In this document: positions 1-31,868 of the stretch, piece by piece
Position numbering within the stretch: position 1 is the stretch's first letter
Layout of the letters: every line of letters starts with the position of its first letter
Virus record (IMG/VR): IMGVR_UViG_3300011440_000047
Location: 1 to 31,868 of that record
DNA: 31,868 nt
Reading direction: 5' to 3' (one strand)
Source: a virus
Program-made: the position numbers and the translations under genes
The notes under the pieces: model-generated
What the model was told of the DNA's origin: nothing
Seen by the model: the letters and a program-made list of their open reading frames with translations, nothing else
The model's database searches: none

Positions 1-280
1 GTGTGCGATTCTCGATATCAACAACTCTTGCAGCTGACCTAAAGTTTCCCCAGAACTGCATAATAATCTTTGCGAGATTGATACTTGGTCCTGAAATCTT
101 TTTTGCTCCACGAGGAACTGTGTAGACACAACTCTCAGCTATGTCTGTCGAACGAAGAACGGTAGCTATCGCATTGTCAATTGACTTGCTCATATTTCGA
201 GGATAAGCTTTCGCTGTCGCAATCTGACTGTCAATGAGCGCTTTCTCGCCTTCGTAAATTTGTAGTGTTTCACTTGCCAT
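1..280 (-). CDS. Conserved phage protein, truncated at left edge
   Basis: The reading frame starts with ATG at 280 and runs off the left edge, so only the first 93 or so residues are visible. It begins MASETLQIYEGEKALIDSQI. The stretch around residues 52-80 (VYTVPRGAKKISGPSINLAK, then a WGNFRSAARVV segment) resembles a family I recall from many phages, with a pattern like ALPRxGKxIEGPSxRLAEI followed by WGNxRxGARVV, often encoded near recombination genes. I do not know an established activity for it, so a role in DNA recombination is only a guess from typical neighbours. It sits directly behind the 72-residue gene at 284-502 and is the last gene seen in the left transcription unit. Confidence 0.75.
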   Translation of the reverse strand, partial: MASETLQIYEGEKALIDSQIATAKAYPRNMSKSIDNAIATVLRSTDIAESCVYTVPRGAKKISGPSINLAKIIMQFWGNFRSAARVVDIENRT

Positions 281-283
281 ACT

Positions 284-502
284 TTATATGTATTTTAAAT
301 TTTTAGTTTTCAATCTCCTTGCGCCAACTTCAGCCATGCAGTTGAAACATTGTTCATCACAAGGGTAATATTCCTGGTTAAGTATCTTTCTGCCCTCTTC
401 TGTATCGGTTATCCCTTTTTCCAAACAATACTCCCATGCTTCATTCCATTCATCAATAGAGAAGTCAAGTGCTGTCAGTTTACCACAATAGAAGTGAGCC
501 AT
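284..502 (-). CDS. Small Cys-containing hypothetical protein
   Basis: A 72-residue protein that I do not recognise. It is acidic in its N-terminal half and ends in a basic tail (RRLKTKNLKYI). A cluster YPCDEQCFNCMAE near residues 46-58 gives Cys-x3-Cys-x2-Cys, which could bind a metal but lacks a fourth clear ligand. Another Cys lies at residue 6 and one at residue 26. The ATG at 502 follows the stop of the upstream gene (504-836) by one base, so the two are probably translationally coupled, and the next gene starts three bases after its stop. Confidence 0.6.
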   Translation of the reverse strand: MAHFYCGKLTALDFSIDEWNEAWEYCLEKGITDTEEGRKILNQEYYPCDEQCFNCMAEVGARRLKTKNLKYI

Positions 503-503
503 G

Positions 504-836
504 TTAAATTTTTACTATTTCCAATCCTTCTATATCCAGAAAATCCTCGATTTCCCAGTCGTTAGTTATAATGATTATTTCAGGTCGCTCCATAGATATT
601 CCTTCTCTTCCGTATGGAACTCGTACAGCAACCCTTTTCTGAGACACAAACCTTTTAAGTTTAGCCAAGTCCCTAACCAAAAGAGAATTGTAGATTATTA
701 CGCAAGGTTCTCCATCATATTCTCGTGGGTCAATGTCTACATCATCAGCCCAAATTACCCTTTTACCTTTTGCAAGTTTTAGAGCTTCTAATCCGCGACC
801 TACGGAATTGCCAGAGACGAGTGTAACTTTTTGCAT
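504..836 (-). CDS. Small protein with degenerate P-loop ATPase-like pattern
   Basis: A 110-residue protein. The N-terminus MQKVTLVSGNSVGRGLEALK has the layout of a β-strand plus a P-loop, but the GK[ST] of Walker A is absent (it reads SGNSVGRGLE). A second strand ends in WADDVD, which looks Walker-B-like, and a later PYGREGISMERPEIIIITND resembles the sensor-1 strand seen in viral superfamily 3 and AAA+ helicases (hydrophobic strand ending T-N). Length is about half of a normal AAA+ core. I infer a shrunken or inactivated ATPase fold, perhaps a regulator or subunit, and cannot name a function. It lies between the terminator at 852-889 and the gene at 284-502. Confidence 0.6.
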   Translation of the reverse strand: MQKVTLVSGNSVGRGLEALKLAKGKRVIWADDVDIDPREYDGEPCVIIYNSLLVRDLAKLKRFVSQKRVAVRVPYGREGISMERPEIIIITNDWEIEDFLDIEGLEIVKI

Positions 837-851
837 TTGAATTATTTTTAG

Positions 852-889
852 TTTTTTAAAAAAGCCCCTAAATGTAGAAACATCAGGGC
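852..889 (-). terminator. Rho-independent terminator (minus strand)
   Basis: On the minus strand a GCCC/GGGC stem with an internal UGU/ACA pairing and a short loop is followed by six T residues and then six A residues. It lies about 40 bases after the stop of the gene at 930-1196 and before the gene at 504-836, so it would end or attenuate the upstream transcript. The stem has an internal mismatch, which lowers confidence. Confidence 0.55.
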
Positions 890-929
890 AGATTCAATCT
901 AAATCAAAAAACATGACAAATCAAATATC

Positions 930-1196
930 TTAACTTATTTCTTTTGTGGTAAAGTAAGCACCAGTAATGTGTTCGTCTATTATATGTTCAACCAAAATAG
1001 CAAACTCATCCCAATCAATTATTCTCGCTTTATCGAGATTAATATTATTAGCTGATAGATGATACATTGCTATGTCTCCAATGAATCCAGTAAATGTAGC
1101 ATTTATCTCCACAAAAAGATTAAACTGCTTTCCGCCCTTAACAAGATGCGAAGGTACATTGATAAGTACACTAAATGTCTTTACTGGTTGTTCCAT
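930..1196 (-). CDS. Hypothetical protein
   Basis: An 88-residue protein that I do not recognise, starting MEQPVKTFSVLINVPSHLVK. A longer reading from a GTG at 1238 is open, but the ATG at 1196 is preferred because the GTG version lies deep inside the upstream gene. Even the ATG version overlaps the 3′ end of 1171-1368 by 26 bases. The sequence alternates polar and hydrophobic residues, suggesting β-structure, with no signal peptide or membrane helix. It is the last gene before the terminator at 852-889. Confidence 0.6.
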   Translation of the reverse strand: MEQPVKTFSVLINVPSHLVKGGKQFNLFVEINATFTGFIGDIAMYHLSANNINLDKARIIDWDEFAILVEHIIDEHITGAYFTTKEIS

Positions 1197-1368
1197 CTGT
1201 AATAAGTATTTTACCAAAAAATAAGCACCAACCGGCACATGAGATAAGCATTACAGTATTCCATCCGAGATCTTTGTTCTCGACTTGATAGTGGAAAGCT
1301 ATTCCGCCAACCAAGATTGCGTATGCTATAACGAGTACTCCAATTGCTCTATTAAGTATCTTTTTCAT
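1171..1368 (-). CDS. Small two-helix membrane protein
   Basis: A 65-residue protein starting MKKILNRAIGVLVIAYAILV. Two hydrophobic segments are visible, at about residues 8-25 and 39-57, separated by a polar loop (HYQVENKDLGW). The C-terminus is short and polar. This fits a small integral membrane protein; phage proteins of this shape include holins, superinfection-exclusion and host-takeover proteins, but nothing in the sequence selects one. A T-arm-like hairpin (1378-1392) lies just upstream of its start codon. Confidence 0.65.
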   Translation of the reverse strand: MKKILNRAIGVLVIAYAILVGGIAFHYQVENKDLGWNTVMLISCAGWCLFFGKILITDGTTSKDI

Positions 1369-1419
1369 GAGCGACCTCTGGGTTTGAACCAGTTAGTCCT
1401 AATACAGCCGCTTCCTAAC

Positions 1420-1560
1420 TTACTTTTTGTTTTTTAAGAGTTCAATAATTTGTTTTTGATTTTTTAAGAATTCGCCTATATCAAAAGCCCAACGAATAAA
1501 GGCGATAGCAATAATAAATACGAAGATATACACTCCTGCTGAAATTAAAAAACTGTCCAT
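1420..1560 (-). CDS. Small single-pass membrane protein (46 aa)
   Basis: The frame from ATG at 1560 to TAA at 1420 encodes MDSFLISAGVYIFVFIIAIA and continues FIRWAFDIGEFLKNQKQ with a lysine-rich end. Residues 4-23 form one convincing transmembrane helix, followed by an amphipathic basic tail, so the N-terminus is probably outside and the tail cytoplasmic. It fills an otherwise empty gap between 1368 and 1579 and is collinear with its neighbours. The function is unknown. Confidence 0.6.
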   Translation of the reverse strand: MDSFLISAGVYIFVFIIAIAFIRWAFDIGEFLKNQKQIIELLKNKK

Positions 1561-1578
1561 AGTATATTGGGTTTTAAA

Positions 1579-1941
1579 TTAATAAATAAATTGACTTGCT
1601 TTGCAGATCACTGCATTGCCATAAATAAACATTTCTTCATTTCCAGGAAGCTCTATTACTACTGCGCCCATTGATTTCATTTCAGAAAGGAATCTTTTCG
1701 ATTCGGCTTTTATTTCGTCTGTGTAAATAGTCTGATAGATTTCAGTAGCCATTTCGTTCTTGACTTTGTTTGGTTTTACCGCTCCAGACTCATCTACAAT
1801 CATATAGTAATTGTCTGGAAGCTTAATAACTTGAACTAAATCGCAGCCAATCATTTCGTTTAATTCTTCGCACCAGAAATCGCTGCCATTCTTCGGCTTA
1901 ATTGCTTTTGTTTTGCCGTTTGTACTAATTAAAAGAGCCAT
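1579..1941 (-). CDS. DUF3846 domain protein
   Basis: A 120-residue protein. The order of blocks fits the DUF3846 family common in phages and mobile elements: an N-terminal IKPKNGSDFWCEELNEMIG, then a strand VQVIKLPDNYYMIVDESGAV, then the N-x-x-A-T pattern (NEMATEIYQ, about residues 62-70), and a C-terminal half ending GNAVICKASQFIY. The biochemical role of the family is not known to me. It is encoded in the leftmost transcription unit, four bases after the stop of the gene at 1945-2151. Confidence 0.7.
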   Translation of the reverse strand: MALLISTNGKTKAIKPKNGSDFWCEELNEMIGCDLVQVIKLPDNYYMIVDESGAVKPNKVKNEMATEIYQTIYTDEIKAESKRFLSEMKSMGAVVIELPGNEEMFIYGNAVICKASQFIY

Positions 1942-1944
1942 GTG

Positions 1945-2151
1945 TTACTTTCTTTTGATTTTAAAGATTGCTATTGTGTGTATATTTGTTAAACTATTAG
2001 TTTTTTGTAAATATTCTTCGAGTAAATTAATGGATACAGCAGTTGTAAAAGACACACTTCTACCGATATTGTTAATTGGACAATATTGTTCTATAAAATG
2101 CGTTGCTTCCAGTCTTTGTTTACCTGCTGTAGGGTTTAAAATGTTCTCCAT
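1945..2151 (-). CDS. Hypothetical protein
   Basis: A 68-residue protein starting MENILNPTAGKQRLEATHFI, with no domain that I recognise, no signal peptide and no membrane helix. The end is basic (IFKIKRK). Its start codon overlaps the 3′ end of the gene at 2120-2314 by 32 bases, a larger overlap than usual, so an internal start cannot be excluded, but there is no other early ATG. Confidence 0.55.
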   Translation of the reverse strand: MENILNPTAGKQRLEATHFIEQYCPINNIGRSVSFTTAVSINLLEEYLQKTNSLTNIHTIAIFKIKRK

Positions 2152-2314
2152 TTGATAAAATATTTATTAGATTATTTAAACATTGCTTTTCAGAAATTTT
2201 GTTGAGTTGAAATTTCAACAACTCGGCTTTTATAAAGACGTTTCCAGAATCTCCTATTTCAATAAGCCGTTCTGCCATAATCTTAAACTCTTTATACTCG
2301 TGTAACCATAACAT
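2120..2314 (-). CDS. Hypothetical small protein, first gene of left unit
   Basis: A 64-residue, mostly helical, mildly acidic protein that I do not recognise. Two starts are possible: ATG at 2314 (MLWLHEYKEFKI) and ATG at 2278 (MAERLIEIGDSGN). The first leaves a very short leader of about a dozen bases behind the −7 element at 2332-2339, while the second is preceded by a longer A/G-rich leader. The C-terminal part overlaps the start of the gene at 1945-2151. Confidence 0.5.
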   Translation of the reverse strand: MLWLHEYKEFKIMAERLIEIGDSGNVFIKAELLKFQLNKISEKQCLNNLINILSNGEHFKPYSR

Positions 2315-2331
2315 AATTAACTAATTGAATA

Positions 2332-2339
2332 CAAATATA
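2332..2339 (-). promoter_or_regulatory. Bacteroidota-type −7 element (TATATTTG)
   Basis: On the minus strand TATATTTG matches the Bacteroidota −7 consensus TAnnTTTG, lying 18 bases upstream of the first possible start codon of the gene at 2120-2314. No clear −33 TTTG is found at the usual 19-20 base spacing, so the call rests on the −7 match and on its place after the terminator at 2570-2600. Confidence 0.5.
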
Positions 2340-2569
2340 ATAAAGGTAATGTTAAAATGTTGTTAATGAAATCACAATGAAATGTTAATATAATTTTTTC
2401 TAATATGTTACTGGCTGCCATATATTCCGACCCAAAAATCAAATCTTTGGCACAAAGAAACGTCATCATTGCGTTTATATGTCATTCATGTATGTTATAT
2501 TGTTTTGGTCGCAATGCCAACCAATCGCCACAAAATCGTTTCTTGGTACGTAATGTTTCGTAGACCTTC
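2340..2569. other. Intergenic stretch between terminator and left unit
   Basis: This 230-base stretch lies between the tail-operon terminator and the −7 element of the left unit. It is A+T-rich, has stop codons in all frames that I followed, and holds only weak inverted repeats such as TTGG/CCAA around 2503-2518. Together with the flanking signals it separates two transcription units. I see no gene or RNA in it. Confidence 0.5.
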
Positions 2570-2600
2570 AAAAAAAGAGGAGCAGCTCTCGCCGCCCCTC
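2570..2600 (-). terminator. Strong rho-independent terminator of the tail operon
   Basis: Read on the minus strand, GAGGGGCGGC pairs with GCTGCTCCTC over ten base pairs (two G·U pairs), closed by a GAGA tetraloop of the GNRA type and followed by seven T residues. It begins about 20 bases after the stop of the lipoprotein gene at 2623-2862. This is the best terminator in the window and marks the end of the long late transcript. Confidence 0.9.
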
Positions 2601-2622
2601 AATTAAAAACCCTACACAAAGT

Positions 2623-2862
2623 TTATTTCCTCAAAATAAAAAATCCTGATATTACCACAAAAGAAAAAACAACATACCAAAATAAGGGTTTCAGGCTGTA
2701 CTTAGAAGCATGGTCAATCTTAACATCTCTCTTGTGGTAGACAATAGAGTCTCCTTGTTTGCGAATTGTGTCAATAGTTACGATTGTTGAGTCAATTCTA
2801 CCACTTGGTCTGCGAATGACAGAACAGCTTGACAATAGGATTAGCAACACTAATAGTTTCAT
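2623..2862 (-). CDS. Candidate unimolecular spanin (lipoprotein with C-terminal TM)
   Basis: A 79-residue protein. The N-terminus MKLLVLLILLSSC is a lipoprotein signal with lipobox LSSC and Cys13 as the lipid-modified residue. Residues 14-57 form a short polar region rich in Ile, Thr, Asp and Lys, and residues about 60-77 (FWYVVFSFVVISGFF) form a transmembrane helix before a basic RK end. An outer-membrane lipid anchor at one end and an inner-membrane helix at the other is the architecture of unimolecular spanins such as T1 gp11, which fuse the two membranes at the last step of lysis. The periplasmic part is shorter than in T1 gp11, which is a caution. The gene overlaps the upstream fibre gene by four bases (ATGA) and is the last of the late operon. 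Confidence 0.6.
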   Translation of the reverse strand: MKLLVLLILLSSCSVIRRPSGRIDSTIVTIDTIRKQGDSIVYHKRDVKIDHASKYSLKPLFWYVVFSFVVISGFFILRK

Positions 2863-3686
2863 CTTCCTATTGCTGTTAGGAAAGTTGAAACGATAGTATT
2901 AAATGATTGCATTTGAGCTACAGTATACCCTTTTGAACTAACGTATTGAAAGTTTGTTTTTATGTTAGGGTAATTTGTAGAACCAGGAAAACCACTTGAA
3001 TCAACCATTCCAGCAAGTAAATGCATTTTTCTTGTTCCGCCGCCTATAGGAGATTCTGCTGAACTATAAGCTCGTACTGTTGTATTACCTAACAATATAT
3101 TCTGCGAAGAGCCTATGCCAGAAAACTGATAAAAACCAATAGTCATTATATGAGCTGAATAAGTTTGACCAGTTGCTGTTATTGCTCCAAATCTGTGAGA
3201 CGCTACATAATTTGTAGATAATATTGCGCCGAACTGAAAAGTGTAATTAGCGACTCCGCCAGTGTTTTCTCCAGATGCCGCCCAAAATTTTCCACTTTGC
3301 GTTGCAGCTGTAACACAATTTGTTCCACCAGCAAGCCCTAAACTCATGTCAACTGGCGGAATAAAATTAGTTACATAATATCCGTTAACTGCTGCAGTTA
3401 CTCCCATAGCATCATGTGTCAGAGTTGAACCTGTTTCTACGAGTTCATACACAGATTCTGTAAAAACCCATTTATGAGTTGCGGCAGTACTCCCGTAATA
3501 AGGAAATATTTGAAGTCCGCTATGCCATAAACCAGCTGACGCCAAACTATTATACATATTTCTGAAAGCTGTTTTATGTGTTTCATTAATTACTCCAGCT
3601 TTAGAAAAGAATTCGTCAACGAAAGAAGAAAAACCGATGCCAAGCGAACTATAATCCGCCGATGTGTTAGTTATTTGAATTCCCAT
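2859..3686 (-). CDS. Tail fibre-like structural protein
   Basis: A 275-residue protein read from MGIQITNTSADYSSLGIGFS (ATG at 3686); an upstream start is possible but would overlap the previous gene. Residues 1-70 look like a short helical connector (SSFVDEFFSKAGVINETHK). The remainder is rich in Gly, Ser, Thr, Asn and aromatics in alternating patterns, typical of a β-sandwich receptor-binding or lectin-like domain, with a predicted helix near the C-terminus (VAQMQSFNTIVSTFL). I recognise no catalytic motif. Its place between the esterase-bearing fibre and the spanin candidate supports a role in host recognition. Confidence 0.6.
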   Translation of the reverse strand: MGIQITNTSADYSSLGIGFSSFVDEFFSKAGVINETHKTAFRNMYNSLASAGLWHSGLQIFPYYGSTAATHKWVFTESVYELVETGSTLTHDAMGVTAAVNGYYVTNFIPPVDMSLGLAGGTNCVTAATQSGKFWAASGENTGGVANYTFQFGAILSTNYVASHRFGAITATGQTYSAHIMTIGFYQFSGIGSSQNILLGNTTVRAYSSAESPIGGGTRKMHLLAGMVDSSGFPGSTNYPNIKTNFQYVSSKGYTVAQMQSFNTIVSTFLTAIGR

Positions 3687-3697
3687 AGTAATAAATT

Positions 3698-5689
3698 TTA
3701 AATAGTTATGTTGAAGGTTAAACAAAAATTGTGCATAGCGTTACCGTACCTGATAATTTTGTCTCCCTGCGAATCTCTTAAGTTCCCTCTCGCTCCTGGC
3801 ATTTGGTAAGAACCAAAACTTACCCAACTATCAGTTGCAGGTCTTGCGTAAAGTACTTTTCCTCCTGCAGGACTTGAACTGCAAGCGATTGTTACAGTAT
3901 CATCTCCTGTTATAACTACAGAAGTTATACCTATATCTGCATTACTGCTATTTAATACCCTAAATCCACTATTTGTTTCAGAAGATACAATAGTTGTGTC
4001 CATTTTTAACGGCAAAACTGGTACATGAAACTTTATAGCTATATTGTTTCCTGTAACAGTAAATCTAATTGGATAAAGCGGATAAGGCTTTGAATTTCCA
4101 GTTAACCATTTGTGAACCATTATTCCATAATAAGCACCCTGTATTCTATCACTATCTGGTTTGTAATGCGCATTGTCAGCTTCATAATGAAGAATATAAG
4201 CCGGATTAGCCAATGTGAAAAAAGGATTACTTATCATAACGTCAAACTGGGCTTTAAATATTTTATCCTGGTCGTTATTTGCTTGTACACTTTCCTGATT
4301 TCCAATCCACATCAAAGTGTTTTTTTGAGAAGTAATTGGCGGAATATCAGAATTGTAATCTGCAATCAACTGATTGAGCATATCATAATATTGAGTTCTT
4401 GTAGTTCCTGCTGCAATATCCGCAACTCCATGAGTCCAAAGCATTATAGGAGCACTTATTGTTTTATCCAATTCAGCTGCTCTCTGAATAGCATAATTAG
4501 AATAAGATATTGCCCTTTCATAATAACCAGTTCCCCCGCCTTTACTTAAAGCTTGAATAGTAACACCGCCTACTCCAGGAGCCGCACAAAGAAATTGCCA
4601 ACCTTTGTTTTGCCAATGAGTAAAATTAACTTTTTCTATACTATCAATTACTGTTTCCACACATCCGCTCATTGGTGTTTCGCTGAAGCCAGCCCCGCCT
4701 TCAATAAGCGGCACAAGTGAATTGAAATTATTAGACACTGCCGGGTCTGGTCTCGGACCTCCGTTAAACATTAAGCTGTCGTAAATTTGAGTAGTGGTAA
4801 CAGGGTCTGCTGGACTTCCTGCACCTACTGAATTGCTTTGTCCGTAACTCATTAACAAAAGCATTTCTGTCGGAGCTCCATATATGAAATAAACTCCCTG
4901 AAATCCGCCAACTGTATCACCTTCTGGTTGAATAATTGTTCCAGTAATAACAATATCTTGAACTTCTATTCTTTTTGATAACACAGTTCCATCGTTTTTT
5001 ACACCAAATGCAAGATTCTTGTTACTGTCATTTACGCAAAGAGCGAAACCTATATTACGAGTTATATCTACATCACTTTCTACAACAAATTTATTAGCTA
5101 ATGCTGTGGCAATTTTTAATATTCCAGCAGAAGTTAACTTTAAACCAGCATACCCATTTATATCAGCAACAACAAAATCGCTACCATTTATAATAAAAAT
5201 AATTTCTGCTGTAGTGTCAGCCTTTTCTTTTACTGGTTGAAATTCGCTATCAAGAGCATATCCAGCTAAATCAATAGCCTGAACAACTTTAGTCCAATAA
5301 GTTCCATTGTAAATAAAATATACAAGTCCGCCTTCTGTTCCAGTCACAACAATAGGTACACCAACGTTGTTCAAAAAATTTGTATAAGTTCCAGCTTGCG
5401 TAGGAAAATATACAGCACCATCTTCAGCACCAATTGGAACTGTAGAAGGAATAGCTGAATTAAAATCTGCTTCAACTGCAATTGCATCTTTCAGTTGTTG
5501 TTCTGTTATTTGATAAGAAACTCCTGTTACAGGGTCTGCAACAACAAGTAAATGTTGGTCTGCAATGACTTCCATCACTGGCAATTCATTAACCTTTAAC
5601 CCAATTACTTCTGGAATACTCGTCCCTTCAATTCCAGTAAAGCTTGCAATTGTGATTTTCTGGTTGCTTTTTTGTGTTTTAAGTAACAT
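3698..5689 (-). CDS. Tail fibre with SGNH-type carbohydrate esterase domain
   Basis: A 663-residue protein. Residues 1-270 look like an elongated virion-attachment region with short repeated phrases (GGLVYFIYNGTYWTKVV). From about residue 276 an SGNH/GDSL esterase domain of the sialate O-acetylesterase type begins: block I is MSYGQSNSVGAG with nucleophile Ser285, a middle block is LWTHGVADI (418-425), and the last block is EADNAHYKPDSD with Asp505 and His508 completing the triad. Residues 540-663 form a C-terminal β-rich domain. Known relatives remove O-acetyl groups from sugars; on a tail fibre this would trim capsule or surface glycan during adsorption. It follows the Ig-bearing tail protein by two bases. 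The catalytic reading is solid; the substrate is inference. Confidence 0.8.
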   Translation of the reverse strand: MLLKTQKSNQKITIASFTGIEGTSIPEVIGLKVNELPVMEVIADQHLLVVADPVTGVSYQITEQQLKDAIAVEADFNSAIPSTVPIGAEDGAVYFPTQAGTYTNFLNNVGVPIVVTGTEGGLVYFIYNGTYWTKVVQAIDLAGYALDSEFQPVKEKADTTAEIIFIINGSDFVVADINGYAGLKLTSAGILKIATALANKFVVESDVDITRNIGFALCVNDSNKNLAFGVKNDGTVLSKRIEVQDIVITGTIIQPEGDTVGGFQGVYFIYGAPTEMLLLMSYGQSNSVGAGSPADPVTTTQIYDSLMFNGGPRPDPAVSNNFNSLVPLIEGGAGFSETPMSGCVETVIDSIEKVNFTHWQNKGWQFLCAAPGVGGVTIQALSKGGGTGYYERAISYSNYAIQRAAELDKTISAPIMLWTHGVADIAAGTTRTQYYDMLNQLIADYNSDIPPITSQKNTLMWIGNQESVQANNDQDKIFKAQFDVMISNPFFTLANPAYILHYEADNAHYKPDSDRIQGAYYGIMVHKWLTGNSKPYPLYPIRFTVTGNNIAIKFHVPVLPLKMDTTIVSSETNSGFRVLNSSNADIGITSVVITGDDTVTIACSSSPAGGKVLYARPATDSWVSFGSYQMPGARGNLRDSQGDKIIRYGNAMHNFCLTFNITI

Positions 5690-5691
5690 AG

Positions 5692-8600
5692 TTATTTAAT
5701 TAAAAGTGGTTCTCCATTACCAGTATCAAAATATATCTTATCATCTACGAGAAGTATATCTTTAGGTAATTGATAATAAGGTTTAAATTCTGTAAAATTG
5801 AATCCTGTAGTATTATCCTTAAGAGTGAAATCAACAGAATAATAGTACATTGGATAACCCGGAAGTTTATCAACAGGCTCGACTCTTGCATCATTACTTA
5901 TTACATATCCAACTCCCTGAATCAGTAAATCTTCCAACAAAATGGTATTGCATATCTTAAGATAAAGCCAATCAGGAATACCTATTCCATTGCCGAACAA
6001 AACTGTTCTTTTTTTTGTGGCAATACTTCTAAGATTATCGAAATTGCCAATTTCATCTTCATTAATAAGTGTATCTATACTTCCGACCCATTTTTCAACC
6101 AATCCCTCAACCCTGATTTTACTTCTAAATCCATTGCTAAATACAGCTCCGGTAGTATTCTTTTTGCTTCCGCCGTCAATTAAGATAGTCCCGTAATGCT
6201 TTTCTTTTATTGAAACCATTTCAGAAATTGCTGCTACGAAAGTGTCTAAAAATAACACAAAATAAAAATCACCTTCTCCTAAATCAGCCAAATTAATAGC
6301 AACTTGCTGCATTACTTCTGGAGCTATTACAGGAGACGGAGTTTGATCTTCATAATCGTAAGTTGCAACATACACTCCGCAAGAATTTACAACAACAAGC
6401 CTTGTTGTTCTTTGTGCCGAAAAATTAGTTATAATTTGGTCTACCAATATCTCATTAAGTTCTAATTTCTGAACATACTGTGGATTGTTTACCCATTGCT
6501 CATTTCTATTTTTAAACCAATCTTCGTGAAGTTCAGGCGCTTCGGTATCATCGTTATACTTAACCATGTGAAGTGTGTTGTAATCACTTCTGTAAATCGA
6601 GTCTCCCATAATATTAAATATTATTCCAGGATTAGATAAATTCATTAAATTTTCAAGAGGCGTAAGAGTAGAAACCAATAAACTCCATCTTTGCACATTG
6701 CGAGAAACGTCTTCAACTGACATTTTTCCTATTGGAAGACAATTAATGTCAATACCTTGATATTTAAACTTTATCAATCCACCACTTGAAAAATGTTCAA
6801 CAGTATCCGCAAAGAAAAAAGGCGTTTCAACGGTGCAGTGAAAAATATAAGGATAAAAGAAAGAGCTATCTGGATAATCTGCGAGTTTAACGTCTGTGTT
6901 CTCCGCTGTTCTGATTCCGTCAATCGTTACTGCAAATCCAGGATTCTTGTCGCCAGTTTCAAACTTTAATACAGCATCAGGTTGTTGGTAGAATATTGAC
7001 TTCCAATATGGCATCCGAGTTAACAAATTCCTTTTTGGAGTAAGTAATGTATTGAAAACGGAATTGTCTATAACAGCTTCAACAGACGTATAAGCCGGTC
7101 TATTTAACTTGTATCCTTGTATAGTTACTGGAACTGCATCAACAAATACACCTGTAGAAATACTATGATTACCATTAGGAATTGGAGCTAATGGAGTTCC
7201 GTCTGTTTTATTAATTGGAACTACTTGAAAAGACCATTCTCCATTTACGCCTGCAACAGTTGTTCCAAGTAATACATCTTCATAATAATCAAGATACAAT
7301 TTAACTGTAGTTAAAGGTTTAGCTACACCTTTTAATAATGGAGTGTTATCTTGTATTTGAAAACCTTCTTTAAACGAAGTTATCAATGGCAAGTTTACCC
7401 AAGCTTGAACATTGAACGTTGTTGTAGATCCTGCCAAAGTTATAGTATTCAAACCTTCTGGAAGTATTGGAGATTGATAACTCCATCTGCAATTTCCGTC
7501 TCCTGTTACAACTACTGGAGCAGCTCCATTTACAACTAAATTTGCAGTTGTTCCAGCTTCCAAAAATCCTCTTATCAAAGGTTGGTTATCCCAAAGATAA
7601 TCTCCGTTACGAATATTTTCTATACTCTGCGGAGTTACTGAATCTACTATTGTTATTGTTCTTGACGCAACAACTCCGGTTAAATCAGAAAAAGTCATTT
7701 CAATAGTGTGTATTCCAGAATTAATATTTTCTTGAAATGGAGATAATGAAGTAATTATATTGTAAGCAAAAACTCCATTTGCATCAGAAGTTCCAGTTCC
7801 ATCGAAAACTCCATCTACATAAACATTGAAATCTGTACTTGGTTGGCAAACTCCCCTCATTACAGGTTTGTCATTGTTTATAATATCGTTCTGAAATGGA
7901 TAGTATATTATTGGAGTTAAAGGCGAGTTGTTGATTTCTATAATAACAAAATTGTTTACTAATGCTTGCGTAATAATTTTTTCATTAGAAATATCTACCA
8001 TAAAAACAGTATCATCACCAGAGTTATCTTCACTTGAATCTTGCTGATAATCCATCCGTATAAATTCCATTCCATAGCAATCTTTGCGATATGGGGAAAC
8101 AAGAGAAAGCTTATTCTTAACATTGTGCTGTACTATTGAAAAAGTATTTAATCCATTAAACTCGAACCTACCACTTGCGTGTCTGTAATCTTGTTTGTTC
8201 ATGTTCAATTCAATCTCATTGCAAAGATATTCATAAGCATCTTCAACTTCTACATCTTTTACTTCTCCAACATCAAATAAATTTGTGCTTGGATTATATA
8301 TGTCAGTAACTTGCTCTATTGAAATTATCTTTCCATCTATCTTGAAAGCAATAAACTTGTCAACATCGTACGCTTTAAACCAATCCCTAAACGAAGTCTT
8401 GATCTGCGAGTTCGAGGTATTTCTTATTGAATCACCGCAAGTTAATACTATGTTTGGGTTGGCTTCGAAATAAGTAGAATTAACTACGAATTGATTGCGA
8501 GACGCTCTGCCAACAACTTCTCTTAAAACATCAATCGGTCTTTTGCAATAAACAATAGTAGAATCAGCTTTTGTATCGGCAGTTACAACTATATTAGATA

Positions 8601-9651
8601 TATGCGGAATGAAGTGAATATCTACATCTCCCCAATTTGCACTTTCTGGAACTATAAACAAACCAAAAGAGCGCCCTGCTATGGCTGAAACTTCTCCATC
8701 AATATTTACTGTATATGTTTGCCATAAACCTTCTTCTTTAGTAACAAGAAAATTGAGTACTAATGGGTACATATCTCCAAAATTGTCTATAAGCCATATA
8801 CCAATTTCACGAGATTCACTCGAAGTCCCTGTTATACTTTCTACCATCCAATCAAAAGTATATTGTCCTCTTATCTTGAATGTCATATCACGAGTTGTCT
8901 TAATGAAATTCAATAGTTGCGGAAATTTAATTGCCCATTCACTTGGAGTTTGGTCTTGTTGTTCATTGTAATGAAATCCAAGATTTTGAGTTATAATTCC
9001 AAAAGAATCACCGTCTACATTAATTACATTTAGCGGCATCGTAAAAAACCTAAGCACACTATCTACTATTGAAGGAATTGGGGAAGGATTGATAAACTCT
9101 GAAGCCGTTGGCTGATAAGTGAACTTACCTCTTAATGTAATTCCGTCGAAGACCACAGGAATTGTCTTTGTATCTTGCGCGTTACAATTTATAGCGTACT
9201 TAATATCATCATTCTGACTAAGTATTCCCCAAGCCGAATTGTCAAGAATTGGAACAGAATAACCTGTTACAGTGTCTTTTGTTTGTGCCAAATCGAGTCT
9301 ACCATAGTAATACTTTTCGTATACCATACTATAAGGATTAAAACGATCTGCCTGAAAATACACTTCGCCAGCATATCCTCTACCAGTGTATTTCAAATAA
9401 CGAATAATATCAGCTCCATCTCCACAAAATAAAAAATTAATTGCTACTGTTCTGACTCCGCTAAAGTAATTTTTATTAGTAGCGAATGTCAGTTGCAATT
9501 CTTTCAGATTGGTAGGATTATCATTTAACGGAGTTTTAGTTGCACCAATAGAAATAACTACATGACCAATATTATTATAGGTTGAACTATAATAATTCCC
9601 AGATCTGTCTGTTAAATAACAATACCATTCTTTTGGAGAAGTTCTGTCCAT
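5692..9651 (-). CDS. Large tail-tip protein with three Ig-like repeats
   Basis: A 1319-residue protein encoded directly downstream of the tape measure and a small coiled-coil gene, the usual place for distal tail and tail-tip proteins. The N-terminal 570 residues look like the hub and baseplate part (MDRTSPKEWYCYLTDRSGNY at the start). Three Ig-like domains follow at about residues 578-670, 673-750 and 752-846; each carries the same phrase (NDKPVMRGVCQP, DNQPLIRGFLEAG, DNTPLLKGVAKP) and a later DxxGxWxY-type strand (ANGVFAY, GNCRWSY, VNGEWSF). The C-terminal 470 residues are unrecognised. The Ig-like modules probably bind host surface sugars weakly. The start codon overlaps the preceding stop (TAATG). 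Confidence 0.75.
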   Translation of the reverse strand: MDRTSPKEWYCYLTDRSGNYYSSTYNNIGHVVISIGATKTPLNDNPTNLKELQLTFATNKNYFSGVRTVAINFLFCGDGADIIRYLKYTGRGYAGEVYFQADRFNPYSMVYEKYYYGRLDLAQTKDTVTGYSVPILDNSAWGILSQNDDIKYAINCNAQDTKTIPVVFDGITLRGKFTYQPTASEFINPSPIPSIVDSVLRFFTMPLNVINVDGDSFGIITQNLGFHYNEQQDQTPSEWAIKFPQLLNFIKTTRDMTFKIRGQYTFDWMVESITGTSSESREIGIWLIDNFGDMYPLVLNFLVTKEEGLWQTYTVNIDGEVSAIAGRSFGLFIVPESANWGDVDIHFIPHISNIVVTADTKADSTIVYCKRPIDVLREVVGRASRNQFVVNSTYFEANPNIVLTCGDSIRNTSNSQIKTSFRDWFKAYDVDKFIAFKIDGKIISIEQVTDIYNPSTNLFDVGEVKDVEVEDAYEYLCNEIELNMNKQDYRHASGRFEFNGLNTFSIVQHNVKNKLSLVSPYRKDCYGMEFIRMDYQQDSSEDNSGDDTVFMVDISNEKIITQALVNNFVIIEINNSPLTPIIYYPFQNDIINNDKPVMRGVCQPSTDFNVYVDGVFDGTGTSDANGVFAYNIITSLSPFQENINSGIHTIEMTFSDLTGVVASRTITIVDSVTPQSIENIRNGDYLWDNQPLIRGFLEAGTTANLVVNGAAPVVVTGDGNCRWSYQSPILPEGLNTITLAGSTTTFNVQAWVNLPLITSFKEGFQIQDNTPLLKGVAKPLTTVKLYLDYYEDVLLGTTVAGVNGEWSFQVVPINKTDGTPLAPIPNGNHSISTGVFVDAVPVTIQGYKLNRPAYTSVEAVIDNSVFNTLLTPKRNLLTRMPYWKSIFYQQPDAVLKFETGDKNPGFAVTIDGIRTAENTDVKLADYPDSSFFYPYIFHCTVETPFFFADTVEHFSSGGLIKFKYQGIDINCLPIGKMSVEDVSRNVQRWSLLVSTLTPLENLMNLSNPGIIFNIMGDSIYRSDYNTLHMVKYNDDTEAPELHEDWFKNRNEQWVNNPQYVQKLELNEILVDQIITNFSAQRTTRLVVVNSCGVYVATYDYEDQTPSPVIAPEVMQQVAINLADLGEGDFYFVLFLDTFVAAISEMVSIKEKHYGTILIDGGSKKNTTGAVFSNGFRSKIRVEGLVEKWVGSIDTLINEDEIGNFDNLRSIATKKRTVLFGNGIGIPDWLYLKICNTILLEDLLIQGVGYVISNDARVEPVDKLPGYPMYYYSVDFTLKDNTTGFNFTEFKPYYQLPKDILLVDDKIYFDTGNGEPLLIK

Positions 9652-9860
9652 TATTGTGTATTTGCAAGTAACGCAATCCTAACATCAAGTAATACCAAAT
9701 ACTCTTTCATTGCCTTTAATTGCATATTAAGAAGAGTAATATGAATCTGTCCAATGTTTTCAAGTTGGGCTTTAACTTCAAGATATTTTTCAAGTCTTTC
9801 GACTCTTCCGTTTAAATCAAACCTTTCTATTTTAAGTCTTTGAAAATAACCGTTATCCAT
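9651..9860 (-). CDS. Small coiled-coil protein between tape measure and tail tip
   Basis: A 69-residue helical protein. The pattern RVERLEKYLEVKAQLENIG followed by LLNMQLKAMKEYLVLLDVRI matches, from memory, a widespread family of small phage coiled-coil proteins (E-L-x-x-R-x-x-x-L-x-x-F-L, then L-L-x-x-Q-L-x-A-M-x-x-Y-x-x-x-L-x-x-R-I). Those are usually encoded among early genes and have no known function. Here the gene is wedged between the tape measure (8-base overlap) and the tail-tip gene (1-base overlap), which suggests a structural or chaperone role in tail assembly. Confidence 0.65.
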   Translation of the reverse strand: MDNGYFQRLKIERFDLNGRVERLEKYLEVKAQLENIGQIHITLLNMQLKAMKEYLVLLDVRIALLANTQ

Positions 9861-12800
9861 AAAGTATTCTGTTTACGTACATTTGTTTAGAAATATCTAC
9901 ATTGATTTTTGGCTTGAAGATATTCTTGATTGCTCTGTTAGACTTTTGAATTTGCTTACCAAGATACATTGTTTGTTCCCAAGTCGAATCGCGTTTTTCT
10001 GGAAACACAGGTATCTTATAAAGTGGAATCAACTCCGTTCCTGCTGGCAAGTGTTTAATAGTTGGTTTGTCTGCGATATATGTTCTTCCACCAGGTTCCT
10101 TAACTAATTCACTACCGGCTTCACCAAACAACGCATCTCCGCCCTTATGAATACCGCCTTCTGCGTATGACGGTATCTTGACTGCCAATGCAGTAGCAAG
10201 TTGCGCAGCACCTAAAGCGCCGATTGAAATAGCAAGTGGAACACCTAAAGCTCCGTACTTCAATGCACTCACTATTGCAATAGATGTATTAAGTATAATT
10301 TCACCTATTGCCATTTCCTTATTAAATACCGCTTGGTCATGCGCAAGTTTCTTTTGCTTTTTAGCAGATTCTTCTTCACGAGCATCCCTCTGCGCATTAA
10401 GCTGAATTTCGTAAGCATTTTTTTCCTTTGAGGAAATCGTAGAGCGTTCAATAGCTTCAAGCTGATTTTCTATCATATCATTGAACGCATCTTGCTCTTC
10501 CTGAATACGCTCCATCCTTGCTTCAAAAGCTTGATTACCAATCTGCTCTATGAAGTTGATTGCTTCTGCTTGAAGTTGCTTGTAGTTATTAGCTTTATCT
10601 TCTTCAAGCTTCTTTTGTACCGAAACATCTTGTTGAGCGGCAGTTAATGTATCTTTTGATAATTCTTTTTGAGAGCCAATAACAGCCTCATTTGCTTTAT
10701 CGAGATTCTGCTGAAGTCCTTGAACTGCACCAACTCCAGCCTGTGTAGGAGATAAAAACAAAGAAATAATGCCGCCAGCGAGTTTGTTTCGAGCTTCTTG
10801 TTGCGCACCTTCGAGCCTGCTTAATTCTTCCCTGTCGTCTTGAATACGAGCGTTATTTATATTGTTGCGAGAATTCCTTTCGATTTCCTCGATTCTTCTC
10901 GTATACTCTTTATACGATATTTCTTTATTCTTAAATTGATTATTTAGCTTAATCAATTCGTCAGTTGCAATATCTTGGGCAGCGGACTCGTTTAAATCAC
11001 CTTGACGCTTGATTTCTTTAAACATCTTATCAAACCAAGATGTTGCAATGGCAAATGTTTGCTTGCGAATATCATTCTCTACATCAGCGGTAGAAGCTTT
11101 TAATTGAGCATCCAACTGTTTCTTTTTGAGAATATAAAGTTCGTCAGGCAATGTATCTTTTGCAACTTTTAAGTCTTTTTCATACTGAAGCTGTATTCCA
11201 CTAATTCTTATGTTGGTATAATTCTTGAACGCTTCCATCCTCTTTTCGTAAGAGTTTTCTTCGTTATCCATCACTTCTTTAGTCGCAAGCTGGTTAGCGC
11301 GAATTTCTGCATCTGCAGCTAAAAATACCAATTCGGTTCTTTTCAAATAAAAATCCTTTATTATTTTCGCAACGTCTTTAGCTCTCTTCCTTTCTATTTC
11401 TGCGCTTTTTTCAGCATAATCATTTTCCGCTTCTATTATTGCATCCCTTGTAGCATTTGCATTAGTGATTATGTATTGACGTTTTGCATCTGCAAGACCC
11501 TGCTCAACTTCTGCTATCCCCTTTGTTGCATTAATCCTGTCTTCTTCACTTGACAGTTCATTATCAAGTATCATTTGATTATACACTTTAGTATCTTCTA
11601 ATTCAAGCTCTTTGTTACTTAATGTAATTTTTCTTTCCTCTTCTGAAAAATATTTGGTATTTGCAAGTTGCTCTTCTTTAATAGCGTTTGTGTTATTTGC
11701 TTGGGCATTAAGAGCTTCAGACATATCTGTATAGAGACCCTTAACAGCATTTCTGTTCTCATTGATGCCCTTTAATTCATCATTAAGTAAATCAAAACGC
11801 TCTTTTAAAGCACTCTTTAGCCTTGCATTTTTAGCTATATCAATTCCAGCGCCACCCTTAAGTAATTCGCTTCTATCCAAATTTACCTTTACTGCTTCGG
11901 CTTTACGTAAAGCATCATTAACTGCCTGTATTTCAACGGCTTTATTTGCAGCTTTTCGGTCTAAATCCAAAGCTTCTTGATTTAACCTATTAACTTCTTT
12001 TACAGTTGCGCCAAGCGTTTTAACCTTGTCATCTGCATATTTCTTTTCGGCATCAAGAGTTTTTTTCCTGTCGTCAGCTAATTGAGTATAATTTTCTCCG
12101 CTTGCTTTTGCAAGCTCTTCGTTTCGTTTAGCTGCATCAACTCCAAATTTAGATGCCTCTGTTAACTCTTCTGATGTATTTGAAAGTATGTTATTAAAAT
12201 TAGTCATTACAGTATTGAGCCTACCCTGACGCTCAATAGCTTTTTCTGTCTCGTTCGAAAATAAACCAAGAGCTTCTGCTGCTTTAGCAATAGCTTCAAA
12301 TGCGAGATTAAATATACCAGCCATACCTAAACCCGGAAGTATATACGCCAAGTTACGAACAACGCTCAGAGATTCAGACAAATTTTTACCAATCAAAGCT
12401 GCGCCACCTGAACCAGCTTTTTCTAATGATTTTTCAACAGTACCAACAGCTTTATTCGCTTCCCTTAATTGTCCAGCCAATCCTTCTTGAACACCTTTGG
12501 GCGATTTATTAAGTATCGAATTACTATAAGCGATTTCCAGTTCTTTTACTTTGTCTTTTAAACCCTTATATAAACTATTATTTTCAAGAATCTTTTTTCC
12601 GTGATTAACATTAGCAGCAGTATTTTTATTTGTAGCAGAAGTATTAGCGTTAAGAGCAGTGGTTGCATCTTTTGCTCCTTTAGCTGTACCAGCAAGAGCT
12701 GTATTAGCTGTTTTAGTTTTCTTGCCCATCTCATCCATTGCCAAACCTAATTTAGCAACGCTCGATTGCAAAGCAGAAAGTGCGCCTTGCTGTTCTTTAA

Positions 12801-12966
12801 TAGAAGCAGTAAGTTGTTGCAAACCAGATATATCTATAGGAGATATTTTTACGTTCTCATATTTCTTGAGATTGGCGTGCAAATCTTCTACTATTTTTAG
12901 TACTCGCTTGGCTTGGGCATCAAGTTCTTGTTCGTTAAAACCTACCGATAATAAATTCTCTGCCAT
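9853..12966 (-). CDS. Tail tape measure protein
   Basis: A 1037-residue protein that is almost entirely helical and coiled-coil, as expected for the ruler that sets tail length and is ejected with the DNA. It starts MAENLLSVGFNEQELDAQAK. A hydrophobic patch around residues 205-228 and a second near the C-terminus (GEIILNTSIAIVSALKYGAL) are the usual membrane-insertion segments. The C-terminal phrase KIPSYAEGGIHKGGDALFGE followed by AGSELVKEPGG is a hallmark of tape measures in this phage group. It lies after the two chaperone-position genes and is the longest helical gene of the tail module. Confidence 0.93.
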   Translation of the reverse strand: MAENLLSVGFNEQELDAQAKRVLKIVEDLHANLKKYENVKISPIDISGLQQLTASIKEQQGALSALQSSVAKLGLAMDEMGKKTKTANTALAGTAKGAKDATTALNANTSATNKNTAANVNHGKKILENNSLYKGLKDKVKELEIAYSNSILNKSPKGVQEGLAGQLREANKAVGTVEKSLEKAGSGGAALIGKNLSESLSVVRNLAYILPGLGMAGIFNLAFEAIAKAAEALGLFSNETEKAIERQGRLNTVMTNFNNILSNTSEELTEASKFGVDAAKRNEELAKASGENYTQLADDRKKTLDAEKKYADDKVKTLGATVKEVNRLNQEALDLDRKAANKAVEIQAVNDALRKAEAVKVNLDRSELLKGGAGIDIAKNARLKSALKERFDLLNDELKGINENRNAVKGLYTDMSEALNAQANNTNAIKEEQLANTKYFSEEERKITLSNKELELEDTKVYNQMILDNELSSEEDRINATKGIAEVEQGLADAKRQYIITNANATRDAIIEAENDYAEKSAEIERKRAKDVAKIIKDFYLKRTELVFLAADAEIRANQLATKEVMDNEENSYEKRMEAFKNYTNIRISGIQLQYEKDLKVAKDTLPDELYILKKKQLDAQLKASTADVENDIRKQTFAIATSWFDKMFKEIKRQGDLNESAAQDIATDELIKLNNQFKNKEISYKEYTRRIEEIERNSRNNINNARIQDDREELSRLEGAQQEARNKLAGGIISLFLSPTQAGVGAVQGLQQNLDKANEAVIGSQKELSKDTLTAAQQDVSVQKKLEEDKANNYKQLQAEAINFIEQIGNQAFEARMERIQEEQDAFNDMIENQLEAIERSTISSKEKNAYEIQLNAQRDAREEESAKKQKKLAHDQAVFNKEMAIGEIILNTSIAIVSALKYGALGVPLAISIGALGAAQLATALAVKIPSYAEGGIHKGGDALFGEAGSELVKEPGGRTYIADKPTIKHLPAGTELIPLYKIPVFPEKRDSTWEQTMYLGKQIQKSNRAIKNIFKPKINVDISKQMYVNRILYG

Positions 12967-12967
12967 A

Positions 12968-13555
12968 TTATCTTGTTTTAAGTCTTTCAGCCGTTAATCT
13001 CGTTGATTCATCTTGAACTGCTTTTATCATTAAAGCGAGTTCTTCAACAGTTGTTTTTTCTCTATCAATACGATATCCCTCTTTACTAAAGGAATTAAGC
13101 ATCTTTATAAATTCGTGTCTTGACTGAATCTCTGGTTTATCTTCTTTTTTAGCATCACGAAGTTGTCCAAACTCGAATTCCTTTCTACGTAATTCAAGTT
13201 CTTTCGCTCTCGTCATACTCGAAATTTTATTCATTTGTGAAATAAATTTCTTTTCATCTTCTTCCCATTTTACCTTATGACCAATTCTCTCGAACAACTC
13301 GAAGCCGTCAATATAAGGAACTTTGAATGTTTCAAAGAATATCAATTGCGCCCAAACCAAAGTTTTCGCAGTATATATTCTATTTTTTAGATAGTTTATA
13401 TAAGTGAAAAGTTCAAACTCTTTTGAATTATAGAGACCAGTGAGATCTATGTATTCACTATAGACAATATCAAAATCTTCCTTAGATAAATTAGTGAAAT
13501 CGTGTGAAAACCACGCATCTATAAAAACATTCAGATTTACTTTTTCACATCTCAT
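12968..13555 (-). CDS. Tail assembly chaperone-position protein
   Basis: A 195-residue protein read from MRCEKVNLNVFIDAWFSHDF (ATG at 13555). An in-frame ATG at 13594 would add VFFFLWKGCF-type residues, but these are encoded by the TTTTTCTTTTTGTGGAAA leader element shared with other genes, so the shorter start is preferred. The protein is helical and charged, with a coiled-coil middle (RAKELELRRKEFEFGQLRD). It sits immediately upstream of the tape measure, where siphophages encode the assembly chaperone that coats the tape measure. I see no obvious slippery frameshift site. Assignment is by position only. Confidence 0.55.
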   Translation of the reverse strand: MRCEKVNLNVFIDAWFSHDFTNLSKEDFDIVYSEYIDLTGLYNSKEFELFTYINYLKNRIYTAKTLVWAQLIFFETFKVPYIDGFELFERIGHKVKWEEDEKKFISQMNKISSMTRAKELELRRKEFEFGQLRDAKKEDKPEIQSRHEFIKMLNSFSKEGYRIDREKTTVEELALMIKAVQDESTRLTAERLKTR

Positions 13556-13564
13556 AAAACAGCC

Positions 13565-13584
13565 TTTCCACAAAAAGAAAAATA
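13565..13584 (-). promoter_or_regulatory. Shared leader element TTTTTCTTTTTGTGGAAA
   Basis: Minus-strand element ending 9 bases before the preferred ATG of the gene at 12968-13555. It is identical over 18 bases to the element upstream of the methyltransferase-like gene (22520-22538) and closely similar to those at 20522-20541 and 26434-26452. The GGAAAGG at its end could pair with the ribosome, and TCTTTTTG resembles a −7 element with A replaced by C. Confidence 0.45.
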
Positions 13585-13590
13585 CAAAAT

Positions 13591-14064
13591 TCATTTTTGA
13601 AATAGCTCATCTATAGTATCTTGCAAATCAGGCGCTATTTTATTCTGGAATAAAAAACGCTCCGATTCTGGACTTAGTTCGATAATATCAGGTCCGCTTC
13701 TTCCTTTAATGATCTCGATTAATGGAGAACGACTCCTAATTTCAAATTCGCCATTATCGTAAACAAATACATAAAGAGAGCGATAGAAGTTTCCAGACAT
13801 AAAGTTGGTTACATGACTTATGATAGAAGCAAGTCCGCTCATTTTCGCCTTCTTCAATATAGTTCTATGAGCATAGCCCTTAACTCTCACATTATTTCTC
13901 GTTAAGTACACAGGCTCTCCATTGCCATCAAACCCTCTTGCCAACTGATTTTGAACCATCTTCACTATTTCGGCTCTTTCAATAGTAATTTCCTTTTTAA
14001 TTTCCTGTTTAGCAAGAAATCCCTTGAGTCTCTTTTCAACTTCTTCAAATCCTTTAAATGGCAT
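13591..14064 (-). CDS. Hypothetical tail-module protein
   Basis: A 157-residue protein starting MPFKGFEEVEKRLKGFLAKQ. The first 50 residues are helical and charged. The middle (NQLARGFDGNGEPVYLTRNN) resembles a phrase seen in phage proteins of the tail-completion region, and the C-terminal half (FYRSLYVFVYDNGEFEIRSR) looks like a small αβ domain. It follows the major tail protein and the terminator at 14077-14109, so it is likely to be made in lower amounts than the tube protein. I cannot give it a firm function. Confidence 0.55.
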   Translation of the reverse strand: MPFKGFEEVEKRLKGFLAKQEIKKEITIERAEIVKMVQNQLARGFDGNGEPVYLTRNNVRVKGYAHRTILKKAKMSGLASIISHVTNFMSGNFYRSLYVFVYDNGEFEIRSRSPLIEIIKGRSGPDIIELSPESERFLFQNKIAPDLQDTIDELFQK

Positions 14065-14076
14065 TACAGAAACTTT

Positions 14077-14109
14077 AAAAAGAGCGCATCCACATGACGA
14101 GATGCGCTC
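14077..14109 (-). terminator. Terminator or attenuator after the major tail protein gene
   Basis: On the minus strand GAGCGCATC pairs perfectly with GATGCGCTC (9 bp, 10-base loop) and is followed by five T residues and AAAG. It starts about 28 bases after the stop of the gene at 14137-15066. Placed after a highly needed structural gene, it would reduce transcription into the downstream chaperone and tape-measure genes. Confidence 0.8.
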
Positions 14110-14136
14110 CCAATTTAAAAACAGGCAAAAGCAAAA

Positions 14137-15066
14137 CTATGGAACAGCGACTGTAGCAGGTGCTATTTCAACTCCGTAAATCTCTCCTTCGGCTAATTCT
14201 GAAGGCGGAATAGCAGAAACGACATAACTCTTTCCGGTAGCAAATACACCAGTGAGGTTGATTAAGCCGCCTGCGATAGTAGGAACCGCTGCAATTACAG
14301 CTCCAGTTGCAGCATCAGTAACTACAATGCTGTTTGCAATAGCGACAAGATCAGCTCCGTATTCTGCAAGAACATCATCACCGCAGCACTCGTCTACCAA
14401 ATCAACTTTCAAAACGGTAGGTGTTTGAGTACCAACTGCAGTGAATTTCAGGTCTAACAGACCCATCAAATCCAGAAGAGGCGCTGCATCGTTCAGCATA
14501 ACTGCGTTGTCTACGAAGTAATCAGGCATATAACCTAACTGGAAGTACGACTTCGCAGGATTCTTCAGGTCTGACATATCTATCGCCGGAGCAAACAGAG
14601 ACGCTTTCAATCCGCTGTAAGTCCCGTCATGGTTGTCTTTACAAACCAAGTTTCCTTTAATATCTACTTCCATTACCCTCATATCTGCATTATTAAAACT
14701 CTTCAACACTTTGGCGAAACAGAGTCCGCCATCGGTAGTTGAAAACAGTTTAGCATACTGCGTATAAGAAACGAAAATTATTTCTCCGTTATCAAGGGTT
14801 ACTGTGTTATCAGTTCCCTTCGTGTTTACGATACCGCTGATAGGAATTTGATTCCCAAAGAGCGGATAAACTTTATCAGGCGGGTCTGCGTGTACCCACT
14901 CGGTAAAGGCTGAAAGAATGTCTGGATTGTTCAAATCATCAAGTGTGAACTTGAACTTTTTATCGCAGATAATCAACATAGCCGTTGCCGCAGGAAACAA
15001 GTTAGAACCAGTGCCTGTGTTTTTTATTTGTGAGCTTGAGGTACAAGCTCTTACTACTGCACTCAT
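14137..15066 (-). CDS. Probable major tail (tube) protein
   Basis: A 309-residue, β-rich, acidic protein starting MSAVVRACTSSSQIKNTGTG. Its size, its place between the connector genes and the tape measure, and the terminator directly behind it all fit the tail tube subunit, the most abundant tail protein. The region around residues 95-150 has alternating hydrophobic strands (IIFVSYTQYAKLFS). The last 80 residues (DLVAIANSIVVTDAATGAVI) look like a separate small β-domain, as in tube proteins with a C-terminal Ig-like decoration. No sequence motif proves it; the assignment is by position and composition. Confidence 0.7.
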   Translation of the reverse strand: MSAVVRACTSSSQIKNTGTGSNLFPAATAMLIICDKKFKFTLDDLNNPDILSAFTEWVHADPPDKVYPLFGNQIPISGIVNTKGTDNTVTLDNGEIIFVSYTQYAKLFSTTDGGLCFAKVLKSFNNADMRVMEVDIKGNLVCKDNHDGTYSGLKASLFAPAIDMSDLKNPAKSYFQLGYMPDYFVDNAVMLNDAAPLLDLMGLLDLKFTAVGTQTPTVLKVDLVDECCGDDVLAEYGADLVAIANSIVVTDAATGAVIAAVPTIAGGLINLTGVFATGKSYVVSAIPPSELAEGEIYGVEIAPATVAVP

Positions 15067-15579
15067 TTAGCAATATTTTGTTGAGTTAATTAAAAATTGT
15101 ACGTTATCCAAGTTAATGCAATCTACATAGTCATTGATACCACTTATAGGAGAAGCTCCCATTACATCTACCTTTGTGTGAACAATAGAGTTAGGGTCTT
15201 TGGAACTCATGTGATGGTCTTTAGCAAAGTTCGACAAGAACGTTTCGTAAACAGGATACAGTATCGGCTTGAATGTTTTCTGATAACGAGTCATAGGCTC
15301 ATCGTCAGAGTTAGTCAATGTTGCAATCGTAATTCTACGAAGTGTAACATCAGCATAAAGACCAGTTTCACCACGTCTCTCGATAAAAGGCATATAAAGC
15401 GCAAGCAATACATACTTCATACCTTTGAGCGAAACACTTTCGTCTTTATCTTTCAAGTTTTTAACAATGTCAAGAAAATCACCATAGACATAGTTGATAT
15501 GAATACCAAGTTCTTCGGCAGTATGCAATGCTGCATCTCCTATAATGTCTACGATAAAAACGCTATCCTGCTTTTTCAT
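15067..15579 (-). CDS. Head-tail joining or tail-completion protein
   Basis: A 170-residue protein starting MKKQDSVFIVDIIGDAALHT. It contains a helix-rich core (LKGMKYVLLALYMPFIERRG) and a mixed C-terminal half. It is encoded between the connector gene (4-base overlap, ATGA) and the major tail protein (its stop abuts the next start), the place of neck and tail-terminator proteins. I recognise no family motif, so the role is inferred from gene order. Confidence 0.55.
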   Translation of the reverse strand: MKKQDSVFIVDIIGDAALHTAEELGIHINYVYGDFLDIVKNLKDKDESVSLKGMKYVLLALYMPFIERRGETGLYADVTLRRITIATLTNSDDEPMTRYQKTFKPILYPVYETFLSNFAKDHHMSSKDPNSIVHTKVDVMGASPISGINDYVDCINLDNVQFLINSTKYC

Positions 15580-16085
15580 ATATCGAACTCATTAATGCGC
15601 CTGAACTCCCAAATGTCATAAGGACTGTAGTCTGGATATATCTCCGATTTATCACTCATAAAGGTTTGAAACTCTACGATTTGACGAGACATCTGATTCC
15701 ACATTTCAGTCATTTTAAAAGAAATAGGCATGACCTCTGTTCCGTCGCCCTTCGACCTTACAGTTCCAACTCCGCTATTCCAGACGTGCTTGTCTTTCAA
15801 CCACATTGTGTAAATATAATTAGCTATTGGACTTCCGTCTACACTATCTGAAATAGGATAAACAAGTCCACGCCAATTATCTTTACCATTTATGATTTCA
15901 GTAAAGCGTGGGTCTGTTGGAGCGTTCAAGTAAGATGCGTACATTTCATTACCAAAAAGTTTCCTAATAAATTCCGGCTCATATTTTGCTATGAACAGTT
16001 CAAGACTTTCGGCAATCTCTGGTTTTGAAGTGTTAGGAATATTTATTTCCCCAACAAAAAAAGTAATATCAATTAGATTTGCCAT
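15576..16085 (-). CDS. Head-tail connector protein (DUF6712-like)
   Basis: A 169-residue protein. Features typical of a connector family frequent in Bacteroidota phages are a start with a short strand and KPEIAESLELFIAKYEPEFI, a central aromatic helix (NYIYTMWLKDKHVWNSGVGT), the step V-x-S-K-G-D-G-T, and a C-terminal helix (MTEMWNQMSRQIVEFQTFMS). In HK97-like phages the adaptor that docks on the portal has this size and follows the capsid gene. The link to DUF6712 is from memory of the family layout. The gene overlaps the next by four bases. Confidence 0.6.
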   Translation of the reverse strand: MANLIDITFFVGEINIPNTSKPEIAESLELFIAKYEPEFIRKLFGNEMYASYLNAPTDPRFTEIINGKDNWRGLVYPISDSVDGSPIANYIYTMWLKDKHVWNSGVGTVRSKGDGTEVMPISFKMTEMWNQMSRQIVEFQTFMSDKSEIYPDYSPYDIWEFRRINEFDI

Positions 16086-16102
16086 TGCATCATTTTTACT
16101 GG

Positions 16103-16300
16103 TTAGTCATCACTTTCTGGCTCTTCATACCCATCAGGTACTTCGTCTGTTGCGTAACCTTTGTCAATAAGACGCTTTGCAACATCTGGATGCACCTTGA
16201 AAGCTTTTCCTTGCTCGTGATGCTTATTCCTTTCGGTAGGGAACAGAGTTACGTATTGCTCTCTATAATTAGCAAGCGTAACCTTTTTTTCTTTTGCCAT
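16103..16300 (-). CDS. Small protein downstream of major capsid gene
   Basis: A 65-residue charged protein starting MAKEKKVTLANYREQYVTLF. The phrase HPDVAKRLIDKGYATDE near the C-terminus is a pattern seen in small phage proteins encoded right after capsid genes, followed by an acidic tail (EEPESDD). It could be a minor head or head-completion factor. It lies 38 bases behind the capsid stop and 17 bases before the connector start. Confidence 0.55.
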   Translation of the reverse strand: MAKEKKVTLANYREQYVTLFPTERNKHHEQGKAFKVHPDVAKRLIDKGYATDEVPDGYEEPESDD

Positions 16301-16338
16301 TTTGTAATAGTTGAATATGAAGAAATCGAAATGATTGA

Positions 16339-17700
16339 CTATGGAATGACTGGCGTTTCAATCGCAGCAAGAACGTTGGCGAAAGTATCGTATATAAACG
16401 CGCCAGTGTACTGCTCGTTGAAGAATTGGTGAATTGCCATCTCACCCAAGTACGTGATAAGGTTCTTTGTGAAATCATCCATCTCCCAACCGAAAGTGAT
16501 GAACAGTGGTTTGAAAATAAGAACCCTGTAGTACCGCAGGAAACCGGCAAGGAAAGAACCGACAGGAATTGAAGCGTCTTCGATTACAGTAGCACCGGAG
16601 ATGTTCTTTCCATTAGCGGATACGAAACTTGGCAACATATAAACACCGCTATCTGTAGCTTTTGCCATATCCATGTTTGCGGAGTCAACAGGATTAATCA
16701 GGATAGTGATTTCTCCTTGAATGTTACCATTTCTCAACTGTGCAACGGCTGCTCTTAAAGCATCCATGTAAGTTGGATTATCGGTAACAATTCCGGTCTG
16801 CGTGTACGCTACAGAAAGGTTTGTGATACCAGTTGGCTCTGTTGCAGAACCAACATTGGTAATGAGTGCAGAATTAAGCTTGATGAGAATTTGATAGCGT
16901 ATCTCATCTTTGATGAGCGTTTCCATTCCTTTCACATCCCACAGAAGTTCGACAGCTACTTTATCAGTAACAGCTATTTTCTTGTAGTTAGAAATGTTTG
17001 TATCCAACTGGAAAGAAATGGCAGGTTTTAAAACTCCAGGACCTACGAAACCGGCAGCTCCCTGAACATTTGTTTTGTTTATCCATCCGTAAGCTGATTG
17101 GTCTGTAGATCCCTTTGTGAGCATATCCCAAAAAGTAGGTTGAGGGCGAACCGGGTCGCTTATTGTTGACTCGTAAAAAGGTACAGGAAGAACAGAACCG
17201 GCAACGTAAGTGTTTGAAGGAAGCATCGGAACGTTTGCAACTCTTATTTCAAGAGCTTCGAGATTCATTTTCTTTTTATTCCTGATACCATCCAAAGACT
17301 CTTTGTTATCTTTCTGCCATTTTTCGATCTGACCACGAAGTGTCAATTCTTTTCCGCCAGAAGCTGCAGCTCTTTGCTCAAGCTCAATCATCTTCGCGTC
17401 AATTGCAGCGAAACGAGCAATAACTCCGGTCTTATCATCGCACAAAGCACGAACATTATCAACAGGAAACTTCTTCCATGCTTCTGACATTGTTTCAAAC
17501 TCTTTGTACAAAGTATCGTTTTTGAGTTCAGCTTTGGCTGCGGCACGAACCTCTATGAGAAGCTGTTTTTTAGCATCTTCATCATCTTTATCATCACCGC
17601 CACTTCCACCGTCTGTTTTGTAACAGGCGAAGCCTAACCGAGTTCTTCTTATTGGCATTTTAGCCGCAAAAGAAGAAGGATTAAAATATGTTCTTTTCAT
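16339..17700 (-). CDS. HK97-type major capsid protein
   Basis: A 453-residue protein. The first roughly 110 residues are charged and coiled-coil (IARFAAIDAKMIELEQRAAA), matching the delta scaffolding domain that the prohead protease removes in HK97-fold phages. The rest follows the Phage_capsid pattern: an N-arm, PLPSNTYVAG-type start of the mature part, the E-loop and P-domain region (QLDTNISNYKKIAVTDKVAV), a long helix (MDALRAAVAQLRNGNIQGE) and the A-domain strand (ITILINPVDSANMDM). It overlaps the protease gene by four bases, the standard protease-capsid pairing. Confidence 0.9.
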   Translation of the reverse strand: MKRTYFNPSSFAAKMPIRRTRLGFACYKTDGGSGGDDKDDEDAKKQLLIEVRAAAKAELKNDTLYKEFETMSEAWKKFPVDNVRALCDDKTGVIARFAAIDAKMIELEQRAAASGGKELTLRGQIEKWQKDNKESLDGIRNKKKMNLEALEIRVANVPMLPSNTYVAGSVLPVPFYESTISDPVRPQPTFWDMLTKGSTDQSAYGWINKTNVQGAAGFVGPGVLKPAISFQLDTNISNYKKIAVTDKVAVELLWDVKGMETLIKDEIRYQILIKLNSALITNVGSATEPTGITNLSVAYTQTGIVTDNPTYMDALRAAVAQLRNGNIQGEITILINPVDSANMDMAKATDSGVYMLPSFVSANGKNISGATVIEDASIPVGSFLAGFLRYYRVLIFKPLFITFGWEMDDFTKNLITYLGEMAIHQFFNEQYTGAFIYDTFANVLAAIETPVIP

Positions 17701-18455
17701 CTTTTAAAATTTTGAAGTAAATAATTATAATCTACGCTCTTTTTAAGCGGGTCTTTTTTTCCAAGTGCAATATGCGAGTTGGTTTCAAAGAGTGCTTTCT
17801 GACGAGCAAAAAGGTTTCGTGCTTCGAGCTGCGAATCTTTGCGCAGCGACTTGATGAAATATTCTATTTCATCAGACAATTCTATTTGAGCATCATCAAA
17901 TTCCTTTCTGCTTCTGCAAGCAAATGTTTCAGAATCTGACGCTAATCCAACAACACTTATTTCGTGAAGATTAGCTTCTTTATACCAAATGGTATCTTCT
18001 TTTTCATCATATTCTGCACTACTCCATACTGGATTAAATCCATTAGAAAAATTGTTTAATGTCCCAGAACGAAGTTGTATAATAACTCTATCAGCGCTAT
18101 CAACATCGTCAAGCGCTTTAGTTTCAAAAAATAAACCAATTTCGTCTTCTTGCAAATCCTCAAAAAGAGAAAGAGGGTCGCCCTGATTATGCTGGCGAAG
18201 AAACTTTATCTGTTGATTTGCGTTTGACTTAGGACCTCGTAAGTCAATACTTCTTTTCCACGCACCCTTTACAAACCTTTCTCCGTAATCATTTTTACTC
18301 GTCCATATAGAAGAGTACCCTCTTACTTTGCGTTGTCCAAGTAACTCCAAAAATGTTTCTGGAGCATGATACGCATCAGTAGCAACAGCTAAAGACCTCA
18401 TTATATAAGGTGCTCTGCGTTTAGCTTCTACGATCTTTGAATGAAGTGTCTTCAT
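17697..18455 (-). CDS. HK97-type prohead protease (S78 family)
   Basis: A 252-residue protein. The fold signals of the HK97 prohead protease are present: RKVRGYSSIWTSKNDYGERF near the start, the catalytic His in KFLRQHNQGDPL (His89), the catalytic Ser in NNFSNGFNP (Ser137), and the conserved LHEISVVGLASD (163-174). It cleaves the scaffolding domain of the capsid protein and itself during head maturation. The C-terminal 70 residues are helical and charged. The start overlaps the preceding gene by 35 bases; a later Met is possible but would remove part of the N-terminal strand. Confidence 0.9.
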   Translation of the reverse strand: MKTLHSKIVEAKRRAPYIMRSLAVATDAYHAPETFLELLGQRKVRGYSSIWTSKNDYGERFVKGAWKRSIDLRGPKSNANQQIKFLRQHNQGDPLSLFEDLQEDEIGLFFETKALDDVDSADRVIIQLRSGTLNNFSNGFNPVWSSAEYDEKEDTIWYKEANLHEISVVGLASDSETFACRSRKEFDDAQIELSDEIEYFIKSLRKDSQLEARNLFARQKALFETNSHIALGKKDPLKKSVDYNYLLQNFKR

Positions 18456-18948
18456 TTTCTAATTTTATTATTTGCTTTGTTTTATCAATAGCCATCCCTG
18501 CTTCAATCAATCCGAATAAATCAAAGTGTTTTGAAAGAAGCCAAAAGAATTGTTCCGGCTTAAAACTGTTATTAATGCCAACAGTATAACCCATGCGACC
18601 AATCTTATAATCATCAGTCCAAAGAGTCCAATGAGGCTCACAAGCTTTTCCGTTTAATTCAGAAACCCATTCAGATTCAACCAGTTTGCGCTTACCATCG
18701 TTTACCGAATTAAACCACCATAACTTTTCATCCTCTGTCATATCACTTAAAGTGCGAAGGATGGGTTTAACCTCTGAATACCTATTGTATGCTGGCTCTT
18801 CTTCAGCATTGCCATTAACTATGAATTGTATTTCGGCTTGATATTCGCCTATCCCCGTTAAATAACCTTTACATGGTTCATCCATATAGTTGCCCTGTAT
18901 TTCGCATCCCAAATACAAATGCAGATAATCTTTGATGTCCTTTTTCAT
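18421..18948 (-). CDS. Conserved Bacteroidota-phage protein of unknown function
   Basis: A 175-residue protein starting MKKDIKDYLHLYLGCEIQGN. The phrases VKPILRTLSDMTEDE (about 60-74) and HFDLFGLIEAGMAIDKT (about 142-158) are ones I have met in hypothetical proteins of Bacteroides-group phages and prophages. It is acidic, soluble and without membrane segments. Its place between portal and protease genes, with a one-base gap to the portal gene, is unusual for a non-structural protein and suggests insertion into the head module. The function is unknown. Confidence 0.65.
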   Translation of the reverse strand: MKKDIKDYLHLYLGCEIQGNYMDEPCKGYLTGIGEYQAEIQFIVNGNAEEEPAYNRYSEVKPILRTLSDMTEDEKLWWFNSVNDGKRKLVESEWVSELNGKACEPHWTLWTDDYKIGRMGYTVGINNSFKPEQFFWLLSKHFDLFGLIEAGMAIDKTKQIIKLENEDTSFKDRRS

Positions 18949-18949
18949 A

Positions 18950-20305
18950 TCAATTATTTACATTAGGGTCAACTGGCTCTGGAGCTGCAACTTCTACATT
19001 CGGCGCAGTATAATATACGTCTCCATCTGGAACTGTATCATATTCCAAAGCCTGAAGGTATTGGTTTTTTGTAATGAGTCCAGACTTGTACTGCAAATCC
19101 AAAGCTTCAGTTCTGTATTTCAAACTTTGACCAGCAGCCATTACAGCGTCTTGTAATACGGCAACATCACCGAAGTAACAAGTTACGTTTGTTTCAAAGT
19201 AAGTTGTATACTTGAGCATATCCCTTTTGTTTTCAGGGATAGTAACATTTGTTAAAAGCCATCTTTCTGAACTGGTACGGTTTTCATAAGTTGCATTTTT
19301 GCCAGACATAAGCTCAGCAGGATAAGCATAGCGGTCAGCTATCATATCAATTCCTTGCCTAATTGTGTTTTTAATGTCAAGTTCAATAGCATTAAAAGAC
19401 ATCGGATTCCACTTTAAGCCATGTCTTGTAACTACGTATTGCCATTGACTCCAGGATAGTCCATATTGCGTCAAGTCGTCTTGAATCTCTTTCTTTTCTT
19501 TAGGATTCAAAGGTACATATCCAGCAACCGGGTCTTTACTGGAATCTTGTGAAACAAATCCCAAAGGTCCTTTCTTCTTTAAAAGAACGTTATCAGCTTC
19601 CATCCCTGCCATTATATTACTTATAGCCCACTCGAGTCCTGCTATTTTTGACAATGGGAGTCCCAACTCATCAACTGCGTTCATGTAACCGTCTCTGACA
19701 ATAAATATTTTCTCCGAAGGAATAACTATATCGTCTGCGTCCATCCAAGACATATCAAGCACCCACTCTTTGATAGGATTCGGATTCCGCAAAAGAGAAA
19801 AATGTTCGTTTTTCTGTGGAGTTAAAAGAATCGGATTCATGTTCCAGAATAATGTAGTTGTCTTGTCTAATGAAGAAACGAACTCCATTTTGTAAACAGG
19901 GCAGTAGCCATATACCTTCTTGTATATCATTTGCTGCCCACGAAACTCGTACCAATCTTGCATTGGGTTCGGATTAAGCAAACGTTTCTTAACAGCTTTA
20001 CCATATCTGGTAGTATCATAATCTCGTTTATCATCCAATATTTCTATCTCTCCGTTTAGATCAGCATTTGTCTGGCGGTCAATGACAGAAGCCAACGGGG
20101 AACAATAAAGGTAACTCCAGTATTGCATTTGCTTACTCTGAAGATTTTTCCACATTGGCGAGTTACCAGTCAAGATAACATCACCTTCACTATTGTAAGG
20201 AATGAATCCTACATTTACGTTAGGTATAGCAGTCGCCATACTTCCGAAGATATTATTCACCGGGTTTGTTAAACTAATCATTCCGCCCTCATACTGATTT
20301 CTCAT
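18950..20305 (-). CDS. Portal protein
   Basis: A protein of up to 451 residues with the HK97-like portal layout. Clear features are the N-terminal SPMWKNLQSKQMQYWSYLYC, a core with FRGQQMIYKKVYGYCPVYKM, a clip and stem region (LSKIAGLEWAISNIMAGMEA), and the conserved ADRYAYPAELMSGKNATYEN before a C-terminal helical part. It forms the dodecameric ring through which DNA is packaged. Two starts are possible: ATG at 20305, overlapping the previous gene by 17 bases, or ATG at 20281 (MISLTNPVNN), which has GAGGGCGG just before it and starts after the previous stop. I slightly favour the second. Confidence 0.88.
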   Translation of the reverse strand: MRNQYEGGMISLTNPVNNIFGSMATAIPNVNVGFIPYNSEGDVILTGNSPMWKNLQSKQMQYWSYLYCSPLASVIDRQTNADLNGEIEILDDKRDYDTTRYGKAVKKRLLNPNPMQDWYEFRGQQMIYKKVYGYCPVYKMEFVSSLDKTTTLFWNMNPILLTPQKNEHFSLLRNPNPIKEWVLDMSWMDADDIVIPSEKIFIVRDGYMNAVDELGLPLSKIAGLEWAISNIMAGMEADNVLLKKKGPLGFVSQDSSKDPVAGYVPLNPKEKKEIQDDLTQYGLSWSQWQYVVTRHGLKWNPMSFNAIELDIKNTIRQGIDMIADRYAYPAELMSGKNATYENRTSSERWLLTNVTIPENKRDMLKYTTYFETNVTCYFGDVAVLQDAVMAAGQSLKYRTEALDLQYKSGLITKNQYLQALEYDTVPDGDVYYTAPNVEVAAPEPVDPNVNN

Positions 20306-20513
20306 TCGTTATTGTACTTAAAGCGTAAGAAAAATCTTGTTTGCGCATAATTGCTACTACATCTCCAGCAATTTTCATTATGACCACATCGTCAAATGTC
20401 AGAACTTCATCGCAGACACAAAATAAATAATCTCCGTACCATCGTCGCCTATAGACTTGGAAAATTATCTTGGTTGCTGGTTTAATATCTTCAGCATTTC
20501 TTGGTTCTCCCAT
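20289..20513 (-). CDS. Small hypothetical protein upstream of portal
   Basis: A 74-residue protein starting MGEPRNAEDIKPATKIIFQV. A TTG further upstream at 20531 is in frame, but its codons belong to the shared GTGGAAA leader element, so ATG at 20513 is preferred. The sequence alternates strands (IIFQVYRRRWYGDYLFCVCD, VVIMKIAGDVVAIMRK) and looks like a small β-barrel, perhaps SH3-like. I do not recognise the family. It lies between the structured segment at 20555-20625 and the portal gene. Confidence 0.55.
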   Translation of the reverse strand: MGEPRNAEDIKPATKIIFQVYRRRWYGDYLFCVCDEVLTFDDVVIMKIAGDVVAIMRKQDFSYALSTITNEKSV

Positions 20514-20521
20514 AAATACAG

Positions 20522-20541
20522 TTTTCCACAAAAAAAATTGG
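20522..20541 (-). promoter_or_regulatory. Shared leader element (TTTTTTTTGTGGAAAA)
   Basis: A minus-strand copy of the T-rich GTGGAAA element, ending nine bases before the ATG at 20513. It keeps the TTTTGTGGAAA core but has Ts in place of the central C. See the copies at 13565-13584, 22520-22538 and 26434-26452. Confidence 0.4.
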
Positions 20542-20554
20542 TTGGATTTTTAAA

Positions 20555-20625
20555 GAGCGTCATAGAGCCTCAGAATCGGCTGTCCCGAAGGAGCGGGATT
20601 AAGAGAACTCTATGCGCCCGATTTA
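20555..20625 (-). terminator. Structured segment, probable terminator
   Basis: On the minus strand GCG-CATAGAG pairs with CTCTATG-A-CGC (one bulged base) and encloses two smaller hairpins, TCCCG/CGGGA around a CTCCTT loop, and AGCC/GGCT. The closing arm is followed by CTTTAAAAA. The first arm contains the stop codon of the gene at 20610-20783. The position and the T/A tail suggest a terminator ahead of the portal gene, but the branched shape could also be a processed or regulatory RNA. Confidence 0.5.
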
Positions 20626-20783
20626 TGAGAAAGAAGAAGATTAACAAAGTATATGATTCCTACGACTATGACAATAGAAGTAAAAACTACCTTCCATATC
20701 CTGTCCATATCAAGATACTTTATTAATCCTAATGCAAGTGCCATTATGATTACAACTAATAATATTTCGTTAGTTAGGTTCAT
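20610..20783 (-). CDS. Small two-helix membrane protein (holin-like)
   Basis: A 57-residue protein from ATG at 20783: MNLTNEILLVVIIMALALGL, then a short loop IKYLDMDRIWK, a second hydrophobic helix VVFTSIVIVVGIIYFVNLLL, and a short basic end. Two membrane helices in under 60 residues fit class II holins, although many other small phage membrane proteins look the same. The start codon lies inside the end of the glycoside-hydrolase-like gene (14-base overlap), so the two are translationally coupled. No endolysin motif is present next to it. Confidence 0.6.
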   Translation of the reverse strand: MNLTNEILLVVIIMALALGLIKYLDMDRIWKVVFTSIVIVVGIIYFVNLLLSHKSGA

Positions 20784-21873
20784 TTTTCTTATATAAATGT
20801 TCATACAAAGCAAGTTGGGCAACATTAAGATAACCTTTTATATCCGTTTCTCCACCAGGAAGCTCTACCATGCCATCCATGTAACCAAGTCCAGCATTAA
20901 GAGTTGGGATTATATTGCTTTCTCCGCCCATGTTTTTTACAGAAGCAGTTTGGTTATAGATTCCACTACCGTGCTTGAACTTCATGTGGATATAATGCAT
21001 CTGAAGCTGCCACATAACTCCATCTGGCGCAGTCCATTTATCTCCGCCTGTGCTATCTGAAACACGAAGCCCATTGTTTCCGAGTACGCATCTTCCTTTG
21101 AAAAGATTAGCCATGTACTCTCCAATCTCGAAAGCTGTATCCAATTCCTGGAAGAATGGTTTAACGCAATGCTGAAATTCTGTGAGTGGAATACCTATAT
21201 TAGTTCGCTTGAATACTTGCATTATGTCAATGCAACTATAAATAGCAGAAAGCGTATTGGTTGGATTAGCTCCGGCAGCAATCATCTGATCTCTGCGAAC
21301 AGCATAGTCATCATTATTGCCTATTCCCCATATCATTGGCTCTCCAGTTCCGGTAGCAGAACCAGTTACAGTTATTTCGCTCAAATATGGGTCTTCGTCA
21401 TAGTGATCTGCGAGTTTTGTCATTAACCTCTCCCAATACATTAGCCAAGTATCTCCCCAAAAAGAAGGACAGTAATCTGACGCATCTTCGAATCCGGGAG
21501 TTGTCTCGTATCCACTTTTCTCGAATAAAAATTTGTCGCACTTGTTAATAAGCCATTCGCCAGATAACATTCCGGCAACTACACGAAGTTTAAACTTGAT
21601 ATTAAGTCCCCTTGACTTCATTTTCCTTGCCCAAGTTAGCATATCGTCAATCTGCGAGAAATCAAAACGATCTTCAGAAGGCCAGATATCTTTCACATGG
21701 ACGCGAATGACTATAACTTCTACGTATTTGTAAAAGTTCTCGTCTGGATTGTCCATATTATTTATGTAGTGATGCTGGCGAAGGCAAAGTCCTTGCAATC
21801 TAGGCTTTGAGTTGCTTGGCATATCAGGACAGCCTGTAGTTATTTTTAGTTTTATCACTTGTTCTTGTTCCAT
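20770..21873 (-). CDS. Glycoside-hydrolase-like TIM-barrel protein
   Basis: A 367-residue protein starting MEQEQVIKLKITTGCPDMPS. The order VEVIVIRVHVKDIWPSEDRF, then SQIDDMLTWARKMKSRGL and NIKFKLRVVAGM is the β-strand, W-P-x-E-x-x-F and helix pattern of TIM-barrel glycosidases of the GH42/GH5-like clans. A strand ending GSATGTGEPMIWG puts Glu178 where the acid/base often sits. A second candidate carboxylate is Glu232 in IPLTEFQHC; I cannot assign the nucleophile. There is no signal peptide. It lies in the head module between a methyltransferase-like gene and a holin-like gene. It may be a virion-associated sugar-cleaving enzyme or a lysis enzyme; a catalytically dead sugar-binding barrel is also possible. 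Confidence 0.55.
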   Translation of the reverse strand: MEQEQVIKLKITTGCPDMPSNSKPRLQGLCLRQHHYINNMDNPDENFYKYVEVIVIRVHVKDIWPSEDRFDFSQIDDMLTWARKMKSRGLNIKFKLRVVAGMLSGEWLINKCDKFLFEKSGYETTPGFEDASDYCPSFWGDTWLMYWERLMTKLADHYDEDPYLSEITVTGSATGTGEPMIWGIGNNDDYAVRRDQMIAAGANPTNTLSAIYSCIDIMQVFKRTNIGIPLTEFQHCVKPFFQELDTAFEIGEYMANLFKGRCVLGNNGLRVSDSTGGDKWTAPDGVMWQLQMHYIHMKFKHGSGIYNQTASVKNMGGESNIIPTLNAGLGYMDGMVELPGGETDIKGYLNVAQLALYEHLYKKNEPN

Positions 21874-21891
21874 AATTAGTTTTTACTTTAG

Positions 21892-22509
21892 TTATCCCCA
21901 TTGTTCTGCCATTGCTTTGGCTATTCCTAGAAATGTTTTGCTTCTTGCTATTGATGTTTTAGCTTTGTCGCTGTGTTTAGCTTCTTTATACCACTTCGGC
22001 ATTTTCTTGCCGCCAACTATAACAAACTCGCCTTTGTCCACATGAGTTTTCTGAGCGAATAAGTCATCTTCTTTAGCGTGAAACAGTTTCGGCAATCCGT
22101 TAAGCCATAAACAAGTTGGTTTCTGAGCTTTATCCCCAAAATAAAAAGGCTGGATAATTTGGTCTGGCTTTCTATATATTTCGCTCATAATTCCTATTGG
22201 ATTCTCGATACACCACTTAGGAATATTAGTCTTTGTAAACTTAAGGAAAAAGTCGATACCTTTTTGTTGCAAACCCTTTTTCTGTTTTAGTTCAAAGTGT
22301 TTAGCTCCTGAAACAGCTAAATGCGTACAAGGCGGAAACGCTATCATCATATCCCAATCTTGATCTAGAAGTGTTAGCACATCTACTTTTTTATGGTACG
22401 TTGGGTCTTCCCAGTTCGGATACAAATCGCAACTAATAACATAGTGCCCTCGTTCCCGAAAGGCTTTAGCTACTGTATTACTGCACTCGCAAGCTATTAA
22501 TACCTTCAT
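21892..22509 (-). CDS. Cytosine-methyltransferase-like protein
   Basis: A 205-residue protein. It starts MKVLIACECSNTVAKAFRER with a strand, Gly-less motif I variant and Asp at CDLYPN (SAM-binding region). FPPCTHLAVSG (58-68) carries the Pro-Pro-Cys of motif IV with catalytic Cys61, and WCIENPIG (101-108) is the E-N-P variant of motif VI. This short form of C5-methyltransferase-like proteins is frequent in phages and lacks the normal target recognition domain. It may methylate phage DNA against host restriction, or have become a different enzyme. The start codon is preceded by the GTGGAAA leader element at 22520-22538. Confidence 0.7.
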   Translation of the reverse strand: MKVLIACECSNTVAKAFRERGHYVISCDLYPNWEDPTYHKKVDVLTLLDQDWDMMIAFPPCTHLAVSGAKHFELKQKKGLQQKGIDFFLKFTKTNIPKWCIENPIGIMSEIYRKPDQIIQPFYFGDKAQKPTCLWLNGLPKLFHAKEDDLFAQKTHVDKGEFVIVGGKKMPKWYKEAKHSDKAKTSIARSKTFLGIAKAMAEQWG

Positions 22510-22647
22510 TTTTTCTGATTTTCCACAAAAAGAAAAATGTTCGATCTGGCTAAGGGAATGTTTTCATTAGGTCTCCGTTAAGGTTCACTAATCCTTTCGC
22601 TCTTCGACGAACATTGATCTGTAAATGTGCCAACGTTGGCTTTTTGG
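22510..22647 (-). other. Leader region with nested inverted repeats
   Basis: This 138-base gap between 22509 and 22648 contains, on the minus strand, ATGTTCG...CGAACAT arms that enclose AAGG...CCTT and ATTAG...CTAAT arms, so the transcript could form one nested structure ending just before the GTGGAAA element. A 25-codon frame (22577-22655, MSNQKANVGTFTDQCSSKSE) overlaps the upstream stop, but I cannot support it as a gene. A regulatory leader for the methyltransferase-like gene is the best reading. Confidence 0.35.
22520..22538 (-). promoter_or_regulatory. Shared leader element TTTTTCTTTTTGTGGAAA
   Basis: A minus-strand element ending about ten bases before the ATG of the methyltransferase-like gene. 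Over 18 bases it is identical to the copy upstream of the gene at 12968-13555, far too long to expect by chance in an intergenic position. Confidence 0.5.
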
Positions 22648-22839
22648 TTACTCATGGTCTATAATTGATACGTTTAATTCGATTTCTCCAGTCCAGTCTG
22701 CGCCTACGTTTGTAAAAGTAGAACCAGTACACCACTTAAATCCGCGTTCGACTCTTATCCAGTATCCACCACCGTAAGCTTTAAACTTTGTTCCTATCGG
22801 ATACTCTTTCACTGGTTTGTCTGCTTTTGTCCAACTCAT
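22648..22839 (-). CDS. Small conserved phage protein
   Basis: A 63-residue protein, MSWTKADKPVKEYPIGTKFK then GGGYWIRVERGFKWCTGSTF. The P-x-G-T-K-F-K, G-G-Y-W-I and R-G-F-K-W steps are a pattern I recall from small proteins of Bacteroidota phages, with a likely all-β fold. The function is unknown. It overlaps the large terminase gene by four bases (ATGA), so both are probably made from the same message. Confidence 0.6.
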   Translation of the reverse strand: MSWTKADKPVKEYPIGTKFKAYGGGYWIRVERGFKWCTGSTFTNVGADWTGEIELNVSIIDHE

Positions 22840-23957
22840 GTTCTGTAATAGTGTGTATACGCTCCATACCTTATTGCATCCAGTAAGTGATTGTGTCCAT
22901 CGAGCGGCTTGTTAGTAGGATTACCCATCTCATCCACCACCCAAATGTACTTTTCTTTTTCTTCCTTGATATGCCTCCCTTGATAATAAACATTGTACTC
23001 CTTCAACTTCTCGATTCCGGCTTTAACCGACCCGTCTCCTTTCTTTGCGGCAACTGCTCTAACATCGAGTTGCTTAAGTTGTTGAATTATATGAGGGTCA
23101 TGTTCGCAGTAAACTACACTGTTGTCATCGTACCCATGCGAGATGAGTAGCTCGTTAATCCTCTTAGCAGTCATCGCGCCAGTCTTGTAAGCTAACTCTT
23201 CGACGTACAAATCTGAATGTTTAATCAGCTCCATCTTCACTATTGCAGTCGGGTCGTTAGTATAACCAAAATCAATAGCGAAAAAAGGTTCCTCAAAAGG
23301 AAGAATGTCAACCATTTCCCAGTCTGGAAAGATCAACCCACGCACATTACCTGTGACTCCACGCGCATACACTTTCCACAGTTCTGGGTCTTTGATTCCC
23401 TCGATATCGGCGTGCTGGCGTTCTGATAGAAAAGGGTTGTGCTCATGCCAAGACCTAAAAAACACAGTGCCTGGTTCGTCTTTCACTTTTTCGTGCGCCC
23501 AAAACTTTACAGTTGGATTGTAGTCAATAATACTCACTTCACTACGCGAGTCCAGCTGCCACCACGTCATGTAGTCAAAGGTATTAGCCTCGTTGATAAA
23601 CAGAATATCCCTTTTCGGACCTCGCGCATCAAATTCCGTCTCGTAAGTTTTGAACTCCATCACCGCACCACTGTTAAAAATAGTAATGTGGTCGCTCTTC
23701 CGGTGCTGCTTGATACAACCACTAAATTCTGGGAGCACGTACCGCTCGAAATCGCGCATCGCTCCAGCTCGTAGGTGCGGGAAGCTTTTCGACGTTACTG
23801 TAATGGTCTTAACTGATTGCGCCGCTACCGTTGCTAAAGCTGCCAGTATGTTAACCGTCTTACCGCTGTACTGACCACCTTGATGGATGATGCGTCTCGA
23901 CTTTGGTATAGCATCCAACGTGTCCTTGAAAATAACCGATGTCTTCACAATATACAA
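22836..23957 (-). CDS. terL: Terminase large subunit
   Basis: A 373-residue protein at the short end for this family. The ATPase half has Walker A GGQYSGKT (27-34), an adenine-binding QGG context before it, Walker B DILFINE (117-123), and a coupling region around IIDYNPT. The nuclease half has FFAIDFGYTNDPTA with catalytic Asp229, EHD around 284-286, and DGHNHLLDAIRYG with Asp360. It pumps DNA into the prohead through the portal and cuts concatemers. The gene is separated from terS by the repeat region and a three-gene cassette, whereas the two subunits are usually adjacent. Confidence 0.93.
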   Translation of the reverse strand: MYIVKTSVIFKDTLDAIPKSRRIIHQGGQYSGKTVNILAALATVAAQSVKTITVTSKSFPHLRAGAMRDFERYVLPEFSGCIKQHRKSDHITIFNSGAVMEFKTYETEFDARGPKRDILFINEANTFDYMTWWQLDSRSEVSIIDYNPTVKFWAHEKVKDEPGTVFFRSWHEHNPFLSERQHADIEGIKDPELWKVYARGVTGNVRGLIFPDWEMVDILPFEEPFFAIDFGYTNDPTAIVKMELIKHSDLYVEELAYKTGAMTAKRINELLISHGYDDNSVVYCEHDPHIIQQLKQLDVRAVAAKKGDGSVKAGIEKLKEYNVYYQGRHIKEEKEKYIWVVDEMGNPTNKPLDGHNHLLDAIRYGAYTHYYRT

Positions 23958-24064
23958 TAGTTAAATTGATTGGACAAATAATTTTATCAACAGGTCGAAA
24001 GTTTCAGAAGGAGATGTGGGGGGATAATGGGCGACCAGGCAATTTTAACTTTTTTTTAACAGAA
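23958..24064. other. Intergenic segment with a G6 tract
   Basis: This stretch upstream of terL has no gene. On the plus strand it contains GAAGGAGATGTGGGGGGATA (24007-24026), with a G6 run that is conspicuous in this A+T-rich sequence, and an eight-T run near 24051-24058. A cohesive-end or packaging signal is one possibility because of the terminase gene next to it, but nothing proves it. Confidence 0.25.
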
Positions 24065-24102
24065 AATTAACACAACCTTAATTTGTTAAAGTTGTGTTAA
24101 TT
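24061..24102 (-). terminator. Terminator behind the unknown 255-aa gene
   Basis: A perfect 12-base inverted repeat AATTAACACAAC / GTTGTGTTAATT (24065-24076 and 24091-24102) with a 14-base loop lies 13 bases after the stop of the gene at 24116-24883. On the minus strand the second arm runs into TTTTCTG. The stem is A+T-rich, so it may be weak, but the position fits a terminator that closes the cassette. Confidence 0.6.
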
Positions 24103-24115
24103 CCAGGTTTAACAA

Positions 24116-24883
24116 TTATTTAGCAGCCTCGATAGCGTAACTACCATCTGCTTGTTTACGAAATTTGTACCTGTCAATAATAACGCGAACAGTCCCGTTC
24201 AATTTTGTGAAGTCCTTAACATCGTCCTTTACCGTAGGGTACATTTGCAAAAGTTCGTCATGTGTAGTTCCCGATACTAACGCCTGATAGGCTTCTGCGC
24301 CCTTCGTTCCGGGTTTTTCTGGGTTTTCCCCGTTCAATGTTTCACGTGAAACACTAGCGCCAATTAGTTTCGAAACATCCTTTCCGGTTGCGCCCTGTTT
24401 AGCGTAAATTGTAGGTTTGCCGAAAAATGCCGCAAACGAGGTTTTTAACGTATCCTTAACATCTTTGCTAGCAGCCAGTAGCTCATCCAATTTTTCCGAC
24501 GGTATACCTAATTTATCAATCAGGTCATAACGTGCAACATTTAACGAATCATTAACAGAACGTTCAGCCTTGAGTAACTCTAACGTTTTGTTAAAATCCA
24601 CAATTGCCGTATCAGCCTTTTTAACTAACAGTGATAAGCCCTCGGTTTCGGGAGTCGGTTCGAAACCATTAGCCGAAAAAACGGTAAAATAATTTTGGTT
24701 CGCAGTTTTGAGGTCGGTTTTCAATTGTGCTAACGTCTGTTCGTTAGCCTCGTCCTCAATTTTGCGTTGTTCCAAAATCGGTTTCAAAAACTCAGGAACG
24801 TTAGTTTCCGCCGGAACGTCAACTGTTAAATTTTCGTTAATAACCTGCTCAGGTGTGCTAGAGCTCGCATTTTGTTTTGCCAT
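24116..24883 (-). CDS. Hypothetical protein of the terS-terL insert
   Basis: A 255-residue acidic protein read from MAKQNASSSTPEQVINENLT (ATG at 24883, preceded by ATTAAAATTAAAAAC). The first 25 residues are disordered and Ser/Thr/Glu-rich. Residues 30-160 are mostly helical (AQLKTDLKTANQNYFTVFSA). The C-terminal 70 residues form a separate globular part (GTKGAEAYQALVSGTTHDEL through VRVIIDRYKFRKQADGSYAI). I do not recognise it. It has its own −7 element and terminator and is not part of the usual packaging set, so it may be an accessory gene or, less likely, a minor head protein. Confidence 0.7.
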   Translation of the reverse strand: MAKQNASSSTPEQVINENLTVDVPAETNVPEFLKPILEQRKIEDEANEQTLAQLKTDLKTANQNYFTVFSANGFEPTPETEGLSLLVKKADTAIVDFNKTLELLKAERSVNDSLNVARYDLIDKLGIPSEKLDELLAASKDVKDTLKTSFAAFFGKPTIYAKQGATGKDVSKLIGASVSRETLNGENPEKPGTKGAEAYQALVSGTTHDELLQMYPTVKDDVKDFTKLNGTVRVIIDRYKFRKQADGSYAIEAAK

Positions 24884-24907
24884 GTTTTTAATTTTAATAT
24901 TGAACCA

Positions 24908-24915
24908 CAAAAATA
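24908..24915 (-). promoter_or_regulatory. −7-like element TATTTTTG
   Basis: On the minus strand TATTTTTG fits TAnnTTTG and is followed by TGG, 24 bases before the ATG at 24883. No −33 TTTG is seen at 19-20 bases, so it may be a weak secondary promoter inside the cassette. Confidence 0.4.
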
Positions 24916-24949
24916 ATAAAGATTTCGATACGTTGTTGTTAATGGATTG

Positions 24950-25105
24950 TTAAATGTTACTGGGCAATGTCACATATTTTTTTTCGCCATGTGACTTGCG
25001 TTTTTTCGGTTTATTGATAGCATTCGTTAGTATGGTTGCAAATATAGCAACCATACCAGAGGCGAAAATAAAAATGCTAACGTCTACTAGTATCTGATTA
25101 ATCAT
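24950..25105 (-). CDS. Small single-pass membrane protein (51 aa)
   Basis: The frame from ATG at 25105 to TAA at 24950 encodes MINQILVDVSIFIFASGMVA and continues IFATILTNAINKPKKRKSHG to a short polar end. Residues 4-27 form one membrane helix, and the following KPKKRK is a strong cytoplasmic anchor under the positive-inside rule. Its start lies one base after the stop of the gene at 25107-25304, so the two membrane proteins are coupled. The function is unknown; a membrane role in superinfection exclusion or lysis is possible. Confidence 0.6.
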   Translation of the reverse strand: MINQILVDVSIFIFASGMVAIFATILTNAINKPKKRKSHGEKKYVTLPSNI

Positions 25106-25106
25106 A

Positions 25107-25304
25107 TTAGAAATTTTTTATATCAGTGATTAAATTGGTTATTGCTACATAGGTAAGGTATATTGCGGAAAATAAACCTATACCAATTAATACATATGCA
25201 ATGTTAGCGTGTATTTCATACATACATTGTATGCACATCCAGTAATTAAAAACGATCAATCCTATAAACGGAACGTACTTGATAAATGGAACTAATTTTT
25301 TCAT
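25107..25304 (-). CDS. Small two-helix membrane protein
   Basis: A 65-residue protein from ATG at 25304, MKKLVPFIKYVPFIGLIVFN at the start. Helices are predicted at about residues 9-30 and 36-58 (ANIAYVLIGIGLFSAIYLTY). It begins 22 bases after a −7 element (25326-25333) and is the first gene of the three-gene cassette that separates terS and terL. Holin-like shape, but no direct evidence for lysis. Confidence 0.6.
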   Translation of the reverse strand: MKKLVPFIKYVPFIGLIVFNYWMCIQCMYEIHANIAYVLIGIGLFSAIYLTYVAITNLITDIKNF

Positions 25305-25325
25305 GTTATTTTTATTTTGTTCCCA

Positions 25326-25333
25326 CAAATGTA
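25326..25333 (-). promoter_or_regulatory. Bacteroidota-type −7 element TACATTTG
   Basis: On the minus strand TACATTTG matches TAnnTTTG and lies 22 bases upstream of the start of the gene at 25107-25304. The −33 position reads ATTT rather than TTTG. It is the likely promoter of the cassette between terL and the repeat region. Confidence 0.5.
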
Positions 25334-25411
25334 CTCCAGGTAACGTTAATAAAATGTTAATGTGATATATATTTGTTTTTATAATACCTGGCACTTTTCA
25401 CCATATATATG

Positions 25412-25543
25412 TAACAGGTGCGCGCTCGGGAATATACGGAAAAAAAACATTAAAAACTCATTAGAATCCTGGTTTATGAAATATTTAACATTCGGCACTC
25501 GTAACGTAAAAAACTAGCACCTGTTAATATCGTTGTAACAGGT
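25412..25543. repeat. Inverted repeats around TAACAGGTGC / GCACCTGTTA
   Basis: TAACAGGTGC at 25412-25421 is repeated inverted as GCACCTGTTA at 25517-25526. The latter also forms a local hairpin, ACCTGTTA (25519-25526) with TAACAGGT (25536-25543) around a nine-base loop. The stretch has no convincing gene on either strand. Confidence 0.6.
25451..25523. repeat. Duplicated module, copy 1
   Basis: This copy consists of TAAAAACTCATTAGAATCCT followed by GG (25451-25472), a 36-base spacer, and AAAAACTAGCACCTG (25509-25523). The same two elements recur in the same order and orientation at 25716-25780, with 20 of 22 and 15 of 15 bases identical, but with unrelated spacer sequence. Confidence 0.7.
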
Positions 25544-25677
25544 TGAAAACCAACTCGTTACACATAGTAAAAAAACCAAATTTCCCCAAATTTCAACGAT
25601 CGGCAAGGCACCTTGGTAACCATATCAAAAACGATCAAGTGCCGGTAAAACGCCCTAAAATGCGAAATAAACACCAT

Positions 25678-25710
25678 GCCATCCTGGCACCTAGCGCCTG
25701 CCAGGATGGC
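25678..25710. repeat. Perfect 12-bp GC-rich hairpin
   Basis: GCCATCCTGGCA (25678-25689) and TGCCAGGATGGC (25699-25710) are exact reverse complements around the nine-base loop CCTAGCGCC. The stem is much more G+C-rich than its surroundings. There is no T run behind it on either strand, so it is not a standard terminator; it could be a protein-binding cruciform, an RNA structure or a packaging or replication signal. Confidence 0.75.
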
Positions 25711-25715
25711 GTAAT

Positions 25716-25780
25716 TAAAAAATCATTAGGATCCTGGATTTTAACAGAAATTATTTGGTAATCACAAAAACTAGCACCTG
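25716..25780. repeat. Duplicated module, copy 2
   Basis: TAAAAAATCATTAGGATCCT followed by GG (25716-25737) and AAAAACTAGCACCTG (25766-25780) repeat the layout of copy 1 at 25451-25523. The copy is followed by GTAGTTCCTGG, another CCTGG word of the type scattered through this region. Confidence 0.7.
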
Positions 25781-25821
25781 GTAGTTCCTGGATATTGTTA
25801 ACAATTTTTTAACATTTTAAA

Positions 25822-25853
25822 TTTGGAAAATTTAAAAAAATTTCGTAACTTTG
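25822..25853 (+). promoter_or_regulatory. Plus-strand promoter candidate in the repeat region
   Basis: TTTG (25822-25825) and TAACTTTG (25846-25853) are separated by 20 bases, matching the Bacteroidota −33/−7 consensus and spacing. It points rightward, against all genes, into the CTAG-rich repeats. If active, it would make a non-coding or antisense transcript. The second copy of the block (25999-26023) has GAACTTTG in place of TAACTTTG and no −33. Confidence 0.45.
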
Positions 25854-26050
25854 TAGCTGGCTAGTTTTTTTTCCATTAACAAAGCATTAACACTAGCTAA
25901 TGTTAGCTAGTTTTGGCGCAAAAATACTAACTAACGCTAGTTTTAAATTTTAATCTTTTTCTAATGAGCATTAACACCAAATTAGCATTTTTTTCGAGAA
26001 CTTTGTAGCTGGCTAGTTTTTTTGACGTTAACAAAATTTTAACACTAACT
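25847..26050. repeat. Paired direct repeats with GTAGCTGGCTA
   Basis: AACTTTGTAGCTGGCTAG plus a T run starts at 25847 and again at 25999. In both copies it is followed by TTAACAAA and then TTAACACTA about 25-35 bases later, giving two 50-base diverged direct repeats 152 bases apart. The 11-mer GTAGCTGGCTA occurs a third time at 26361-26371. Confidence 0.8.
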
Positions 26051-26353
26051 AACGCTAGTATACGAAACTCATCGTAGTTCGGCGCAACTAACTAACGCTA
26101 GTTTTTCAGCACCCATCGCAAAAAAACTAACTAACGTTAGCCAGTGTTAATCTCTTGTTAATAACATAACTTTAACAACTTTCTAACATATATTCGTGTA
26201 TGCGAACTTATATAAAAAATCTAGATACTAATGAGTGTTAGCCGAGCTCCCGAGCCGAGACTAACTAGCGTTAGCCAACCTGTCAGACTAACTAACGCTA
26301 GCGAGCCGCCCGACAAACTAACGCTAGTTAGCCCGAAACTAACGTTAGTTAGC
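25892..26353. repeat. Cluster of CTAACGYTAG near-palindromes beside terS
   Basis: Eight copies of the ten-base core CTAACG(C/T)TAG or its reverse form lie at 25931, 26049, 26092, 26131, 26265, 26292, 26318 and 26339. Five are extended at the left as ACTAACTAACGCTAG or the T variant, and the last is a perfect 14-base palindrome AACTAACGTTAGTT (26338-26351). A related perfect inverted repeat, ACTAGCTAA-TG-TTAGCTAGT, lies at 25892-25911. Three sites have a GCGCAA or CGCAA word just to their left. CTAG, usually a scarce tetranucleotide, occurs about eleven times in 560 bases. The region lies just downstream of the small terminase gene and has no supported gene. Confidence 0.85.
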
Positions 26354-26433
26354 ATTTTCGGTAGCTGGCTATGGCAGGTACCTACAGGCGCCCACAAATC
26401 CAGATTTACCTTTTGGGATTTACCTTTTGAAGA

Positions 26434-26452
26434 TTTCCACAAAATGAAAAAT
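26434..26452 (-). promoter_or_regulatory. Shared leader element TTTTTCATTTTGTGGAAA
   Basis: A minus-strand copy of the GTGGAAA element, one base different from those at 13565-13584 and 22520-22538. Unlike them it has no ATG behind it. It is followed by two copies of AAAAGGTAAATC and then the CTAG-rich repeats, so it may drive or process a non-coding transcript. Confidence 0.45.
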
Positions 26453-26466
26453 GCAAAAGTCGTTTT

Positions 26467-26949
26467 CTAAATAGTCGTTTCTGGATTTCCCTTTTCGTAT
26501 TCGCTCCGACTCAATTCAGGTCCGTTCCCGACTACCTCGATGTGTATTGTAGCACCACTACCGCCACCTTCAGCCTCGCGTCCCAGGTCTAATTTCCTGA
26601 TAGTCATATTGGCATTGAATATACCTACCATGCTGTACTCGAAATTCTGCGCATATATCACCTGTAATATCTTCTGCGCAACCAAGTGATACTCACCAGC
26701 CTGCGAATTCCGCGCTATGTCATTCATGTACTGTACTGTTATACCACAGTGCAAGCACAATGCCGGTAGGTTGAATGGTCGAGGATACTTTATATCAACT
26801 ATATCTCCCGTTTGCTTTATCATTTCCTGCTTGTATATAGGATTAGCCTCACACCACATGAAATACTCAACTGCGTCATCCCATAAATCCTCGGGTTTGT
26901 TCCCGCTGGCTCTGGACTTGATCATCCAGTGATTAATAGTGTTGTCCAT
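26467..26949 (-). CDS. terS: Terminase small subunit
   Basis: A 160-residue protein. LWDDAVEYFMWCEANPI (22-38) and PRPFNLPALCLHCGITVQYM (56-75) follow the pattern of the phage DNA-packaging family typified by P22 gp3 (a W-x-x-A-x-x-Y-F-x-W-C-x-x-N-P helix, then P-Y/F-x-L-x-x-L-C-x-x-L/C-G-I-T as helix-turn-helix). The middle is helical (oligomerisation) and the C-terminal 35 residues, with GGGSGATIHIEVVG, look flexible and would contact the large subunit. It recognises the packaging site on phage DNA. The CTAACGYTAG cluster starts about 110 bases downstream of its stop, which makes that cluster a candidate binding site. Confidence 0.8.
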   Translation of the reverse strand: MDNTINHWMIKSRASGNKPEDLWDDAVEYFMWCEANPIYKQEMIKQTGDIVDIKYPRPFNLPALCLHCGITVQYMNDIARNSQAGEYHLVAQKILQVIYAQNFEYSMVGIFNANMTIRKLDLGREAEGGGSGATIHIEVVGNGPELSRSEYEKGNPETTI

Positions 26950-26952
26950 ATA

Positions 26953-27294
26953 TTAAAAATATCTTTTAACTGCGTTTTGAAATTCTTCGAGATTCCGCAC
27001 TACTGTAAATCCCCATCCTATTTCCGAGCCCATCTTAGCAAACTCGCGCTGCTCCGGCGATAGCGTACCACTCCCGACCTTGAATTCGACCCACACTATC
27101 GGTTGTACCACAAAAAAAGAATCCCATGTTCCTTTCACTATCCCTGTCGACTTGTTCAGTGCGCCCATCCGAGCTCCGAACTGTCCCTTTAAATCGGTTT
27201 CGTTCTTAACTCGGCGAAACCTGCCTCGGTAAGCCCGACAATTGTTCTGAAACCATACAGTGCATTCCTGCTGTAGTTTTATTTCGTTCTCCAT
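26953..27294 (-). CDS. VRR-NUC domain nuclease
   Basis: A 113-residue protein. After a helical start (EIKLQQECTVWFQNNC) comes a basic loop and the nuclease core: GTWDSFFVVQPIVWVEFKVG then SGTLSPEQREFAKMGSEIGW. This provides Asp58, Glu70-x-Lys72 and Gln82, the D...ExK...Q pattern of VRR-NUC proteins in the PD-(D/E)xK superfamily. Stand-alone phage VRR-NUC proteins are structure-specific DNA nucleases used in recombination, replication or resolution of branched DNA before packaging. It is encoded three bases upstream of terS, which fits a role in preparing DNA for packaging. Confidence 0.85.
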   Translation of the reverse strand: MENEIKLQQECTVWFQNNCRAYRGRFRRVKNETDLKGQFGARMGALNKSTGIVKGTWDSFFVVQPIVWVEFKVGSGTLSPEQREFAKMGSEIGWGFTVVRNLEEFQNAVKRYF

Positions 27295-27500
27295 ATTATA
27301 CTATACCCTCCTTCAAGGTTGTGACTAACTTTGAATCTGCGACGTGTTCTTGTTTTGTTTAGTTTACCTATTAATTCTTCTACATTTTCGGCATTTACCT
27401 TGTAAAATTCTCCAATTTCAGCGAAATATAGGAGCTTATTTGAGATAATTGTTAATTCTTTTAACATATGCAAAATAGTATATATATAAATTTTCCGCAT
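27279..27500 (-). CDS. Hypothetical protein upstream of VRR-NUC gene
   Basis: A protein of 73 residues if started at ATG 27500, or 62 residues from ATG 27467 (MLKELTIISNKLLYFAEIGE). The first start has GGGAG a few bases before it, while the second has only an A+T-rich leader. The sequence has an N-terminal helix, a basic centre (NKTRTRRRFKV) and a C-terminal strand (GGYSIIWRTK), which might bind nucleic acid. It overlaps the VRR-NUC gene by 16 bases and is the first gene left of the palindrome cluster at 27519-27819. Confidence 0.55.
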   Translation of the reverse strand: MRKIYIYTILHMLKELTIISNKLLYFAEIGEFYKVNAENVEELIGKLNKTRTRRRFKVSHNLEGGYSIIWRTK

Positions 27501-27518
27501 AATAGGCTCCCAAACATG

Positions 27519-27819
27519 GTAGCAACCTCATAACGTATTGATTTTCAATGTGTTACGTGGAAAGTTGCAAGGTTGTAACCGAGAATGATGCATATGGGTG
27601 TGCATATAATAAAATATACTATTATTATAGGTACATATATAAAATAGAAATATATGTAGAAAATAGGCATTTTTAAAATGAATGGGTGTTAGAGTATATA
27701 TACCATTACAACCTATATAAATTCCATATAACATATTGATAATCAATAACCTACAAAGTTGTAACCGTACATTTAACGTAGCAACCGTATAACATATTGA
27801 AAATCAACAACCTACGTGG
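27519..27819. repeat. Palindrome and repeat cluster beside HTH gene
   Basis: Three copies of a site with core TTGAwwwTCAA lie at 27531-27555, 27728-27754 and 27789-27819. The last two are identical in 25 of 27 bases, beginning ATAACATATTGA and ending ATCAAYAACCTAC. Copies one and three are also flanked alike by GTAGCAACC on the left and ACGTGG on the right (31 of 42 bases match), so the whole 300-base gap is bracketed by diverged direct repeats. GTTGTAACC occurs at 27572 and 27758. The gap is very A+T-rich and has no supported gene. An operator array for the adjacent helix-turn-helix protein is likely. Confidence 0.7.
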
Positions 27820-28084
27820 AATCACCTCGACCACCTCGTGCAACCTTAACCAATTTTTCACTTTGTGGAACTGACTTTAGAGCTTTCACCGAATTGCACT
27901 TAACTTTAGCAATATCCTCGCGCGCTTGTTCATCATTTGTCATTTTAAGAAAATGCGAGAATCTGCCTCGTTTGATGTGCCTAATGGTACGCAAGGAGAC
28001 GCCCCAGGAGTCAGCGATTTCCTGGGGCGAGCGGTCTCCTGCGATAACCTCATGGATTAGTTCGGCGGAATTTATTAAGTGCAT
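27812..28084 (-). CDS. Small helix-turn-helix DNA-binding protein
   Basis: A 90-residue protein. Residues 18-45 (RSPQEIADSWGVSLRTIRHI, then KRGRFSH) are a textbook helix-turn-helix: the A-x-x-W/F-G-V-S turn is followed by the recognition helix R-T-I-R-H-I-K. The C-terminal half is basic. Such small phage proteins act as regulators or as DNA-binding parts of larger complexes. Its stop lies inside the third palindromic repeat and its start overlaps the upstream gene by 35 bases. The adjoining palindromes suggest that it controls the genes to its left, including the nuclease and terS. Confidence 0.8.
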   Translation of the reverse strand: MHLINSAELIHEVIAGDRSPQEIADSWGVSLRTIRHIKRGRFSHFLKMTNDEQAREDIAKVKCNSVKALKSVPQSEKLVKVARGGRGDST

Positions 28085-28544
28085 TTGCTTTGTTTTCGCG
28101 TAGTTGCCTTTGCGTTAAATTTTTGAGTAAGTAATCCCTGTCAGCCTTAATGGTTTTCTTTGGCGGAAATGCTATTTTGTAGCATTTCTTGCAAATTTCC
28201 AATTCGAGCTCTGGATGAAGTTTAATTTCCTTTTTGACATCTTCGAGCTGAATGAACATAGTGTCGCCAGTCCCGTAGATACAAAGCGAGCCACCATACT
28301 TTCCCTTCGGAACTGCAATATGGACTTTTCCTCGTTTGAATGTGTCATCAGTTCCTTTAACTCCGTATTCTTTCTTATGTATGCCGTTGAACCTCATGAA
28401 CTCGAAAAGTTCCCTTTCTGTCCTCAATGCGGTGAAATACTCGTCTGCGCGCAGTGGATTACTTGTACGAAGAAAAAAATTGCCTTTTAAAAATGGATTT
28501 TCGAGTATTCTTCCGTATTCGGAAGTTAAAATTAGTCTTACCAT
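28050..28544 (-). CDS. Hypothetical protein with CxxC motif
   Basis: A 164-residue basic protein starting MVRLILTSEYGRILENPFLK. There is a mixed αβ body (KRGKVHIAVPKGKYGGSLCI and YGTGDTMFIQLEDVKKEI), then EICKKCYKIAFPPKKTIKAD, with Cys-x-x-Cys that could be half a zinc site, and a basic helical C-terminus (LTQRQLRENKANALNKFRR). I do not recognise the family. It is encoded between two short genes with overlaps on both sides, so it belongs to the same message. Confidence 0.65.
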   Translation of the reverse strand: MVRLILTSEYGRILENPFLKGNFFLRTSNPLRADEYFTALRTERELFEFMRFNGIHKKEYGVKGTDDTFKRGKVHIAVPKGKYGGSLCIYGTGDTMFIQLEDVKKEIKLHPELELEICKKCYKIAFPPKKTIKADRDYLLKNLTQRQLRENKANALNKFRRTNP

Positions 28545-28753
28545 TGCTGTAGATTGTATTGTTTTTTAATGTAGTCATGAGCTGATTTCAGGTCTGTAAG
28601 AGATAATTTACCGTAGCCAGAAAAGGACTCGATATGCTTTAGTAACATTTCGCACTGGTCTTTTTCAATATCCATCTGGCGCTTAACCTTAATGTCTTTT
28701 ACATTTAGCCGCCTCAATGCAGCCATTTCCTTGTTTCCTAATAGTAGTACCAT
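28538..28753 (-). CDS. Hypothetical small helical protein
   Basis: A 71-residue, mostly helical, basic protein starting MVLLLGNKEMAALRRLNVKD. A later ATG at residue 10 (MAALRRLNVK) is an alternative start. The middle DIEKDQCEMLLKHIESFSGY and C-terminal LTDLKSAHDYIKKQYNLQQW are helical. It is the first gene after the hairpin at 28761-28790 and overlaps the next gene by seven bases. Confidence 0.55.
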   Translation of the reverse strand: MVLLLGNKEMAALRRLNVKDIKVKRQMDIEKDQCEMLLKHIESFSGYGKLSLTDLKSAHDYIKKQYNLQQW

Positions 28754-28760
28754 AACGTCG

Positions 28761-28790
28761 AAAACCTCACCCAGCCTAAGCCGAGTGAGG
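28761..28790 (-). terminator. Intergenic hairpin, possible terminator
   Basis: On the minus strand CCTCACTCGGC pairs with GCTGGGTGAGG over 11 base pairs (two G·U pairs) around a TTAG loop, followed by TTTTCG. On the plus strand two of the pairs become mismatches, so the structure is designed for minus-strand RNA. It lies 26 bases after the stop at 28817 and 8 bases before the next start, so it is either a weak terminator or a translational control hairpin. Confidence 0.6.
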
Positions 28791-28816
28791 ATGTTTTTTA
28801 ATTTGAGGAATAGGGA

Positions 28817-29014
28817 TTAAAAATCGAGTTTCCCGCCTTTGAGGTCTTCTGTCAGTTCGTAAATCTCTTGGCTACGTTCCAGGAGACTGCTGTCTTCAGA
28901 TGGAAATTTCTCTTTTTGCTCATCGTGAGCTCTTGCATAAGCGATGTTGGCTACGTTGAGAGCCAAAATTAGTGTTGCGTACTGTTCTTCTGTAAATGTT
29001 ACTGTTTTGTTCAT
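28817..29014 (-). CDS. Hypothetical small acidic helical protein
   Basis: A 65-residue protein starting MNKTVTFTEEQYATLILALN, helical throughout, acidic, with no membrane helix. I do not recognise it. It overlaps the upstream gene by four bases, and its stop is followed by the hairpin at 28761-28790, so it is the last gene of a run of small overlapping genes (30356 to 28817). Confidence 0.6.
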   Translation of the reverse strand: MNKTVTFTEEQYATLILALNVANIAYARAHDEQKEKFPSEDSSLLERSQEIYELTEDLKGGKLDF

Positions 29015-29400
29015 ATACTTGTTTTTAAATTTGAAAGTAAGGCGTATTTTACCCAGCGCAGATTCTCATCCGATGCTGGTAAGGCTGATAATTCCACAAA
29101 AGGAAAAAGCCCTGTTGAATTATAAAAGCGAACCTCGCCCCTAATCAGAGCGTTGATTGCCTGCTCGAAGTGGAGTAAGTATGACCACTCCCATCCGAGC
29201 ATTTCTGCCCTGAATGAGCGGTCAAGTACTCGAAAGTCGTTGTTTGCGTCAAATCCTACTAGTGCTGTAGCGACTCCTATCGTTCCGCTTACATATCCTG
29301 CTTTGCACCAGACATAGCCGTTCCGCCTTTCCCAGTCAATTCGGAAAGGTGGACACTCAACTGCGAGCGCGATGCGATTATAGAGTTCGAGATGAGTCAT
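29011..29400 (-). CDS. Hypothetical protein
   Basis: A 129-residue protein starting MTHLELYNRIALAVECPPFR. It contains several aromatic and Gly-rich patches (NGYVWCKAGYVSGTIG, EMLGWEWSYLLHFEQAINAL) and ends in a helix. There are no catalytic or metal-binding motifs that I recognise. It overlaps neighbours by four bases on each side, a sign of a tightly coupled early message. Confidence 0.6.
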   Translation of the reverse strand: MTHLELYNRIALAVECPPFRIDWERRNGYVWCKAGYVSGTIGVATALVGFDANNDFRVLDRSFRAEMLGWEWSYLLHFEQAINALIRGEVRFYNSTGLFPFVELSALPASDENLRWVKYALLSNLKTSI

Positions 29401-29753
29401 GATATCGTGATGATTTTCTTTTTGAAGTCAACTTCAACCTGGACTGGCTGGAGAACGCCGCCATCAACTGACATTTCGTCTTCTACAGTCCATACCGAGA
29501 GTTCGGGTTTCCACATGAAGTAGCCGTCAGTGTCTTTAAACAGTTCATGCACTTCGGTTTCCTCGTCTTCATCCAATAGTTCCCATGTTATTTCTAACTG
29601 CAAAGAGTCAATGCCATGAGTGATATCCGAGATTCCCCATGACTTGTACTCGACATCAGAGTGCCAGTTTACCTCGCAGTTCTTGAGTGTTACGTCAATG
29701 TTGTCATCGAGTCCATAGAAGTCTATATCAACATTTTTAGTTATAAAGTTCAT
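29397..29753 (-). CDS. Hypothetical acidic β-rich protein
   Basis: A 118-residue, strongly acidic protein starting MNFITKNVDIDFYGLDDNID. Alternating strands (DVTLKNCEVNWHSDVEYKSW, SLQLEITWELLDEDEETEVH) and the high Asp/Glu content suggest a compact β-fold, possibly a DNA-mimic-like or scaffold protein, but that is speculation. It is coupled to both neighbours by 4-base overlaps. Confidence 0.6.
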   Translation of the reverse strand: MNFITKNVDIDFYGLDDNIDVTLKNCEVNWHSDVEYKSWGISDITHGIDSLQLEITWELLDEDEETEVHELFKDTDGYFMWKPELSVWTVEDEMSVDGGVLQPVQVEVDFKKKIITIS

Positions 29754-29950
29754 AATGAATAGTTTATGTAGAGTGTTTCTGTGTTTCGCACTCTACGGGT
29801 TTGAGGATGAATGAACTGATCGTACCCGCAGTAAAGCTGCCATCCGTTTCTTTCGCACCAGCGGATGAACCGCCTTTTTTTTCTTGTGGAAATCGGAAGT
29901 TTGAGCCACTTGTACTCAAAGTTTCCGTCATCATTTCTGTTGTTTCTCAT
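29750..29950 (-). CDS. Hypothetical small basic protein
   Basis: A 66-residue, very basic and Trp-rich protein starting MRNNRNDDGNFEYKWLKLPI. The centre STRKKRRFIRWCERNGWQL and the later HPQTRRVRNTETLYINYSL suggest nucleic-acid contact. I do not recognise the family. It overlaps both neighbours by four bases. Confidence 0.6.
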   Translation of the reverse strand: MRNNRNDDGNFEYKWLKLPISTRKKRRFIRWCERNGWQLYCGYDQFIHPQTRRVRNTETLYINYSL

Positions 29951-30186
29951 TTGTTAAAGGGGATTAAGTAGTCTTTACAATGTTTTACTGATACGAGTCG
30001 CTCCATAATTGCGAAGGCGCCATCACGTGAGGCGAATTTACCCTCGACAAATACGAATTTTGAGCCAGTGTGATATACCCTCACCATGTACACCTCGCCT
30101 TCAACGAGGCGGGTGTAGTTTGAGTGATTGGGTTCGGGGGAAGTAGCTCTCGCCATGTACTTCCAGGATCTAACTGTCTGCGTCAT
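29947..30186 (-). CDS. Hypothetical small β-rich protein
   Basis: A 79-residue protein starting MTQTVRSWKYMARATSPEPN. A likely small barrel is formed by RLVEGEVYMVRVYHTGSKFV followed by FVEGKFASRDGAF, a pattern resembling phage proteins with an SH3-like or β-barrel fold. The function is unknown. Its ATG overlaps the stop of the gene at 30183-30356 by four bases. Confidence 0.6.
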   Translation of the reverse strand: MTQTVRSWKYMARATSPEPNHSNYTRLVEGEVYMVRVYHTGSKFVFVEGKFASRDGAFAIMERLVSVKHCKDYLIPFNK

Positions 30187-30356
30187 GACCTACCATCCTT
30201 GTTTTTATAGAGTATTACGATTGCCTCGATGTACTGGTTCATTTCTTTTCGCTGCTTTGACTTTTCAAAGTCCTCGTCTTCAATCATGAGTTCTTTGTTT
30301 TTCTCATACAACGAATACCAAGTGACCATTAGTTGGTCGACTACTTTTTCGAACAT
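30183..30356 (-). CDS. Small acidic helical protein (57 aa)
   Basis: The frame from ATG at 30356 to TGA at 30183 encodes MFEKVVDQLMVTWYSLYEKN and continues KELMIEDEDFEKSKQRKEMN to IVILYKNKDGRS. It is entirely helical. The start is preceded by AAGGAGGTCGAT, the strongest Shine-Dalgarno site that I found in the window, which makes this a real gene although it overlaps the upstream gene by 16 bases. Its TGA overlaps the next ATG by four bases. Confidence 0.7.
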   Translation of the reverse strand: MFEKVVDQLMVTWYSLYEKNKELMIEDEDFEKSKQRKEMNQYIEAIVILYKNKDGRS

Positions 30357-30526
30357 ATCGACCTCCTTAGTAATTGAAGCGTTAAGTCAATATGTGTTTG
30401 CGCAGATTCGAGAGTGTCATGTTTGAATCTGTTTAGTACGACAAACTCATTGCCGTCTTTCTCTATGATACAGCCCTTGTACTTAATGTAGGTGGCTGCT
30501 ATCACTTTTGCTAACTGTTCGTTCAT
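30341..30526 (-). CDS. Hypothetical small protein
   Basis: A 61-residue protein starting MNEQLAKVIAATYIKYKGCI. It has a short helix, a β-hairpin (GCIIEKDGNEFVVLNRF) and a C-terminal helix (TLESAQTHIDLTLQLLRRS), an αββα order seen in small single-domain phage proteins. The leader before the ATG is A-rich (TCTTAAAAAACAGACAA). No function can be assigned. Confidence 0.6.
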   Translation of the reverse strand: MNEQLAKVIAATYIKYKGCIIEKDGNEFVVLNRFKHDTLESAQTHIDLTLQLLRRSICSKK

Positions 30527-30544
30527 TTGTCTGTTTTTTAAGAT

Positions 30545-30823
30545 TTAAGAATACATCATTTGAGAATCCATATCAGCAGCAGAATACCACTCGCCATTAA
30601 CTCCCTGAACCGCCGGAGCGTAGTAGGCGTTTACAACAGATTGGTGATGCTTAGTGAATACCTTTTGAAGATTCGGTGGCATTGCTTCAAACATCAATTC
30701 TACTCTGTGGCACTCGTGCTTTTTGGTGCGGCCGAGTGGGCAAATATCTTGATTTGCCAGGAATTGGGCTTTGCGCTTAATTGTCGCAAGCTGCTTAGTG
30801 TAACGTTTTGCTCTGTGTGTCAT
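30545..30823 (-). CDS. Hypothetical basic protein, first gene after a promoter
   Basis: A 92-residue protein from ATG at 30823 (MTHRAKRYTKQLATIKRKAQ), preceded by TTTAAAAACAAAGAAC. The N-terminal third is basic and helical. In the middle, DICPLGRTKKHECHRVELMF includes two Cys and two His that might bind zinc. It is the first gene downstream of the promoter at 30851-30880 and probably opens the message that runs to 28817. Confidence 0.6.
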   Translation of the reverse strand: MTHRAKRYTKQLATIKRKAQFLANQDICPLGRTKKHECHRVELMFEAMPPNLQKVFTKHHQSVVNAYYAPAVQGVNGEWYSAADMDSQMMYS

Positions 30824-30850
30824 GTTCTTTGTTTTTAAATTTGTTATACA

Positions 30851-30880
30851 CAAATTTACAATAGTTTTTCCACATGGCAA
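30851..30880 (-). promoter_or_regulatory. Bacteroidota-type promoter
   Basis: On the minus strand TTG (30880-30878) and TAAATTTG (30858-30851) are 19 bases apart, matching the −33/−7 consensus of Bacteroidota σ factors. It lies in the gap between the HD-domain gene and the gene at 30545-30823, 28 bases before the start codon. It is the best-spaced promoter for genes in this window. Confidence 0.7.
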
Positions 30881-30891
30881 TCATTCAAATG

Positions 30892-31401
30892 TTAATGTAT
30901 TGTTAATGCTTTAAAATACATCAGGAACATATCTTCAGCCATTCTCGAAGTCAAAAACTCTTTGTATTCTCTATTTTGGTCAAAAAGCATTATCTCATTC
31001 CATTCCCTTTCGAGCATGGCGTCATCTATAAAAGCTATTTTCATGCTCATCGGAAACTCGAAATTAAATTTTTCAGATATAACTTTCATGAGATTGTACT
31101 CCAATTTTCTATATTGCGGAATAAGCCCTTTAATTGGTCTCGGAATGTCCATGAGATATGCTTCACTCGCGTCATGAAGTAGAGCCGAAAGCTTATCTTC
31201 TTGTTTGGCGAGTTCCATACATCGAATAGAGTGTTCTGCGACAGAATAAAATCTTGGCAGATGCCCACCGAATCTACACTGCATCGAAAGCGAGTGAGCT
31301 ATATCCTCAATGCAAATCATTTCTGGTGTTGGGTTAAGAACATTCACGTAAATTCCAGTGAATGTTCTTATGCAATTTGGTTCAAATAAGTTTTCTTTCA
31401 T
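30892..31401 (-). CDS. HD-domain phosphohydrolase (YfbR-like)
   Basis: A 169-residue protein. The metal-binding HD pattern is complete: RFYSVAEHSIR gives His57, KLSALLHDASEAYLMDIPRP gives His76-Asp77, and IAFIDDAMLEREW supplies the C-terminal Asp at 126-127. The length and the S-V-A-E-H and L-L-H-D-A-x-E-A-Y steps match the phage relatives of YfbR, a 5′-deoxynucleotidase that dephosphorylates dNMPs. In phages these enzymes adjust the nucleotide pool or take part in base-modification pathways. It overlaps the upstream gene by four bases, and its stop is followed by the promoter at 30851-30880. Confidence 0.85.
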   Translation of the reverse strand: MKENLFEPNCIRTFTGIYVNVLNPTPEMICIEDIAHSLSMQCRFGGHLPRFYSVAEHSIRCMELAKQEDKLSALLHDASEAYLMDIPRPIKGLIPQYRKLEYNLMKVISEKFNFEFPMSMKIAFIDDAMLEREWNEIMLFDQNREYKEFLTSRMAEDMFLMYFKALTIH

Positions 31402-31868
31402 GATGCTGCGTATAAGAATTCTTTCATAAATCGAGGCAGTGGTTGATCGTTTAAGAACCAGTCAGTAAGTCCAATTTTGTCTTTCCATATCAAGACTTTT
31501 GGGTTCTTTGCTTTCTGTGTTTCCTTGAACGTCGCCATGAAAACGTAGGATTTTCTCTTTAAATCAGGACGCTCCTTTAAAATGATAGAGACGCATTCTT
31601 TAACAGTCATAAACCGATTATTTTCTTTGAGGATTTCCTGGATTCTGTCAATCCATCTGAAAAATACCTTTGGCTTATGTGGTTGTTTTCTAATAGTAGC
31701 TTGCGCACCGATCAACTCTGAAATAGCCTGTTTATTTTCGTCTATTTGAGCTTTGAGAATATCGACCCTGTACTTCTGATCATTGTAGTCTTTTTCAAGC
31801 TCTTTTAATGTAGGGAGTCGAGTCGTTAGTTCTTTGCCGAATTCTATGATCTCTGTTTCCAGGATGGA
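31398..31868 (-). CDS. Coiled-coil protein with winged-helix-like end, 5′ part missing
   Basis: The frame is open from the right edge to TGA at 31398, so at least 156 residues are encoded and the start lies outside the window. The visible N-terminal part is a coiled coil (ETEIIEFGKELTTRLPTLKE, LEKDYNDQKYRVDILKAQID). The C-terminal 95 residues resemble a small helix-turn-helix or winged-helix domain: FFRWIDRIQEILKENNRFMT, VKECVSIILKERPDL, then KVLIWKDKIGLTDWF. It may be a DNA-binding or regulatory protein. It is coupled to the HD gene by a 4-base ATGA overlap. Confidence 0.65.
   Translation of the reverse strand, partial: SILETEIIEFGKELTTRLPTLKELEKDYNDQKYRVDILKAQIDENKQAISELIGAQATIRKQPHKPKVFFRWIDRIQEILKENNRFMTVKECVSIILKERPDLKRKSYVFMATFKETQKAKNPKVLIWKDKIGLTDWFLNDQPLPRFMKEFLYAAS

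Follow-up and report, generated by a model that had tools for sequence, protein, structure and literature searches.

Between the small terminase gene (terS) and the large terminase (terL) cluster of a Bacteroidota-type phage lies an array of short, partly palindromic word sites, which may represent the type-specific iterons of a replication-origin region (probability roughly 0.4, as judged from sequence comparisons). The array itself is real. Its place, where related phages have a different word, resembles a landing site for a rapidly evolving phage protein, most probably an initiator of replication, and the position between terS and terL fits selection acting on the DNA. The window, i.e., the whole stretch of DNA that was analysed, is a 31,868-bp IMG/VR contig (G000).

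Sites, layout, and genomic setting of the array

An exact search of either strand recovered eight copies of CTAACGYTAG (25931, 26049, 26092, 26131, 26265 on the minus strand, 26292, 26318, and 26339), the number given in the first-pass annotation, and a ninth core at 25897 (CTAATGTTAG) differs from the consensus by one mismatch. The exact cores are confined to the array within their own 31.9 kb record, and the reversed control pattern had no match there. With up to one mismatch, 18 core matches were detected on both strands versus 2.55 in dinucleotide shuffles (sd 1.84, max 6), and all 18 fall within 25897-26348. In most cores the match continues to ACTAACTAACGYTAG, an incomplete version of CTAA-CTAA-CG-TTAG-TTAG (longer palindrome CTAACTAACGTTAGTTAG); the window word is a spaced partial palindrome, found in both orientations, and the perfect 14-bp palindrome already recognised from the letters was confirmed at 26337-26350 (centre 26343/26344). 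CTAG is indeed scarce, being four-fold under-represented (22 copies in the window versus 88 expected), with 21 of the 22 inside 21800-26327, and the array interval holds 10 copies rather than the eleven or so estimated before.

The cores form two sets (five and four) around mostly AT-rich DNA at 26141-26264, which is a feature of PICI/SaPI-type iteron origins, and the GC content drops to ~0.24 at 26160-26239 inside this gap. The variable spacing of up to 134 bases described earlier was correct, but the 134 bp is the gap between the two core sets. The last core ends at 26348, 119 bp from the end of terS (26467). Rfam returned no structured-RNA match, intrinsic terminators and sigma-70 promoters showed no excess in the array, and no dif-like site beyond chance was found in the window.

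Read leftwards, the gene order comprises small early-type genes, an endonuclease-like gene, terS, the array, a 95-aa gene, a 264-aa gene, terL, and genes for a methyltransferase, the portal, and the major head protein (Table 1). The genes to the left of the array had been taken for an accessory cassette, but both the 95-aa and the 264-aa gene are syntenic in relatives. Among named phage records, the best TerL matches were Bacteroides and Phocaeicola phages at 34-37% identity.

Table 1. Features in and around the array, with positions in the window
Feature	Position	Strand	Basis
terL	22836..23957	-	
264-aa gene, fast evolving; carries words in several relatives	24116..24910	-	
TTAAC pair, -7 box 38 bp downstream, upstream of 264-aa gene	24938..24953	-	
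95-aa gene, syntenic in L011 (47%)	25107..25394	-	
TTAAC pair, -7 box 27 bp downstream, near start of 95-aa gene	25345..25360	-	
Conserved noncoding element (CGTTGAAATTTGGGGAAATTTGG... and imperfect hairpin), 81% identical in L010; parts in L012 and L026	25531..25593	-	
TTAAC-N6-TTAAC pair; -7 box TAACTTTG 48 bp downstream	25798..25813	+	
TAGCTGGCTA, imperfect palindrome related to the word, right after plus-strand -7 box	25854..25863	+	
TTAAC-N6-TTAAC pair abutting first palindrome (1-nt gap)	25876..25891	+	
First set of word sites, cores 25897, 25931, 26049, 26092, 26131	25892..26140		
TAGCTGGCTA, second copy, after second promoter-like element (GAACTTTG)	26006..26015	+	
TTAAC-N6-TTAAC pair abutting site with core 26049	26028..26043	+	
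Gap between sets, mostly AT-rich, candidate melting region	26141..26264		GC profile
TTAAC-N6-TTAAC pair abutting site with core 26131, other strand	26146..26161	-	
Second set of word sites, cores 26265, 26292, 26318, 26339 (last is the 14-bp perfect palindrome)	26265..26350		
TAGCTGGCTA, third copy	26362..26371	+	
terS, GP3_package (P22 gp3-type) small terminase	26467..26949	-	Pfam family
Second noncoding block upstream of g113 and terS, imperfect inverted repeats, GTAAC..TTGAT.ATCA type, clustered in relatives	27500..27811		

Other words at the same position in environmental relatives

An IMG/VR scan for two neighbouring copies of CTAACTAACGYTAG (the paired 14-mer) retrieved L008 alone, a near-identical contig, array included. 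Among close relatives (TerL 82-87% and TerS 72-76% identical to the window), L010 (TerS 72%) and L011 (TerS 76-77%) keep the gene order and the long terS-terL interval, and the window word is absent from both. Several relatives carry saturating words of their own in this interval, namely AGCT, CAGCCA, CAGCCAAAG, AGTAC/AAAGCA, and GCGAT, with 88 AGCT versus 8.5 expected in L011, 34 CAGCCA versus 0.7 expected in L012, CGCGAT in L013, AGTACT and AAAGCA in L016, and AGCAGCCAAAG repeats in L021 and L022. The word-profile correlation between the window and L011 was 0.18, i.e., the words are unrelated. Element-specific repeats that differ in relatives, another feature of PICI/SaPI-type iteron origins, are present. 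The first-pass annotation had named absence of the array from close relatives as part of what would refute its reading; the word is indeed absent, but the position is not vacant, since several relatives have other words there.

With a stricter expectation, the interval reached z values of ~10-30 in most word-bearing loci, versus a control maximum of ~7 in same-size intervals of the same group. In a sliding survey, 20 of 27 environmental-group loci reached the set word criterion with their top-scoring word in the interval upstream of terL. These loci are partly non-independent, several of them belonging to identical or nearly identical phages; of the more distant prophage loci, only one reached the criterion. 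The words are almost confined to the terS-terL interval in the environmental group (14 of 15 in G002, most of 29 in G001), and in relatives they span ~2.5 kb, including a coding gene.

Words within coding DNA

In L011, the 264-aa gene contains 38 AGCT, versus a mean of 8.8 (max 17) for codons resampled from terL usage and 20.4 (max 28) after permutation among the synonymous codons of the gene itself, and an excess of the main word in this gene was likewise detected in L010, L012, L016, L013, and L021. In all of these phages, the choice among synonymous codons favours the word more than terL usage would predict and, mostly, more than permutation of the gene's own codons does, and alanine codons match the local word (GCT 36/43 in L011, GCA 34/52 in L021, GCG 13/22 in L013). 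The effect is weak in the 264-aa gene of the window (CTAAC 6 versus 1.7; CTAG not significant). Since the word excess in relatives goes beyond the need of the protein, it indicates selection or bias on the DNA itself, and the synonymous-codon effect points to DNA-level selection over normal codon choice in a phage gene.

Comparison of L021 with L022 gave a conservation of 0.890 for word bases versus 0.915 for other noncoding bases, a count that speaks against the visual impression that word sites are specially conserved. The word copy number is kept in this pair (14/13 and 17/14), and within the 264-aa gene the word bases are all identical (68/68, p 0.03). Word turnover with density maintained is the fair reading of these two phages.

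The saturation of coding DNA in relatives is poorly explained by an origin, an operator, or packaging. It is possible, if doubtful, that these viruses form a Bacteroidota phage family whose terS-terL interval is a cis zone saturated with one word. Each phage would impose its own word there, in coding as well as noncoding DNA, to the point of shaping codon choice in the gene between, and the word would be swapped wholesale between close relatives, as if under strong pressure for phage-specific self-recognition (in replication, packaging, or rival exclusion) through a novel reader and function.

Two word blocks in Bacteroides and Phocaeicola phages

In Bacteroides phages with homologous terminases, the TerS gene lies directly 3' of a noncoding block. 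Most sampled blocks carry group-specific words, including CTATGCA (BF1-2, BT2), ATCTATC (B. theta group), AAAGATG/TGTCAAA (BO668P1, BKR1), CTGTGCA (EMB/BU), and GGAACA (BV), and a few, e.g., those of BS162P3 and Parabacteroides phages, yielded no clear word. In five complete genomes (EMB2, BF1-2, BT638P5, BV737P2, and, to a weaker degree, BKR1), copies of the word gather in two paralogous blocks, one upstream of the early operon and one upstream of terS (late operon); over 130-260 bp, the two are 71-89% identical. Within them, the words lie on either side of an AT-rich core, as in the published layout of PICI origins (PMC6092414), and both blocks end in promoter-like sequences. In EMB2, for example, CTGTGCA occurs 11 times in 34 kb, 5 + 5 of them in the two blocks with AT-rich cores. 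The blocks lie about half a genome apart in near-antipodal positions (50-56% of the genome; L049, L050, L175, L176, L177). GC skew does not change sign at the blocks and gives no support for a bidirectional origin; as a separate observation in the same five records, it tends to peak just before the terS block and to be lower after it.

The two-block layout was not seen in the environmental group, where the terS-terL interval is the one block. The arrays of the environmental and the Bacteroides phages are linked, as far as the comparisons suggest, by related terminases, position, and layout rather than by demonstrated homology.

A putative replication origin and its candidate initiator

In the origin reading, two sets of the phage's own word flank an AT-rich stretch. 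Copying would begin once an initiator encoded by the phage has bound the words and opened this stretch; the most likely initiator would be a VapE-type helicase, with specificity residing in its C-terminal domain. The TTAAC-N6-TTAAC pairs described below would be a separate element, serving as activator sites for promoters of this control region, and the promoter system would be arranged around the origin iterons.

VapE or a VapE homologue is encoded in all five complete Bacteroides/Phocaeicola phages, with the Pfam VapE-like_dom in both of those tested (BF1-2 and BKR1), and VapE matches were found in 11 of 13 environmental records related to the window. The window contig seems to be truncated on the early-gene side and yielded no VapE gene, so that the initiator of the window itself was not seen. 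The VapE C-terminus is 91-100% identical within the BV GGAACA class and 84-100% within the CTGTGCA class, versus 32-38% between them; for EMB2 and BV737P2, most VapE core blocks share 60-82%, TerL 81%, and the SNF2 helicase 71%. BF1-2 and BT2, which have the same word, share 98.7% in the VapE C-terminus, and this identity falls to ~50% in the ATCTATC-word phages. This covariation of C-terminus and word class is suggestive of VapE as the reader, but it is not proof because word class coincides with clade and TerS N-termini diverge too (48-60% between EMB2 and BV737P2). In environmental relatives, VapE C-termini vary in general, and the covariation is therefore not specific there.

Several observations weigh against an origin. 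The words of relatives, over ~2.5 kb and into a coding gene, extend more widely than usual iterons. In known PICI replicons, the initiator gene is followed immediately at its 3' end by the origin, whereas the array lies beside terS, between terS and terL, and VapE is located away from this interval in relatives. Moreover, the Bacteroides phages have two blocks, both with promoter-like ends and with unchanged GC skew sign, the divergence of VapE C-terminus and word also follows phage clades, and word bases in L021/L022 are not more conserved than other noncoding bases.

Known replicons offer partial parallels. PICI/SaPI-type origins pair a Rep helicase with iterons in two sets, one on each side of an AT-rich region (PMC6092414, which also mentions the P4 ori). 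The array is similar in its two sets of short element-specific repeats flanking AT-rich DNA, in the VapE-type helicase encoded by relatives, and in a specificity that seems to diverge with the C-terminus of this helicase; it differs in lying beside terS, in a phage, instead of beside the initiator gene, and in words that are partly palindromic and that in relatives cover 2.5 kb plus a coding gene. The ori/crr replicon of phage P4 has the alpha primase-helicase and two cis regions with shared iterons. Bacteroides relatives likewise have one word in two cis blocks per genome and a putative helicase-type initiator, whereas the environmental group has the terS-terL interval alone, with putative origin activity. 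Furthermore, lambdoid ori carries type-specific iterons inside gene O, and here too type-specific repeats are able to sit in the coding DNA of a fast-evolving gene; unlike gene O, this gene encodes a protein (264 aa) with no family match, beside terL.

The directly observed basis of the origin reading consists of the sites and their two-set layout, the substitution of other words in relatives, the phasing of the TTAAC pairs, the occurrence of VapE in relatives, and, in Bacteroides phages, VapE C-termini that diverge between word classes. We infer that the words are bound by protein, that VapE reads them, and that the region is an origin.

TTAAC pairs and a possible operator array

The first-pass annotation had passed over both the TAGCTGGCTA copies and the TTAAC-N6-TTAAC pairs of the array region. 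Twelve such pairs, at exactly 11-bp spacing, occur in the window interval, with none at 8-10 or 12-13 bp and a shuffle mean of 0.04; two further pairs lie at 2366 and 30906, and relatives have 18 (L010), 8 (L026), or fewer (L011, L012, L013). The promoter-like sequences here carry TAnnTTTG, the Bacteroidota form of the -7 box. Where present, this box is often 27, 38, or 48 bp downstream of a TTAAC pair, on both strands, at distances that are one helical turn apart, and the phasing recurs in the window, L010, L011, L012, and L026. The pairs look like candidate activator sites of phage promoters.

A phage regulator bound to the palindromic words could, beside an activator on the TTAAC pairs, control promoters at the early/late boundary. 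This would agree with the strict spacing and phasing of the pairs, with the three window pairs that abut a word with a 1-nt gap, with the TAGCTGGCTA directly after both plus-strand -7 boxes, and with the Bacteroides phage word blocks that precede early and late operons. The pairs are phased to several -7 boxes. The promoters, however, are close to only some words and far from most, and most pairs lack a -7 box at 27, 38, or 48 bp. In addition, the words of relatives fill coding DNA, their density far exceeds the need of repression, and one operator for early and late units would be odd in a temporal switch. An operator array is considered rather unlikely.

Packaging and other candidate readers

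The array may also mark the place where packaging starts (a pac zone), with either TerS or the 264-aa protein, the latter acting as a specificity subunit, as its reader. Known pac sites, such as those of the P22, SPP1, and P1 type, lie in, adjoining, or near terS, and the array shares this location. The near-confinement of environmental-group words to the terS-terL interval, the membership of TerS in the P22 gp3 family, and the place of the 264-aa gene directly upstream of terL, fast evolving and word-bearing in relatives, are in keeping with such a zone. Outside support for a headful (pac) nature of the group comes only from the distant relative EMB2, which has a terS-adjacent word block and is headful by PhageTerm, with circularly permuted DNA (PMC9584325).

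In a TerS-bound pac zone, the TerS recognition region would be expected to vary with the site, whereas the TerS proteins of the window and L011, 76-77% identical, have the same helix-turn-helix but for one residue. TerS is therefore an unlikely reader of the words, because this helix-turn-helix is almost unchanged between phages with unrelated words. The second block of the Bacteroides phages, half a genome away, is a further difference from P22/SPP1/P1-type sites, and the predicted C-terminal helix region (LNGT.R) of the 264-aa protein is conserved across different words. A pac zone is for these reasons unlikely. TerS binding, the first idea of the initial annotation, is weakened, and its alternatives, an iteron origin and an operator array, fit better.

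The 264-aa protein is 21-47% identical to its counterparts in L010-L026, and its AlphaFold model (mean pLDDT 70.8) predicts a disordered N-terminus and a long helical hairpin, followed by a small C-terminal domain in which helices and strands are ordered as in winged helices. Foldseek gave no matches at E ≤ 0.001 in PDB or BFVD, and none were found in Pfam (E ≤ 0.1) or PHROGs (E ≤ 0.01). The whole-model structural comparison (VIA, PDB) returned a helical-bundle background, above which a T4-type small terminase (Z 8.5) did not stand out, and it says little on the C-terminal domain. The 264-aa protein is still a candidate reader. A 90-aa helix-turn-helix protein (27812-28084) was rejected as reader, having a homologue in L010 but not across the group.

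A local mutational or repeat-expansion process (slippage or simple-sequence drift) with no dedicated reader is very improbable, for although simple repeats, (CAGC)n or (CAAAGCAGC)n, make up several words and the L021/L022 word bases are no better conserved than others, the window has a spaced partial palindrome whose copies run in either orientation, synonymous codon choice favours the word in L010, L011, L012, L013, L016, and L021, the word number is kept in L021/L022, and the word interval recurs at the same place in many phages.

Significance and further noncoding elements

For Bacteroidota phages of the gut and the environment, the titles and abstracts of the papers searched described no such array or element. 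If the words are type-specific recognition sites, they would form a natural record of very fast co-evolution of DNA word and reader, with many solutions at one locus. Such sites would also locate the control of the origin or of packaging across a large group of these phages, and would allow a simple prediction of which phages and satellites can share replication or packaging machinery.

Other elements were also noted. A second array, of imperfect hairpins (GTAACTNNTTGATNATCA), lies upstream of the endonuclease-like gene and terS in the window (27500-27811) and in relatives (G004 24348-24704, G001 8819-9179, G002 606-776, G003 38872-39086, and G006 5081-5416); its word is much alike across the phages tested, unlike the word of the terS-terL array, and other phage-specific words (GACCAC, GTGGTA, ACTACA) cluster close to it. 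Dif-like (XerC/XerD) sequences occur in the terS-terL interval of L011 (1984-2011, identical to E. coli dif at 23 of 28 positions), L010 (2206-2233 and 2280-2307), and L026 (3445-3471), those of L010 and L026 sharing an identical 27-bp stretch that includes TTATGTTAAGTAG; they could mark dimer resolution or integration at host dif. The terS gene of L010 (1334-1801) has one in-frame stop at the position of a Gln in the window, which may reflect sequencing error, mutation, or recoding. By eye, a common TATACGCGCG...TATATA element was seen at 25400-25440 of the window and at the equivalent places in L010, L011, L012, L013, L021, and L026. Finally, a 33-bp sequence after terS (26434-26466) recurs (88%) at 13565-13597 and in relatives, and looks like a dispersed intergenic element.
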